Source: an archaeon (GTDB lineage: Archaea; Thermoproteota; Thermoprotei; Thermofilales; JAPDKD01). From it: a stretch of 41,284 nt of DNA. The notes beneath the pieces are model-generated. The model did no database searches. It saw only the letters and a list, made by a program, of their open reading frames with translations, and had not been told where the DNA came from. The stretch lies in contig JAPDKD010000103.1 of assembly GCA_029258735.1 (NCBI GenBank), positions 1 through 41,284 on the forward strand. Reading direction: 5' to 3'. Positions 1 to 41,284 of this stretch are shown piece by piece (position 1 is the first letter of the stretch; each line of letters opens with the position of its first letter). A program made the position numbers and the translations under genes.

Positions 1-129
1 TCCCTCGCTGTCGAATAGTCCCTGTAGGAATTCTATTGGGTATATGTGCGCTATTGTTTTCCATAGCCCGGTTATCCATAAAGTTACGCCAATAATTGCA
101 ATATTCGTTAATGTTGCTCTTTTCTATAA

Positions 130-494
130 CTTTAGGGGTGTTCTTCCCCCGCGCCCCGGGCCTCGCATCCGAAAAGCGCCCAGCATAGGGTTACGCCCCG
201 AGGCGGAGCCGCCCCAGAGAAAGGGGTGCCGAATACCGGCGAGCACGTTTCACCGAATCCCGCAATATCGCTAAGCCCGCCGCGCTCAACGGGAAAGCGG
301 ACAGGCCGAGCTAACGTCGCTTTCCCCTCCCCACCCGCTTGGCACGCCTAGCGTAGCCGAAAAAAGCGGGCAATCGCGCCAGCCAGGGCGCGCCTGGCGC
401 AGCCCGGCAGGGGCGCGACGTCTGAACGGCAGGGGCCTCCACCCCTCCCCTTCTACCGCCGCCCCAGGGACGGCTGGGCGGAACCCGCCCAAAG
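130..494 (-). ncRNA. GC-rich structured non-coding RNA candidate, family unassigned
   Basis: Abrupt GC-rich block in an AT-rich genome. Multiple perfect stems on the minus strand: terminal CUUUGGG/CCCUAAAG, GCGCCAG/CUGGCGC, CCCGCUU/AAGCGGG, GGGAAAGCG/CGCUUUCCC, GGCGGGC/GCUCGCC. G-U pairs in several helices would be A-C mismatches on the plus strand, which favours minus. A TATA-like ATTTTTATTA lies about 20-25 nt upstream. Confidence 0.6.
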
Positions 495-510
495 TTTTAT
501 TAAGCAAATC

Positions 511-520
511 TAATAAAAAT
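511..520 (-). promoter_or_regulatory. Putative TATA box for the GC-rich ncRNA
   Basis: Minus-strand ATTTTTATTA at roughly -17 to -30 from the inferred 5' end of the terminal helix. Confidence 0.35.
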
Positions 521-694
521 AGAGCCCATCAAAACAAAGTAATTTAAATAACTTTGGGGGTAAGTAAAAATTCATTAATGTTTCGAATAAGGACTAAACA
601 GCCCACTGATGAATTAATGTATTTTTCGTTATAGGGAATAGTTCTGAATACGCACATAGTTCAGCCCTTAAAACCATAAGCGAAAAGCTGTAAA

Positions 695-718
695 GTTCAA
701 ATCCCGGCGGGAGGACCA
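695..718 (+). pseudogene. tRNA 3'-end remnant (tRNA-Tyr-like acceptor/T-loop fragment)
   Basis: GTTCAAATCCCGGCGGGAGGACCA reads as G53 + T-loop TTCAAAT + CCCGG + CGGGAGG + A73 + CCA. The upstream TAAAG cannot pair as the T-stem 5' strand and no matching CCTCCCG 5' acceptor strand is present. G72/A73 is compatible with archaeal tRNA-Tyr (C1-G72). Confidence 0.5.
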
Positions 719-880
719 CATAATAAAATTATTTTTACATAGTAGTATGTTATTGCCTTTTTGTCAAAAATATAAAAATCTTTTTTATTTCAAAATGTAA
801 TAAAATTTTAGTTTTTAAATGTTGTCGAATAAAATTTTTATAAAAACTGGAGGGTAACATTTATTGCAGGTGTCACAGAC

Positions 881-3800
881 GTGGAACCTATACATGATAC
901 TGCGCGCAAAATGTGTATCGTATTGATTGCTCTATTGTTGACGTTGAGCATTGCAGTAAGCCTTCAACAGCCTCTGAGCAGCAGCGAATTGATCCCAATA
1001 AACGTTAATGTAGAGGAAATCCAGAGCTACGTGAAAGTTTTATCTAGCGTTCAAAGCCGAATGACGGGGTATCCAGGATACTATAAGTCCATAGATTATA
1101 TACTTCAGGAGTTAAAGAAGGCGGGTCTCAATCCTGAACTACACACGTTCTACACGGTAGTTCCCTATGACGGCGAGTCATCGATAAAGCTGCAAAACGG
1201 CTATACCGTTAAAGCCTATGCTTTATACCCTAACGTTGTAGCTTTAGGCGGCGCAAAAAACCTGAAAGGCAAACTGGTATACGCGGGTACAGGCGACCTT
1301 TCCGAACTAGATGGAAAAGAAATAGAGGAAAGAATAGCGGTTCTCGAGTTTAACTCGTGGGATAATTGGCTGAACTTAATACAGCTCGGAGCAAAGGCAG
1401 TAATATTTCTCGAGTCGCTGGAAATAACTCGAGAAGAGGCGCTCAAAAAAATAACGTTTGCTCCTCTCGACTTTCCACGACTATATGTTTGTGGGGAAGA
1501 TGCAATCAAGATACGTGAAGCGGCAAAGGAGGGTTTAGAAGCCGAAATAAACATGAACTATACGTGGAGACGTGTAAAAGCATACAATATCATAGCTAAG
1601 ATAAAGGGCAGTGTCGAACCCGAAAAAGTCATAATACTTTCAGCGCATCTTGACTCTGTATCTATAACACCGGCCCTTTCTCCGGGAGCCGAGGAGGCGG
1701 TAAATCCCGCTTTTCTCCTTTACATAGCAAAGCAGCTAGCACAGCATAAAAGTAGGCTAAGATACTCTGTATGGATAGTATTTTTTTCAGGCCACTGGCA
1801 GGGGCTAAGCGGGGCAAGATGGTTCGTGGAAGACTACTTCTTCAACGAAAGCTATGGGTTAGGCAAAACGTTCTATCCCTACATAACGTTAAACCTCGAA
1901 ATTTCATCTGGGTCAAGCAAGTTAATCCTAAATCCAGGCGGAGCATTCTTCTATGGACATAGAACAGTAGGGGCCATGAACATCTATAGGTATCTAGAGG
2001 ATAGTGCCAGAAAATGGATAGTAGAATTTTTCCGGAGGTATCCAAAATATTACCGAGCCATAGCGAATGACGCCTTCAACTATAATCCTTCAGCTAATAT
2101 AATAACAACCACATCATTCCGCTCTGGAGTTTCAGTAGACTACGCTTTGCCCTTTATACTAGACTCAGAGCCTTTTGCACTGGCTAAGACCCCTGCAGTA
2201 TCCTTCCTTACATTTAAAGATATAAGATTGAAAGTATTCACGCCACAAGATACAGTAGAAAACATAAATTGGGATAACCTTAAACCTCAATTCGCCTTTA
2301 CCGCATATGTTTTAAACAAAATTTTATCCAATATTAATACAGTTTTGAAGGGCAGCTGGGAATCTATAAGGCCAACACGCCTTGAAGTCGATCCAGCCAA
2401 CGGCGGATTTGGCTACGCGGATGTTCGAGTCGAAGTCTTAGAATACGACCCAACCGTGCCAACGCTCTATAAGCCAGTACCCAACGCTCTTGTAGTCGTA
2501 TATAAGATAAGCTGGTACTACAACACTATGGGTTCCTTCGCAGTAACAAAGTACAATCCATTCGCATACATAATAGACCAAGCCGACGAGAATGGGCAGC
2601 TAAAGATTGTAGGGCTAGCCCCCCAAGAAGCCTTCATAGGGAACGTCGAGATACTCGGATATAAAGTAAAAGACGGACGTTTAACATATGTTCCCGATAT
2701 GGGCCCTAACGGCTTCGGAAAATTCTCTCCCGCACCGCCATACCTCAAGCCCGGAATTACCGTAAAAACTGTGGCATTTAAAGCGGCAGGCATTTTCGTT
2801 CCATATACAATGTTACCCGACCAGCCCTATCCGCTCATAACATTCAATATATACAATAAGCCCATCTTCCCCGTACCTTATACCCACTACGCGAATCCTC
2901 TGCCTACTTCGATAGAAGCATTCCAAGAAAACCTAGTTAGACCACAGTCATTCGCAAAAATCGAAGACCATCAAGGCAAATTCGCGCTAGTATTTGCGCT
3001 GCCCGAGCGAAGCATTCAAGTAATAGTATCTCTAACAGGGCTAAAAAGAGAAGCTGTAATGCTTCTTAACATTACTGACGCTTCAATGCTGGGGCACGGA
3101 TATAAGCTGGGACCGGCAGGAACCCTAAAGATAGTTCCAGGCGCATTGATAGAATATACCCGCGAACTTTTCGCTATTTCAAAAGAAAGATACGAAAGAG
3201 CAGTAAAACAAGGAATTAAAGACTTCAACTTGGAAGAACTCCTCAAAACAGCTGAAACAAGTTTAGAAAAAGCAGAACAGCTATACGCTCAAAGAAAGTA
3301 CAGTGAAGCCTACGTATACACGTTTAAAGCCTGGAGCTCGTCCCTTCAACTCTACGAAAGAGTGCGCGGAATGTACGTCGACTTCACAAACGCCGCAGTC
3401 GTAATAATGCTAATTATAGCCCCCTTCGCCGTCATCTTCGAAAAGTTCCTTGGACGAGAAAACGGCTACAAGAGAATACTAGCACTAATAGTTATAGCCG
3501 CCTTCGCATTCTCAGTATTTGCGGTCCTTCACCCAGGCTTCTCAATAGTATACAGTGTCTCTGCTCTGGCACTTGGAGTTATATTAGTGGTCCTAGTAAC
3601 GCCCACCCTTCTCTTCCTTTACCTCAACTTTAACAGAAGCCTAGGACAACTAAGAAGAAAACATGTCGGTACACACTTCCTGGAGAGAGAAGTATTCGAC
3701 ATGTTCATTGCCGCAATGTCCATAGGCATAGAAAACATGAAGAAGAGACCACTAAGGACAGGCCTGACGCTTCTCACAATAATCCTTATCGTTATGTCGT

Positions 3801-5413
3801 TAATATCTCTCACATCAGTTATACCGGTTCAAAAAGTAATAGAGGTTAGCTACCCCACGGCGGCAAACTATCAAGGAATCCTAATACAGTCATCGTATAA
3901 CGAACCACTAGACCCATCAATAATACCAGTAATAAAGGGAATAGTCGGTGAGAACGCGAAAGTATCTGTGCGTTACTGGATATATCCTGCTCAAGACTAT
4001 TTCACGTTGCTCTCAGAAAGGGGAGAATACACGACAATAAGAGCAGCAATAGGATTATCTCCCGAAGACATTAAACATTTCTTCGGAGAACTAAACGTAG
4101 ACTTAGGCATGTTTACCAGCGAGGACGCAGTGCTGTTGCCATCAACAATAGCATCAGCTCTAAACGTGAAGCCAGGCGACATAATAATTTTCAACGGGTA
4201 TCCATTGCGCGTTGCAGGCACGTTCAACGCTACATTCGCCTATATGGTTGCCCGCGACATCGACGACCTAGCAGGAAGCACAGAGTACTACGCGCAAAGA
4301 CCATACGACATAGCCAGGATGACAGACGAGCAAAGATTCGATAAAAGCTTCAGAATAAGATGGGAAGAACTCATAATACTAAACTCAAAATTTGCAGAAA
4401 AAACTAGAGGTGCGTTCATCTCTTCGATAGAAATATACCTTAACAACGTGTCTCCAGATACCATAAAGTCGCTGGCGAAAGAGTTATACAAAATATTCAA
4501 TAAGCTGGAAGTATACGCGTCTACAGGCCGACAAGCCGTAATAATCAGCAGCCGCTTCGTCCAAGAAGCATTCGGCTTCAATTTCATAATAATCCCAGTG
4601 ATAATTGCTGGGCTAGTTTTAATGACAACCCTTCTAGGAGGAATACAAGAAAGAATCAAAGAAATGTCAATATACAGCTCCCTAGGACTAGCGCCCATGC
4701 ACGTAGCAGGAATGTTCCTAGCAGAAACATTAACCTACGCAATACTTGGAGCTACAATCGGATACATAGGAGGAATAGTCATGTCAAGAGTCTTCAACTT
4801 CGCGTTATCTACAGGCGGAACGGTTGGAATGAACTACTCCAGCTCATCAGTATTCATATCCCTCGGCATAGTGGTATTACTAGACTTGTTGGCATCAGTG
4901 TACCCGTTACTGCTCGTTTCGAAGCTAGTAACGCCATCATTAGAAAGAAAATGGAGAATACCCACAAAGCCGAAAGGCGACGTATGGGAAATACCGCTAC
5001 CCTTCACCTTTAGAGAGGACGAGATGGTTATAGGTCTCACCGTGTATCTCCTCGAATACCTACGAGCACACGAGATAGAACGCGCCGAACATTTCACGCT
5101 TGAAAGCTGCCAAGTTTCAGCAAAACCGGGAGAAGTCATCATAAAAGGCTTCGCATGGCTTCCACCGTTCGAAGAAAACATAAGACAGGAATTCATCCTA
5201 AGGTTGTCAAAGAGCCTAACAGAAGCTAAATACTTTACAAGCCTCGTGGTGAAGCGCGTGTCCGGAGCATACGATCTATGGGTTAACTCGGCTGAAAATT
5301 TCGCTAGAGAAATAAGGAAACAAATGCTCACATGGAGGCTTCTCACGCCGAAGGAACGTGATAACTACATTGAAAGAGGAGAAAAAATGTTAAAAGGTGA
5401 GATGAATGAGTGA
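881..5413 (+). CDS. M28 peptidase-like ectodomain fused to FtsX/MacB-like permease
   Basis: N-terminal TM then PA/M28-like fold (SAHLDSV...FFSGHWQGLSGARWFVE...PFALAKTPAVSF), a middle CarboxypepD_reg-like segment, and a C-terminal FtsX-type membrane domain (ENMKKRPLRTGLTLLTIILIVMS; GGIQERIKEMSIYSSLGLAPMHVAGMFLAETL). Confidence 0.75.
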   Translation: MEPIHDTARKMCIVLIALLLTLSIAVSLQQPLSSSELIPINVNVEEIQSYVKVLSSVQSRMTGYPGYYKSIDYILQELKKAGLNPELHTFYTVVPYDGESSIKLQNGYTVKAYALYPNVVALGGAKNLKGKLVYAGTGDLSELDGKEIEERIAVLEFNSWDNWLNLIQLGAKAVIFLESLEITREEALKKITFAPLDFPRLYVCGEDAIKIREAAKEGLEAEINMNYTWRRVKAYNIIAKIKGSVEPEKVIILSAHLDSVSITPALSPGAEEAVNPAFLLYIAKQLAQHKSRLRYSVWIVFFSGHWQGLSGARWFVEDYFFNESYGLGKTFYPYITLNLEISSGSSKLILNPGGAFFYGHRTVGAMNIYRYLEDSARKWIVEFFRRYPKYYRAIANDAFNYNPSANIITTTSFRSGVSVDYALPFILDSEPFALAKTPAVSFLTFKDIRLKVFTPQDTVENINWDNLKPQFAFTAYVLNKILSNINTVLKGSWESIRPTRLEVDPANGGFGYADVRVEVLEYDPTVPTLYKPVPNALVVVYKISWYYNTMGSFAVTKYNPFAYIIDQADENGQLKIVGLAPQEAFIGNVEILGYKVKDGRLTYVPDMGPNGFGKFSPAPPYLKPGITVKTVAFKAAGIFVPYTMLPDQPYPLITFNIYNKPIFPVPYTHYANPLPTSIEAFQENLVRPQSFAKIEDHQGKFALVFALPERSIQVIVSLTGLKREAVMLLNITDASMLGHGYKLGPAGTLKIVPGALIEYTRELFAISKERYERAVKQGIKDFNLEELLKTAETSLEKAEQLYAQRKYSEAYVYTFKAWSSSLQLYERVRGMYVDFTNAAVVIMLIIAPFAVIFEKFLGRENGYKRILALIVIAAFAFSVFAVLHPGFSIVYSVSALALGVILVVLVTPTLLFLYLNFNRSLGQLRRKHVGTHFLEREVFDMFIAAMSIGIENMKKRPLRTGLTLLTIILIVMSLISLTSVIPVQKVIEVSYPTAANYQGILIQSSYNEPLDPSIIPVIKGIVGENAKVSVRYWIYPAQDYFTLLSERGEYTTIRAAIGLSPEDIKHFFGELNVDLGMFTSEDAVLLPSTIASALNVKPGDIIIFNGYPLRVAGTFNATFAYMVARDIDDLAGSTEYYAQRPYDIARMTDEQRFDKSFRIRWEELIILNSKFAEKTRGAFISSIEIYLNNVSPDTIKSLAKELYKIFNKLEVYASTGRQAVIISSRFVQEAFGFNFIIIPVIIAGLVLMTTLLGGIQERIKEMSIYSSLGLAPMHVAGMFLAETLTYAILGATIGYIGGIVMSRVFNFALSTGGTVGMNYSSSSVFISLGIVVLLDLLASVYPLLLVSKLVTPSLERKWRIPTKPKGDVWEIPLPFTFREDEMVIGLTVYLLEYLRAHEIERAEHFTLESCQVSAKPGEVIIKGFAWLPPFEENIRQEFILRLSKSLTEAKYFTSLVVKRVSGAYDLWVNSAENFAREIRKQMLTWRLLTPKERDNYIERGEKMLKGEMNE

Positions 5414-7319
5414 ACAAAATTCCCAAGAATTTAAGAGCGGACTTACAGGCGTATCAATGCTCGCAATAATTTACGCAGCAGTAGTCATGACGCCAGTCCT
5501 AATCTACATGTACCTGATTACAGGACTACCCGACCCAGCAAGATTCATCCCCGTCTTCGTCTCTCTCTTCCTATTCACAGAAATAGGGCGAATAGTAGGA
5601 AGAACAATCTCCCCGCAAGAAGCCTACATCATATACTTCATGACGGAAATAGTGGCCTTCGACGCTCTCTACTGGATAGGACTACTAATAGCTGTATATT
5701 ATCAACAAGCACCATACACCAAGCTCTTCGGCATAGCATCCAAGATACCTTGGTGGGCGGCACCAAGCATAGATTCCTGGGCAGTTCAAATGAGAACATT
5801 TCTAGCAAGCGAATGGACCGTACCCATATTAATATCGCTGATGGGAACCGTAGCAGGGCTATTAATAGACATCGGACTATCTTTTATACTTGTCCAGCTA
5901 TACATAGAAAAAGAAAACCTCCCATTCCCCGTAGCGCCCATAGACGCCCAAGCAATATTAACATTAACTGAAAGAACTCCCGAAAAAATGGTACTCTTCA
6001 CTTTCGCCGCAATAATAGGCTTCATCTATGAATTCCTAATATATGGCGTTCCACGAGTAACAGAAGCCGTAATAGGCGTAGCAATACAAGTTATACCCTA
6101 CCCATGGATAGACCTAACAGAGTCGTTTGCGGGAATACTGCCAGGGGCACTAATCGGCATAGCCACAGACATAAGCACGTTCGCCGTAGGATGGGTAATA
6201 CCCTGGAACAGCATCATCTGGCTGCTAATAGGCTCTGTATCATTCTACATAATAGGTAACACGCTGGCAATACAGCTAGCCGACGTAACCAAAATACCGA
6301 TGTTCCTAAAATGGAAGGCCGACTTCTCGCCAGTAGCTCGAATAGACTGGCTCTGGCAAAGGTCTCTCTATGACCTATGGGCGAGTCCTTTCGTAGGAAT
6401 AACTCTTGGCGTCGGTATATACGCCTTCATAATTAGTGCAAAATATCTAAAATCGGCGATCGAAAGTCTAAGACATCTGAGCGTTTCATCAGAGAGCGCC
6501 TACATTTCACTAAAATGGATATTTCTAATGATAGGCATAGGCGTTGCGATGGGTATAGCAATCGATATGTATCTCTACCCGAGCTTGTGGTTCGTCTGGA
6601 TGACGACGTGGCTAGTACTACCATTTATCCAAGGTGTATTGCTAGGGAGGAGCTACGGAGAAGTAGGCTTAGGAGTACAAATACCCTACGTAAAGGAAGC
6701 ATTTATGCTAACGTTCACTAAACCAGGAGAAGTAGAACCATGGATGGTGCCAGCAAAGGTTTCAACTTCGGCGGGAATAATAACACACCGAATCAAAGTG
6801 GCCATGCTCACAAAAACCAAACCCCTAGACTACTACAAAGCCTACGCATTAACCCTACCGCTAGTTCTTGTAATGAGCTTCGTTTACTTACAAGTATTCT
6901 GGAGCATGGCTCCAATGCCCTCTGCATTCTACCCATGGACATCAATAACGTGGCCTTTACAATCTCTAAACTTCTCGTTATGGGTTTCCCGCTCAACTGC
7001 GATATTCAAACCAGACCTTATCCTGACGGCTCTAATTATAATCTTAGCAGCATCTCTAGTTTCGCGAAAGTTCAACTTTCCATTCTCACCCATAGGTTTC
7101 GCCGCTGGGGCTTCCGCTTTCCTCGCTCCACCATTTGCATTTAATTATTTCTTTGGTGCACTAATAGGTAAAATTATAGAACGAAAATATGGAAAGGAAA
7201 AATGGGAGACAAGCAAAGCGGTAATTCTAGCTGGACTCTTTGCTGGGATAGGACTTGCATTAGCCGTTTCAGTAGCTATAGCAATAATCACTAAATCAAT
7301 TTGGATTACGCCATACTAA
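5406..7319 (+). CDS. OPT-like polytopic transporter (paralogue 1)
   Basis: Multi-TM 637 aa protein with IEKENLPFPVAPIDAQAILTL motif; overlaps the upstream M28-FtsX gene by 8 bp. Confidence 0.6.
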   Translation: MSEQNSQEFKSGLTGVSMLAIIYAAVVMTPVLIYMYLITGLPDPARFIPVFVSLFLFTEIGRIVGRTISPQEAYIIYFMTEIVAFDALYWIGLLIAVYYQQAPYTKLFGIASKIPWWAAPSIDSWAVQMRTFLASEWTVPILISLMGTVAGLLIDIGLSFILVQLYIEKENLPFPVAPIDAQAILTLTERTPEKMVLFTFAAIIGFIYEFLIYGVPRVTEAVIGVAIQVIPYPWIDLTESFAGILPGALIGIATDISTFAVGWVIPWNSIIWLLIGSVSFYIIGNTLAIQLADVTKIPMFLKWKADFSPVARIDWLWQRSLYDLWASPFVGITLGVGIYAFIISAKYLKSAIESLRHLSVSSESAYISLKWIFLMIGIGVAMGIAIDMYLYPSLWFVWMTTWLVLPFIQGVLLGRSYGEVGLGVQIPYVKEAFMLTFTKPGEVEPWMVPAKVSTSAGIITHRIKVAMLTKTKPLDYYKAYALTLPLVLVMSFVYLQVFWSMAPMPSAFYPWTSITWPLQSLNFSLWVSRSTAIFKPDLILTALIIILAASLVSRKFNFPFSPIGFAAGASAFLAPPFAFNYFFGALIGKIIERKYGKEKWETSKAVILAGLFAGIGLALAVSVAIAIITKSIWITPY

Positions 7320-7548
7320 ATGTCATTTTTATATTATGAAAATTTCTTTTATGTAAAAATGGCTAGTTAATGCAAAATTATAGTTAAGAATATGCTAAAA
7401 ATTGTACCTATATAAGTAAAGAAATCTCGATGCAAATGTAAAGAATGCATAGAACTTAATTAACTTTACTGTAGTTATTATGCTTGTAAAAAGATAAGAG
7501 TAGAAGAATATAAATATAATCAACAATACTTATTAGTCGGAGAGGCAC

Positions 7549-9486
7549 ATGGCCTCCCAGACTTCATCAGAAGCAGGGTATCGCAAAGGGCTAACATTGC
7601 CTGTCATAATCTTAATCGTTGTGCTAGGAATCGCAATGTTCTACGTCAACTACAAGATGTGGTGGCACAGAGGAATAACGCTGGAGCCATTCTTCGGCGG
7701 AAGAATCGGCGCGCCCATTTACTTGCCCTTCGGCTTCATATGGTTCCTAGCGGTAATAGCGCTAGTCACGAGAAAAATTTCAGTAGCAGAAATAGTTGTG
7801 CTAGTAGGCTCCCTATACTTTGTCATGGACTCTGGCTTCTTCTCCTTTTTCCTAGAGCCGCTAGTATACTCATACTACGCGCAGACTAATGAGAACATAG
7901 CAAAATTGCTGAACTACGTACCCAGTATTTGGGCGCCGCGGAACCCAGCTCTTGTCGAACAAATATTCACAGGAGGAGGAGCCATACCGGGAGCAATAAT
8001 GCCAAGCCTATTTCTAGCGATGGTAGTAATGTTCTCCTTCCTACTGCTCAACCTCTTCGCAGGACTAGCAATAAAAGAACAGTACATAGAAGTAGAGAAG
8101 CTACCATTCCCAGCAATAATACCAGCAACAGAAGTCCTAAAATATGAGGAAGAAGGCACCCTCCTAAACTTCGCCAAGCAGAAACTCTTCTACATAGGCT
8201 TTCTCATAGGCTTCCTAGTAGCCTTCCAGTCAACAATAAACTACATCTATCCAATATTCCCAACATTCTTCGCTTGGGGACAAATCTACCTAACAGGATG
8301 GCAAGAATTCTGGAAAGGAATTAACCCATCAATCTCGGAGTGGTGGATGTTTGTCCCTGTAGACATGCTAATATTTTACCTAGCACCACTAGACGTATCC
8401 TTAAGCGTAAGTATATGGACGGGCTTCAAAGCACTAATATGGCCATTCATCGCCATTGGTCTCGGTTTCATACAGCCAGGACAAAACCCCAACGCTGGCC
8501 CCGTCAAGCTATTCCACTTCTCCTACTTCTGGGTGCCGTTCGCGCTAGGTCTCTGGGCAATAATCTACCGCTACGACCTCTGGATAGGATACATCAAGAA
8601 ATGCCTAGGCATGGTCAAAGAAGAAGTAGTACCAGGCAAGCTACCCACCAAGATGATAATGTTCGGCCTAGTAGGCAGCTTCCTACTATACCTAATACTA
8701 TTCGCCACCCTTGGCGCCCACGTAGGCTACCTAATACTATTCGAAATACTATGGTTCTTCACGCTAATAGTAATGGCTAGAGTATGGGCAGAAACAGGAC
8801 AATGGCCAGGTTCAGGCGCACCATACGGAGCTGTTTGGATGACCGTATCAGCAGCCCACAGTGCAGGCATACCTAATCCATGGCCTTCACAGACATGGTG
8901 GGCAACCAAAGCTGCCATGAGGCCAACGTATCACCTGCCTCAGGCAACTTACTCCGCATGGGGAGCCGTATCAACGTACAAGCTTGCTTATGATACTAAG
9001 ACCGATGAGAGAGACCTATTAATAGGACAAATAATCGCAATATTTCTAGCCGCCTTCGTGGGACTATACTTAGGACTAAGCATGCTATACGCTGAAGGAG
9101 CAAACAACGTATACACAAAGACATGGTATATAAAAGCACTAGCCGCTAGAGGCATAAAAGCACGCGACATACCAGGTGTAGTAACTCGCGAGGGTGTCCT
9201 GGACTCAACACAGATATCGCACGTAATAGCAGCATTCATCATCGTCGGAGTCCTATGGTTCCTACGCTCAAAGTTTGCATGGTGGTTCTTCACCCCAGTA
9301 GCATTATACTTCTATTCTGGAATGTGGTTCCTCAGCGCCGTTCCAGCCCTAATACTCAAATGGCTTACCATTAAAATATTCGGCACAAAGGCTTACGAGG
9401 AGCACGCTGTTCCATTAGTAATAGGAGCAGTAATAGGCATAAGCTTCGGCGCCTTTGTCTTTGGAAGCATAGCAGCCCTAATTTAA
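7549..9486 (+). CDS. OPT-like polytopic transporter (paralogue 2)
   Basis: Multi-TM 645 aa protein with IEVEKLPFPAIIPATEVLKY motif, parallel to the upstream paralogue; GGAG RBS before ATG. Confidence 0.6.
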   Translation: MASQTSSEAGYRKGLTLPVIILIVVLGIAMFYVNYKMWWHRGITLEPFFGGRIGAPIYLPFGFIWFLAVIALVTRKISVAEIVVLVGSLYFVMDSGFFSFFLEPLVYSYYAQTNENIAKLLNYVPSIWAPRNPALVEQIFTGGGAIPGAIMPSLFLAMVVMFSFLLLNLFAGLAIKEQYIEVEKLPFPAIIPATEVLKYEEEGTLLNFAKQKLFYIGFLIGFLVAFQSTINYIYPIFPTFFAWGQIYLTGWQEFWKGINPSISEWWMFVPVDMLIFYLAPLDVSLSVSIWTGFKALIWPFIAIGLGFIQPGQNPNAGPVKLFHFSYFWVPFALGLWAIIYRYDLWIGYIKKCLGMVKEEVVPGKLPTKMIMFGLVGSFLLYLILFATLGAHVGYLILFEILWFFTLIVMARVWAETGQWPGSGAPYGAVWMTVSAAHSAGIPNPWPSQTWWATKAAMRPTYHLPQATYSAWGAVSTYKLAYDTKTDERDLLIGQIIAIFLAAFVGLYLGLSMLYAEGANNVYTKTWYIKALAARGIKARDIPGVVTREGVLDSTQISHVIAAFIIVGVLWFLRSKFAWWFFTPVALYFYSGMWFLSAVPALILKWLTIKIFGTKAYEEHAVPLVIGAVIGISFGAFVFGSIAALI

Positions 9487-9585
9487 AATTTATTCTAAGG
9501 TTTTTTCCCCCACCTATTCCTATTCTAAAGTTCTTTTTAGCAAAGTTGCTTAAAGCTATTTATAGAGTAAATTAATACCGTAATA

Positions 9586-10641
9586 GTGGGGATATTTTTG
9601 CATGAGGCTTGCTACTACGAAAAAGGAGAAAACAAGATTGTGAAATGTAACTTATGCCCATGGAACTGCGTGTTGCATCCAGGGCAGTATGGTGTCTGTC
9701 AAGCTAGAAAAAACGTTGATGGAGTGCTTTATGCCATGACGTATGGAAAAATAACTGCCATGTGGAACGACCCAATCGAGAAAAAACCGCTTTTTCACTG
9801 GAATCCGGGAAGCTTTACGCTCAGCATAAGCTCTGCTGGCTGCAACTTCAAATGTCCATGGTGTCAAAACTGGGAGATATCACAATTTCCGATAGAAAAA
9901 ATACCCCACGAAGATGTCGAGCCAAAATATGTGGTAGAACTAGCTAAGCGATACAACTCGCCCTCAATATCATATACTTACAATGAACCTCTCATATGGT
10001 ACGAATTTCTAATAGACACAATGAAGCTTGCAAAGAAAGAAGGCTTGCAAAATGTCATAGTTAGTAACGGATATATTAACGAGGATCCGCTAAATGACCT
10101 ATTAAAGTACATAGACGCAGCCAACATCGACATAAAAGCCTTCAAAGAAGAAACATATCGTAAAATAATTAAGGGAAGACTTAATGTAGTACTAAGGAAC
10201 GTCGAAATAATGCATAAAGCTGGAGTACACGTAGAAACCACATACCTAGTAATACCAGGCCTAAACGATTCCATCGAAGAAGTAAAAAACATGGCAAAAT
10301 GGCATATAGAAACACTAGGACCCGACACACCTTTACACTTAAGCCGCTTTTACCCTCAATACAAATACACGCAATCTCCGCCAACACCTATCAAGATCCT
10401 AGAAAAACTAAGAAAAATAGCGCTAAATGAAGGACTAAACTATGTATATTTGGGAAACGCTCCCGGTCACGAGGGCGAAAACACTTACTGTCCAAAATGT
10501 GGCCACCTGCTAATAAAACGATGGGGCTTTTCGATAATACAGTGGAACCTAACTGAGGACATGCGATGCAAGTACTGCGGTGAAAAAATACCTATTAAAG
10601 GCAATTTCTACGGAAAAACCAATCTATCCAAGCTACTATAG
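9586..10641 (+). CDS. amrS: AmmeMemoRadiSam-type radical SAM enzyme
   Basis: CNLCPWNCVLHPGQYGVCQAR N-terminal Cys motif, CNFKCPWCQNWEISQ radical SAM cluster, C-terminal CPKCGH...CKYCG. Confidence 0.8.
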   Translation: MGIFLHEACYYEKGENKIVKCNLCPWNCVLHPGQYGVCQARKNVDGVLYAMTYGKITAMWNDPIEKKPLFHWNPGSFTLSISSAGCNFKCPWCQNWEISQFPIEKIPHEDVEPKYVVELAKRYNSPSISYTYNEPLIWYEFLIDTMKLAKKEGLQNVIVSNGYINEDPLNDLLKYIDAANIDIKAFKEETYRKIIKGRLNVVLRNVEIMHKAGVHVETTYLVIPGLNDSIEEVKNMAKWHIETLGPDTPLHLSRFYPQYKYTQSPPTPIKILEKLRKIALNEGLNYVYLGNAPGHEGENTYCPKCGHLLIKRWGFSIIQWNLTEDMRCKYCGEKIPIKGNFYGKTNLSKLL

Positions 10642-10656
10642 AATAGGCCGAAGAAA

Positions 10657-11337
10657 ATGGTTAAAATATACGTGGACGACAGAGAAAGGCGAACGCCAGT
10701 ACTAGAAGAGCTAAAACGCCTAGGGGCACAGATAGAAATTAAAAGACTAGAAGTAGCCGACTACGCAACGCCTACCACGGGAATAGAGAGAAAAACAGCC
10801 AATGACTTTCTGTCTTCAATAATTGATAAAAGGCTTTTCGAGCAAGCCAAATACTTGGCACTAGCCTACGAGAAGCCCGTAATAGTAATAGAAGGAAGCA
10901 TAATACGAGCCCTACACTATAGAAAGATAGGCGCGCCACAGGCATTCGGAGCATTAGCAGCGCTGTTAGACATGGGCTTAAACGTTATAACAACAGAAAA
11001 CGCTAAAGAAACCGCTTGGATAATATTTTCAGTCGCAAGACGCGAAGATAGAACCTCAAAAAAACGCTACCTCGAACCTGTAAAAATCAAGGTAAAAAGA
11101 ACCAATAAGTCAGTGCAAAACACGCAGATAAACCTTGTAGCATCTATACCGGGTATCAGCGCAGAACTAGCACATAGAATACTTACTGCATTTAAAACAC
11201 CACGCGCATTCTTCAAAGCATCATCACATGAAATGAAAAAAGTCCCAGGATTAGGGGAAAAGCGAATACGTAAAATCATTGAAATTTTAGATACAGACTA
11301 TACTGCACTCGAAAAATATCTAGAAAAAGAAGAATAA
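10657..11337 (+). CDS. xpf: XPF/ERCC4-type 3'-flap nuclease (short archaeal form)
   Basis: VDDRERRTPVLEEL, GIERKTANDFLSSIIDKRLFEQ (ERKxxxD core), C-terminal tandem HhH (IPGISAELAHRIL...VPGLGEKRIRKI). Confidence 0.85.
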   Translation: MVKIYVDDRERRTPVLEELKRLGAQIEIKRLEVADYATPTTGIERKTANDFLSSIIDKRLFEQAKYLALAYEKPVIVIEGSIIRALHYRKIGAPQAFGALAALLDMGLNVITTENAKETAWIIFSVARREDRTSKKRYLEPVKIKVKRTNKSVQNTQINLVASIPGISAELAHRILTAFKTPRAFFKASSHEMKKVPGLGEKRIRKIIEILDTDYTALEKYLEKEE

Positions 11338-11343
11338 AGGAAC

Positions 11344-11904
11344 ATGCCGGATGAAGAAATAGAGGTATATCCACCCTCTGAAGATACTTTTATATTAATA
11401 AAAGTAGCTAAAAATATAGTAAAAAAACATAAAATTTTAGAAATTGGAACAGGATCTGGAGTTGTTCTAAGAGAGTTAGCTAAATATTCAAGCCAAGCAA
11501 TAGGTACCGATATATCTTTTGCAGCATGTAAGTTAGCTAAAGAAGAGTGTTCTTCGCTAAGCAATGTAGACATAATATGTTGCGATGCTGCTTCCTGCTT
11601 ACGAGGCGAAATTGTAGATGTCGTCGTATCTAATCCTCCATATTTGCCCTTAGGTGACGGAAATCCCATGTGGGATGGAGGCAGGGAAGGTATAGAGATC
11701 CCGCTTAAATTCGCAAAAAACGCTTATGATGTGCTGAAAGATCGGGGAGTCCTAGTTATTATATTATCATCTCTATCCAATATACGACGCTTTATTACAG
11801 AAGCTGATAAAATGGGGTTAAAGCTAATATATAGCTCAATAGTTCCTATAGGGTTAATGGAACAGCTAGTAACGTTGATAATGAAAAAAGGTGAGCTGGC
11901 ATGA
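11344..11904 (+). CDS. HemK/PrmC-like class I SAM methyltransferase
   Basis: ILEIGTGSGVVLREL and VVSNPPYLPLG motifs. Confidence 0.8.
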   Translation: MPDEEIEVYPPSEDTFILIKVAKNIVKKHKILEIGTGSGVVLRELAKYSSQAIGTDISFAACKLAKEECSSLSNVDIICCDAASCLRGEIVDVVVSNPPYLPLGDGNPMWDGGREGIEIPLKFAKNAYDVLKDRGVLVIILSSLSNIRRFITEADKMGLKLIYSSIVPIGLMEQLVTLIMKKGELA

Positions 11905-12362
11905 CGAGTTTAGTGCCAAGAAAGTATTTTGTTGTGGACGGAGAAGGGTTAAGCGAAACTTCAAAGCTAAATGCTTTTGATAATGCTCTGAGAAATGCAG
12001 GTATAGCGCACCTCAATTTAGTACCAGTGTCATCGATATTACCTCCAGACGCTGAAGAAGTAAGTTATGTACGTCTGCCTACTGGCGCGGTAACTTTCGT
12101 GATAATGGCTCGCCAAGACGGCTGCGGGGGTCAGAGTATTGCCGCGGGATTAGCATGGGGAAAAAGCGAAAAAATGGGCTATGTTGTTGAAGCCCATGGA
12201 ACAAGCGCAAAAGCAGTTGAAGAGAAGCTTAGAAACATTATGAAAGAAGTAGAGAAAGAAGGAGGAATTAAATTTACGAACATAAAAACGAGAGTAAAGG
12301 AGATGAAAATCCCCTCAAACGTCTATGGTTCAGTTGTAGTAGTTCTGGTTTTACTCTTTTAA
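11901..12362 (+). CDS. pdaD: Pyruvoyl-dependent arginine decarboxylase
   Basis: PVSSILPP self-cleavage motif and GQSIAAGLAWG; overlaps the methyltransferase by 4 bp. Confidence 0.8.
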   Translation: MTSLVPRKYFVVDGEGLSETSKLNAFDNALRNAGIAHLNLVPVSSILPPDAEEVSYVRLPTGAVTFVIMARQDGCGGQSIAAGLAWGKSEKMGYVVEAHGTSAKAVEEKLRNIMKEVEKEGGIKFTNIKTRVKEMKIPSNVYGSVVVVLVLLF

Positions 12363-12425
12363 TTTCTCTTTTAGACAAGAGAAAAATATACATATGTCAT
12401 TCAACAAAAAAGAAGGGGTAAAACC

Positions 12426-12662
12426 ATGCCCGAAAAGGTAGTTGCGTACGTCCTGCTGAATGTTTCAGGTGGACGAGAATACGAGATAGCCGAGGAAATA
12501 AAGAAAGTTAATGGAGTGACGGAGGCAATAGTGGTTTACGGCGAGTACGACATCGTAGCTAGAATAGAGGCAGACAGCATGGTAATGCTCGACAAAGCTG
12601 TATCCACTTTAAGAAGAATAGAAGGAGTACTAAGAAGCATTACTCTCCTTGGGCTCGGGTAA
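12426..12662 (+). CDS. Stand-alone Lrp/AsnC ligand-binding (RAM) domain protein
   Basis: 78 aa; VAYVLLNVSGGREYEIAEEIKKVNGVTEAIVVYGEYDIVARIEA; no HTH. Confidence 0.8.
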   Translation: MPEKVVAYVLLNVSGGREYEIAEEIKKVNGVTEAIVVYGEYDIVARIEADSMVMLDKAVSTLRRIEGVLRSITLLGLG

Positions 12663-12701
12663 AAAATTTTTACTACATATTTCTAGAGCGAGGAATCTGC
12701 T

Positions 12702-13592
12702 TTGTCGAATTCTCGACCGAAAATAACTATTCACCATGCAACGCTTGCATTGCTCGTTTCCTTAATCTCAGCCATATGGAGCTCTCTCCTATTTTACAGC
12801 AATATAGCTGAGTATCTCGAATCGCCGTTTTCTCCCGGTGAAGATGTAGGTTCGACCGCATACAACGTGACATTCTTTCTTCTCCTCATAGTCATCGGAA
12901 GCTTCTTTATCCTAATTATTTACAAATATCGAAGGAGCTTCTTGAAAATTATTTTCCTTGCATCCATTTTTATTACATCTATAAGCATTTTTTACATTTA
13001 TTTTTGGGCTGCTGAGATCATATTACAAGTAAATTTGAGCGAAGACATTATCCTTTTTATGGCGCTCTTTTTGGCTTTCCTCTTTCTAGCACTACTACAA
13101 ACCAAACATGAATACGTGATTGCTACTTCTTTACTATTGTATGGAACAGCGACAGGAGCATTATTTACCTTTTTAATGCCAGCTTGGAGCGTTATAGCAG
13201 TTACGCTAGCTACATCGCTTTTTGACATCTACTCTGTTTTCAAAGGGCCACTAAGCAAGATTATTCCCGGTGAGCGTGGAAGCTTCGAAGAGAGAAGCGA
13301 AAAGTTACCTCCTGAAAAGTTACCCGATGAATTAAAGGTTGCAACGGTACCTTTCCGAGGCATTCATCTAGGCATGGGCGACGTAATATTTTATTCTATG
13401 GCATCCTCTCTATCGTTGGTTAACCCAACAATCAGCATTCTTCGATGGTGTTTAGTATCTGCGGCTCTTTTCCTTGGAGTATATATTACTTTAAAGCTTC
13501 TAGAAAAAAGGCCAGTTCAACCAGCTCTTCCAATCCCAGCTATGCTCAGCATTTTTACTTATTTAATTTTGAGACTGATCTTCCAAATTTAG
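12702..13592 (+). CDS. Presenilin/signal peptide peptidase-like A22 intramembrane aspartyl protease
   Basis: Polytopic; FDIYSVFKGP (YD-like), GIHLGMGDVIFYS (GxGD), QPALPIPAM (PAL) motifs in order. Confidence 0.8.
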   Translation: MSNSRPKITIHHATLALLVSLISAIWSSLLFYSNIAEYLESPFSPGEDVGSTAYNVTFFLLLIVIGSFFILIIYKYRRSFLKIIFLASIFITSISIFYIYFWAAEIILQVNLSEDIILFMALFLAFLFLALLQTKHEYVIATSLLLYGTATGALFTFLMPAWSVIAVTLATSLFDIYSVFKGPLSKIIPGERGSFEERSEKLPPEKLPDELKVATVPFRGIHLGMGDVIFYSMASSLSLVNPTISILRWCLVSAALFLGVYITLKLLEKRPVQPALPIPAMLSIFTYLILRLIFQI

Positions 13593-13633
13593 GCTTGATT
13601 TTTAGTCACATCAATAAATTATATTAAATTTTA

Positions 13634-13692
13634 GGGGTCAGCTCGCCCATCACCTATCATCGCAATCTTTCACCAACGCGTTCTTCATCCCC
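13634..13692 (-). ncRNA. C/D box sRNA candidate
   Basis: Minus strand GGGGATGAAGAACGCGTTGGTGAAAGATTGCGATGATAGGTGATGGGCGAGCTGACCCC: C box GGGATGA, C' GCGATGA, D CTGA, 15-nt D guide, GGG/CCC terminal stem; a D'-like GTGA is weak. Confidence 0.6.
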
Positions 13693-13718
13693 ACAGAATT
13701 AATCATCTATACTTCGTA

Positions 13719-14135
13719 TTAAGGTTTCCAGGATGACTCATCACTAGATAAAACTATAACGTCGCCTATTTCTAGGCCGTCTTTAATTAGCTTGAAAACC
13801 CATTTTCCCTCTTGGGAAAACCATACTGCTATAACGGCTTCCCTTCTGCTATACTTCTTAAATGGCTCAAGGAACCTTAAAAGCTTCACTATTTGTTCCC
13901 GCTTTACTTTTACCCTCTTCTTAGAAGTACTCTTCACCTCAAACGCGACAATTCTATCTTCAATATTGTTAACTAGGAAGACATCAGGAAACGCCGTTGA
14001 AATCTTTCTAGGTGCTCTGCTACCGCTCACTGGAACTCGGAATACGTAATTTCCCCTTTTCCGTGAAAGTAAAAGCGTTAATCTCCTTTCAGCACTATAG
14101 CCTCTACGTTTACCTTTCACAGGGTTTTTTGTCAT
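13719..14135 (-). CDS. hjc: Holliday junction resolvase Hjc
   Basis: GYSAERRLTLLLSRKRGNYVFRVPVSGS...FPDVFLVN...IVAFEVKSTSKKRV (Hjc E-PD-ExK core). Confidence 0.85.
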   Translation of the reverse strand: MTKNPVKGKRRGYSAERRLTLLLSRKRGNYVFRVPVSGSRAPRKISTAFPDVFLVNNIEDRIVAFEVKSTSKKRVKVKREQIVKLLRFLEPFKKYSRREAVIAVWFSQEGKWVFKLIKDGLEIGDVIVLSSDESSWKP

Positions 14136-14355
14136 TTCAATCTAACCATCTATAGCGTCATTAAAATAGTATTAAGCCAAAAATAATTAGTGACTCGATG
14201 TTTATTTAGTATCAAGTGAATTGATAACTCGCTTTTAGTTCTCTTTTATACTTACGAGGACCCGCTTATACTACAATTCTCATAAGGTTCGCTTAAACGT
14301 CCACGTATACAGAAAATTATGTTCATAACACTTAAAATCGCGAGTAAATATAGAT

Positions 14356-14417
14356 AGCGGGATGACGAAAGCTATGCCAGCTGATGGATGAATGCAATCC
14401 TGGGGTAGCTGACCGCT
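14356..14417 (+). ncRNA. C/D box sRNA candidate
   Basis: AGCGGGATGACGAAAGCTATGCCAGCTGATGGATGAATGCAATCCTGGGGTAGCTGACCGCT: C GGGATGA, D' CTGA, C' TGGATGA, D CTGA, 5-bp terminal stem AGCGG/CCGCT; TATA-like CTTAAAA about 25 nt upstream. Confidence 0.7.
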
Positions 14418-14596
14418 CAATTTAGCTCATGTAGTTCTATTACTTCGCTGAGTTAATTATCCGGCAATTATTTATGGTTCAAATAGATGAAGATTAGGTC
14501 AAAAAATCCTTAATTCCCATATAATTCTAGTTAAATTCTCGCAAAGTAAGTTTTTTCTTTAGCAGGTTTAGGTGAGATTTTAGAATAGAAGTTAAG

Positions 14597-15931
14597 GTGA
14601 AATACATGTCTCTAGCGGTCTTCGAAAGAACAAGCGTACATAGTCATATTAAAGGACTAGGTATACGCAACGGCAAACCGCTCAAAATAGGAGATGGATT
14701 GGTAGGGCAAGAAGAGGCACGAAAAGCAGCGTGGATAGTAGTTCAAATGATTAGGCAGGGCAGAATGGCAGGCCGGGGCGTTTTACTGGTAGGTCCTCCA
14801 GGTACTGGTAAAACAGCTCTAGCAATTGCCATTGCCAAGGAACTAGGAGAAGATACGCCTTTTGTATCGCTCTCCGGCTCTGAGATATATTCTGCTGAAA
14901 TGAAGAAAACTGAAGTACTTACTCGAGCAATGAGAAGGGCGATAGGCGTTAGAGTCCACGAGTTCAGAAGAATAATGGAGGGAGTAGTAAAAAAGATAGA
15001 TGTAAAGCTAGGGCCGCACCCCTATAATCCCTATCAGCAGATTCCCGTTGGTGGAACCATAACACTAGCCACTAAAGACGATGAAAAAACGTTAAGAGTG
15101 TCCGGAGACTTCGTCCAGGAACTTCTAGCAAAAGGAGTATCTGAAGGCGACGTTATCATGATAGATCTAGAAACATACCGAGTATACAGGCAAGGAAGAG
15201 CAAAGGGGTCAGGCGATTATGATATATACGGAACTAGAACGGTCGAAGTGCCTTCCGGCTCTATAGAAAAAGAAAGAGAATTCGTGTACACAGTAACCCT
15301 ACACGACCTCGACATGATGCACTCCCGAGCCGGATCAATACTTTCTCTTTTCTTTGGCGCTGAGGAGAAGGAAATATCGCCGGAAGTGAGGCAAAGAGTA
15401 GACGAAACCGTTAAGTCCTGGGTTGACGGCGGTAAGGCTGAACTACTACCCGGAGTACTGTTCATCGACGATGTTCACATGCTAGACATAGAAGCATTCT
15501 CATTTTTAAGCCGAGCCATGGAGAGCGAGCTAGCGCCAATCATAATACTTGCAAGTAACCGCGGCTTCACAAAGATACGTGGAACCGACATAGTTTCTCC
15601 TCACGGTTTGCCCAGAGACCTTCTTGACAGATTACTCATAATCAAGACGCGACAATACACACGAGATGAAATTAAGGAGATATTAAAAATAAGAGCTAAG
15701 GAAGATAAAATAGAACTTTCCGAAGATGCTTTGGAAAAACTTGCAGACTATGGAGTGAAAGAAAGTTTAAGATATGCAGCGCAGTTGATGATACCTGCTA
15801 AAATAATAGCCCAGCGGGAAAATAAGTCCAAGGTTGACGCAGCAGCGGTAGAAGAAGCAGCTAAACTTTTCTTAAGCATGAGCGGCTCGGCAAAATACCT
15901 CCGAGAAATGGAAGAAGCATTTCTCAAATAG
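14597..15931 (+). CDS. TIP49/RuvBL-family AAA+ ATPase
   Basis: GPPGTGKTALAIAIAKELG Walker A, long domain II insertion, LFIDDVHMLDIEAFSFLSRAMESELAPIIILASNRG, GLPRDLLDRLLII. Confidence 0.9.
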   Translation: MKYMSLAVFERTSVHSHIKGLGIRNGKPLKIGDGLVGQEEARKAAWIVVQMIRQGRMAGRGVLLVGPPGTGKTALAIAIAKELGEDTPFVSLSGSEIYSAEMKKTEVLTRAMRRAIGVRVHEFRRIMEGVVKKIDVKLGPHPYNPYQQIPVGGTITLATKDDEKTLRVSGDFVQELLAKGVSEGDVIMIDLETYRVYRQGRAKGSGDYDIYGTRTVEVPSGSIEKEREFVYTVTLHDLDMMHSRAGSILSLFFGAEEKEISPEVRQRVDETVKSWVDGGKAELLPGVLFIDDVHMLDIEAFSFLSRAMESELAPIIILASNRGFTKIRGTDIVSPHGLPRDLLDRLLIIKTRQYTRDEIKEILKIRAKEDKIELSEDALEKLADYGVKESLRYAAQLMIPAKIIAQRENKSKVDAAAVEEAAKLFLSMSGSAKYLREMEEAFLK

Positions 15932-16400
15932 TCCCTTTATCCTTTCTTCTTTTTTCTAAAAATATCATTAAAACAGTTAGAAGTAAGGCTATTTGCGCTA
16001 CGTCCAGACACGTCGGCGAATTCTTGCCTTTACAGTTTACAGTATATGTTAATAACCCTATGCTGACGGAGCATGTATGAGGCAAAACGCTGATAGCTAG
16101 ATAGTGCAAAGCTATTAAAAAAACCGATGAGAGATAGACAAACGGTTTGGCATGAGCGTATCCTGCTGTCAATGTGAGAATGGAGCCGAACCATATGAAA
16201 AACGAGATTAGCCCCATCCTCCAATAGGGATGCCAAGGAAATGTTGGGGCATAGGGATATTCGCTTAGGATCGCTTCAAATGGTAGAAATGAAAGAATTA
16301 TTATCAGAATAGCAATTATAACTGCATCTATAACGTATGTAACTATTTCCTCTCTTTTTTTCGAAAGGTATTCTATGGGTACCAAATTCTCGGCCCCCAC
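15924..16400 (-). CDS. Small polytopic membrane protein, unknown function
   Basis: 158 aa, several TM-like segments; overlaps the upstream M50 protease gene by 28 bp. Confidence 0.55.
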   Translation of the reverse strand: MGAENLVPIEYLSKKREEIVTYVIDAVIIAILIIILSFLPFEAILSEYPYAPTFPWHPYWRMGLISFFIWFGSILTLTAGYAHAKPFVYLSSVFLIALHYLAISVLPHTCSVSIGLLTYTVNCKGKNSPTCLDVAQIALLLTVLMIFLEKRRKDKGTI

Positions 16401-17521
16401 TTGGCGAGCGATAATATTATGTTTACCAATATAAGTGCAGCTAAATATAGGCTTATTCCATAAGTAACCAGGTCGGCTCTTTTATCGTGCCAAATTTTTT
16501 CTAAAAGGGTTTTTAGGGATTTTCCTCCATCAAGGGGATAGATAGGCATTATGTTAATTACAGCCACGCTCATCGTAACTACGTAACTCCACCAAAATAT
16601 TTTATAAAGTACACCATGCGGGTCACTTGGATAATAAACCGTGAAATAAGCTCCGATTATGCCTCTCGACTTATTTTGGGGATGTTGTCCTAGTCTAAGA
16701 GTTATATTTAAACGTTCTTTGTCGCGAATAATAGTTAAAACAACTTTATCTCCTGGCTTAAACTTTGAAAGAACCTTTGTAAGATCAGCTAAATTTCTTA
16801 TCTGCGAATTATTTATTGCTACAAGAATATCCCCAGGTTCTAATATGCCCTTTGCTGGCATATTAGGTATAGTTTGCTTAATCACCACGCCCCCCGGAAC
16901 CAGCACCAAAGTAGACGCCAGCAAAATCACTAAAGCTTCAAGAAAATTCGTCAAGCTGCCAGCAACCAAGACCCTAAGCTTCTTCACAGCTTCCGCTTTC
17001 TCAAACACCTCCTCAACGGGCTCCACAAAGCCCCCCGGAATTACTAGAAATAATAGAATCCCGGAAGACTCTATGGGAAGGTCTTCTGCTGTTAGAACAA
17101 ATCCATGAGAAAGCTCGTGCGGCACGAAAGTTATTAGAATGGCTAGCGCAAAGTAGGGAAGCGCGTCTAATCCCACAGTAACTCCCGGTATTAAAGGCTG
17201 CGTAGGCGCAGCCCCAGGGGCTCCTTTAAGAAGCAATATCGCGTTCAAATGCATTACGTAGATGCCGTAGATTGCTAAAATAATGCCGAGAGGAATTCCT
17301 AGCGTAGCATAAATTTTCCATATTTTTGAATACTTTTTGCCGACTTGTTCTATAAAATGGTTAAGTTTCTTTGTGCGTAAAATAATGGCCGGCCCGTCAA
17401 ACGATAAGCCATGTTTTTCGAGTTTTTCGGGAAAAATTTCTCTAAGTAGGAAGAAACTCAGATAAATAGCCGCTACTGTTAAGAGAAATATTCCTCCTTC
17501 AGAGCTAATCATGTTATCCAC
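16373..17521 (-). CDS. M50 site-2-type intramembrane metalloprotease with PDZ domain
   Basis: FVPHELSHGF (HExxH), PDZ segment GILEPGDILVAINNSQIRNLADL, IMPIYPLDGGKSL (NxxPxxxLDG). Confidence 0.85.
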   Translation of the reverse strand: MDNMISSEGGIFLLTVAAIYLSFFLLREIFPEKLEKHGLSFDGPAIILRTKKLNHFIEQVGKKYSKIWKIYATLGIPLGIILAIYGIYVMHLNAILLLKGAPGAAPTQPLIPGVTVGLDALPYFALAILITFVPHELSHGFVLTAEDLPIESSGILLFLVIPGGFVEPVEEVFEKAEAVKKLRVLVAGSLTNFLEALVILLASTLVLVPGGVVIKQTIPNMPAKGILEPGDILVAINNSQIRNLADLTKVLSKFKPGDKVVLTIIRDKERLNITLRLGQHPQNKSRGIIGAYFTVYYPSDPHGVLYKIFWWSYVVTMSVAVINIMPIYPLDGGKSLKTLLEKIWHDKRADLVTYGISLYLAALILVNIILSLAKWGPRIWYP

Positions 17522-17533
17522 CTGCGCGTTGCT

Positions 17534-18265
17534 TTAGAGGTTAACACTTAAACCCACCCCAGTCCAATCCAAATCACTTTTCAGCTTTTTCAATATTATC
17601 TTTCTAGCTTTCGGTGCTGTTGAATGCAGAGGTATAACGACTTCTACTTTTTTCTTTCTGATCCATCTCATAAACAAGGGACCATCTAAAACATCGAGAG
17701 AGGAGAGATTAAAACCGCCTATAATAGCATGTACTTTATCGTATCGTTCAAGCTTTTTTAAAAGCCTTGCTATTCCATAAATTGCACATCCAATAACAAC
17801 GACCATTCCTCGTTCTGCCAGCTTAAATAGTAAAATTTGCTCATTAAACCAACCTTCAAAAGTCATGATATGGGTATTGTCCCTCTCTTTTTTTAACTTT
17901 CTTCCAGGAAACTGTGGCGCTATAACTTTTTTTAACACATTTTTTCCATATGCTTGTAGAAAGCCGCCCGCGTGGTGACTGAGCCAAACGCTTAAAAATG
18001 CGTAGTCGACGAAGGCGTCTAAGCCTAACGCGGAAGCATTATGCTGTAAAACGTCTAAGCGTGGGCCAGAATCAAATAAAATGTTTACATGATTTTTATC
18101 ATCTCTTAATGTTAAAAAAATAGAAAGCCCCCTAACCGCTAAAAGATTATTTAAATAAGGGTTGGGTAAGTCGTCGACCAAAACCTGCATTTTAGCTTCT
18201 TTGTAAGTGTCGGACAAACAGAAGAGATTTCTGTCCTTAGCAGTATGAAGATGTATTCCTGTCAT
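17534..18265 (-). CDS. Metallo-beta-lactamase-fold protein related to COG1237 (DHPS-like), apparently missing metal ligands
   Basis: FDSGPRLDVLQHNASALGL...FLSVWLSHHAGGF, VVIGCAIYGIARLL, IIGGFNL, VIPLHST align with the family motif order but with ligand substitutions. Confidence 0.65.
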   Translation of the reverse strand: MTGIHLHTAKDRNLFCLSDTYKEAKMQVLVDDLPNPYLNNLLAVRGLSIFLTLRDDKNHVNILFDSGPRLDVLQHNASALGLDAFVDYAFLSVWLSHHAGGFLQAYGKNVLKKVIAPQFPGRKLKKERDNTHIMTFEGWFNEQILLFKLAERGMVVVIGCAIYGIARLLKKLERYDKVHAIIGGFNLSSLDVLDGPLFMRWIRKKKVEVVIPLHSTAPKARKIILKKLKSDLDWTGVGLSVNL

Positions 18266-18329
18266 TAAGTCACCTTTAAACTATATTGCTTCTGCTGAAA
18301 GCTTCATCTCTTAAAGTCTAAATATTTTT

Positions 18330-20630
18330 ATGCTGGAGGAACTTTATTTAAAGTTCTTCTCTTACCTAAAAAATAGCGGTAATGTGGGAGGAATGAGCGA
18401 GCTGTTCATCGAGAAGCTGAAAGCTATTAAACACTTAAAAATAGTGGATACATATAGCGAAAAACCTAGTCAACCCAAGTTTGGGCCAGAGGTCGAAAAA
18501 CTAGACTTACCTCAGCCACTATGCCAAGCTTTAAAATTAAGAGGCATAAAACGGCTCTTCGAATACCAACACGCAGCTATAGAAAACATCTTTCAGGGAA
18601 AAAACGTCGTTATCTCTGCAGGCACTGGTTTAGGGAAAACAGAAGCATTTATAGTTCCTATTCTCGCAGATATATTTGCTAACCCATTTTCTCCTCGCAC
18701 GTTGGGCTTAATAATTTACCCTACAAAAGCCTTGGCTAGAGATCAGCTAGAGAGAATAAACAGCTACATGTCCTTCGCGTTTGGAGCTAGGGCGATGGTT
18801 TTAGACGGCGATACGCCAGAAAAAGTCAGAAGAGAAATTTATTCCCACCCACCCCATATTTTAATCACAAATCCTGACATGATACACTTTTCACTGCAAT
18901 ATTCAAGAGACTTCAGGAACCTAGTTTCAACAGTAAAATACATCGTACTAGATGACGCCCATGTCTATGCTGGCGTATTCGGCTCCCACGTAGCTTACGT
19001 AATCAGGAGATTAAAGCGTTTTACCCCTGAAGCGCAGTTTATAGTTGCATCGGCAACAATAGGAGACCCGAAAAACTTCGCGGAAACCTTGGTTGGCGAG
19101 CATTTCATAGAAGTATCAGCTCCACCTTCGCGAAAAAACGAAATAATACATGTATTAGCTAAGACTGAGGGCGTTTCTAAGACAAGGCTAGCCACAGAAT
19201 TAATGAAAACATGCGTTGAACACGACTTAAAAACCATAATCTTCGTTGACAGTCATAAACTTGCAGAGATCCTAAAAATCCTAGGAGAAAAAACCGGCAT
19301 AAAGGTAGGGCTGCATCGAGCCGGCCTAAAACCTGAAGAACGAAAAAAAGTCGAACAAGCCTTTAAGAAAGGAAGCATAAAAGTAATAATTGCAACACCA
19401 ACTCTCGAACTAGGAATAGACATAGGAGACCTAGACGTAGCCATACTCTACAACATCCCTCCTACAATGTCAAAATATATACAAAGAACCGGCAGAGTTG
19501 GTAGAAGAGAAAGAAAAGGATATGTTATTACAATTTTAGGGGACGACCCTATTAGCGCCTATTTTGAACGTCATCCAAGTGAATTCTTCAGCAGACCCTT
19601 AGAAAGGCAAGTAGTAACCTTAGAAAACGAAGAGGTCGCAAAGATTCACCTGTTAGCAATGGCCAGAGATAAACCCTATTCACTAGAAGAACTATCCCAT
19701 TTTGAAAGAAAAATTGCTGAGGTGCTCCTAGCAGATGGATTCCTAGCTCTAAGAAGACGAACCTTAAGAATCACAAGAAGGGGGGCTCGTTTCTTATCTG
19801 AAAGACAGAGCCTTAGAGGAGTAGGCGAAGTCATAAAGATAGTTACTAGAAGCGGGAGAGTCATAGGATATAGAGAAATGCCAATGGCACTTAAAGAGTT
19901 GCATCCAGGAGCCGTCTACTTACATGGAGGAAGGCCATACATCTCCTTAGATTTAACGACCAAAAGGGCTATTGTTGAACCTCTACCCCGGGACTATCCA
20001 TTCATATCAAAACCGCTATTTTATTCGGATCCCAAGGAAATAGAAATGTACGCAGAAAAAAGGTATCGCGGCATATATCTACGGTATGTAAACTTAGCAA
20101 TAAAAGATGCCGTTTTCGGATATGTCGTAAAACGCTTCCCGGGAATGGAAAACGTAAAGGAGGTAGAACTAGATAAAGAATACACCTACATCTTTAAAAC
20201 AAAAGGCGTTTTCCTATACATAGAGCCCGAAAGCGACTGGGATTTATTATCGAATGCCGAAGCTTTCCACGCTATAGAGCACGCTCTAATTTCTGCGGCA
20301 GAAATAGTAATTGGAGCCGCACCTACCGATTTAGGTGGAATAAGCTTCCCCTCAGGGCACATTTACATTCATGATGCATATCCAGGAGGCTCAGGTGTAT
20401 CAGCGGAGTTCTACAAAAGAATTGATGAGATAGTGGAAAAGGCTTTTGACATCGTATCGCAATGCCGATGCATAGACGGGTGTCCACGTTGCATCTTTTC
20501 TCCTTACTGCGGAAACAACAACAAAATACTTTCTAGGCGCAAAGCTAATGAAAAACTTCGCAAAGTCTTACAACTAGAATTTATCAAAAGGGAGGTCAGC
20601 GCAGAGCATTACGGCAAGCCGTTAGTTTAG
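18330..20630 (+). CDS. MrfA/Hrq1-like superfamily 2 helicase with DUF1998 Cys4 domain
   Basis: SAGTGLGKTEAF, DDAH, SATIG, QRTGRVGRR and C-terminal CRCIDGCPRCIFSPYCGN. Confidence 0.85.
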   Translation: MLEELYLKFFSYLKNSGNVGGMSELFIEKLKAIKHLKIVDTYSEKPSQPKFGPEVEKLDLPQPLCQALKLRGIKRLFEYQHAAIENIFQGKNVVISAGTGLGKTEAFIVPILADIFANPFSPRTLGLIIYPTKALARDQLERINSYMSFAFGARAMVLDGDTPEKVRREIYSHPPHILITNPDMIHFSLQYSRDFRNLVSTVKYIVLDDAHVYAGVFGSHVAYVIRRLKRFTPEAQFIVASATIGDPKNFAETLVGEHFIEVSAPPSRKNEIIHVLAKTEGVSKTRLATELMKTCVEHDLKTIIFVDSHKLAEILKILGEKTGIKVGLHRAGLKPEERKKVEQAFKKGSIKVIIATPTLELGIDIGDLDVAILYNIPPTMSKYIQRTGRVGRRERKGYVITILGDDPISAYFERHPSEFFSRPLERQVVTLENEEVAKIHLLAMARDKPYSLEELSHFERKIAEVLLADGFLALRRRTLRITRRGARFLSERQSLRGVGEVIKIVTRSGRVIGYREMPMALKELHPGAVYLHGGRPYISLDLTTKRAIVEPLPRDYPFISKPLFYSDPKEIEMYAEKRYRGIYLRYVNLAIKDAVFGYVVKRFPGMENVKEVELDKEYTYIFKTKGVFLYIEPESDWDLLSNAEAFHAIEHALISAAEIVIGAAPTDLGGISFPSGHIYIHDAYPGGSGVSAEFYKRIDEIVEKAFDIVSQCRCIDGCPRCIFSPYCGNNNKILSRRKANEKLRKVLQLEFIKREVSAEHYGKPLV

Positions 20631-20727
20631 CAGAAAATAATTATACGAGGAGAGGCAGGAAACGAAAATATAGGAACACATTCGATTAAATACGGTATAC
20701 AATATCTCTCAAGCTTGGTGATAGCGA

Positions 20728-22023
20728 ATGTCGTTCACTAACGTAAGTATAAGAGAGGCCTTGCAGCTTCCAGAAGGCTCTAAAGCGCGTATTAGAGGGT
20801 GGGTATATAGGCGCAGAATATATGGTGATAAAGCATTTGTCGTGGTGAGGGACTCAACAGGTATAATGCAAACAGTTGTTGCAAAAGGTTCTACGATAGA
20901 TTTTGAAAAGGCAGAGAATATTACAATAGAATCCGCAATTGAGGTTGAAGGAACCGTAAAGAACGATCCCAGGGCTCCTGGAGGAAAGGAGCTGAGAGTA
21001 ACGTCCTTTAAGATTATATCTAAAGCCGAGCCATTTCCCATAACTGCCTCTGCCTCTCGCGAATTTCTATTAGATATTAGGCATCTATGGGTTAGAAGCC
21101 GTAAAATGACGGCCATATTTAAGGTAAGAAACACGGTCTTTCGAGCCATTCATGACTACTTCAAAAATAAAGGATACTATGAGGTTCAATGTCCAATGTT
21201 CATAACAGCTGCCGTTGAGGGCGGCGCTACGCTTTTTGAAGTTGACTATTTCGGGGAAAAGAAAGTATACCTAACCCAATCTTCACAGTTTTACCTCGAG
21301 GCACTAATTTATAGCCTCGAAAAAGTGTACACAGTTGCGCCGTCATTCAGAGCCGAAAAGAGCAGAACGAGAAGACATTTAACTGAGTTCTGGCACGCGG
21401 AGGCTGAAGCAGCTTGGGCAGGTCTTAACGACATGTTGAAAGTGGAGGAAGAACTAATTGCGTATATAGTGGAGAGGGTGCTGGAAGAAAACCAGCAGGA
21501 ACTAGAGTTCTTAAAGAGAGATATATCAGCTTTAGAGGGCGTGAAGCCGCCTTTCCCTAGAATAAGTTATACAGAAGCTATAGAAATGCTGAAGAGAAAA
21601 GGAATAAAGGTAGAATGGGGAGAAGATTTAGGAGCGGATGAGGAGAGAGCGTTAACTCAAGAATTCGAGAAACCCTTCTTTATTTACGGCTACCCTGTCA
21701 AGGCAAAAGCATTTTATCATAAAACAGACCCCCAAAATCCTAAGGTTACTTTATCAGCGGACCTACTCGCTCCAGAAGGCTACGGTGAAATCATAGGAGG
21801 AGGAGAAAGAATAGCCGACAAAAACGAGTTAATACGGAAAATAAAGGATTTCGGACTTAATCCTGATGACTACCAATGGTATATAGATCTCAGAAAATAC
21901 GGAAGCGTTCAACACGCGGGCTTCGGACTAGGAATAGATAGAACAGTAATGTGGATATGCGGGCTAGATCACATAATTGACGCAATACCCTTCCCCAGAA
22001 CAATAAGAAGAATTTACCCGTGA
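20728..22023 (+). CDS. asnS: Asparaginyl-tRNA synthetase
   Basis: Class IIb: OB-fold N-terminus, TEFWHAEAEAAW, KPFFIYGYPVKAKAFYHK, GFGLGIDRTVMW. Confidence 0.85.
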   Translation: MSFTNVSIREALQLPEGSKARIRGWVYRRRIYGDKAFVVVRDSTGIMQTVVAKGSTIDFEKAENITIESAIEVEGTVKNDPRAPGGKELRVTSFKIISKAEPFPITASASREFLLDIRHLWVRSRKMTAIFKVRNTVFRAIHDYFKNKGYYEVQCPMFITAAVEGGATLFEVDYFGEKKVYLTQSSQFYLEALIYSLEKVYTVAPSFRAEKSRTRRHLTEFWHAEAEAAWAGLNDMLKVEEELIAYIVERVLEENQQELEFLKRDISALEGVKPPFPRISYTEAIEMLKRKGIKVEWGEDLGADEERALTQEFEKPFFIYGYPVKAKAFYHKTDPQNPKVTLSADLLAPEGYGEIIGGGERIADKNELIRKIKDFGLNPDDYQWYIDLRKYGSVQHAGFGLGIDRTVMWICGLDHIIDAIPFPRTIRRIYP

Positions 22024-22110
22024 TGGAGCCCCGGCCGGGGCTCGAACCCGGGACCTGCGGCTTTCCCGCAAGATACGAGGCCGCCGCTCTGCCAACTGAG
22101 CTACCGGGGC
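22024..22110 (-). tRNA. tRNA-Thr(CGT) with an 11-nt intron at 37/38 and encoded CCA
   Basis: Minus strand GCCCCGGTAGCTCAGTTGGCAGAGCGGCGGCCTCGTATCTTGCGGGAAAGCCGCAGGTCCCGGGTTCGAGCCCCGGCCGGGGCTCCA. All arms pair. Removing TCTTGCGGGAA (22063-22073) gives the 7-nt loop CTCGTAA; U73 fits archaeal tRNA-Thr. Confidence 0.9.
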
Positions 22111-22229
22111 TCGTAGTAGTATCTTTTCTTGGGTTTTATGTATTTTTCGCGGAGTAAAGCATAGCTAATAAATAACCCTACTACAAAGATTGGATTAGGG
22201 TATTTTATGTGGCGCAGTGGTGATGGCAT

Positions 22230-23513
22230 GTGGATGAACTTAGACTGTTATGCTTCTCAGATGTCCATGGTAAAGTAGATATCGTCGAATATTTCGTAGA
22301 AGAGCTAAAGAAAAAAGCGGATAAGATAAAGTTTGATGCAATAATTGCAGCTGGCGACATAAATAATCCCCAGAAGCCTTGGACTTTCACAGAAATCATG
22401 TCTAAACTCGCCGAACTGGGGAAACCGGTATTTTACGTGAAAGGAAACTGGGACGTAAATCTTCCAGCACAAGATGTCGTAGGCGTCGCAGATCTAGAAA
22501 AAATAGCCCCAATTAAAATAAAAAGTATAACTCTCGTGGGACACGGCAGAAAAACTAAACCATTTCAGATCGATCACGATTCACCTGTAATCTTAGTTAC
22601 TCATTATCCTCCATTCAGCATCATGGATAAAGGCAAAAAACTTAATGCTCCCAGACAAACACAGCATTCGGGTCTCATAGAAATTAACTACCTTATTCAA
22701 TATTACAAGCCGATTGTCCACATATTTGGGCATAGTCATTCTTATGGAGGCGTTGATTGGAAAATAGGAGACACCCTATATGTAAATGTTGCGAGGCTTG
22801 ATAGAGTAGCTAAAAATGGAAAATACATCGGAAATTATTGCATCCTAGAAGTATCACCAAGCAAGAAATTACATATAAAATGGTTTTTCCTTAACGGGTC
22901 TTGGAAAAAATGCAGTGGATGTGGACGCCTATCGCATCTACCCCCAGGCTGGACTTTATGTAGAAAGTGTGCAAGTCGCCGTGACCTTCGTTTTGAAAGC
23001 TTGCCCTCTCAATTCTCGAAATTACATGTAAAGGTATCAATATTTGGAGAAAACAAAGCTTTACTAAACGAGACCGTAAATATTCCACTAAAGACGTTAG
23101 CAAACAAAGAGGCTTATAATGATTTCGTGGAAAAAATAATACTAGATAAATTATCCCAAAAACTTCAATCAAGATATGAAAAAATATTAATTCTCTCTAA
23201 AGATAAAGTTGTAGAATTTTATGGAAACAAAAACGATGGAATTATTGTACCATTTAGCGAGCTTCTTTTCTCCTGCAATCCAAAAATTTATGGCGAAAAA
23301 CTATGCACACTAATGCGCTTATTCTCTAAAGATAAGAGAGTGCACGTTCTTTGGGGTATAAGGGATAAGGGAACACTAACAATAGAATCAGAGTATGTTT
23401 TAATTTCAAGAGATCTCATACATAGCGCAACGAGAGATGTGGGCGAAGCAGTTAGAAAAGGATTTAGCCTTCTTGTGCTGGAGAAACAGCTAGGCTCTGC
23501 CTCATCTCATTAA
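22230..23513 (+). CDS. Calcineurin-like metallophosphoesterase fused to zinc ribbon and unknown C-terminal domain
   Basis: CFSDVHGK, AAGDINNP, VKGNWD, VTHYPP, IFGHSHSYGG; then CSGCGRLSHLPPGWTLCRKC. Confidence 0.75.
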   Translation: MDELRLLCFSDVHGKVDIVEYFVEELKKKADKIKFDAIIAAGDINNPQKPWTFTEIMSKLAELGKPVFYVKGNWDVNLPAQDVVGVADLEKIAPIKIKSITLVGHGRKTKPFQIDHDSPVILVTHYPPFSIMDKGKKLNAPRQTQHSGLIEINYLIQYYKPIVHIFGHSHSYGGVDWKIGDTLYVNVARLDRVAKNGKYIGNYCILEVSPSKKLHIKWFFLNGSWKKCSGCGRLSHLPPGWTLCRKCASRRDLRFESLPSQFSKLHVKVSIFGENKALLNETVNIPLKTLANKEAYNDFVEKIILDKLSQKLQSRYEKILILSKDKVVEFYGNKNDGIIVPFSELLFSCNPKIYGEKLCTLMRLFSKDKRVHVLWGIRDKGTLTIESEYVLISRDLIHSATRDVGEAVRKGFSLLVLEKQLGSASSH

Positions 23514-23856
23514 CATATTCCTCAATTTTTTTGATATCTTTTTTATCAATATCCTTTTTCGCCGCGATTTGTTTGCCTTTCTCGGTTATTGCGTAGTAAT
23601 CAGTATAAAGTCTTAGAAATCCTGGTCCAACGAGATAAAGCACTCGAATATAACCTCTTTCCACCATTTTTTCTAGTTTGTTTTGAAGTTTTACTGAAAA
23701 AGGTGGCGAACCATAGAAGGTAAAATTAAACTTCACATTCTTTTCCTTCTGTAATTCGTATATCATCCTGTGTAATTTTTGCCGTGAAACAGGCTTGCCG
23801 TATTCGTTCAGCAATATTAGTATGCGTTTATCTTTAGCGTCCAACCTGGTCGGCAT
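23464..23856 (-). CDS. Winged-helix-like protein
   Basis: 130 aa; KRILILLNEYGKPVSRQKLHRMIYELQ...YYAITEKGKQIA; 3' end overlaps the preceding gene by 50 bp in convergent orientation. Confidence 0.5.
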   Translation of the reverse strand: MPTRLDAKDKRILILLNEYGKPVSRQKLHRMIYELQKEKNVKFNFTFYGSPPFSVKLQNKLEKMVERGYIRVLYLVGPGFLRLYTDYYAITEKGKQIAAKKDIDKKDIKKIEEYVNEMRQSLAVSPAQEG

Positions 23857-23915
23857 TTTTACCGTTTAGTTGGAGACTTTTTATCCTAATAAACTTTTTA
23901 CTCTGAAATAATATA

Positions 23916-24179
23916 TTGGACAAGATGAGCTCTAGATGTGAAGTATGTGGTGCACCCGCAGAATTCGAATGTAAACTTTGCGGTAGAAAAGTCTGTACTG
24001 ATGATTATATTAAGGAAAAAGGAATATGTGCTGTTTGTGAAGAAACGCTATGCCGTCTTTGCGGGCGACGTTTAGCTGTAGGCTACTGCGCGGTATGCGG
24101 TAGACTTGTTTGTAAAGAGTGTTCTATAAAAAGGGGTAGAGCGTTAATTTGCCGTGACTGTGTAAAGGCTACTTTTTGA
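23916..24179 (+). CDS. Small Cys-rich zinc-finger protein
   Basis: 87 aa with repeated CxxC pairs (CEVC, CKLC, CAVC, CRLC, CAVC, CKEC, CRDC). Confidence 0.7.
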   Translation: MDKMSSRCEVCGAPAEFECKLCGRKVCTDDYIKEKGICAVCEETLCRLCGRRLAVGYCAVCGRLVCKECSIKRGRALICRDCVKATF

Positions 24180-24789
24180 AGCAGAGCTTGTAATTTCCGC
24201 TTAAAATTCCTGGCCGTTGTACCACATATAACATGTCATAGTCTGCATGCTTAAGCTTTAAGCAAATAGAGGAAGGCTTTACTCCTAGCTTTCTATACTC
24301 TTCTCTCAATCTACTTAACAAATATTCTATCGATTTTTTTAATATTTTTCCATGCTTTTCTAATTCTTCTTTGTTTTCATTGTATATTTTATCGAGCTGA
24401 TGCCCCACGTACATTTTGAGGAAGTATGCTATATTTGTTAAAGCTAAGACTACGAGCATAAGAATGAGATAATATTCGTAACTTTGACCTACTAGTTGCA
24501 CTATTACTGCGACTAAGAGTCCTACTAGGCCGCCTATAAGAATTTTATTGGCTAACTTGTTTAATCGCACCAGCTTAGAATACTTCGGAGATTTAGTAGG
24601 TATGCATTGTATTGCATTTATGGAATACAGGATGTTCCTCCAGGTAAAAGGCGCGTCCTTTAGTTTAAGGGAACGATATTTTTCTTCCAGTTTTTTAGTG
24701 TCAACGTATACGCCTAGGCGAGCCTTATCAAGCTCTTGAACTATATATCTTAGTGTCTTAATTCTGCCGGAAATTCTTTCTCGACTCAT
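24169..24789 (-). CDS. Membrane protein of unknown function
   Basis: 206 aa with two adjacent TM-like segments; overlaps the upstream CBS gene by 4 bp. Confidence 0.55.
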   Translation of the reverse strand: MSRERISGRIKTLRYIVQELDKARLGVYVDTKKLEEKYRSLKLKDAPFTWRNILYSINAIQCIPTKSPKYSKLVRLNKLANKILIGGLVGLLVAVIVQLVGQSYEYYLILMLVVLALTNIAYFLKMYVGHQLDKIYNENKEELEKHGKILKKSIEYLLSRLREEYRKLGVKPSSICLKLKHADYDMLYVVQRPGILSGNYKLCFKK

Positions 24790-25601
24790 TGACTTGCACC
24801 TTTTTGGAGAAGATAGGAAAGTAAATCACTTTTAGTTAGTATTCCCATGATAAAATCTCGCTCATCAACTATGACTAGCGATTTGACATCTTTGTCTGCT
24901 AAAATTTCAGCCGCTAATGAAATTCCATCGCTGAGATGAAGAGTGTTCCGCTGACGAGAAAAAATATCAGCTACAATCATTCTTCTAAATCTTTGCTCTC
25001 TCACCCTCCATTCAGCTCGTTTATACAGTTTCGTGATAGCTTGTAAGAGTCTAGTATCTGTTAGTACGCCTATGAGCTTAAATCCCTCTACTACTGGTAA
25101 CGAGCTGAACTGTTGCTCGTTAATTATTCGCCGCGCATCAGGCACTGGAGTTGAGGGAGCTATCGTTTTTACGTTTGATGTAAATATGTTACTGACTTCT
25201 AAAGGCTCGAACTTGAGCTTAGATACGAGAGTCTGTTTTGAAACAACCCCCACTAGTTTGTGGTTTTTAACTACTGGAAGAAATCCTATGTCTTCCTTCA
25301 TCATAATGCCTATAGCATCGCTAACTTTAGATGATGGATCTATCGTTATCAGCGGCCTTCTGACAAACGAGGAAAGATGGAATCTGGAGAGATCGGTCCT
25401 CCATGTTCTTGTAGTTCCGAGTTTTGCTAGCATATCCTTTTCGCTTACAATGCCTTCAACCTTTTCTCCGGATAAGAGAATTAGGTGACTGATTTTTCCT
25501 TTTTCGAGCAGTCGAAGACCTTGAACTAATGTTTCGTTCTTATCTATAGTTATTGGGTCCTTATCCATAATTTTTTTAACTTCAATAGATAATTGTGACA
25601 T
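24786..25601 (-). CDS. Four-CBS-motif protein (two Bateman modules)
   Basis: Four repeats ending in VEGIVSEKDML, LVGVVSKQTLV, LIGVLTDTRLL, IMGILTKSDLL. Confidence 0.85.
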   Translation of the reverse strand: MSQLSIEVKKIMDKDPITIDKNETLVQGLRLLEKGKISHLILLSGEKVEGIVSEKDMLAKLGTTRTWRTDLSRFHLSSFVRRPLITIDPSSKVSDAIGIMMKEDIGFLPVVKNHKLVGVVSKQTLVSKLKFEPLEVSNIFTSNVKTIAPSTPVPDARRIINEQQFSSLPVVEGFKLIGVLTDTRLLQAITKLYKRAEWRVREQRFRRMIVADIFSRQRNTLHLSDGISLAAEILADKDVKSLVIVDERDFIMGILTKSDLLSYLLQKGASQ

Positions 25602-25653
25602 ACATGTCTCCCTATCTAATACGTTAGCTGTTGAAATATAAGGATAAATATGC

Positions 25654-26274
25654 TTAAAAATACTGGTCTAGAGTTCTGCGAGAACTTTTAGAAAGCATTT
25701 TTCTAAGCTTTCTAAAATCTTCTTCAAGAAGATTTTTTAGTCGGGGATTATACAGCGCTGCTGCAGGATGGAGCATGGGAAGAACCTTACGCCTTCTACC
25801 CTTTAATGATATTTCGAATTCTCTTCCTCTAACGCGCATTATGGAATCAACTTTGTATCCTGCGCGGCCTAAAATGTACCGAGTGCTATGACGTCCGAGA
25901 GTAACTATGACGTCAGGGTCTATTATTTCAATCTGCCTTTCTAAAAATGAAGAGCAAAGTTTTATCTCGTCCTCTCTCGGGTCTCTGTTGTTAGGTGGAC
26001 GACACTTTACAACATTGGTTATAAAGACCTCTTCCCGACTTAGACCTATACCATTTAAAAGCTCTGTTAAAAGTTTGCCAGCGGCGCCGACGAATGGGCG
26101 GCCTTGTAAATCCTCAAACCTCCCAGGCGCTTCACCTATAAACATGACCTTTGCATAAGGATTTCCCTCACCAGGCACGGGTTTCGTGCGATACAAGCTT
26201 AATCTACAGCGTGTACATTTGGCGATTTCCTCGTTGATCTTCGAAAGTTCCTCCTCCTTAGACATATTTCTCAA
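25654..26274 (-). CDS. Family 4 uracil-DNA glycosylase
   Basis: CTRCRLSLYRTKPVPGEG, FIGEAPGRFEDLQGRPFVG, TNVVKCRPPNNRDP, MLHPAA. Confidence 0.9.
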   Translation of the reverse strand: MRNMSKEEELSKINEEIAKCTRCRLSLYRTKPVPGEGNPYAKVMFIGEAPGRFEDLQGRPFVGAAGKLLTELLNGIGLSREEVFITNVVKCRPPNNRDPREDEIKLCSSFLERQIEIIDPDVIVTLGRHSTRYILGRAGYKVDSIMRVRGREFEISLKGRRRKVLPMLHPAAALYNPRLKNLLEEDFRKLRKMLSKSSRRTLDQYF

Positions 26275-26671
26275 CCTCTAAGTATGCTTTACCCTTTTCC
26301 ACTACGATAACGCCTTTTTCACCAGTTTGCAAGACCTCTATAGGGTTCTTTTCCGGCTTATCCATAAGCGGTATTTCGGCTAAAACGCAACCTATTATTA
26401 TAATGGGCTCACTTAGGATATTAACGATAGCAGCTGGTGCCACACCATTTTTAGCTAGTGAGAGTATTACATACGAGCCTACAGTGCTACCCTTTCCGTA
26501 AGGGAATACTAAAATTTTCCCAGCAATGGACTTTCCATAAAGCGCGTGTTTTTTATCTACTATTCTTCCAGAGCGAGGATCAACTCCTCCATAGAAAGAT
26601 ATTGGCTCGGAAGCCACTAAAATTTCCCCCTTCGCCGCTCCCTCAACCAGGCCTCTACCCCATATTCTCAT
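26258..26671 (-). CDS. Aconitase X swivel domain / phosphomevalonate dehydratase small subunit
   Basis: DUF126-like ISFYGGVDPRSGRIVDKKHALYGKSIAGKILVFPYGKGSTVGSYVI. Confidence 0.8.
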   Translation of the reverse strand: MRIWGRGLVEGAAKGEILVASEPISFYGGVDPRSGRIVDKKHALYGKSIAGKILVFPYGKGSTVGSYVILSLAKNGVAPAAIVNILSEPIIIIGCVLAEIPLMDKPEKNPIEVLQTGEKGVIVVEKGKAYLEVEKYV

Positions 26672-27840
26672 ACATGATCCCCATAAAATACTCGAAGAAT
26701 ATCCTTACGAGAAAACAATCTCACATCGTATCCCTGTGAACTTAAATAATAGGCAGCTTTCGCCGAGTCCACTAACGGTTTATCTACTCCCATACTCTTG
26801 AGGTCGGCTACAACCATGCACGTGTCGAAATAAACCTCTATTCCAGCTCTCGATAAAGCTGCTATTTCTTTATGCACGCTGTTTTCGAGCACTCTGGCAG
26901 TAAAAATAATTACTCTACGTTTCGGTTTCCCCCATCTCTTAACAATGTTAGCTAGCCATTGAATTTCATGTGCAGAAAGATGTGGACAACCCATAAGTAT
27001 TGTTCCTTCGTCTGAAAAATCTGCTGGAAGAGCGCTGTAAATATCATCGATGCTCGGCCTATACCTTTCAAGATTCTTTTCTTCTCCGTGAAACCTTACT
27101 AGAGCTACACTTCCGGAAGCTCCTACAGCAGCTAAAAAAAGTTTAACATTATCAGACTGTAAAAGCGAGGGCGGATAATTTTTTATTAATGGCACCTTAA
27201 ATTTCGCTATGGTGCCAACATAGTAACCAATAGCTTGATAGAGCTCTCTTTCCTTAATTGTCCTTTTTATATCGCTAAAATCTATGACTAGTCCTGGTCG
27301 CCTATTTTCTTCTAAACGATAACCGTAAAGCGGGGCTTTGCCTACTATGGCTTCAAGTAAAGCTAGCGGCCCGCCCTCACGATTAGTGTAGAGGTCAAGA
27401 ATACTGTTAGCATATAACACAGCATTGCTTTCCGCCCAGGCCACTTGAGAACCCGGAGGAATTTTCTCATAAAGATAAGGTGTACATGTAAGTAACATCT
27501 TAAATCCGAGCTTTCTTAGAGAGCCGAGAATTCTTAACTGCTTCTCGGCGAAGTCCTGTTTGACCCCCATTTCTTTCCATTTTTTTATATCCATCCCAGC
27601 TGGATTTACTGTGGCAGGGATTGAAACGCGGAGATTCGAGGAAGCTAATTTTTCTATAAATTCTAAACCAGCATCGCCTATATTCTTGTACGAAATTCCA
27701 GAAATATGTGCGTGAGTTACATTAACAAGACGTTCGGCCTCTAAGCCCTCACCAACTTTCACGATAACTTCTAAAACTTTAGCCAGCTTCTCGCCGCGCC
27801 TTCCGTTTAATATTTCCTCTTCTTCGTGTGTGAGCTCCAT
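26668..27840 (-). CDS. Aconitase X catalytic domain / phosphomevalonate dehydratase large subunit
   Basis: HAHISGISY, CTPYL, AWAESNAVLYANSILDLYTNREGGP, GCPHLSAHEI; 4 bp overlap with the small subunit. Confidence 0.8.
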   Translation of the reverse strand: MELTHEEEEILNGRRGEKLAKVLEVIVKVGEGLEAERLVNVTHAHISGISYKNIGDAGLEFIEKLASSNLRVSIPATVNPAGMDIKKWKEMGVKQDFAEKQLRILGSLRKLGFKMLLTCTPYLYEKIPPGSQVAWAESNAVLYANSILDLYTNREGGPLALLEAIVGKAPLYGYRLEENRRPGLVIDFSDIKRTIKERELYQAIGYYVGTIAKFKVPLIKNYPPSLLQSDNVKLFLAAVGASGSVALVRFHGEEKNLERYRPSIDDIYSALPADFSDEGTILMGCPHLSAHEIQWLANIVKRWGKPKRRVIIFTARVLENSVHKEIAALSRAGIEVYFDTCMVVADLKSMGVDKPLVDSAKAAYYLSSQGYDVRLFSRKDILRVFYGDHV

Positions 27841-27952
27841 CTCACTATCTTATGTTGTTTACGAATAAAAACTACGCGATATATTTTCGGCGATTAGTGA
27901 CCGAAACCTATATATATTCTTTCCTAGCGGAGAGCTTTGGGTAGTATAGTAA

Positions 27953-29011
27953 ATGCCTAGGAAAAAGAAGGAAAAAATAGAAATAAAGGAGCCTGAACCC
28001 GAAATTGATTTGGAAGCTGAATACGATGCAATATTAAGCGAAGTAGTTGGGGAAGAGGAGCAGACCCCACAGCCAAAGCTTGAACTAGAGGATCTCGAAG
28101 GAGTGGGAAGAATAACCGCGGAAAAACTCAGAAATGCAGGCTTCTTCTCTATAAAGGACATAGCTTTCGCTTCGGCTCATGAGCTCGCGCAAGTTGTTGG
28201 CTCTGAAAATCGCGCACTTAACCTGATAAGACAGGCTCAACGTATATATTCAGGCAGGCTCTTCATAACAGCCAAAGAATACTACGATAAAAGAAGGAAC
28301 ATCTCTCTAATATCTACTGGAGTAAAAGCACTAGACGACCTGCTAGATGGGGGAATAGAAACCCAAGCAATAACCGAGTTCATAGGAGAATTTGGCGCCG
28401 GAAAAACGCAGCTATGCCATCAGCTTTCCGTAATGGTGCAGCTACCTCCAGAGCAAGGCGGGCTCTCAGCGAGAGCAATATATATCGATAGCGAGGGAAC
28501 ATTCCGTCCCGAACGCATCGTAGACATTGCTAAATATAGAGGCGTAGATCCGGATAAAGCCCTAGAAAATATAATATATGCTCGTGCCTACAACAGCGAC
28601 CACCAAATGCTCATAGTAGACGAAGCAAAACGAATCATAGAAGAACAAAACGTTAAGCTTATAGTGGTCGACAGCTTGGTCGGACATTTCAGAGCCGAGT
28701 ATCCGGGAAGAGAAAACCTGGCTGTGCGCCAACAAAAACTCAACAAGCACATTAACCAGCTCATGCGAATAGCAAGCGTATATGACATAGCAGTTGTTGT
28801 AACCAACCAGGTAATCGCGGCACCGGATATCTTCTTTGGAAATCCGCTTAGACCAGCCGGAGGAAACATTGTAGCCCACGGATGCACCTACAGAATATGG
28901 ATAAGAAAAAGCAAAGAAGGAAAAAGAATAGCAAGAATAATAGACAGCCCCAAACATGCGGAAAAAGAGGCGGTATTCTTAATATCGCAAGAAGGGGTAG
29001 TTGACTTATAA
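27953..29011 (+). CDS. radA: DNA repair and recombination protein RadA
   Basis: HhH N-domain, [14 protein letters not shown] Walker [37 protein letters not shown]. Confidence 0.95.
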
Positions 29012-29030
29012 TATCCTTGCCATTATATAA

Positions 29031-29058
29031 ATGCTTTCTGAAGCATATTCATATTTTT
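29031..29058 (+). terminator. Putative hairpin terminator downstream of radA
   Basis: Perfect ATGCTT-TCTG-AAGCAT hairpin followed by an ATTTTT run. Confidence 0.4.
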
Positions 29059-29127
29059 CTTAAAGATATTTAAGTAAATTAAAATATTGTCTGAAAACAG
29101 TACAAGTTATTTTTAAAAACTAGCGTA

Positions 29128-29619
29128 TTGAAACAATTTAAGGTAGCACTCATGGCGAAGCCAAGCTTCCTATACATCGACGGATCAAAAGACGTACCAT
29201 CATCAGTAATAAAGCTAGGCGAGAGTATAATGCAAAAAACCGGAATAAAAGAAGGAGATGCAGTAAAAATATCCACAGGCAATAAACACGCAATACTTTG
29301 GGTTAGAAAAAGCAACGAACAAAACATGGCAAGAGCAAACAGCAATCTTCTAAACCTCCTATTCAAAGAAGAAAGGGGAATAGTCAAAATTACAAAAACC
29401 ACACTTAAAGAATCGAAATATGTAGAGCTTAAACTGCTAGAAAATTCTGACATAAACGTTTTAGATGCAAAAAGAAGCTTAATATTTACACCAGTAGTCG
29501 AAAACGGATATATCGTTGTGTTCATAGGCGAGAATACTCGGCCATTAAACTTTAAAGTACAAAGAGTATACCCGTCACCATCTTTCATAACCACCACAAC
29601 CCAAATCTTCTTTAGCTAA
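29128..29619 (+). CDS. Stand-alone Cdc48/VAT N-domain-like protein
   Basis: 163 aa; IKEGDAVKISTGNKHAILWV double-psi-barrel-like, later FTPVVENGYIVVFIGENTRPLNFKVQRVYPSPSFITTTTQIFF resembling the Cdc48 N C-terminal subdomain; no AAA motifs. An ATG at 29152 is an alternative start. Confidence 0.5.
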   Translation: MKQFKVALMAKPSFLYIDGSKDVPSSVIKLGESIMQKTGIKEGDAVKISTGNKHAILWVRKSNEQNMARANSNLLNLLFKEERGIVKITKTTLKESKYVELKLLENSDINVLDAKRSLIFTPVVENGYIVVFIGENTRPLNFKVQRVYPSPSFITTTTQIFFS

Positions 29620-29693
29620 ATAGCGAATTATTATAGAACAAGTTAAAAAGCGGCAATAAAATAAGGAATATCAATTGAAAATGATAGGGGAGA

Positions 29694-31544
29694 ATGATGA
29701 GGCTAATAGATGTAGCATCTTCGGAAGTCGTTAAAGCGTTAAAAGGCTCAAAAATGACGCGAATAAGAGAAGTATTTAGAAAAAAAGCCCCGCGACTAAT
29801 CGTTATAGTTGAGGATTATTTCAAAAACAAATACGTAGGCTACGTAACTAGACACGATGTTATTCAAATAACATCCTCAAAATCCAACAAATTGGTTGAC
29901 GATTTTCTTCACGATAAGCCTATACTAACGCCGGAGCTTTCAATACAAGAGGCAATCTCCATTTTGAGGGAAAGCGGTAGATACGCTCTACCTCTGGTAG
30001 AATCTCTCGAGACAAAAAAGGTCTTAGGAATATTTTCTTACAGAGGACTGCTACGTGTCTTAAAAGCTTCAGGCTTCTCTCCAAAAGCAAAAGCAGCCGC
30101 AGATGTAATGACCACCGAAAATCTACCCCTAATCCCGCAGCAATCCCCCATAACAAAAGCCTGGTCTCAACTCGTATATAGGGGAAGACAAGGCTTAGTC
30201 GTTATCAGAGATGAAAAGACGCCTAAACCCGTCGGTATTCTCACGGCCCTAGACCTAATTCAGAGCGGAAAATGGTACTTCAGAAGAGAAAGCGAACACG
30301 GCGTAACCACCCCCGCACGCGTAAGAACAGTAATGAAGAGGGGAGCGATAGTAGCGTACCCTGACACGCCAGTAGACATTATAGCAGACTATATTATAAA
30401 CCACGACTTCTCCCTAATCCCGGTAGTCGATAAAGACGGCAACGTAATAGGCATAGTAACACAGGAAGACGTTGTCAGAGCCTATATAGAAGGAATAAAG
30501 CCCGGAAGAGTGCCAGTTCCAGCAGCTCTGCCGCCACTGCGTGCAGAGGCCCAGGAAGCGCTCACTTTCAGATCATCGACTTCAATAATGCAGCAAGTAC
30601 TAGTTTCCGCGAAAATAGCCGCTCCATCCGGCCTCCGCGCGATCGATATTGCGCGTCCAGAGTTGCCAGCGGTAAGATTAACAGACACCATAGAGAGAGC
30701 ACGCAACATTATGCTCCGAGAAAAAGTAAATTCCCTGCTTGTCGTAGATGAAGAAGGCAGAATCGTAGGCTCATTATCCACAAGAAACTTCCTTTACGCC
30801 ATAGGCATAAAAGGCCCTCTGTGGAAACGGCGCCCTTACGAGAAAAGCTTCATAAATGAAATAATGAATCAAAACGTTCTGCTAGTGCGAGAAGAAACGC
30901 CAGTAGAAGACGTAGCAAAAGAAATGTTAAACACAGAATCCGAAGTCGCCATAGTCACTGATGAAAAAGGATTGCTAAAAGGAATAATAACCAAGGAGGA
31001 ACTTGCGGATGCCCTAGCAAGAATACGCGGAGAAATGAAAATAGAAAACATAATGCCTCCTCCCAAGCTCGGAGTAGTGCATCCCCACCACTCCTTAGCT
31101 CATGCCGTAAAAAGAATGAAGGCGTATTATCTGGACGCTCTAGCTGTCGCGGTAGGAGGCGTCGCCGAAGGAGTTGTCAGCGAAAATAGGTTGCCGTTCA
31201 TACCTTTAGAGGATTCTAAAACGGGATTACGGACCAGGCGACTACTATGGGTTAAAAAGTTAGAGAAAGGCGGAAGAAAAATGGGAAGATACATTAAGAT
31301 AACACCACTACTAGTCGAAGACGTAATGGTGCCTACCAGAGACATCGTAGAAACAGATGAAACGCTAGAAAACGCAATCAATATAATGAAAAAACTGAAC
31401 ATATATGGCCTCCCTGTGATTAATAAAGACGGAAAAGTAATAGGGGTCGTATGTAAACACGACTACATGAGAGAGCTTGCCAGGGCCTCCAAGCTCGTAG
31501 GGAAAATAAAAACTAAAGTAAGGGAGGCGAGGTTAAGTGAATAG
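29694..31544 (+). CDS. Eight-CBS-motif protein
   Basis: Eight CBS-like repeats by eye, e.g. YVGYVTRHDV, VLGIFSYRGL, PVGILTALDL, VIGIVTQEDV, IVGSLSTRNF, LKGIITKEEL, AEGVVSENRL, VIGVVCKHDY. Confidence 0.8.
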   Translation: MMRLIDVASSEVVKALKGSKMTRIREVFRKKAPRLIVIVEDYFKNKYVGYVTRHDVIQITSSKSNKLVDDFLHDKPILTPELSIQEAISILRESGRYALPLVESLETKKVLGIFSYRGLLRVLKASGFSPKAKAAADVMTTENLPLIPQQSPITKAWSQLVYRGRQGLVVIRDEKTPKPVGILTALDLIQSGKWYFRRESEHGVTTPARVRTVMKRGAIVAYPDTPVDIIADYIINHDFSLIPVVDKDGNVIGIVTQEDVVRAYIEGIKPGRVPVPAALPPLRAEAQEALTFRSSTSIMQQVLVSAKIAAPSGLRAIDIARPELPAVRLTDTIERARNIMLREKVNSLLVVDEEGRIVGSLSTRNFLYAIGIKGPLWKRRPYEKSFINEIMNQNVLLVREETPVEDVAKEMLNTESEVAIVTDEKGLLKGIITKEELADALARIRGEMKIENIMPPPKLGVVHPHHSLAHAVKRMKAYYLDALAVAVGGVAEGVVSENRLPFIPLEDSKTGLRTRRLLWVKKLEKGGRKMGRYIKITPLLVEDVMVPTRDIVETDETLENAINIMKKLNIYGLPVINKDGKVIGVVCKHDYMRELARASKLVGKIKTKVREARLSE

Positions 31545-31845
31545 CAATTTTATAGCTAGTGAAACAAGGGACGGAGTAATACTTCGAGTAGCTGTGAAAA
31601 CAGAGAGGCCGAGAGTTGCTTTTCGGCTAGAGGAAGATGCAATAATTATTGAGGTAAATGAGCCGCCAATAATGGGAAGAGCAAATGCCGCAATGAAAAA
31701 GTTGCTAGCTGATAAACTAGGGGTTAAAACGAGCAATATAGAGATAGTAAAAGGAGCTAGAAGCAAAGTAAAATATGTGCTGGTCAAAGGACTAAAGGGC
31801 CAGGATATACTTGAAAGGCTAAAAGTTCTCAACAATAAATCTTAG
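31537..31845 (+). CDS. DUF167/YggU-family protein
   Basis: 102 aa; GVILRVAVKTERPRVAF...VNEPPIMGRANAAMKKLLADKLGVKTSNIEIVKGARSKVKYV. Confidence 0.85.
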   Translation: MNSNFIASETRDGVILRVAVKTERPRVAFRLEEDAIIIEVNEPPIMGRANAAMKKLLADKLGVKTSNIEIVKGARSKVKYVLVKGLKGQDILERLKVLNNKS

Positions 31846-32748
31846 CAGTTCTTTTTCGCTTATATAGCCCACAAGCTTTCCATTCTCTATTACTGGCAGA
31901 TAACCCACCTTTCTTTCACACATGATTCTATAAACTTTCGAAAGCCTATCCGTCGGGCTTACATATATTACCTCTGGGGTTGCAACATCTGCCACTCGGA
32001 TGTTTAAGGCTTCATCTACAGTACCCGTAATCAGCCGTTTATAAGGTTCGCTGCTAGCAAGATACCTGACAAGGTCCATAGTGGAAAATATGCCCATTAC
32101 TTGGCTATTGAAAATTACAGGAAGCCTATGTCGCCTATAATTTACTGCCTTAACACAGGCATCTCTTACAGAATCATTTAGCGATACGGTTACAACGTCG
32201 CTTTTCATAATTTCCTGCACGGTAACATCAGGTATACTATACTCAGCTTTATCAAGAAAATCTCTAACAGAAACCACGCCTACAAGAACGCCCTCCTTAT
32301 TTGTTATCGGAAGAAGGCTCAAGTCATGCTTTATCATTAATTCTACTGTTTCGCCGATTTTAGCGTCGTAACTAACTGATATTACATCCTTGGACATGAT
32401 GAGTTCGACAGGTTGCTCCATAGCCTTATAAAAACTATGACCCAACCTCTCTACAATCTTGTAATATTCTCCTCCGCCAAAAAAGTTTGCAACATCCAAT
32501 GCCGAGGTAATGCCAACTAGTCTTTTCGTGGCTAAAACCACGGGCAAACGCTTAAATCCGCTCTTAGTCATTAAGCTGACACACGCACTTATAGGCGAGG
32601 TAGGCTGTACACTTATTACATCAACGCGCATTATTTGCATCAGCGGCGTAGCATCTTGACGAATACCGCTTTTAAATTCTGGTTTTCCGTCACTGCGCAG
32701 AAAATATGGTCCTCTCTTCTTCATATGTGAAAGCCTTCTTATCATCAT
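31819..32748 (-). CDS. Four-CBS-motif protein
   Basis: Four repeats ending LVGITSALDV, LVGVVSVRDFL, VMGIFSTMDLV, LVGYISEKELL. Confidence 0.85.
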   Translation of the reverse strand: MMIRRLSHMKKRGPYFLRSDGKPEFKSGIRQDATPLMQIMRVDVISVQPTSPISACVSLMTKSGFKRLPVVLATKRLVGITSALDVANFFGGGEYYKIVERLGHSFYKAMEQPVELIMSKDVISVSYDAKIGETVELMIKHDLSLLPITNKEGVLVGVVSVRDFLDKAEYSIPDVTVQEIMKSDVVTVSLNDSVRDACVKAVNYRRHRLPVIFNSQVMGIFSTMDLVRYLASSEPYKRLITGTVDEALNIRVADVATPEVIYVSPTDRLSKVYRIMCERKVGYLPVIENGKLVGYISEKELLRFIVENF

Positions 32749-32856
32749 TTTAAGTTTAACGCATCAAAAACCAGTCATGTAGGCGAATATTTTGTTATCA
32801 ATACTATTACAAAAAAGTTTAATCGAAGACGCTATATATTTGAAAGGAAAATTCAT

Positions 32857-33582
32857 ATGGGCAAGAAGCTAAGAATTGACGAAATAGCTAGAACAGAGCT
32901 AGAAAGGAAAATCCTTCATATTTCACTATCCCTTTTACTCATACTTCCGTATTTTTGGACCGAACTTAACGCCCCAATATATTTCGCCATTATAGCTCTC
33001 CTCGCAAACTACTTCAACGCTCTCCTCCTCAAAAAACCACTACTACCACAGGAAATAAAGAGAAACTTCACCAACATGAGGCGAAACATAATACTCGCAT
33101 TTATTCAGCGAGCACCACAACCCCTAGCAAAAAACCTAGAAACAATAGACCTACTCTTCGAAAAAATAGAAAAAGGCATAGAAGAAGAAATATCAAAAAT
33201 CGAGAGAAACTACGAGAAAATAGGAGGATATATCGGGATAACCCACGGCGTGCTAGGAGTCCTAGTATCAGAAGTACTATTCTCGAAATATACGTTCTAC
33301 GGCATCCTCGCGCTAATGATAGTAGATCCAGCTTCAAGCGTCATAAGTGTTTTTACGAAGTTCAAACATAGGCTTCCGCGGAGCTGGAGCACCTTAGAGG
33401 GATCAATAACCGCTTTTCTAACTTTCTTCCTAGTCCTCTACACCTTAGGAGTACCGGCATCACAAGCAATCCTAATCAGCCTAATAGGAGTAATAACAGA
33501 AGCATACGCCATAGAAGACAACCTACTGATTCCCGTAATAGTTAGCTTATCGGCGTATATTCTCTTACTGCCAACTTCATAG
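32857..33582 (+). CDS. SEC59/DGK1/VTE5-like CTP-dependent lipid kinase family membrane protein
   Basis: ELERKILHISLSLLLILPYF (RKxxH), MIVDPASSVISVFTKFKHRL, STLEGSITAFLTFF, YAIEDNLLIPV. Confidence 0.65.
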   Translation: MGKKLRIDEIARTELERKILHISLSLLLILPYFWTELNAPIYFAIIALLANYFNALLLKKPLLPQEIKRNFTNMRRNIILAFIQRAPQPLAKNLETIDLLFEKIEKGIEEEISKIERNYEKIGGYIGITHGVLGVLVSEVLFSKYTFYGILALMIVDPASSVISVFTKFKHRLPRSWSTLEGSITAFLTFFLVLYTLGVPASQAILISLIGVITEAYAIEDNLLIPVIVSLSAYILLLPTS

Positions 33583-33643
33583 AAAATTTTTGAAAACTAG
33601 ATTTAATACATTCAACGCTAAGTAACTGCACAGGTGTAATTCA

Positions 33644-34291
33644 TTGAATGATAACACGGAGATAGTGGAATATGGGGAGAATCACATATCTATGTTAATG
33701 TTAGCTGTAAAAAGGCTCTATGAAGGACTCTCAGCAGTAAAAATTTCCCTGGACACATTAAACGAAACCATATACAACTTAAAAGAAACCATAACTGCCA
33801 TTGAAAAAGACTTTGAGAAAATAACTAAACAAGTCACAGAAGAAAGGAAGCTCATAGTAGCAAACCTAGAAAAATTCGCCTCGGCAATAGAGGAGCACAC
33901 CAAAACACTGAACAAAGACCTAAAGCTCACCCTGGATGTATTTATTGAAGATTTCCGCCAAGAAGTAAAGAAGGCAGCAGAAGTGCAACAAAGCCTATCA
34001 GTAGAAATAGCCGAGCTAAAAACCGTGATAAACGAGCTAAAAACCATAAACATGGATTCATGGAGCCGCGTAGAATCCGACATAGAAACTCTAAGATCAA
34101 AACACAAAGAAACAGAACTCCTCCTCAAAGAACTTTCATCAGATATTTTGGCCCTCAACTCCGACGTAAATATGCGTATAAAAGAGCTAGAACTCCTCTT
34201 AGAAGACTTGTCAGCACGGCTCTCATATATTGAGACCCAAATATCGCAGCGTAAAAAAAGAGAAAAAGTCGAAGAAAAAAAGAAGCCCTAA
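33644..34291 (+). CDS. Coiled-coil protein
   Basis: 215 aa, heptad-rich throughout, Lys-rich C-terminus. Confidence 0.6.
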   Translation: MNDNTEIVEYGENHISMLMLAVKRLYEGLSAVKISLDTLNETIYNLKETITAIEKDFEKITKQVTEERKLIVANLEKFASAIEEHTKTLNKDLKLTLDVFIEDFRQEVKKAAEVQQSLSVEIAELKTVINELKTINMDSWSRVESDIETLRSKHKETELLLKELSSDILALNSDVNMRIKELELLLEDLSARLSYIETQISQRKKREKVEEKKKP

Positions 34292-34408
34292 TAATATACT
34301 ACTTAAAAACTTAATTTAATACAATAGTAATATAGAGGTATTCGTTATCCTAATTAATTCTTAAATCATAATAGCAATAATAGGATTAAAAAATACAGGT
34401 GTATCGTA

Positions 34409-35899
34409 TTGTCTCTTTTCAGAAGAAAAGAAAAAGAAGGACCAACAATAAGTGACGTAATTGCGAGGCTTGATAGATTATCTGCAGAGCTGACGGAGCA
34501 GATCAGCCAGCTGGCGAGAATAAATGAAACAACGATTAATACCTCTCTAAAAAATTTCGTGGCGCAAATATTGCCTTTGCTGGAGGAGCAGCGAAGCTTA
34601 TTAGCTGACTTGGTCTCCCTTTTACAGAACCTCAGGGTAATGGGCGATTTTTCCGACCTTATAAACCAGCAAAGAAACAGTATACTATCTATCATGGAGA
34701 GCGTCGACAAAATAAAAATGTTATTCGATGAAATAAGCAATAACTTATCATCGCTTTCAGAAAATTCCTCAACCATTGTAGAAGAACTTAAAAAAAGCTT
34801 AAAAGAACTTGCTATAGCTAACGAAAACCTAAGCAAGTATCTACAAACTTGTGAAAAAAGTTTCCATGCAATTTCTCAAAAACTAGATGAAGATGTAAAA
34901 AGACGTGCTAGTGAATTTGAATTATTAAGGAAAAAGTTAGAGGAATATATGGATGAATATAAAGGCCTAGTTGAAAAATATAACAATTTATTAGGTGAAA
35001 TAAAAAATATTGAAGGTAAAGTTCAACAAATAAATGAGAGAGAAAAGTTTCTAAGAAAGTGGGAGGAAAATCTAAGAAATCTTGAAGAAAATCTGAAAAA
35101 AAGAGAAAAAGTTTTGGAAAAATTAGAGAACGCGGCACAAGAATTTATAAAGACTCAAGAGCAACTTAAGGATGCTTGGGAAATTTTACAACGTGCAAGT
35201 CAAATAGAGGCTGAAAGAGCGCGCCTAAAAAAGGAAGCCGAAGAATTACACAATCTTAGACTAAAAGTAGCACGAAAAGAAGAGGAAGTCAAAAAGAGGG
35301 AAGCGGAATTAAATGAAGCTCTCCAGAAAACCCAGCAACTTCTATCAGAAATAAACGAGCGAGAAAAACGGCTTTCAGAAAAGTTAGAAGCCTTAACACA
35401 AAAGGAAACCGAGCTAAACGAAAAAGAGCGCCGAGTAAACCTATTAATGAAGAACCTCAGAGAGCTGGAATCAAAGCTTGAAGAAAAAAGGAGAAAACTT
35501 ACAGAACTTGAGGAGGAAATAAAGAAGAAAGAACAAATAATAAAGGAAGAACTAGAACCTTTCAAGGATAGGCTAAAGGAAGAAGAGAAAAGGCTAATAG
35601 AATGGGAAAAGAGGCTTCTAGACCGAGAAAGAGAGCTAACAGGCTATCAGCGCACACTGGCGGCCAGGGAAAGTGCATTAGTAGAGTTAAGGCAGAGATT
35701 AGAAGCAAAAAAAGCAGAAATTGAATCTAGAGAGGCTGCCTTAAAAGAGAAGCTAGAAAGACTAAAAGTTCTCGAAGACGAGGTAGAAAAATTAAGAATT
35801 GAAAATCGACGCTTAAAGGCACTAATAGAAGAAAAAGATGGCGAGATAAAAAAACTAAGAGAAATCCTATTCGGAACTAGCCGAGAAAGTACAGGATGA
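34409..35899 (+). CDS. Long coiled-coil protein (SMC-hinge-less)
   Basis: 496 aa, near-continuous E/K/L heptads; no Walker motifs. Confidence 0.65.
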   Translation: MSLFRRKEKEGPTISDVIARLDRLSAELTEQISQLARINETTINTSLKNFVAQILPLLEEQRSLLADLVSLLQNLRVMGDFSDLINQQRNSILSIMESVDKIKMLFDEISNNLSSLSENSSTIVEELKKSLKELAIANENLSKYLQTCEKSFHAISQKLDEDVKRRASEFELLRKKLEEYMDEYKGLVEKYNNLLGEIKNIEGKVQQINEREKFLRKWEENLRNLEENLKKREKVLEKLENAAQEFIKTQEQLKDAWEILQRASQIEAERARLKKEAEELHNLRLKVARKEEEVKKREAELNEALQKTQQLLSEINEREKRLSEKLEALTQKETELNEKERRVNLLMKNLRELESKLEEKRRKLTELEEEIKKKEQIIKEELEPFKDRLKEEEKRLIEWEKRLLDRERELTGYQRTLAARESALVELRQRLEAKKAEIESREAALKEKLERLKVLEDEVEKLRIENRRLKALIEEKDGEIKKLREILFGTSRESTG

Positions 35900-36209
35900 C
35901 AACAAGCCCCGCAAAAACCAAGCTAATCAGAATGTATCCGATGCTCAAAGCTTCCACGATCTTATACGGTAATGCCGAACCCCATTCAGGCTCCTCGTCT
36001 TTCGCGGCAAAAAAGCCGAAAACCGAGAAGACAACAGATAAAATAGCTAAAATAAGAGGTAAAATAGCGTGCATAAACGGTGGAGATTTAGGCTTCGTAG
36101 TGAACCCCTCCACAAGGTGATAAATTATGAAAAGCAGCACAGGCGGCAGGATAGCTAAAATAATCAAAGTTTTACTTGGCCCCTCTTCCTCCATAGCCAT
36201 GAAAACCAC
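35877..36209 (-). CDS. Small membrane protein
   Basis: 110 aa with three TM-like segments; start probably at internal ATG 36194 or 36200. Confidence 0.5.
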   Translation of the reverse strand: MVFMAMEEEGPSKTLIILAILPPVLLFIIYHLVEGFTTKPKSPPFMHAILPLILAILSVVFSVFGFFAAKDEEPEWGSALPYKIVEALSIGYILISLVFAGLVVILYFLG

Positions 36210-38142
36210 CGAGATACATCATCGTCCTCGTACTTATCATTTTACCACGTTCCATGTAAAGATACTAGCTTTAACATTAGCTACCCTAATCTTCAGCTTG
36301 TCTTTAGTCTCGGTAATATCGCAACCAACAAAAATAGTATACGCGGAAATTTTCATAGAAAAAAGCAAAAAATCCTATTATGTAAAAGTATCTGAAAACA
36401 ATCCTCTTATACTTACTCTACAAAAGGGAGATAATGCCACTATAAGAGTAGATTCTACCTCACAACTAAAACCAAGAAAGGTAATAATACACGAGGGAAA
36501 ATGCAGCTATATAATTTTTGATGACCAAGTCTTCGTTGAAGCGCGAAGTAAATGTGAGATTTACGTATATTTTAAGGAATCCGATCCGAAACCACCAATA
36601 TATCTACTTAGAATTTCTGAGCAAAGAAGCACTGAGCCAGGCTCAAACGTAACTGTCAAAGACGAATCAGAATGGAAAGTATGGGGAATACTGATAACGC
36701 TTCTCACTACTAATCCACAAGCGCAAATTAAGTCAAAATATCCCGTTTCACTGCTTGCATCATCTCAACACATAGTAAACACATCAACAGGTCCAGTCCT
36801 AGAATACGAAGAAACATATTGGATAACTGGAAAATCCTTTCAAGTACCAGGCGAGGCACTAAGCATAACATTTGTTCCTATATATTATAGGATTAAACAA
36901 ATAGCACCCTTTATTGCATCCTCAAACGACATCGTGTACATCAATAAGCCGGCCTTAGCGAACCTGACTATAAAAATAGATGCTGAAAAATCTGTTCCAG
37001 GTTTAAACATATTATCCAGATATTTTCAACGTAACCCTCTAATCTTATATGCGAAAAGTCGAGGAGAAATAGATCTAAACTTTAACAATTTTATAAATAT
37101 CAATATTGGAAATCAGCTAGAGAATTTAATAATTGAAGCAAATACAGGAAATATAAAAGTAAAAGGTAAGGGCTCCGTCAGCATACGACCCGCTCTGGGA
37201 ATTCCTATCACAGTAAAAGTATATACAGAAGCAGGGGATATTGCCAGCGAATGCGAAATAACGAGCATAGCCCCTCAAATTGAAATACCCATAGAGCTCT
37301 ACAATATTAAAATAAATTTAATGGACGTTGAGGGAAACCCGCTCTATAACTCTACGATATCTCTGTATCGGGCTCTAAAAACAATAACCGCACATCTGGT
37401 AAATAATAACAGTGCTGTGTTTAAAAACTTAGTAAAAGGCGAATATATCATTACTATAGACTACATGGGAGAAGAAGTAGCAAGAGAAGTAATACGAGTT
37501 GAAAGAGACTCAACGTTCACCATTAGAACGCGCGTAAGGAGCATAGAAATCAAAGCCTTAAACGCTAAAGGAGACCTTGTACAAAACTATACTGCAGCAG
37601 TATATTCTAACAATAAAATAATCGGAAAATGGCATACAGAAAGCGACACATTAAGAACACCGCCCTTACCATTCAATAATTATACGCTTGTAATCCTATT
37701 AAATAACTACGAGGTATGGAGAGGAAACATAAATCTTAAAGAATACTCAAAAATAATCGTTCCACTTAAGCTTATGCCTATAATAATAAAAGTAAAAAAT
37801 GTTTTTGGAGCTCCTCTTTCGAAAGTTAGCGTAACGCTAAAAAATAATAATACATGGAGCACGTTAACGGATTCTGGAGGAAGAGCCGTATTTAATAACA
37901 TTCCATTCGGAAACTATACATTAACAGTCAAGATAGGCGACGCATTAACAACAGAAAATGTTGAGATCAATGCTAGCAGCATGCAATTTATATCTGTTCA
38001 GATCCCTGTAGTAGCCGTTATAGGTGGGTTCCCTATACTGGTTATTCATGCTCAAATCTTTATCTTAGCACTAGCTATCCTCATAGCTGTTATAATAATT
38101 TGGAAGCTTATTCGTGAACGAGGCGAAATAGTTATCGAATAG
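36199..38142 (+). CDS. Cell-surface protein with repeated carboxypeptidase-regulatory-like beta domains and C-terminal TM anchor
   Basis: Signal/TM near the N-terminus (ILALTLATLIFSLSLVSVIS), three Ig/CarboxypepD_reg-like repeats, C-terminal TM plus basic tail. Start moved from 36127 to the ATG at 36199, which places a signal-like segment near the N-terminus. Confidence 0.65.
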   Translation: MKTTEIHHRPRTYHFTTFHVKILALTLATLIFSLSLVSVISQPTKIVYAEIFIEKSKKSYYVKVSENNPLILTLQKGDNATIRVDSTSQLKPRKVIIHEGKCSYIIFDDQVFVEARSKCEIYVYFKESDPKPPIYLLRISEQRSTEPGSNVTVKDESEWKVWGILITLLTTNPQAQIKSKYPVSLLASSQHIVNTSTGPVLEYEETYWITGKSFQVPGEALSITFVPIYYRIKQIAPFIASSNDIVYINKPALANLTIKIDAEKSVPGLNILSRYFQRNPLILYAKSRGEIDLNFNNFININIGNQLENLIIEANTGNIKVKGKGSVSIRPALGIPITVKVYTEAGDIASECEITSIAPQIEIPIELYNIKINLMDVEGNPLYNSTISLYRALKTITAHLVNNNSAVFKNLVKGEYIITIDYMGEEVAREVIRVERDSTFTIRTRVRSIEIKALNAKGDLVQNYTAAVYSNNKIIGKWHTESDTLRTPPLPFNNYTLVILLNNYEVWRGNINLKEYSKIIVPLKLMPIIIKVKNVFGAPLSKVSVTLKNNNTWSTLTDSGGRAVFNNIPFGNYTLTVKIGDALTTENVEINASSMQFISVQIPVVAVIGGFPILVIHAQIFILALAILIAVIIIWKLIRERGEIVIE

Positions 38143-38171
38143 AAAAGCAAATACACTCGAAGGTTTTCAAT

Positions 38172-38747
38172 ATGTCAACAGTAAACAACGAGTGGAAAAA
38201 AAGCGTATTAGAAAAAGCTGGACTTCAATATATTACTTTAACAGGGGAGGAATGGGTTTTACTATTAGCTGGAGCTGATTCCTCTTCTCCTATTTTAGGT
38301 GAATACACTTTTCACTTTATATTCTTTTTATACCCCTTCTCACCATTCAATTTTAAAACACTCTTAATAGCACCATACTCCGAACAACTAGATAAATGCC
38401 TAAAAAGGATGCTAGACGGCGGAATTCTCATCAAAGAAATTAAAGTCGTGAATACAATGGTAACTGAAGCTTACAAACTATCACTGAAAGGAAACACGGT
38501 CTACAGAAACTTAAAGAATAAAATATACAAAAAACAGGTTTTAATAAATAACCATATAGTGAGGCCTGTAGCTAACGTTCTAAATGAGCTAGAATCTCTT
38601 AAGAAAACCTATAATGGCAGAGAACTTTTCAAACTTCTCAAGCTCTTAATAGCAAAAGTGAAGAATAACGACTTTGCACTAGAATTGCGCCTACAAGATC
38701 ATGAAATACAATACTTAAAAAGGATTATTCGCTATGGCGGAGTCTAA
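38172..38747 (+). CDS. Hypothetical protein
   Basis: 191 aa ORF in the same orientation as, and overlapping by 14 bp, the next gene; no recognised domain. Confidence 0.5.
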   Translation: MSTVNNEWKKSVLEKAGLQYITLTGEEWVLLLAGADSSSPILGEYTFHFIFFLYPFSPFNFKTLLIAPYSEQLDKCLKRMLDGGILIKEIKVVNTMVTEAYKLSLKGNTVYRNLKNKIYKKQVLINNHIVRPVANVLNELESLKKTYNGRELFKLLKLLIAKVKNNDFALELRLQDHEIQYLKRIIRYGGV

Positions 38748-39915
38748 AAAAGTCGACGTAGCAATAGTTGGAGCAGGACCCTACGGTACTCAGCTAGCTG
38801 AAAATATACTAAGGAAATCATTGTACGAAGTAATAATATTCGAAGAACACAGCAAGATAGGAGAGCCAGATCACTGCAGCGGAATAATAAGCATGCAAAC
38901 CTTCTTCAAACTACGTGTTCCCAGAAGCGCAGTCCTAAATAAAGTGCGTACTGCTGTACTATTTCCTCCTAACCTTAAAGACAAAATTACGGTAAAATCT
39001 AAATCGGGTACAGTGGTAATATCGCGGCCGCTGTTAGACCTTTACTTAGCTGAAAGAGCTAAAGAAGCAGGTGCGCGCATCAGCCTTGGAGAGAGAGTAC
39101 TATCAATAAAAGCTAGATCAAAAGGGTATGTAGAAATATTCACTAATAAGAGCAAATATATAGCAAAAATAGCAATTCTAGCCTGCGGCGCCGGAGCAAG
39201 ACTACAACATATGCTCGGATTTCCTACATGTAAGGGAATAAACGCTCTACAAGCCGACATTGCAGGACTCGACCTAGACGAAAAAATATACATGTTCTTC
39301 TCAAACAAGCTATACAGGGGATTATTCGCCTGGATAATATCCCACGGCGATTGCTTTCGGGTAGGAGTAGTCGGTAACAATCCAGTACAAAAAATAAAGC
39401 TATTATTAAAACACATGAACCAGCAACGCTACAAAATCCTGAAGTGGCACGGAGGTTTAATAATAACGGGCGGCCCATCTAAAATCTTTGCTAAGGGACC
39501 CTTAGCTGTAATAGGAGACGCCGCATGCCAAACAAAACCCACAACCGGGGGAGGCCTAGCCTTCTTAGCAGACACTTCGCAGATTCTAGCAGAAGAGATA
39601 GTTAGATACCTTGAAGGGAAGCGGTTATCCCTGAAATACTACCACAAGCTCTGGCTACAAAAGTTTCAAAGTAGCTTCAGAGCAATGCGAGCCGCCAGAC
39701 ATTTCCTCGACTCATTAACTGATGACGAAATAAACGAACTCTTCCGCGCTATGAAGAAAGAGAGCGCCGAAAGCCTCTTATCTACGGCAGACATGGATCG
39801 TCAAGAAAGAGACCTCATACAACTAGCGGTTAAGCTTGGAAAACATTTATTAAAAAAACCAAAAATAGCGTCTAAAGCCTTTTACGCTGCAGCCAAAGCT
39901 TTCTTCCCAGCCTAA
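38734..39915 (+). CDS. Geranylgeranyl reductase-family FAD-dependent oxidoreductase
   Basis: VAIVGAGPYGTQLAENIL Rossmann, PDHCSGIIS, AVIGDAACQTKPTTGGGLAF. Confidence 0.75.
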   Translation: MAESKKVDVAIVGAGPYGTQLAENILRKSLYEVIIFEEHSKIGEPDHCSGIISMQTFFKLRVPRSAVLNKVRTAVLFPPNLKDKITVKSKSGTVVISRPLLDLYLAERAKEAGARISLGERVLSIKARSKGYVEIFTNKSKYIAKIAILACGAGARLQHMLGFPTCKGINALQADIAGLDLDEKIYMFFSNKLYRGLFAWIISHGDCFRVGVVGNNPVQKIKLLLKHMNQQRYKILKWHGGLIITGGPSKIFAKGPLAVIGDAACQTKPTTGGGLAFLADTSQILAEEIVRYLEGKRLSLKYYHKLWLQKFQSSFRAMRAARHFLDSLTDDEINELFRAMKKESAESLLSTADMDRQERDLIQLAVKLGKHLLKKPKIASKAFYAAAKAFFPA

Positions 39916-40459
39916 ATGCTTCGACGTTCTTTTCTTGAAATCGCGTAATAACCTTACGCAAACTCCGCTCTAGATCAAGAGGGGCGATATTAAGCATACC
40001 AGACTCGGCCAGAACCCCGAGCATCACGGTATTAGTGAACAAAGCTGAACCCAACCTTCGTGCAGCCTCGGATGCTTCAACGAGATAACATTCTGCATCA
40101 AGTTCTTCGAAGAAGGAAAGCAAAGCAGACCTGGAAGGTATTTCCGCCGCTGCGGGAGGTGGAAGAATAAGATCGTTTACGATAAGCGCGCCGCCTCGCC
40201 TAAGATAGGCGATGTTTCTGGCTGCCTCTAACAGCTCTAGTGAAACGATCAAGTCTGCTGTTCCACGAGGTATAGTTGGTGAAAGGTCTTCATCCCCATA
40301 TTTTACGTGCACTATGACCGAGCCTCCTCTCTGTGCTAGACCATGCACTTCTGCCACTCTTACTTTAAAGCCTCTTTCAAGCAAGGCTTCTCCTAAAATC
40401 CTGCCCATGGAAATAAGTCCTTGACCACCAACACCGGTTAAAATGATTTGGCGCCTCAA
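39872..40459 (-). CDS. iorB: Indolepyruvate:ferredoxin oxidoreductase beta subunit
   Basis: ILTGVGGQGLISMGRILGEALLERGFKVRVAEVHGLAQRGGSVIVHVKYG. Confidence 0.85.
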   Translation of the reverse strand: MRRQIILTGVGGQGLISMGRILGEALLERGFKVRVAEVHGLAQRGGSVIVHVKYGDEDLSPTIPRGTADLIVSLELLEAARNIAYLRRGGALIVNDLILPPPAAAEIPSRSALLSFFEELDAECYLVEASEAARRLGSALFTNTVMLGVLAESGMLNIAPLDLERSLRKVITRFQEKNVEAFRLGRKLWLQRKRL

Positions 40460-41284
40460 GAGCTGCCCCCCTCCTTTTTAATAGCATTAAACGGACAGAT
40501 CTCAACGCATACGCCACAGCCTACGCATATATCACTGATAATGAAAGCCTTATTATCCTTCATCGATATTGCCGGGCATCCAAACATGTCAGTGCAGACC
40601 CTGCAGCCCGTACATGCCGCCTCGTTGACATAATACGGTGTTACCTTCTCTCCCCGCCGAAGCTTCTGCCTATACTCGTACAAGGCGCATAGCTTACGGG
40701 CAATAACCACCGCAGGTGCATTATTTTCTCTAACCCAATTTATAGCTTCCGAAAGCACATGGATAGCCCTCTTAACATCGTATGGATCTACAATTCTGAC
40801 GAATTTAACTCCTACAGCCCTAGCGATATCCTCAATATGTACCTTTGGTCGTTGCTCGCCCCTAAAGTCAAAACCTGTGCCTGGATGAGGCTGATGTCCA
40901 GTCATTGCGGTTAATGAATTGTCCATTACAACCAGAACCACAGGGTGAGAGTTATAGACTGCGTCGATCAATGCTGGAATGCCCGCGTGAAAGAACGTCG
41001 AGTCCCCAATAGTTGCTATCACGACTTCGTCGAGCGAAGCCTTGGAGATCCCCAGCCCGATGCCTAAGCCAGAGCCCATACAGTAAGATGTATCTACAAG
41101 ACGAAACGGAGGGAAAAAGCCTAGTGTGTAGCATCCTATATCTCCAGGATAAACTCCCTTAATGTGCATTCTTTTAGATGCCATCTTTATAGCATAAAAC
41201 ATTGCCCTATGACCGCAACCAGGACACAGAGTCGGAGGACGAGGCGACACATTAACCTCTAAATCAAAGAGCTCTGGCTCTACG
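40456..41284 (-). CDS. iorA: Indolepyruvate:ferredoxin oxidoreductase alpha subunit (5' truncated by window edge)
   Basis: LCPGCGHRAMFYAI, TPP-binding GDSTFFHAG...MDNSLTAMTGHQPHPG, two 4Fe-4S CxxCxxC motifs; reading frame stays open to the window end. Confidence 0.85.
   Translation of the reverse strand, partial: VEPELFDLEVNVSPRPPTLCPGCGHRAMFYAIKMASKRMHIKGVYPGDIGCYTLGFFPPFRLVDTSYCMGSGLGIGLGISKASLDEVVIATIGDSTFFHAGIPALIDAVYNSHPVVLVVMDNSLTAMTGHQPHPGTGFDFRGEQRPKVHIEDIARAVGVKFVRIVDPYDVKRAIHVLSEAINWVRENNAPAVVIARKLCALYEYRQKLRRGEKVTPYYVNEAACTGCRVCTDMFGCPAISMKDNKAFIISDICVGCGVCVEICPFNAIKKEGGSS

What the first reader, a model, noticed from the sequence alone, without database searches (positions are those of the whole stretch)
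130..494. GC-rich, multi-helix RNA locus that does not match RNase P or SRP RNA motifs
Seen in sequence: about 365 nt of GC-rich DNA between AT-rich flanks, with a terminal helix (CUUUGGG/CCCUAAAG) closing at least five further helices, including GGGGCG/CGCCCC, GCGCCAG/CUGGCGC, CCCGCUU/AAGCGGG with an inner GGC-u-ACGC/GCGU-GCC hairpin, GGGAAAGCG/CGCUUUCCC, and GGCGGGC/GCUCGCC. G-U pairs in three helices pick the minus strand, and a TATA-like box sits at the right distance. Established knowledge: in AT-rich hyperthermophiles, GC islands usually mark structured RNAs. I looked for GAGGAAAGUCC (RNase P CR-I) and GGAAGG-AGCA (SRP helix 8) on both strands and found neither. It is either a very divergent housekeeping RNA or a new structured RNA.
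Basis: partly seen in the sequence, partly recalled or inferred. Interest (0 to 1): 0.75.

Follow-up and report, generated by a model that had tools for sequence, protein, structure and literature searches.

The report
Structured RNA tied to homing endonuclease
The GC-rich patch is a decaying copy of a folded RNA that occurs three times in this hyperthermophilic archaeon's genome, each time directly in front of a gene for a DNA-cutting 'homing' enzyme whose relatives sit beside transfer-RNA genes, so it looks like the RNA part of a small selfish element that no RNA database yet lists.

Summary
The GC island (window 134-492, minus strand) is a real structured RNA. It is not a housekeeping RNA: this genome's RNase P and SRP RNAs lie elsewhere, and no Rfam family matches. 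The genome holds two more copies (contigs C9 and C24) at 65-76% identity. The three share one fold: column-shuffle z -6.8, minus strand strongly preferred, 10 pairs changed on both sides against 4.1 in shuffles. Indels of 1, 2 and 4 nt exclude a conserved reading frame. Each copy lies directly upstream of a LAGLIDADG homing-endonuclease ORF: intact on C24, with two in-frame stops on C9, N-terminally truncated for the window copy, whose ORF continues on contig C17. That ORF ends beside a tRNA-Tyr, and a tRNA-Tyr-like 3' fragment lies at window 695-718. Relatives of the C24 enzyme in Thermococcus, Archaeoglobaceae and Thermoproteota mostly lie against tRNA 3' ends. Best reading: a tRNA-flank homing element carrying a promoter-RNA-nuclease cassette, with the RNA as the nuclease's structured 5' leader. 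The element assignment is well supported; the RNA's role is inferred. The RNA was found nowhere else searched.

The parts
134..492 (-). structured RNA, window copy (about 360 nt; somewhat decayed at its 3' end)
   Evidence: homologous to C9:1172-1550 and C24:9314-9577; CM R1 match 129-333, 192 bits
475..491 (-). 5' hairpin 1, UGGGCGGGUUCCGCCCA, pairs invariant in all three copies
   Evidence: helix 1
458..474 (-). 5' hairpin 2, GCCGU..GGCGGC, conserved in all three copies
341..457 (-). internal module of about 117 nt with two bulged-U hairpins (386-405 and 341-358); absent from copy C24
   Evidence: 118-122 nt gap in C24; hairpin positions
440..451 (-). direct repeat (AGGGGAGGGGUG) at the start of the module, second copy near 320-334; C24 has only one, consistent with deletion between repeats
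270..311 (-). helix 9, conserved in all three copies (88% of cells paired)
134..216 (-). long 3' stem (helices 11-13) tipped by a third bulged-U hairpin (167-191); in C9 and C24 it ends a few nt before the endonuclease Shine-Dalgarno sequence
493..538 (-). conserved A/T-rich promoter-like sequence upstream of the RNA; homology between copies ends about here
   Evidence: alignment A1, BLAST limits
1..123 (-). LAGLIDADG ORF remnant (..LWITGLWKTIAHIYPIEFLQGLFDSEG..), no start codon, N-terminal half missing; continues on contig C17 to a tRNA-Tyr
   Evidence: 24-bp overlap of contig ends; 64% identical to C24 residues 196-223
695..718 (+). tRNA 3'-end fragment (positions 53-76), 20 of 24 identical to the tRNA-Tyr 3' end on C17
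   Evidence: shuffled control maximum 16

Best explanation
The island is the RNA part of a small mobile element. From the outer end inward the element is: a promoter-like stretch, a 260-380-nt GC-rich structured RNA, a Shine-Dalgarno sequence, and a LAGLIDADG homing-endonuclease gene whose 3' end abuts the 3' end of a tRNA gene. SHOWN: three copies, conserved fold on the minus strand, fixed RNA-then-ORF order on the same strand, and tRNA adjacency for two copies. INFERRED: the nuclease cuts tRNA genes lacking the element and repair copies the cassette into the tRNA 3' flank. INFERRED: no T-run separates the RNA from the ORF, so the two are one transcript and the RNA works as the endonuclease's structured 5' leader, limiting or timing its translation, possibly by binding the nuclease or a host protein at its repeated bulged-U hairpins. 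The window copy is a decaying relic: its ORF lacks the N-terminal half and a start codon, and its 3' stem is damaged.
For: Copies in the same genome and ORFs right behind the RNA. Conserved minus-strand fold: z -6.78, 0/60 column shuffles; minus -105.9 vs plus -82.7 kcal/mol. 10 pairs with changes on both sides vs 4.1 shuffled and 0-4 slid. Non-triplet indels. C24 protein: LAGLIDADG_3, 1e-10; profile matches I-DmoI, 1.2e-8; AF2 model (pLDDT 75.9, helix-rich N-terminus plus LAGLIDADG core) matches I-DmoI and PI-SceI. tRNA at the ORF end: C24 tRNA-Phe, C17 tRNA-Tyr. In 14 of 25 GTDB relatives a convergent tRNA 3' end lies -37 to +103 nt from the ORF stop. tRNA 3' duplicates flank the window element (20/24) and L041 (26/32). 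Precedent: stand-alone phage homing endonucleases are held down by 5' RNA structures (PMC3014915).
Against: No transcript data. Only three sequences carry the covariation, and the structure was derived from them. The Shine-Dalgarno/AUG region is clearly sequestered only in C24 and mostly free in C9, which weakens simple ribosome-site masking. 360 nt is long for a leader. The 25 GTDB relatives lack a detectable homologous RNA, so the RNA is not needed for the nuclease family as such. C9 shows only a possible tRNA 5' fragment, at the contig edge.
Confidence: 0.5

Rival explanations
1. The RNA is a separate functional partner of the endonuclease, a scaffold or guide-like RNA in the manner of HEARO/omega RNA with IscB, so the nuclease works as a ribonucleoprotein.
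For: Same order as HEARO elements (structured RNA directly upstream of a nuclease ORF, own promoter-like sequence); the RNA stays while the nuclease differs (C9 and C24 proteins show no significant pairwise similarity); repeated bulged-U hairpins suggest protein binding.
Against: No segment matches the adjacent tRNA or flank beyond chance; no variable guide-like end; known LAGLIDADG enzymes bind DNA without RNA; relatives lack the RNA; no HEARO hit in Rfam scans.
Confidence: 0.15
2. The RNA is a degenerate or novel self-splicing ribozyme (group I-like intron core) whose endonuclease ORF lies downstream.
For: Archaeal group I introns carry LAGLIDADG ORFs (PMC6125680); the nuclease differs between copies while the RNA is kept, as in introns.
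Against: No group I or II Rfam match for any copy; copies are intergenic with no recognisable exons on the RNA strand; the RNA is antisense to the tRNA.
Confidence: 0.07
3. The RNA is a passenger non-coding RNA with its own host or element function (for example protein sponge or small regulatory RNA) that merely hitch-hikes with the endonuclease.
For: Not detected in the tested relatives of the element; module deleted in C24 without loss of the intact ORF.
Against: Three of three copies are directly joined to an endonuclease ORF; no terminator-like T-run lies between RNA and ORF in C9 and C24.
Confidence: 0.18
4. The island is a DNA-level palindromic repeat with no RNA function.
For: GC-rich palindromes and direct repeats; no expression data.
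Against: Strong strand asymmetry of the consensus fold and G-U retention; paired changes on both sides.
Confidence: 0.08

Closest known systems
HEARO / IscB omega RNA (HNH endonuclease-associated RNA and ORF)
   Same: structured RNA directly upstream of a nuclease ORF inside a small mobile element
   Different: nuclease is LAGLIDADG, not IscB; no guide found; no Rfam match; archaeal, at tRNA genes
RNA-regulated stand-alone homing endonucleases of T4-like phages (mobE, segB; also the I-TevI leader; PMC3014915)
   Same: RNA structure in the 5' leader of a homing-endonuclease gene; segB also lies in a tRNA region
   Different: phage structures mask the ribosome site; here about 260-380 nt with many helices and weak predicted masking
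Archaeal LAGLIDADG intron endonucleases (I-DmoI) and archaeal group I introns (PMC6125680)
   Same: nuclease family; archaeal hosts
   Different: no intron context, no group I core, ORF outside the RNA and convergent with a tRNA
tRNA-integrating archaeal elements (SSV-type attachment duplications)
   Same: tRNA 3'-end fragment on the distal side
   Different: no integrase seen in the element; duplicate found in only two cases and is imperfect

Membership tests
RNase P RNA (RF00373) | CM match at gathering score | tested here: not met
   no hit in the window; the genome's own RNase P RNA is on C71
Archaeal SRP RNA (RF01857) | CM match at gathering score | tested here: not met
   no hit in the window; the genome's own SRP RNA is on C19
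HEARO / IscB omega RNA | Rfam HEARO match and IscB (HNH/RuvC) ORF | tested here: not met
   no Rfam match; ORF is LAGLIDADG_3
HEARO / IscB omega RNA | guide sequence matching flank or target | tested here: not met
   longest shared words with the tRNA loci are not beyond the shuffled range for the matching pairs
Group I intron | P3-P7 catalytic core detectable by CM | tested here: not met
   no group I intron match in any copy
Group I intron | splicing from flanking exons | not testable with these tools
   no exons recognised; needs in vitro assay
LAGLIDADG homing endonuclease (ORF) | LAGLIDADG motifs and fold | tested here: met
   PF14528 1e-10, I-DmoI profile 1.2e-8, fold matches
LAGLIDADG homing endonuclease (ORF) | site-specific cleavage of an element-free allele | not testable with these tools
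   needs cleavage assay
5' leader of the endonuclease mRNA | co-transcription with the ORF | not testable with these tools
   no T-run between RNA and ORF in C9 and C24; no RNA-seq available
5' leader of the endonuclease mRNA | structure masks the ribosome site | tested here: inconclusive
   partly paired in C24, mostly free in C9

The most novel reading that the evidence does not exclude
A previously undescribed class of archaeal mobile element couples a large multi-domain RNA to a LAGLIDADG nuclease as an obligate ribonucleoprotein that targets tRNA genes: an RNA-dependent LAGLIDADG system, evolved independently of IscB/TnpB.
Probability: 0.08. Interest if true: 0.92.

Novelty: new variant of a known kind. 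Interest (0 to 1): 0.6.

Why it matters
It gives a first example, to my knowledge, of a large covarying RNA fixed to LAGLIDADG homing-endonuclease genes. It also exposes a family of such nucleases parked at tRNA 3' ends across Thermococcus, Archaeoglobaceae and Thermoproteota. Such elements would be a direct source of selection on, and rearrangement of, archaeal tRNA genes. The two permuted tRNAs reported in Thermofilum pendens are iMet and Tyr (PMC3218864), and Met and Tyr tRNAs also recur as neighbours here; the link is speculative. Whether the RNA is only a leader or part of the nuclease is directly testable.

Tried and rejected
Rfam scans of all three copies at permissive E-values gave only chance hits. 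DNA pattern scans of GTDB and IMG/VR, BLAST of phages and plasmids, BLAST of 398 phylum genomes (the one foreign hit, L025, lies inside a protein gene) and CM R1 over 398 genomes found no homolog outside this genome. The conserved upstream stretch of B12_G16 elements (L045/L051) looked like a second RNA but reads as a small ORF. Guide-like matches to tRNA: none beyond chance. The repeated bulged-U hairpin is only weakly significant as a sequence repeat (12-mer in C9, 5/200 shuffles; not significant in C3). A distal tRNA duplicate as a general feature of the family was rejected: found in only 2 of 18 cases, though several contigs were too short to show it.

Full report
OBSERVATION. Window 134-492 is a GC island (about 0.70 GC) in DNA of roughly 0.44 GC. 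Its minus strand folds better than every dinucleotide shuffle (z -3.15, 0/100), the plus strand less so (z -1.42). No Rfam family reaches its cut-off there, and at permissive E-values only chance hits appear.

NOT HOUSEKEEPING. The genome (G000, 1.41 Mb, 139 contigs, 85% complete) has RNase P RNA on C71 and SRP RNA on C19, each above its family's cut-off.

THREE COPIES. BLAST and covariance-model searches of the own genome find two more copies, on contigs C9 and C24. Pairwise identity is 65-76%, with indels of 1, 2, 3 and 4 nt, so no reading frame is conserved. C24 lacks a 118-122-nt internal module. In the window copy the module is flanked by GGGGAGGGG direct repeats, of which C24 keeps one, so deletion between repeats is likely (inference).

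CONSERVED FOLD. RNAalifold on the three copies gives 108 pairs at -105.9 kcal/mol on the minus strand against -82.7 on the plus strand. For the 3' domain no column-shuffled alignment of 60 folds as well (z -6.8). 92.7% of cells pair, and 10 pairs have both sides changed (shuffles 4.1; slid partners 0-4). A hairpin with a bulged U (GGC-U-ACGC-UAG-GCGU-GCC and variants) occurs three times in the long copies, but as a sequence repeat it is only weakly significant. Caveat: three sequences only, and the structure was derived from them.

THE PARTNER GENE. In every copy the RNA is followed on the same strand by a LAGLIDADG ORF. C24 has an intact 363-aa protein starting at GGGGTGAGAATATG right after the last RNA stem. 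It matches LAGLIDADG_3 and I-DmoI in the PDB by sequence profile, and its AF2 model matches I-DmoI and PI-SceI. C9 has one frame with two in-frame stops encoding a LAGLIDADG protein with no significant pairwise similarity to that of C24. The window copy has a remnant without start codon or N-terminal half, running off the contig. Contig C17 overlaps the window start by 24 bp and carries the rest of that ORF. This join is inferred from the overlap; no read data were seen.

tRNA CONTEXT. The C17 ORF stops about 13 nt from the 3' end of what reads as an intact, intron-containing tRNA-Tyr; ARAGORN did not call it in default mode, so this is my reading of the sequence. The C24 ORF stops a few nt from the 3' end of an intact tRNA-Phe. 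On the far side of the window element, at 695-718, lies a tRNA 3' fragment (positions 53-76) that matches the tRNA-Tyr 3' end at 20 of 24 bases, above shuffles. Relatives of the C24 protein in GTDB genomes show the pattern widely: in 14 of 25 loci a convergent tRNA 3' end lies within -37 to +103 nt of the ORF stop, mostly tRNA-Met in Thermococcus and Archaeoglobaceae, and Arg, Ser, Tyr and Gln in Guaymas archaea. Assuming about 46 tRNA genes per 1.8 Mb, chance adjacency would be well under 1% per locus (my estimate). One of these (L041) also has a distal tRNA-Arg 3' duplicate, 26/32. None of the 25 carries a detectable homolog of this RNA.

MECHANISM. The supported anatomy is promoter-like stretch, RNA, Shine-Dalgarno, nuclease ORF, tRNA. 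I infer that the nuclease homes to tRNA 3' regions and that the RNA, lying between promoter and ORF with no T-run between, is its structured 5' leader. Phage stand-alone homing endonucleases are restrained by leader structures (PMC3014915). Masking of the ribosome site is predicted for C24 but not for C9, so the control, if any, is likely protein-mediated or at another step. A guide RNA function is not supported: no match to the adjacent tRNA loci beyond chance.

DISTRIBUTION AND NOVELTY. No homolog was found in 398 genomes of the phylum, GTDB, IMG/VR, phages or plasmids. The pattern scans are exact and narrow, and hydrothermal metagenomes could not be searched, so wider occurrence is open. 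Paper searches listed no description of a LAGLIDADG-linked structured RNA or of LAGLIDADG genes at archaeal tRNA 3' ends; the library is partial and most listed papers were not read. I class it as a new variant of a known kind: nuclease-linked structured RNA in a small selfish element.

ORGANISM. Placement is by the tool's kinship only. Several closed 1.6-1.8-Mb genomes in the same order suggest Thermofilales (inference). The closest named nuclease relatives are from Guaymas-labelled MAGs.

Noticed in passing
L028, L030, L032-L034, L036-L039, L041, L043, L045, L046, L051: A family of LAGLIDADG proteins with helix-turn-helix-like N-termini lies convergent with, and often almost touching, tRNA 3' ends across Thermococcus, Archaeoglobaceae and Thermoproteota; no description found in the held literature.
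   Followed up: partly
L041:2578-2609 (same element as L012 about 2426-2457): B12_G16 tRNA-Arg element has a distal tRNA 3' fragment with a different but self-consistent T-stem, suggesting the element brought its own tRNA 3' half.
   Followed up: partly
L045 about 370-610 and L051 about 2690-2915: A small, possibly winged-helix ORF sits directly upstream of the LAGLIDADG ORF in two elements of the same MAG.
   Followed up: no
L006:1-25: Contig C9 begins with a tRNA 5'-half-like sequence (GGTTGTAGCTCAGCGGAA) next to the decayed endonuclease ORF; no other copy in the genome.
   Followed up: partly
L018:1500-1783: A fourth LAGLIDADG C-terminal fragment abuts what reads as an intron-containing tRNA on contig C4, without the RNA.
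   Followed up: no
window 539-694: About 155 nt between the end of shared homology and the tRNA fragment is not shared with the other copies and is unexplained.
   Followed up: no
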